Source: Asaia bogorensis (GTDB taxonomy: Bacteria; Pseudomonadota; Alphaproteobacteria; Acetobacterales; Acetobacteraceae). From it: 14,023 bases of DNA. The notes under the pieces are model-generated. The model saw only the letters and a list, made by a program, of their open reading frames with translations. It was not told the DNA's origin and ran no database searches. The translations under genes were made by a program, and so were the position numbers. Numbering within the stretch: the stretch's first letter is position 1; each line of letters starts with the position of its first letter. Shown here in pieces: positions 1-14,023 of the stretch. The stretch covers positions 1 through 14,023 of the forward strand of contig CAMCHA010000014.1 of NCBI GenBank assembly GCA_945874515.1. The letters are read 5' to 3'.

Positions 1-2036
1 GATTTCAGATCGAGCAATCCACGATAGAGCCCAGCCGAGGCGATCGGCGGCGTCAGGTAGCTGACCAGCGTCGCACCAGCGCGGCGCTTGGCCAACATGC
101 CCTCAGAAGGGTTGTTCGAGGCATAGAGGTAGAAGTTCGGTAGGTCGCCAATCAGCCGGTCAGGCCAGCAAGTGGCCGACATGCCCGCCTGCTTGCCGGG
201 CATGAATTCCAGCGCGCCATGGGTGCCGAAATGCAGTACCGCATGGGCACCGAAATCCTCGGCGAGCCAGCGGTAGAAGGCGGTGAAAGCGTGGGTCGGT
301 GCGAAGCTGCCCTCGAACAGCAGGCGCATCGGGTCGCCTTCATAGCCGAAGCCTGGCTGCACGCCGACAAATACGTTTCCAAGCTGCACGCCAAGGACGA
401 AAATGTCGCGGCCATTGGTCTGAATCCGGCCTGGCGCCGGCCCCCAGACGGTCTCGATCTCCTGCAGCCAGGGGGTGCGCCGCACATGCCTGTCCACATC
501 AACGCGTGCGCCGACATTAGCGGTGGTGCCGAACTGTTCCCGGTTGCCGTTGATGACCATCTCGCGCAGGACATCGTGGTTTTCTGGGACATCTACCGTG
601 TAGCCGGCTGCCTTCATCGCGGTCAGCGTGTGGTGCAGCGAGGCGAAAACGCCCAGATAAGCTGCCGTGCCGGTGGTCCCGGCATTGGGCGGGAAGTTGA
701 ACAGCACGGTCGCAATCTTGCGTTCGGCCCGCTCGGACCGGCGTAGCGCCACCAGTTTGGCGACGCGTGACGCCAGCATCGCCGCGCGCTCCGGATTCGA
801 AACCATGTTACGGGCGCAGTTCACGCCGTCGCAGCCGACGCAGCGTTCAGCAGGAATGTCGGAGGCGCCGCAGCGGCCACCGAAGGTCATTGGCCAGATG
901 CCGCCATCGAGTTCCGGGATCGCCACCATCATCGTGGCCTCGACCGGCAACAGGCCGCGCGGATCGGCCTTCCACTGCCGCGTTGTCTGGAATTCCAATG
1001 GATGGGCGGTGATATAGGGAACGTCGAGCTTCGCGAGAGCCACCTCGGCCGCGCGCGCATCATTATAGGCGGGCCCGCCAACAAGGGAGAAGCCGGTAAG
1101 CGAGACCACCGCATCCACCGCCGGCACGCCATCGCGCATGAAGAAGGCGTCCATCGCCGGGCGGGCATCCAGCCCCGAGGCAAAGACTGGGATAACGTTC
1201 AGCCCCTGCGCCTCCAGCGTGTCGATCACGCCGTCATAGTGGCGCGCATTATTGGCCAGCACGTAGGAACGCAGAAGCACCAAGCCGACCGTGCCCTTGG
1301 AGCCAGGCCGCGGCAGCAGATCGGCGCGTTCCACGACGCGTCCCTTGGCGCGCGGGTGATAGAGCCCGAGTTCCGGATACTGGACCGGTGGTTCGACCTT
1401 TAACCTGTCGGCCATCGCCTTGCGCGGCCCGGCCGCGTAGCGGTTGACGAGCATGCCGACCATGTTCGCGATGTTGTCCGCCGAACCGGCCAGCCAGTAC
1501 TGAAGCGTCAGAAAATAGGCGCGGATGTCCTGTGCGGTGCCGGGGATGAAGCGCAGCAGCTTCGGCAGTTCCCGCAGCATCTTCATCTGGCCCTTGCCGC
1601 TGGCCACCGAGCCGCCCGGCTTGGGCTTGCCGCGCAGCTTCTTCAGCAGTCCGGCAATCCCCTTGGCTTCGCCGGCCATGCTGAACTTACCGAGTCGCGT
1701 CAGCCGCATGATCTCGGGCGCTGAAAGGGCGCAGACCATGGCATCGCAATGGTCGCGCCGGGCGGTCAGTGCCGGCAGCACGAGGCGGATATGGTCCTCA
1801 AGGAACAGCATGCCCGCAATAATGATGTCGGCGCGGCCAATATCGGCGATGCAATGCTCAAGAGCAGTCGCGTCTGACGCGAATTCATCCGCTGCATGCA
1901 TCACCAGTTCAAGGTTGGGAATGCTGCGGCGAAGTATGGCCTGAGCCGTCGTGATAGCAGTGCCAAAATGGCTGTCCATGGTCAGGATCAAGACCCGCAT
2001 GGCATTCGGGTCGCTGGGGGGACGGCCTACATGCAT
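1..2036 (-). CDS. bchH: Magnesium chelatase large subunit BchH (N-terminal 678 codons, runs off left edge)
   Basis: BchH is the porphyrin-binding subunit of Mg-chelatase. With BchI and BchD it inserts Mg2+ into protoporphyrin IX in the cytoplasm, the first committed step of bacteriochlorophyll synthesis. The minus strand is open without interruption from ATG 2036 to the window edge. The translation has the family's N-terminal pattern: VLILTMDSHF near residue 14, then FLEDHIRLVLPAL, DAMVCALSAPEIMRLTR, QMKMLRELPKLLRFIPG and IRAYFLTLQYWLAGS. It continues through FGGRCGASDIPAERCVGCDG and VLFNFPPNAGTTGTAAYL to VLHFGTHGALEFMPGKQ near the edge. The family is about 1200-1300 residues, so roughly half is present. 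GGAGG lies 9 nt before ATG 2036 and supports that start; a second in-frame ATG at 2000 is the alternative. The gene is first in its transcript, and its promoter is overlapped by PpsR-like sites. CobN, the cobalt homologue, was considered, but the Mg-chelatase sequence pattern and the operator favour BchH. Confidence 0.93.
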   Translation of the reverse strand, partial: MHVGRPPSDPNAMRVLILTMDSHFGTAITTAQAILRRSIPNLELVMHAADEFASDATALEHCIADIGRADIIIAGMLFLEDHIRLVLPALTARRDHCDAMVCALSAPEIMRLTRLGKFSMAGEAKGIAGLLKKLRGKPKPGGSVASGKGQMKMLRELPKLLRFIPGTAQDIRAYFLTLQYWLAGSADNIANMVGMLVNRYAAGPRKAMADRLKVEPPVQYPELGLYHPRAKGRVVERADLLPRPGSKGTVGLVLLRSYVLANNARHYDGVIDTLEAQGLNVIPVFASGLDARPAMDAFFMRDGVPAVDAVVSLTGFSLVGGPAYNDARAAEVALAKLDVPYITAHPLEFQTTRQWKADPRGLLPVEATMMVAIPELDGGIWPMTFGGRCGASDIPAERCVGCDGVNCARNMVSNPERAAMLASRVAKLVALRRSERAERKIATVLFNFPPNAGTTGTAAYLGVFASLHHTLTAMKAAGYTVDVPENHDVLREMVINGNREQFGTTANVGARVDVDRHVRRTPWLQEIETVWGPAPGRIQTNGRDIFVLGVQLGNVFVGVQPGFGYEGDPMRLLFEGSFAPTHAFTAFYRWLAEDFGAHAVLHFGTHGALEFMPGKQAGMSATCWPDRLIGDLPNFYLYASNNPSEGMLAKRRAGATLVSYLTPPIASAGLYRGLLDLK

Positions 2037-2157
2037 GGACGGAAGCCTCCAACCGAAGTTTCTACCGAAACCAGGGGCGGGAGCAGTGCCATAATACGCC
2101 GAACCAAGCCTTGGGGACGCTGGCTAAAGCGCTCGGCGCTTGCATGCGGTAGGTCAC

Positions 2158-2175
2158 TGTCACGTTGCATAGTCA
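2158..2175. promoter_or_regulatory. Degenerate third PpsR-like half-palindrome in the bchH leader
   Basis: TGTC-N10-GTCA on the plus strand reads TGAC-N10-GACA on the minus strand. It differs from TGT-N12-ACA by one base. It lies downstream of the predicted transcription start, centred about 63 bp (six helical turns) from the first operator site. That would allow cooperative binding, but a chance match is possible. Confidence 0.25.
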
Positions 2176-2196
2176 CTTGCCCCTTCACTTGTTGGG

Positions 2197-2226
2197 ACTA
2201 TATGGAGGTGACTCCGCGTGTGTCAA
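2197..2226 (-). promoter_or_regulatory. Sigma70-type promoter of bchH
   Basis: On the minus strand a perfect -35 hexamer TTGACA (2226-2221) is followed after 18 nt by TATAGT (2202-2197). Transcription would start near 2190 and give a leader of about 155 nt before the bchH start. The -35 hexamer is also one arm of the PpsR-like operator, so repressor binding would block polymerase directly. Confidence 0.65.
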
Positions 2227-2254
2227 CTTGAATTGACGTCACATACGTTGGACA
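2221..2254. promoter_or_regulatory. Composite PpsR/CrtJ-like operator over the bchH promoter
   Basis: Two 18-bp sites share their central 2 bp: TGTC-N10-GACG (2221-2238) and CGTC-N10-GACA (2237-2254). The whole reads TGTC-N10-GACGTC-N10-GACA, symmetric about GACGTC. PpsR/CrtJ, the redox- and light-responsive repressor of photosynthesis genes, is known to bind TGT-N12-ACA. Each site here matches that except for one end base. The left site contains the bchH -35 hexamer. Assignment to PpsR is inference from motif and context. Confidence 0.6.
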
Positions 2255-2587
2255 CTTCATGGCCCGCCCGGCTGCTCGGCGCCTAGGCTGTCTTTCCTGT
2301 CGAAGGTCGAGCATTTTGGGCAGGTCCCAATTCGACCTGGCGCTTGGCGTAATCAGGCGGGGTGAGATGGAGACGCGCGATGAACGCGCCCGTTGAGGAA
2401 GCCGCCATTAGCTGGGACAGCCTGCCGTTGGCGTCGCGGGGGGGCTGGTGGAGAGGGGGTGAGGGCGGCACCCTTTCGCAATTGCTTCGGCTGCACCAAC
2501 TCTTTCAGCAACAAAAAAGCAGCATCATCTAACCCATTAATGTGCAAGATACTGAGGTATTCAGCCCGACACTCGGTCTCAAATCAT
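2255..2587. other. Non-coding stretch between bchH operator and porin promoter
   Basis: I see no convincing gene here. Short open frames on both strands lack Shine-Dalgarno sequences and resemble no known family. The one structure is an inverted repeat at 2305-2337 (GGTCGA...TCGACC with an inner TTGGG/CCCAA pair), not followed by a T-run. The stretch may be remnant DNA at the edge of the photosynthesis cluster. Confidence 0.4.
2305..2337. repeat. Inverted repeat (possible hairpin) in the bchH-porin gap
   Basis: GGTCGA at 2305-2310 pairs with TCGACC at 2332-2337, and inside it TTGGG pairs with CCCAA around a 5-nt loop. No T-run follows on either strand, so a canonical terminator is unlikely. 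Function unknown. Confidence 0.35.
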
Positions 2588-2616
2588 TTGACGGTGGAAG
2601 CGCATCACGTTATGAA
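2588..2616 (+). promoter_or_regulatory. Sigma70-type promoter for the porin-amidohydrolase pair
   Basis: TTGACG (2588-2593) and TATGAA (2611-2616) are separated by the optimal 17 nt. Transcription would begin near 2623, upstream of ATG 2680 with its AGGA ribosome-binding site. This rules out the GTG start at 2542 that the longest open frame would suggest. Confidence 0.5.
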
Positions 2617-2679
2617 AACCACCGATCGTTTTTTCGGCACTATCGCACGCGCGGCAGTCATAATTTTCAGGATCGAAAA

Positions 2680-4452
2680 ATGAGCCGTGAGCCTAAATCG
2701 CTCATGTCAGCAGTTTCGGCGAGAATTAGCCGCCGTCGGGCATTTTTCGGGGTTTCGGTTGGTCTGCCCTTCAACATTTCCGTCCCCAAAAACCCAGCGC
2801 TCGGAACGCAAGCAGTTGCGCTATATGTCCATTACCAAGCGGCGGGCCGTTACCAAGCGGCTTGCCGCAGCCTGGCCCTCGCCCTTCTCGCCAGCGCACT
2901 TGGTGCGGCACCGGCGCGCGCCGCTGACGAGATCACCGCGCTCCGCGAATTGATCCGGCAGCAGCAGGCGGTCATCGCCGCGCAAGAACAGCAGCTAAAG
3001 GACTTAGCCCGCCGGGTTGACGCCATTGCTGCGGCGCGCCCCACCCAGGCGGCGCCCGTAGCGGTGGCCCCGCCGGCCCGCCCGGCGGCCGTTGCAGCCG
3101 CACCAGCCGCGCCCCGGCGCGCTCCAACGCCTCGCGCCCAGGCCGTGGCGCCTGTCGCGGCGCAACCCGAAGCGCCAGCGGTCACAGCCGCCGCACCCCC
3201 AAGCGTGCGTGCCGCCGCCGCACCGGCCGCGCCGGCGCCGGCGGCCGGCCTGCTTGATAAGGTCGTGGAATTGCCGCGCGTGCCTGTCACCTCGGACGCG
3301 CAGGTGCGGGGCATGCCGGCCAACCCGGCCGCAGCTGGCGGTGTCAGGCTCATGGATGCCGAGAATTTCAGCGTTACCCTCGGCGGCACCTTCAAGACGG
3401 TGATGCTGTCCTCCGTGCCGCGCTACCTTGGTGTTGGCACCAGCTTCTTGCTGGTCGGGCGCGATGCCGCAGGCCGAGAGAGCCAGTTTGACCTGACCGC
3501 GCGCTACAGCAACCTGTCGCTGGCTATTGGCGGCCCACAGATTGGCGAATGGAAGACCGGCGCCTATTTCCTTTCCGCCTTCCTGCAGGAGCCATCCATT
3601 TCCGGCCCCTATGGCTTCACCCCCGGCCTTGCCTACGCCTATGCGACCAATGACACCTGGACCGTCGCGAGCGGTCGCATGTCGGACACTTTCAGCCCGC
3701 GGGCGCCGACCATGGTTGATGCCTATGGCATCCTCGGCGCCTCCGGCAATCCGGGGAATTCCCTGCGTACGGGGGTGAAGGCCAGCCGGGTGCAGAGCTT
3801 CGGCGATTTGTCCATCACCGGAGAGGTCGCGATGACCGAGCCGGTGACCCGCTCACTCGACCAGAGTGTGCTGATCGAGAATAACGGCAAGCCCAACCTT
3901 GAAGGCCGGCTGCTATTCGTGAAAGGACCGCCGACTCCGGAGACCTGGATGCCGCGCTCAGCCATTGAGATCGGCGTCTCCGGTGTCGCGGGCGAGTTCC
4001 GCAACCGTGTCGCCAACCCCAATATCTCACCGCCGATCACCACCATCAGCGGCGGTGCGGTTGATGTGGGCCTGCGCATCGGGGACCGCTTTGGCATCCA
4101 GGGTGAGGTTTATGCCGGCCAGGCGCTCGGCAACTACCTTGGTACCATCCTGCAAACCAACAACCCCATCACCTACCAGGAACTGACAAGCTGGGGTGGC
4201 TGGGGCGAGGTCGGCTATTACTGGACTAAGAACCTGCGCAGCTACGCCGGCTATGGCCAGGATATGGTCAGCCGCCAAGATCTTGGGCCGGGCCAAATTC
4301 GCTACAATTCGACCATCTTCGCGAACTTGATGTGGTCGCCCGCCAATTTCTGGGATCTCGGCCTTGAGTTCACCTGGCGCCGGACCAGCGGCATCGGTTA
4401 CCTCACCAATAGCGGCCCCGCAGTGATGGCGACCACCGCATTCAAGTTCTGA
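2680..4452 (+). CDS. DcaP-like outer-membrane porin with periplasmic coiled coil; start uncertain, signal peptide split between frames
   Basis: Predicted trimeric diffusion porin of the outer membrane, 590 residues from ATG 2680. Seen in order: a hydrophobic core and AxA cleavage site (LALALLASALGAAPARA, ending near residue 81); a heptad-like coiled coil rich in Q, L and R (about 84-118); a 70-residue Ala/Pro linker (about 120-189); then alternating beta-strand sequence with many Gly and aromatic residues, ending in FKF, the usual C-terminal outer-membrane signature. A periplasmic coiled coil before the barrel is known for DcaP-type porins, and stretches such as QFDLTARYSNL and IGEWKTGAYF fit that group. 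ATG 2680 has AGGA 7 nt upstream, but it puts about 60 odd residues before the hydrophobic core. A typical positive n-region (MSITKRRAVTKRLAAA, ATG 2825) lies one frame off, so a one-base indel near 2870 is likely. The substrate is not evident. The amidohydrolase follows after 40 bp and is probably co-transcribed. Confidence 0.75.
   Translation: MSREPKSLMSAVSARISRRRAFFGVSVGLPFNISVPKNPALGTQAVALYVHYQAAGRYQAACRSLALALLASALGAAPARAADEITALRELIRQQQAVIAAQEQQLKDLARRVDAIAAARPTQAAPVAVAPPARPAAVAAAPAAPRRAPTPRAQAVAPVAAQPEAPAVTAAAPPSVRAAAAPAAPAPAAGLLDKVVELPRVPVTSDAQVRGMPANPAAAGGVRLMDAENFSVTLGGTFKTVMLSSVPRYLGVGTSFLLVGRDAAGRESQFDLTARYSNLSLAIGGPQIGEWKTGAYFLSAFLQEPSISGPYGFTPGLAYAYATNDTWTVASGRMSDTFSPRAPTMVDAYGILGASGNPGNSLRTGVKASRVQSFGDLSITGEVAMTEPVTRSLDQSVLIENNGKPNLEGRLLFVKGPPTPETWMPRSAIEIGVSGVAGEFRNRVANPNISPPITTISGGAVDVGLRIGDRFGIQGEVYAGQALGNYLGTILQTNNPITYQELTSWGGWGEVGYYWTKNLRSYAGYGQDMVSRQDLGPGQIRYNSTIFANLMWSPANFWDLGLEFTWRRTSGIGYLTNSGPAVMATTAFKF
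2832..2867 (+). repeat. 18-bp imperfect tandem duplication in the porin signal region
   Basis: Two adjacent 18-bp units (2832-2849 and 2850-2867) both begin TTACCAAGCGGC and differ at two bases. In the porin frame they encode YQAAGR/YQAACR. In the frame of ATG 2825 they encode TKRRAV/TKRLAA, a positively charged n-region. Being 18 bp, the duplication does not itself shift the frame. Confidence 0.8.
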
Positions 4453-4492
4453 CAGCAACGGGCCGATGCCCTAACCACGGGAGTATGTGCTG

Positions 4493-6337
4493 ATGTGTCT
4501 TGCTTGCCTTTTTGCCCCTGTAGATCATGACAAGCAACCGCGCCGCCGCACGCTGATGAAGGGGGCAGGCGCCTTCGTTTTTGGGCGCCGCGCCGCAGCA
4601 TCCACCGCCAGCGCATTGGTCGCGGAAACCGTCTTCGCCCCGGAAGCGCGCGCCACGGAGCCGAATAGCGATCACCTGATCTTTGTCGGCGGCGACATCA
4701 TCACCATGGCCGGACCTCAGGCCGCCTATGTCGAGGCGATCGTCGTCGAGGCCGGCCGCATCACCTTCCTCGGCAGCCGTGCCGAGGCGATGCGGCTTCG
4801 GCGGGCGACGACGCAGGTGATTGATCTCGGTGGGCGCACGCTGCTGCCAGGCTTCATCGATGCTCATGGCCATATGGTCTATTACGGCAAGAACCTAGCC
4901 GATGCTTCGTTGAGGGGCGTTGCCGATATCCCCGAGCTCGTGCGCCGCATGCAGGCGCATGCCGCTCAATCGCCGGGCGAAGGCTGGATTGTTGGCATGG
5001 GCTATGACCCGCTGAAGATGCCCGAGAAGCGCCACCCGACGGCGGCCGAGTTGGATGCGATTTCGCCTGACAGGCCGGTGTTGGTGGTACATTCCTCAGG
5101 CCATGGTGGTTCGATGAACCATGCGATGATGCGCGCGCTTGGCATTGATGAGAAAACCCCCGATCCGCATGGCGGCGAATATGTGCGGGCACCCGGCGGC
5201 AAGACGCCACTCGGCCCCATGGAAGAAGTTGCGCTGATTGATGTGCGCAACCGCCGCCCCCCCTTTGAGGGTGCCGCCGCTGATCGCGTATTTACAGCGG
5301 CGGCCGCAGCCTGGGCGCGCAACGGCCAGACCACGGCAATGGAATGCGGCCTTGGCCTTGGCGCCGATGACGTATCCCTCGTGCTGCGCGCGATCGAGCG
5401 TAACCTGCTGCCCATCGATCTTGTTTTATTTGCCAAGGACGACAAGGTGGACGAGGTGACGAAGCAAGCCTACGGCGTCGGCCAGGCCTATGGCGCTGAG
5501 GCCAGCGGCACCGCGCAGAGGCTGCGCGCCGCGCGCCCGGACATGGATGGCCGCTACGTCAATCGCGTAAGGCTCGGTGGCGCCAAATTCTGGCTAGACG
5601 GCAATCCGGTGCTGGCCTGGATGTCGAAGCCCTTCGCCGTGCCGCCACCGGGGCGCGACAAGGATTTCCACGGCTATTCGCAAATTTCGGACGAGGTGCT
5701 GTTCAAGACCTTTGACGAACATTGGACCACGCACTTCCAGATCAACATGCATTTGAACGGCGACGCCGCGGTGGAGCAGGCACTGCGGGCGATCGAGGCG
5801 GCGGTGGCGCGGCACGGCATGCGCGACCATCGGCCAGTCTTCGTGCATTGCGCCTATGTCCGGCCGGACCAGATCGCGCGCATGAGAGCGCTTGGCGCTA
5901 TTCCAAGCTTCCTCACCATCTCTCTCTTTAACCAGGGCGATGACCTGGCGCCGATCTTCGGGGCGGAGAGGATGGCCACCACGAACGCGACCGCCAGCAT
6001 GCAGCGCGCAGGCATTCCCTTCACCCTTTCGCATGACGCGCCAATCACCCCGCCGGAGATCCTGCCGCTGGTCTGGGCGGCGACGCAGCGCACAACACAA
6101 AGCGGCCAGGTGCTGGCCGCGGAGCAGCGCATCGACGCCTATACCGCGCTACGGGCCGTCACCGCCGATGCAGCCTTCCAGATCCGCGAGGAGAAGACGA
6201 AGGGCACGCTAGAAGTCGGCAAGCTCGCTGATTTCGTTGTCCTGGACCGCAACCCGCTGAAGATCCCGGCGGCGCAGATCCGCGATGTCGCGGTGGTGCA
6301 GACCATCAAGGAGGGGCGGGCGATCTTCACGGCGTGA
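4493..6337 (+). CDS. Exported amidohydrolase, YtcJ/amidohydrolase-3 family
   Basis: Predicted metal-dependent hydrolase of C-N (amide or cyclic amide) bonds, 614 residues; substrate unknown. The N-terminus carries a Tat-like signal (RRRTLMKG near residues 17-24, then an Ala-rich hydrophobic stretch and a cleavage site near EARA), suggesting periplasmic action. The metal-binding HxH is in GFIDAHGHM (about 119-128). Further family blocks are GAKFWLDGNP, INMHLNGDAA, VFVHCAYVRPDQ and LSHDAPITPP with the late catalytic Asp. The C-terminus (GTLEVGKLADFVVLDRNPL) is the returning half of the composite beta-sandwich typical of the superfamily. ATG 4493 has GGGAG 9 nt upstream; GTG 4487 is only 3 nt from it and so less likely. 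The gene lies 40 bp after the porin stop, so uptake through the porin followed by periplasmic hydrolysis is a plausible but unproven pairing. No frameshift is seen. Confidence 0.85.
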   Translation: MCLACLFAPVDHDKQPRRRTLMKGAGAFVFGRRAAASTASALVAETVFAPEARATEPNSDHLIFVGGDIITMAGPQAAYVEAIVVEAGRITFLGSRAEAMRLRRATTQVIDLGGRTLLPGFIDAHGHMVYYGKNLADASLRGVADIPELVRRMQAHAAQSPGEGWIVGMGYDPLKMPEKRHPTAAELDAISPDRPVLVVHSSGHGGSMNHAMMRALGIDEKTPDPHGGEYVRAPGGKTPLGPMEEVALIDVRNRRPPFEGAAADRVFTAAAAAWARNGQTTAMECGLGLGADDVSLVLRAIERNLLPIDLVLFAKDDKVDEVTKQAYGVGQAYGAEASGTAQRLRAARPDMDGRYVNRVRLGGAKFWLDGNPVLAWMSKPFAVPPPGRDKDFHGYSQISDEVLFKTFDEHWTTHFQINMHLNGDAAVEQALRAIEAAVARHGMRDHRPVFVHCAYVRPDQIARMRALGAIPSFLTISLFNQGDDLAPIFGAERMATTNATASMQRAGIPFTLSHDAPITPPEILPLVWAATQRTTQSGQVLAAEQRIDAYTALRAVTADAAFQIREEKTKGTLEVGKLADFVVLDRNPLKIPAAQIRDVAVVQTIKEGRAIFTA

Positions 6338-6360
6338 GCCGGACGGCGGAGGGTCAAGTC

Positions 6361-6409
6361 CCTTCAAAATCCCGATCATCTGCTCATCGCTGAACCTACA
6401 GCGTTTCAT
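6361..6409 (-). pseudogene. 5' fragment of IS3-family transposase OrfA
   Basis: ATG at 6409, preceded by GGAGG 8 nt upstream, encodes MKRCRFSDEQMIGILK. This resembles the conserved start of IS3-group OrfA proteins (MKR-RF-EEQIIGILKE), the first helix of the helix-turn-helix domain. Similarity ends after the Lys at 6362, where the sequence becomes unrelated, so only about 16 of roughly 90-100 codons remain. Confidence 0.6.
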
Positions 6410-6493
6410 TCGTCCGCCCTCCTGAGGAACAGGCTCTACCGAAAATGGACGCCAATTCAGGGGGGCACGCCAGTTCATCGGTTTGCGCATAAG

Positions 6494-6521
6494 GGCTCCA
6501 ACCTATTTGGAAGTTGGAGCC
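6494..6521. repeat. 9-bp-stem inverted repeat inside the IS remnant
   Basis: GGCTCCAAC (6494-6502) and GTTGGAGCC (6513-6521) form a perfect 9-bp stem with a 10-nt loop, about 23 bp inside the IS terminus and upstream of orfA. No T-run follows. It may be a hairpin limiting read-in transcription of the transposase. Confidence 0.6.
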
Positions 6522-6562
6522 TACTGTAAAATCGGGGCGGTTCACCCAACCCTTGCTTGGTC

Positions 6563-6606
6563 GCATTTTCCAGGGCGCCAAGCTATCCAACTTGGCTTGA
6601 AAAGAC
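6563..6606 (+). repeat. Dispersed palindromic element, copy 1
   Basis: This 44-bp palindrome reads GCATTTTCC...GCCAAG-N8-CTTGGCTTGAAAA. It abuts the stop codon of the flavin oxidoreductase (6608-6610). Its outer (TTTTC/GAAAA) and inner (GCCAAG/CTTGGC) arms and its overall length match copy 2 at 13053-13096 in inverted orientation, while the inter-arm bases differ. It could act as the 3'-end hairpin of the oxidoreductase transcript. Confidence 0.6.
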
Positions 6607-6607
6607 C

Positions 6608-7777
6608 TTATCGCCGCCCCGCCGCCGCCATGATTTCCGAACGGCGCTGAATGGCCCAGCCATAATTATCGGGCCACATCTTATTGCCCGGGTCGCAGCC
6701 GAGGCTCTCGGCGGCCTTCAGCGTCCAATAGGGATCGTACATTAATTCGCGACCGACCGCGATCAGATCGGCGCGACCTTCCTGCAAAATCGCCTCGGCC
6801 TGATCACCCGCGATAATCACACCAACCGCCATGGTGGCAACGCCCGCATCGCGCCGTACGCGTTCAGCATAGGGCACCTGAAAGCCCGGCGGCCGCTCAG
6901 CACGGGTGCGGAGCGGCTGGCCTGAATCATTCGCGCGGAAGGCTGGCGCGCCCGAAACACCACCCGCCGAGCAATCCACAACATCCACGCCGCGCGCCTT
7001 AAGCTCCTTCGCCAGCACCACGGAATCATCTAGGCTCCAGCCTTCAGCGGTGCCATCCACGGCGGAGATGCGGAAGAATAGTGGCAAATCAGCCGGCCAA
7101 GCCGCGCGCACCGCTTCGGTCACTTCCAGGGCAAAGCGCATGCGCCCGGCCAGATCCCCGCCATAGCGGTCATTGCGCTTATTCGCGATGGGCGAAAGGA
7201 AAGCCTGGATCAAATACCCATGCGCGCCATGAATTTCGAGCACGCGAAACCCTGCCTTGGCAGCACGCACGGCAGCGGCGGCGAAGGCCTTTACCGTTTC
7301 CTGGATTTTCGCCTCAGTCATGGCGGTTGGCGCGTGCCAGCTTGGCCCGACCGGTTCCGACGTTGGCCCAAAGCACTCCCAAGGCGGCGAACCCGTCGCG
7401 GCATCTTCGGCGCGGAGCGGCGTGCTACCCTTCCAGGGCGGCTGCACGGAAGCCTTACGCCCGGCATGGGCGATTTGAATGGCCGGCACAGACCCAAAGC
7501 CGATGATGGCATCCACAATGGGGCGATATGCTTCCACTTGCGCGTCATTCCAAAGCCCGCAGCAGCCATGGGTGATGCGCCCTTCCGGCGCCACCGCGGT
7601 GGCTTCCGTGAAGACCAAGCCTGCGCGCCCGCGCGCAACCGCAGTCAGGTGCGAAAAATGGAAGCCATTCGCCAGCCCATCCTTGGCCGAATACATGCAA
7701 AGCGGCGAAAGCGCTACGCGATTGGGCAGCGTGACTGACCGCAGCGTGATGGGCGTGAAAAGCAGGGGCATGGACAT
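6608..7777 (-). CDS. NADH:flavin oxidoreductase, Old Yellow Enzyme family (YqjM/XenA type)
   Basis: FMN-dependent ene-reductase using NAD(P)H to reduce activated C=C bonds or nitro/xenobiotic compounds in the cytoplasm; 389 residues, near the usual ~350-380. Motifs in order: LFTPITLRSVTLPNRV at the N-terminus, SPLCMYSA with the Cys typical of the YqjM/XenA subclass, IQIAHAGRKAS, the substrate-binding HxxH in EIHGAHGYLIQAFLSP, RNDRYGG, RISAVDG, and the C-terminal phosphate-binding region ending RADLIAVGRELMYDPYW. The open frame extends upstream to a TTG at 8158, but that part overlaps the divergent gene and does not resemble the family. ATG 7777 has AAGGAAG just upstream; ATG 7771 is also possible. 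It diverges from the Bug-family gene across about 107 bp, and its stop abuts a palindromic element. The natural substrate cannot be read from the sequence. Confidence 0.9.
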   Translation of the reverse strand: MSMPLLFTPITLRSVTLPNRVALSPLCMYSAKDGLANGFHFSHLTAVARGRAGLVFTEATAVAPEGRITHGCCGLWNDAQVEAYRPIVDAIIGFGSVPAIQIAHAGRKASVQPPWKGSTPLRAEDAATGSPPWECFGPTSEPVGPSWHAPTAMTEAKIQETVKAFAAAAVRAAKAGFRVLEIHGAHGYLIQAFLSPIANKRNDRYGGDLAGRMRFALEVTEAVRAAWPADLPLFFRISAVDGTAEGWSLDDSVVLAKELKARGVDVVDCSAGGVSGAPAFRANDSGQPLRTRAERPPGFQVPYAERVRRDAGVATMAVGVIIAGDQAEAILQEGRADLIAVGRELMYDPYWTLKAAESLGCDPGNKMWPDNYGWAIQRRSEIMAAAGRR

Positions 7778-7884
7778 GCGTGGCTTCCTTGAAGGGGGCT
7801 TTGCAGCTAGTCTGGTTGTATGACGCGGGCCGTCAAGCCTTGGTGCTTCGTTAAGCGTCGCGCCCCCCCAAGAAGGATTGTGCC

Positions 7885-8847
7885 ATGACCACAAGACGCG
7901 CTGCCCTTGCCGGGCTTTTTGCCTTTCCTGCCCTGGCTTCGGCTCAGGAAGCCTGGCCGGCGCGTAGCCTGCGGCTGATTTCGCCTTTTCCGCCAGGTGG
8001 GGCTGCCGATGTTCTGGCGCGCAATATCGCCGAAGAATTGACGCCAGCGCTAAGGCAATCAGTGGTGGTGGAAAACCGCACCGGCGCGGGTGGCTCCGTC
8101 GGTACGGAAGCGGTGGTGCGCAGTGCGCCCGATGGCTATACGCTGCTGATGGGGTCAACAGGCCCGCTTGCGATCAACCCGGCGTTACTGCGCCTGGCTT
8201 ATGATCCCGCGCGGGATCTGGTGCCAATTGGGATGGTCTCCACCGTCGCTTCCGTTCTTGTGGTGCATCCATCCGTGCCCGCCCGCAATTTGATCGAATT
8301 GCTGGCCTTGGCACGCGCCAAGCCGGGCGAATTGAATTACGGATCAAGCGGCACGGGCAGCGCGCAGCATTTGTTCATGGAATTGCTGAAGCAAATGACC
8401 GGGGTGGACATCACCCATATCCCCTATCGCGGAACGGGTCCGGCCGTGGTGGATACAATCGGCGGCCGGCTTTCCATGATGTTCGACACCACGCCTACTG
8501 CGCTGCCGCATATCCAGGGCGGGCGCGTGCGCGCCATTGCCGTGACCACCGCGCGGCGCGACCCTGCCTTGCCGGATGTACCAACAATCGCTGAATCTGG
8601 TGTGGCTGGCTATGCAGGGGTTGGCTTTTACGGGCTCATGGCGCCTTCAGGCACGCCAACCGCGATTGTGGATCGGTTGCATCGGGAAGTGAATGCGGCG
8701 CTGGCCCGCGAAGCCTTCCGCGCGCGCCTGGTGGCGCAGGGAACTGAACCCGCCCCTATGACTCAGGAAGCCTTTCGCAATTTCATCGCAACCGATCGCG
8801 AAAGATGGGCGCGCGTGATCCGCGATGGCAATATCAAGGTGGATTGA
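7885..8847 (+). CDS. Bug-family (TctC) tripartite tricarboxylate transporter substrate-binding protein
   Basis: Periplasmic solute-binding protein of 320 residues, the normal length for the family. The N-terminus (MTTRRAALAG, then a hydrophobic stretch to ALASAQ) is a signal peptide with twin Arg, cleaved near residue 20. Family blocks follow: SLRLISPFPPGGAADVLARN, VVENRTGAGGSVGTEAVV, DGYTLLMGSTGPLAINPALL, LNYGSSGTGSAQHLFMELL, ITHIPYRGTGPAVVDTIGGR and GLMAPSGTPTAIVDRL. Bug proteins bind carboxylates or small aromatic and amino acids. No TctA/TctB membrane genes are nearby, which is common because orphan Bug genes are abundant in some lineages. An AAGGA-type ribosome-binding site precedes ATG 7885. 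The ligand is unknown. The neighbouring oxidoreductase and ring-cleavage dioxygenase make an aromatic acid conceivable. Confidence 0.93.
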   Translation: MTTRRAALAGLFAFPALASAQEAWPARSLRLISPFPPGGAADVLARNIAEELTPALRQSVVVENRTGAGGSVGTEAVVRSAPDGYTLLMGSTGPLAINPALLRLAYDPARDLVPIGMVSTVASVLVVHPSVPARNLIELLALARAKPGELNYGSSGTGSAQHLFMELLKQMTGVDITHIPYRGTGPAVVDTIGGRLSMMFDTTPTALPHIQGGRVRAIAVTTARRDPALPDVPTIAESGVAGYAGVGFYGLMAPSGTPTAIVDRLHREVNAALAREAFRARLVAQGTEPAPMTQEAFRNFIATDRERWARVIRDGNIKVD

Positions 8848-8897
8848 GCCTATCGGGGATTTTTCGATGCCGCGTGAAATGATCTGAGGCAAATACA

Positions 8898-8939
8898 GAA
8901 GCGCCTGCCAAGTAACTTATGCCATGGGCAAGGCGCTTC
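8898..8939. terminator. Possible bidirectional hairpin between convergent genes
   Basis: GAAGCGCCT (8898-8906) pairs with AGGCGCTTC (8931-8939), and adjacent GCC/GGC extends the stem past a 1-nt bulge. It lies in the 95-bp gap between the convergent Bug gene and the dioxygenase stop. No clear T-run follows on either strand, so termination is only suggested by position. Confidence 0.4.
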
Positions 8940-8942
8940 GCC

Positions 8943-9806
8943 TCAATCATGCCGCTTCAGTGCAAAATCATAGACAAGCTTGCGCCAGCTGGAATTCATG
9001 ACCTTGCCATCGGGATCCGTTCCGGGGGGATGTTGCGTGAATTCGGCGATTAATTCCTGCTTCACGCCAAAGACCGCATCACTATCCAAATAGGGATCGC
9101 CGGCGACAAAAACATGCGTCACCAGGGTTTCATGCCCAGGTGCGGCAATCATGAAATGGATGTGCGCCGGGCGCATCGGGTGCCGGCCGGTGGCGCGCAG
9201 CAATTCCCCCACCGGCCCATCATCTGGCACGGGGTAGGAGGTGGGTGTCAGGGTCCAGAAATGGAAACGCCCTTCGCTATCGGTGCAAAAACGCGCGCGT
9301 AGATTGGCATCCGGCTGATCAGGGCGCTGCACATCGTAATACCCATCCTCATCCGAATGCCAGATATCCACGATAGCGCCAGCAATGGGGCTTCCGCCTG
9401 CGGTTGAAACACGGCCGGAGACATGCAGCGCTTCGCCCTTCATGGCGCGCGCAACCTCTGCCCCCAGTGGCAATTCCGGCGCGCCTTCAACATAAAACGG
9501 GCCGAGCACCGAGGTGGGCGTGGCGCCTGCCGGCAGCCGGTGATTGATCGCATCCACCAGCATTGAAACGCCAAGCGTATCTGACAGCAGGATGAATTCC
9601 TGGCGCTTGCCATCGCACATATGGCCGATGCGTGTCAGGAAGCTGATCGCAGTCTGCTATTCCTCGAAACTTGGTTCAACATCGCGGACGAAGGCATGCA
9701 GATGCCTCACAAGGCTTTGCGCGACGTGGCGCAGCCGAGGATCCTCTGCGCCCGCCAACCGTTGCAGAACGGCATCGGTGATGGAGTTTTCATCAAAGTA
9801 GCGCAT
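8943..9806 (-). pseudogene. Hydroxyquinol/catechol 1,2-dioxygenase (intradiol) with in-frame amber stop at codon 50
   Basis: Non-heme Fe(III) intradiol dioxygenase that opens hydroxyquinol- or catechol-type rings between the hydroxyls. From ATG 9806 (AGGAA 8 nt upstream) the frame reads MRYFDENSITDAVLQRL...FVRDVEPSFEE, then TAG at 9659-9657, then QTAISFLTRIGHMCDGKRQEF without a frame change to the stop at 8943; 287 codons in all, normal length. The N-terminal dimerisation helices and catalytic barrel are present. All four iron ligands are visible: Tyr157 (DGYYDVQ), Tyr191 (TSYPVPDDGP), His215 and His217 (PAHIHF), with spacing as in the family. EFILLSDTLG and the overall pattern favour hydroxyquinol as substrate. 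The amber codon apparently replaces a Trp (TGG to TAG). An internal ATG at 9620 could give a 225-residue protein lacking the N-terminal domain, but it has no ribosome-binding site. The gene lies 53 bp after ftsY on the same strand. Confidence 0.85.
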
Positions 9807-9859
9807 CGGAAGTTTTCCTTATCATTCCCTGTTCGATCAGGCGGGCCGCAAAAAATCGA

Positions 9860-10957
9860 CTAATCCAGCCCCATCAGCCCACGCGCAAAATCCCGCGCCG
9901 CGAAGGGGCGCAAATCCTCGGCCTTTTCGCCAACGCCCACCACATGCACAGGCAGGTCGAATTCCTGTGCCAAAGCCACCACCACGCCGCCCTTGGCCGA
10001 GCCATCCAGCTTGGTCACCGCAAGCCCGGTGACATCCACCATTTCCTTGAAAACCTTCACCTGCTGCACGGCGTTTTGCCCCGTGGTCGCATCCAACACC
10101 AGCAGCACGGAATGCGGCGCTGTTTCATCCACCCGCTTGATGACGCGGATGATTTTGCGGAGTTCTTCCATCAGCGCAGTTTTATTGTGCAACCGGCCAG
10201 CCGTATCCACCAACAGCAAATCTAGCCCATCGGCGCGCGCTGCGGTCAGCGCATCAAAAGCCAGCCCCGCCGCATCGGCACCAGGCTTGGCGGGCGCGAA
10301 AAACCGTGCGGAGGTCCGCCCCGCCCAGACCTGCAATTGTTCCACCGCCGCGGCGCGGAAAGTATCGCCCGCGACAAAGCCGATTTTCAGCCCCTGTTCC
10401 GCATAATGCCGGCCAAGCTTGGCGATAGTGGTGGTTTTGCCCGTGCCATTCACGCCCACCACCAGCACCACATGCGGCGCGCGGGCAGGGATGATTTCCA
10501 TGGGTCGCGCCACGGGTTCCAGAATGGCGGCGATTTCATCTGCCAGCGCGGTCTTCACTTCCTCATCGGTTACTTCCTTGCCGAAGCGCGTGCGGCGGAA
10601 GCCTTCCACAATCCGGCGCGAAGCCGCGACACCCAGATCAGCCGTGATCAGGGTTTCTTCCAACTCCTCCAGCGCCTCATCATCCAGCCGCCGCTTGTGC
10701 AGCAGGGAAACAACGCTGTCCGTGAGCTTGGCGGTGGAGCGTGAAAGACCCGCCTTCAGCCGCGCGAACCAGCCGGTTTTGGCGGGTGCCTCTGCCTCAG
10801 GCTGCGGGATGTCAGCCGGTGCTGCCTCCGGGAGTGGGGGAGGGGTTTCCGCAATCCGAGCCGGCGGCGCTTCAGGCGGTCCGGGAATCGGTATTTCAGG
10901 CGCTGGCTGCGGCGCACCGCCGCCGCGTAAACGGCCGAAGAAATCACGCAACGCCAT
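9860..10957 (-). CDS. ftsY: Signal recognition particle receptor FtsY
   Basis: SRP-receptor GTPase that docks ribosome-SRP complexes at the inner membrane for co-translational insertion; 365 residues. The N-terminus ([13 protein letters not shown]) is followed by a Pro/Ala-rich segment (about 15-60) in place of a long acidic A domain, then the N domain (WFARLKAGLSRSTAKL, about 63 onward) and the G domain. GTPase motifs: GVNGTGKTTTIAKLG (168-182), DTFRAAAVEQL (198-208), DTAGR (251-255) and TKLDGSAKGG (315-324), with the C-terminal GVGEKAEDLRPF typical of FtsY. The open frame extends upstream within mtaB, but ATG 10957 fits the family, and its A is shared with the TGA of mtaB (TGATG), implying translational coupling. 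It is the last housekeeping gene of the dapF-mtaB-ftsY operon. Confidence 0.96.
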   Translation of the reverse strand: MALRDFFGRLRGGGAPQPAPEIPIPGPPEAPPARIAETPPPLPEAAPADIPQPEAEAPAKTGWFARLKAGLSRSTAKLTDSVVSLLHKRRLDDEALEELEETLITADLGVAASRRIVEGFRRTRFGKEVTDEEVKTALADEIAAILEPVARPMEIIPARAPHVVLVVGVNGTGKTTTIAKLGRHYAEQGLKIGFVAGDTFRAAAVEQLQVWAGRTSARFFAPAKPGADAAGLAFDALTAARADGLDLLLVDTAGRLHNKTALMEELRKIIRVIKRVDETAPHSVLLVLDATTGQNAVQQVKVFKEMVDVTGLAVTKLDGSAKGGVVVALAQEFDLPVHVVGVGEKAEDLRPFAARDFARGLMGLD

Positions 10958-12213
10958 CAGGCGGCCTCCGCCAAAAGCCCATCCGCATCGGCGCCGGTCA
11001 CGCGCAGGCGGCGGATTTCGCCCGGCTGCCCCGCACTGCCCAGCAAGCGCAGCGGCGCAAAATATTCCGTATGGCCGCGATCGGGATGTTCCAACAAAAC
11101 ATGCTCCTCCTGCCCCAGCCGCGCCGCGAAATAGCGCGCCGCCGCCGCCGCCCCGGCTTCGCGCAGCCGCGCCGCCCGCGCGCGACGTTCCGGCACCGGG
11201 ATTTGCGGCATGCGCGCTGCCGGCGTGCCTGGGCGTTCCGAATAGGGGAAGACATGCAGGAAAGAGAGATCGCAATCCCTTACGAGATCAAGACTTTCCT
11301 GAAATTGGGCTTCGGTTTCAGTCGGGAAACCTGCAATCAGATCAGCACCAAAGACGATATCGGGGCGCAGCCGCCGCGCCTTTTCGGCCAGCGCTATGGC
11401 ATCGGCGCGCAAATGCCGCCGCTTCATGCGCTTCAGGATCAAATCCGACCCATGCTGCAAGGAAAGATGCAAATGCGGCATCAGGCGGGGTTCTTCCGCA
11501 ATCAGCCGCCACAGGTCTTCATCCACTTCCACGGGATCGAGCGAGGAAAGCCTAAGCCGCGGCAATTCTGGCACCAGCGCCAGCACGCGACGGATCATTT
11601 GCCCAAGTGTCGGGCTACCCGGCAGGTCAGGCCCGTAGGAGGTGACATCCACCCCGGTCAGCACCGCTTCCCGATACCCAGCCGCCACCAGGGCACGAAG
11701 CTGTTCAACAATGGCGCCCATCGGGACAGACCGAGATGGCCCACGCCCGAAGGGAATGACGCAAAAGGTGCAGCGATGATCGCAACCCTGCTGAACTTGC
11801 ACGAAAGCGCGCGCACGCCCGGCGAATTCCGTCACCAAATGGGCGGAGGTTTCGCGCGCGGCCATAATGTCACTGACTGGCGCGGGCGGTGCATCCAAAG
11901 CGGCCCAGGTTTCGGGCTTCAGCTTCTCGGCATTGCCGATCACACGTTCCACGCCCGGAAGCCCGGCCCATTTATCGGGCGCGATTTGCGCCGCGCAGCC
12001 GGTCACGATGATGCGCGCACCGGGATTGTCACGATGCGCCCTCCTGATCGCCTGGCGCGCCTGGCGTTCAGCTTCCGCCGTGACCGCGCAGGTATTAACG
12101 ATGATGGCATTACCCTGGCCGGCCTTGCTGGCCAGGTCGCGCATTGCCTCACTCTCATAGGTATTGAGCCGACAGCCGAAACTCAGCAGCCGAGGGGCTT
12201 CCGCGCTGCTCAT
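10957..12213 (-). CDS. mtaB: tRNA t6A37 methylthiotransferase MtaB
   Basis: Radical-SAM enzyme that converts N6-threonylcarbamoyladenosine at position 37 of ANN-decoding tRNAs to its 2-methylthio form (ms2t6A); 418 residues, normal for the family. The N-terminal MTTase domain has the three cluster cysteines Cys14 (SFGCRLN), Cys42 (VNTCAVT) and Cys73 (VTGCAAQ). The radical-SAM CxxxCxxC is at 144-151 ([10 protein letters not shown]). Later blocks include [27 protein letters not shown] and [10 protein letters not shown]. The C-terminal TRAM-like region is short. LSFGCRLN at the start points to MtaB rather than MiaB or RimO. The start overlaps the dapF stop by 4 bp (ATGA) and the stop shares one base with the ftsY start, so the three genes form a tight operon. 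Confidence 0.95.
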
Positions 12214-13037
12214 GCAAGTAATGCCTTGGGATCAACCTGCCCAATAAAGGCAGTGGCGACGGGGCCGGTCATCAGCACATGGCCATCATGGCGCCATTCC
12301 ATGAATAGATCACCGCCCGGCATGGAAATCCGGGCAGCCCGCCCGGTCAGCCCCCGACGATGCGCATTCACCATGGCCGCGCAGGCACCAGACCCACAGG
12401 CGAGCGTCAGCCCCGCACCCCTTTCCCAGACCACCAGGCGTAGATGATCCGGTGACATCACCTGGACAAAGCCAATATTGGCGCGGTCCGGGAAAATCGG
12501 ATCGAGTTCAAGACGCGGGCCTATTTCGCTGATCGGCAGCACATCGAGATCGGGCACGAAAAACGTCGCGTGGGGATTGCCCATTGAACAGGCCGCTGGG
12601 TCCGCCACTGGCCCACAGGCCAGAGGCGCATGCAGCGTATCCGCTTCCCGCGCCAGGGGTACATCCCGCCATCCAAGCCGCGCTGGCCCCATATCCACGC
12701 GCCAAAGCCCACCCGGGGTCTTTTCACTCGGCAAATCGCCGGAGATAGTGCGCACCACCACCTGCGCCTTACCTGTTTCCGCCGATATCAGGGAAGCGAT
12801 GCAGCGCGTGGCATTGCCGCACGCGCCGGCTTCCGATCCATCCGGGTTGTGGATGCGCATGAAGACATCGGCGCCCGCCGCCGGGGACTCCATGATGATC
12901 AATTGGTCGCAGCCAATGCCGCGCCGGCGATCCGCAAGCGCCACAATCTCAGCGCGCATCAGGCCGAGCGGTGCGGCGCGGCCATCCAGCACCACGAAAT
13001 CATTGCCGAGCCCATGCATCTTGCGGAAGGAAAGCAT
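12210..13037 (-). CDS. dapF: Diaminopimelate epimerase DapF
   Basis: Cofactor-independent epimerase that converts LL- to meso-diaminopimelate, supplying lysine and peptidoglycan synthesis; 275 residues, full length. The start [19 protein letters not shown] is canonical. The catalytic cysteine pair is Cys73 (GACGNATRC) and Cys214 ([11 protein letters not shown]), each in its conserved block, and substrate-contact motifs [19 protein letters not shown] and [11 protein letters not shown] are present. No clear Shine-Dalgarno precedes ATG 13037 (upstream is TATATCCCCGCCC), so translation may be weak or use a very short leader. It is the first gene of the dapF-mtaB-ftsY operon. The promoter must lie within or just after the palindromic element upstream; I could not assign good -35/-10 boxes. 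Confidence 0.96.
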
Positions 13038-13052
13038 GGGCGGGGATATAGA

Positions 13053-13096
13053 GCATTTTCAAGCCAAGTGGAATCACTTGGCGGCTCGGAAAATGC
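13053..13096 (-). repeat. Dispersed palindromic element, copy 2 (upstream of dapF)
   Basis: Nested perfect arms: GCATTTTC (13053-13060) with GAAAATGC (13089-13096), and GCCAAGTG (13063-13070) with CACTTGGC (13075-13082) around GAAT. Read on the minus strand it has the same length and arms as copy 1 at 6563-6606. It lies 16 bp before the dapF start, so it would fold in or adjoin the 5' end of the operon mRNA. I recall similar palindromes containing AAGTGGAATCACTT in intergenic DNA of other alphaproteobacteria. Confidence 0.7.
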
Positions 13097-13113
13097 GATC
13101 AGACAAAGGTTTA

Positions 13114-13149
13114 GAGCGGTTCCCGTACCCCCCTGTACGGGGATCGCTC
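13114..13149. repeat. Second, stronger hairpin next to palindrome copy 2
   Basis: GAGCG (13114-13118) pairs with CGCTC (13145-13149) and CCCGTAC (13122-13128) with GTACGGG (13135-13141) around a 6-nt loop. The 15-nt arms differ at only two positions. It sits 52 bp after the stop of the CheZ-like gene (read leftward). With no T-run it is not a textbook terminator, but it could end that transcript or be part of a mosaic intergenic element with copy 2. Confidence 0.6.
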
Positions 13150-13200
13150 TCGGCCGCCGCGCGCGGAACCGGAACCCGCTTCCGGCCCGCCACCCATTAT

Positions 13201-13821
13201 TTACCCGTTCAGCAGCCGGTCAATCTCATCCTGCTCCAGATCGGGGCCGGCCATCTTCGGGTCTGCCACGGTCTGCACCACGCCCTTCAGCTCCACCTTG
13301 GGGCGGGAAGCATTGGGGCCAGGCTGGGCGCTTTCGGGCAGAATATCCTCCAGAATAGATTCGACCTGCTGCAAGTCGCGAATGGCGCGGCGGATGCGCT
13401 GGCCGGTCAAATCCTGGAAGGAACAAGCCTCAAAAATGGCATTCACCCTTTCAGTGATGGCCGGCAGGGCATCTGGGCTGCCAGAGCCCTTCTCAAGCCA
13501 TTCCTGAATGGCCTCGGCGGCTTCCAAAATGGTATTGGCGGCTGCTTCCGTCGCCTGGACCACCGCCTCAAGCTCCTGGCCGGAGGTGCGGTTGCCCGGC
13601 TGAGGCGCGGAAATCATGCCGGCGATTCTTTCATGAACGGAGGATATCTGGCTGGCCAGGTTTTCCTCGCTCATGCCCAGAAGCTGCACGCTGGCGGATA
13701 CCTCGGCGCTGACTTCAGAGATGCGGCGGTCCATAAAGGCGCGCAAATCGCCGAAAAGGGGCTCCATAGCGGCCCTGAGCACTTCCGGGTCCGGCACTGT
13801 ATCCGCTTGCGAATGCGACAT
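13201..13821 (-). CDS. CheZ-like protein phosphatase (chemotaxis response-regulator phosphatase)
   Basis: Predicted cytoplasmic all-helical phosphatase of 206 residues, similar in length to CheZ (~214), which speeds dephosphorylation of CheY-P. The diagnostic motif is SFQDLTGQRIRR (134-145). Its Asp137 and Gln141 match the catalytic Asp-x-x-x-Gln of CheZ (D143/Q147 in E. coli). The flanking sequence is long amphipathic helix (about 15-110 and 125-165), fitting the four-helix-bundle dimer. After a Pro-rich linker, the protein ends in an acidic tail (DLEQDEIDRLLNG) that resembles the C-terminal CheY-binding peptide of CheZ. ATG 13821 has AGGA 9 nt upstream; longer frames to 14010 do not look protein-like. 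No other chemotaxis or flagellar gene is in the window. The CheY partner is inference. Confidence 0.8.
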   Translation of the reverse strand: MSHSQADTVPDPEVLRAAMEPLFGDLRAFMDRRISEVSAEVSASVQLLGMSEENLASQISSVHERIAGMISAPQPGNRTSGQELEAVVQATEAAANTILEAAEAIQEWLEKGSGSPDALPAITERVNAIFEACSFQDLTGQRIRRAIRDLQQVESILEDILPESAQPGPNASRPKVELKGVVQTVADPKMAGPDLEQDEIDRLLNG

Positions 13822-13921
13822 GAGACTTCGTCCTGAATCCAAGGGGCGGCCAAACCGCCGGGTGATCACGGGGGCATTAAACACCCATAAAGGTGAAATC
13901 TCCGTTTCTCTGGGGCGGGTC

Positions 13922-13950
13922 TTGTGTGGAAAACTTTGCGGCGCTATAGC
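13922..13950 (+). promoter_or_regulatory. Possible rightward promoter at the right edge
   Basis: TTGTGT (13922-13927) and TATAGC (13945-13950) are spaced 17 nt apart and point away from the CheZ-like gene. The predicted start site is about 18 nt before the ATG at 13974. TATAGC is part of a small palindrome, GCTATAGC, so the match could be incidental. Confidence 0.35.
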
Positions 13951-13973
13951 CCCGCCTCCCGCGCCGTGGCCCC

Positions 13974-14023
13974 ATGGACATGCCCGGCCGGAACCCCCTT
14001 CCCACCGCATGGTGCGGCCCCGG
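13974..14023 (+). CDS. Possible 5' end of a divergent gene cut by the window edge
   Basis: ATG 13974 opens a frame MDMPGRNPLPTAWCGP that stays open to the end of the window, 16 codons. A second ATG follows at 13980. No Shine-Dalgarno is visible, but a promoter-like pair lies just upstream. I do not recognise the protein from so few residues. Confidence 0.3.
   Translation, partial: MDMPGRNPLPTAWCGP

Follow-up and report, generated by a model that had tools for sequence, protein, structure and literature searches.

A lone in-frame amber codon in a hydroxyquinol-type dioxygenase gene from the draft genome of a Roseomonas-like bacterium

The solved proteins closest to the dioxygenase described here are 6-chlorohydroxyquinol 1,2-dioxygenase (8r2x), PnpC (3n9t) and hydroxyquinol 1,2-dioxygenase (1tmx), which have the same domains and iron ligands in common with our frame, and from which it differs in being cut by a TAG at codon 50. 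With regard to such interruptions, Cooley and Wright (2024, PMC11017572) report that errors of assembly account for many of the internal stops found in public assemblies, their occurrence depending on platform, coverage and assembler. The frame in question lies in a 14,023 nt stretch of DNA (the window), which is one entire contig (C14) of a draft genome comprising 404 contigs and 2.59 Mb. This draft is 78.8 % complete, leaving ∼21 % of the genome absent from it.

Reading down the minus strand between 9806 and 8943, we found an ATG-initiated piece of 49 codons (9660..9806), a TAG (9659..9657), a second piece of 237 codons (8943..9656) and a TGA, which together form a frame of 287 codons plus terminator (8943..9806). 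The first-pass annotation had described this as an otherwise open dioxygenase frame with a TAG at codon 50, and both Pfam domains and same-frame homology on the two sides bear this out. Dioxygenase_N spans the stop, with model positions 1–28 matched before it (E-value 5.7e-07) and 31–75 after it (E-value 1.6e-16), such that the TAG breaks the frame within this domain; the match of the second piece to Dioxygenase_C is near-complete, covering model positions 3–181 of 182 (E-value 1.3e-46). As the nearest relative is 97 % identical across 287 residues, in the same frame before and after the TAG, the location of this codon inside a dioxygenase is not a matter of chance. Also as first annotated, a likely ribosome-binding site for the full-length frame, AAGGA, is present at 9816..9820 on the minus strand, 9 bases upstream of the ATG. 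Furthermore, the frame retains one or other of Tyr156/157, together with Tyr191, His215 and His217, which we take to be the four iron ligands of the hydroxyquinol-type intradiol dioxygenase family, and which had likewise been reported as kept.

Searching solved structures with the 237-residue piece returned 8r2x, 3n9t and 1tmx as best matches, with E-values of 1e-70 to 1e-79, whilst the best catechol enzyme match was far weaker (E-value 1.2e-39) and the piece matched catechol NCBIfam models with scores below their cut-offs. Judged by these matches, the dioxygenase is nearer to hydroxyquinol than to catechol enzymes. No hydroxyquinol-pathway neighbours of the gene were recognised within the window, and a loose look for maleylacetate reductase in the same genome gave three Fe-ADH matches with no clear partner amongst them, the best of which adjoins a dehydrogenase-like gene.

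Directly upstream of the dioxygenase on the minus strand is an ftsY frame (9860..11275; its start as drawn is not necessarily the true start), and the run reads dapF–mtaB–ftsY–dioxygenase, with names assigned by NCBIfam. A gene for a TctC-family solute-binding protein (7885..8847, plus strand) is convergent with the dioxygenase, which is thus the last gene in its run. Across 19 named loci, the same four genes are collinear in 8, whilst DNA-level matches in the remaining 11 were confined to the dioxygenase. Most of the nearest named relatives are draft genomes labelled 'Roseomonas sp.', and the closest named match of the query piece is a bin, Loclat_bin-08675, at 97 % identity, which is presumably the relative G008 referred to below, given the agreement in contig number and position. 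We considered whether the contig might be chimeric and saw no sign of this, identity to the nearest relative being 90–94 % in five genes and 96 % at the far end (13152–14023). As a separate observation, the genome contains 99 TctC-family solute-binding matches in its 2.59 Mb, a number that presumably is high for a genome of this size.

Alignment to close relatives, which had been proposed as a check, showed no stop at codon 50 in any related copy. Thirty loci were fetched, and after setting aside the window itself and one locus in which the codon was not covered (L017), codon 50 specified Trp in 28 of 28, with no stop. Trp was also present at this position in all 123 covering proteins from a set of 125 homologues, the other two being gapped there. 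In a wider set of 80 named loci, where the position was taken by offset, 77 reached codon 50, and these comprised 67 with TGG, 10 distant relatives with Phe and none with a stop; the first-pass statement that Trp is common here therefore holds, although the motif it gave, EEW-x2-I-x-FLT, reads EEW-x3-I-x-FLT in relatives. The thirty loci came from a search of 59 genomes, using a query that begins after the TAG, which gave matches in 39 (38 of 58 without the genome under study), with no stop inside the dioxygenase amongst the matches listed. Amongst all copies compared, the TAG is private to this assembly. The idea that the N-terminal part might be a separate gene in relatives was rejected, as 15 relatives in the set used for tree building (16 sequences out of the 30 loci, leaving out partial and more distant ones) have a single open frame from the ATG, with TGG at codon 50 in every case. 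In terms of distribution, 16 of 34 genus-mates have a dioxygenase match at ≥ 69 % identity. One relative, G026, has a partial copy at a contig end (L088:1-624, G026:C208) with a 1-base deletion and frameshift; more partial copies lie on its other contigs, perhaps reflecting mixed strains. From the occurrence in 16 of 34 genus-mates and the frameshifted copy, the gene looks dispensable.

Our preferred explanation, which we consider probable, is that this dioxygenase gene lost its function recently within one lineage of an uncultured Roseomonas-like bacterium, leaving a null allele or a pseudogene of very young age. The conserved Trp codon 50 would have been converted to TAG by the change of one base; translation would then stop after 49 residues, and although the rest of the frame is open, no full-length enzyme would contain it. 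With the gene last in its run behind ftsY, its loss should leave the neighbours unaffected. This reading presumes that the population really carries the TAG and that its product has no activity. Of the origins first proposed for the TAG, the relatives point to recent nonsense mutation of a Trp codon or to a base miscalled there, whilst tRNA suppression is unsupported, as set out below.

To gain insight into the age of the lesion, we counted substitutions along the branch leading to this copy, obtaining 25 synonymous and 8 non-synonymous ones (the TAG included). Against a background of the rest of the ingroup with internal branches (551 synonymous, 174 non-synonymous) the ratio is not significantly raised (P 1.0); against the other ingroup terminal branches alone (266 and 49) it is higher, but not significantly so (P 0.22). 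At most about 10–14 % of the branch can have been unconstrained when internal branches are included in the background, or 15–20 % with terminal branches only. These counts fit purifying selection along most of the branch, so that the TAG is either recent or a wrong base. Three of the seven missense changes (D3Y, T99S and R174C) fall at sites conserved at ≥ 88 % and introduce a residue unseen in homologues, as against 2 of 47 changes along the remaining terminal branches (Fisher 0.012), in a test that was picked after the changes had been seen and with a cut that barely admits D3Y; at a 90 % cut the figures are 2 of 7 and 2 of 47 (P 0.08). This post hoc and threshold-dependent excess leans weakly towards decay, and miscalled bases would inflate it as well.

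The second explanation to be weighed is that the TAG is a wrong consensus base, arising from a low-coverage call or a strain mixture, and that the living gene is intact. The draft is fragmented and incomplete, a second lone TAG occurs in an otherwise preserved gene (on contig C7, see below), and many internal stops of public assemblies are errors according to PMC11017572. In disagreement with this, the TAG sits mid-contig, and the ftsY, mtaB and dapF frames of this genome are open up to terminators shared with relatives, with 3, 1 and 5 private non-synonymous changes, respectively, against 12 synonymous changes in each; the dioxygenase itself has 7 against 13, which is not significantly more (P 0.22). 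A single wrong base is nevertheless compatible with all of these observations, and we regard this explanation as possible and next in likelihood to a null allele.

Alternatively, translation might restart at codon 63 (9618..9620, minus strand), where the first ATG downstream of the TAG lies, and yield an enzyme of 225 residues that contains the catalytic domain. Such a short frame would retain the Dioxygenase_C match, chains of solved intradiol dioxygenases go down to 155 residues (4ilt), and one database protein of 225 residues (P0046), 97 % identical, starts at the same Met. This protein, however, derives from a 3.5 kb contig and may owe its start to the gene caller, to the contig end or to some other lesion. 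Moreover, no purine-rich ribosome site was seen ahead of this ATG, and a restart would forfeit residues 1–62, and with them part of Dioxygenase_N; all 15 relatives in the tree set keep these residues. We consider a restart improbable.

To place the TAG in the context of the whole genome, we examined stop codon usage, tRNAs and other interrupted genes. Amongst 354 stop-to-stop frames of ≥ 250 codons, largely non-overlapping and not all necessarily genes, found in 556 330 bases (the window plus 40 contigs), 215 end in TGA, 72 in TAA and 67 in TAG; the ftsY of this genome terminates in TAG, as does that of 8 of 8 relatives. The amber suppressor tRNA that the first-pass annotation suggested looking for did not emerge: 27 tRNA genes were found in this 78.8 % complete genome, the anticodon CTA is absent from all of them, and tRNA-Trp has CCA. 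The search for other in-frame TAGs, also suggested, was answered in part: 193 matches to four Pfam families comprised 191 without an internal stop, one with a TGA and one with a TAG. The latter is in a peptide-binding SBP_bac_5 gene on contig C7 (L161:3488-3490) that is intact in the nearest relative, G008; the 358 residues downstream of the TAG are identical to those of G008, two missense differences lie upstream (R to C and R to H), and the position of the stop is occupied by Glu in three relatives. The TGA is found in a TctC-family match at C209:1166-1420. A racemase-like gene on contig C12 (L166:5100-6000), whose Asp_Glu_race match falls under Pfam's cut-off, has one inserted base, a TGA and a deletion of 31 bases relative to G008, and is thus a real pseudogene with multiple lesions. 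A codon-score scan for internal stops did not discriminate, because antisense frames score well; a six-frame version gave 32 sites, sorted by reading, most of which resembled the ends of genes close to a start codon, and two of which were examined further. As this version failed to pick up the TAG of the window itself, its sensitivity is limited and it yields no genome-wide rate.

These data bear on a further explanation, that the TAG is read through by a suppressor tRNA or under a changed code and a full-length enzyme is made. There are indeed two otherwise preserved genes with an in-frame TAG, and a tRNA could lie unseen in the missing part of the genome. Conversely, TAG is a regular terminator, the tRNA genes found include none with CTA, a single TAG amongst 193 domain matches is few, and the two TAGs replace different residues, Trp and Glu. 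As the internal stops are of mixed types and at different residues, recoding does not fit, and we rejected a genome-wide version of it; read-through of any kind at this codon is very improbable. The narrowest form, in which an amber suppressor tRNA that acts at a low level or is confined to this lineage, and is encoded in the unassembled fifth, yields full-length proteins from a few TAG-bearing genes, appears exceedingly so. As for the null allele, the existence of other interrupted genes in the genome counts in its favour, whilst the C7 gene, being preserved downstream of its TAG, also resembles scattered miscalls and counts against it.

The stop by itself matters little. If real, it would mean that a ring-cleavage enzyme has been lost in one lineage of a genus where about half of the members searched have a close copy. 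More generally, the locus illustrates cleanly the way in which an isolated in-frame stop should be read when it occurs in a draft genome, with relatives, stop usage elsewhere, tRNAs and reads being consulted before recoding is invoked. With stop-codon reassignment and amber suppression it shares an in-frame TAG in a conserved gene, and it differs from them in that no suppressor tRNA was found, TAG is a regular terminator and the internal stops are mixed. The single-nonsense bacterial pseudogenes, true or spurious, of PMC11017572 likewise have one internal stop in a gene that is otherwise open, with near relatives that lack it, and compared with those there is nothing distinctive in the dioxygenase of the window. 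Most likely, then, its stop is an ordinary one, better explained by a null allele of recent origin or an error in the assembly than by an unusual reading of the code.
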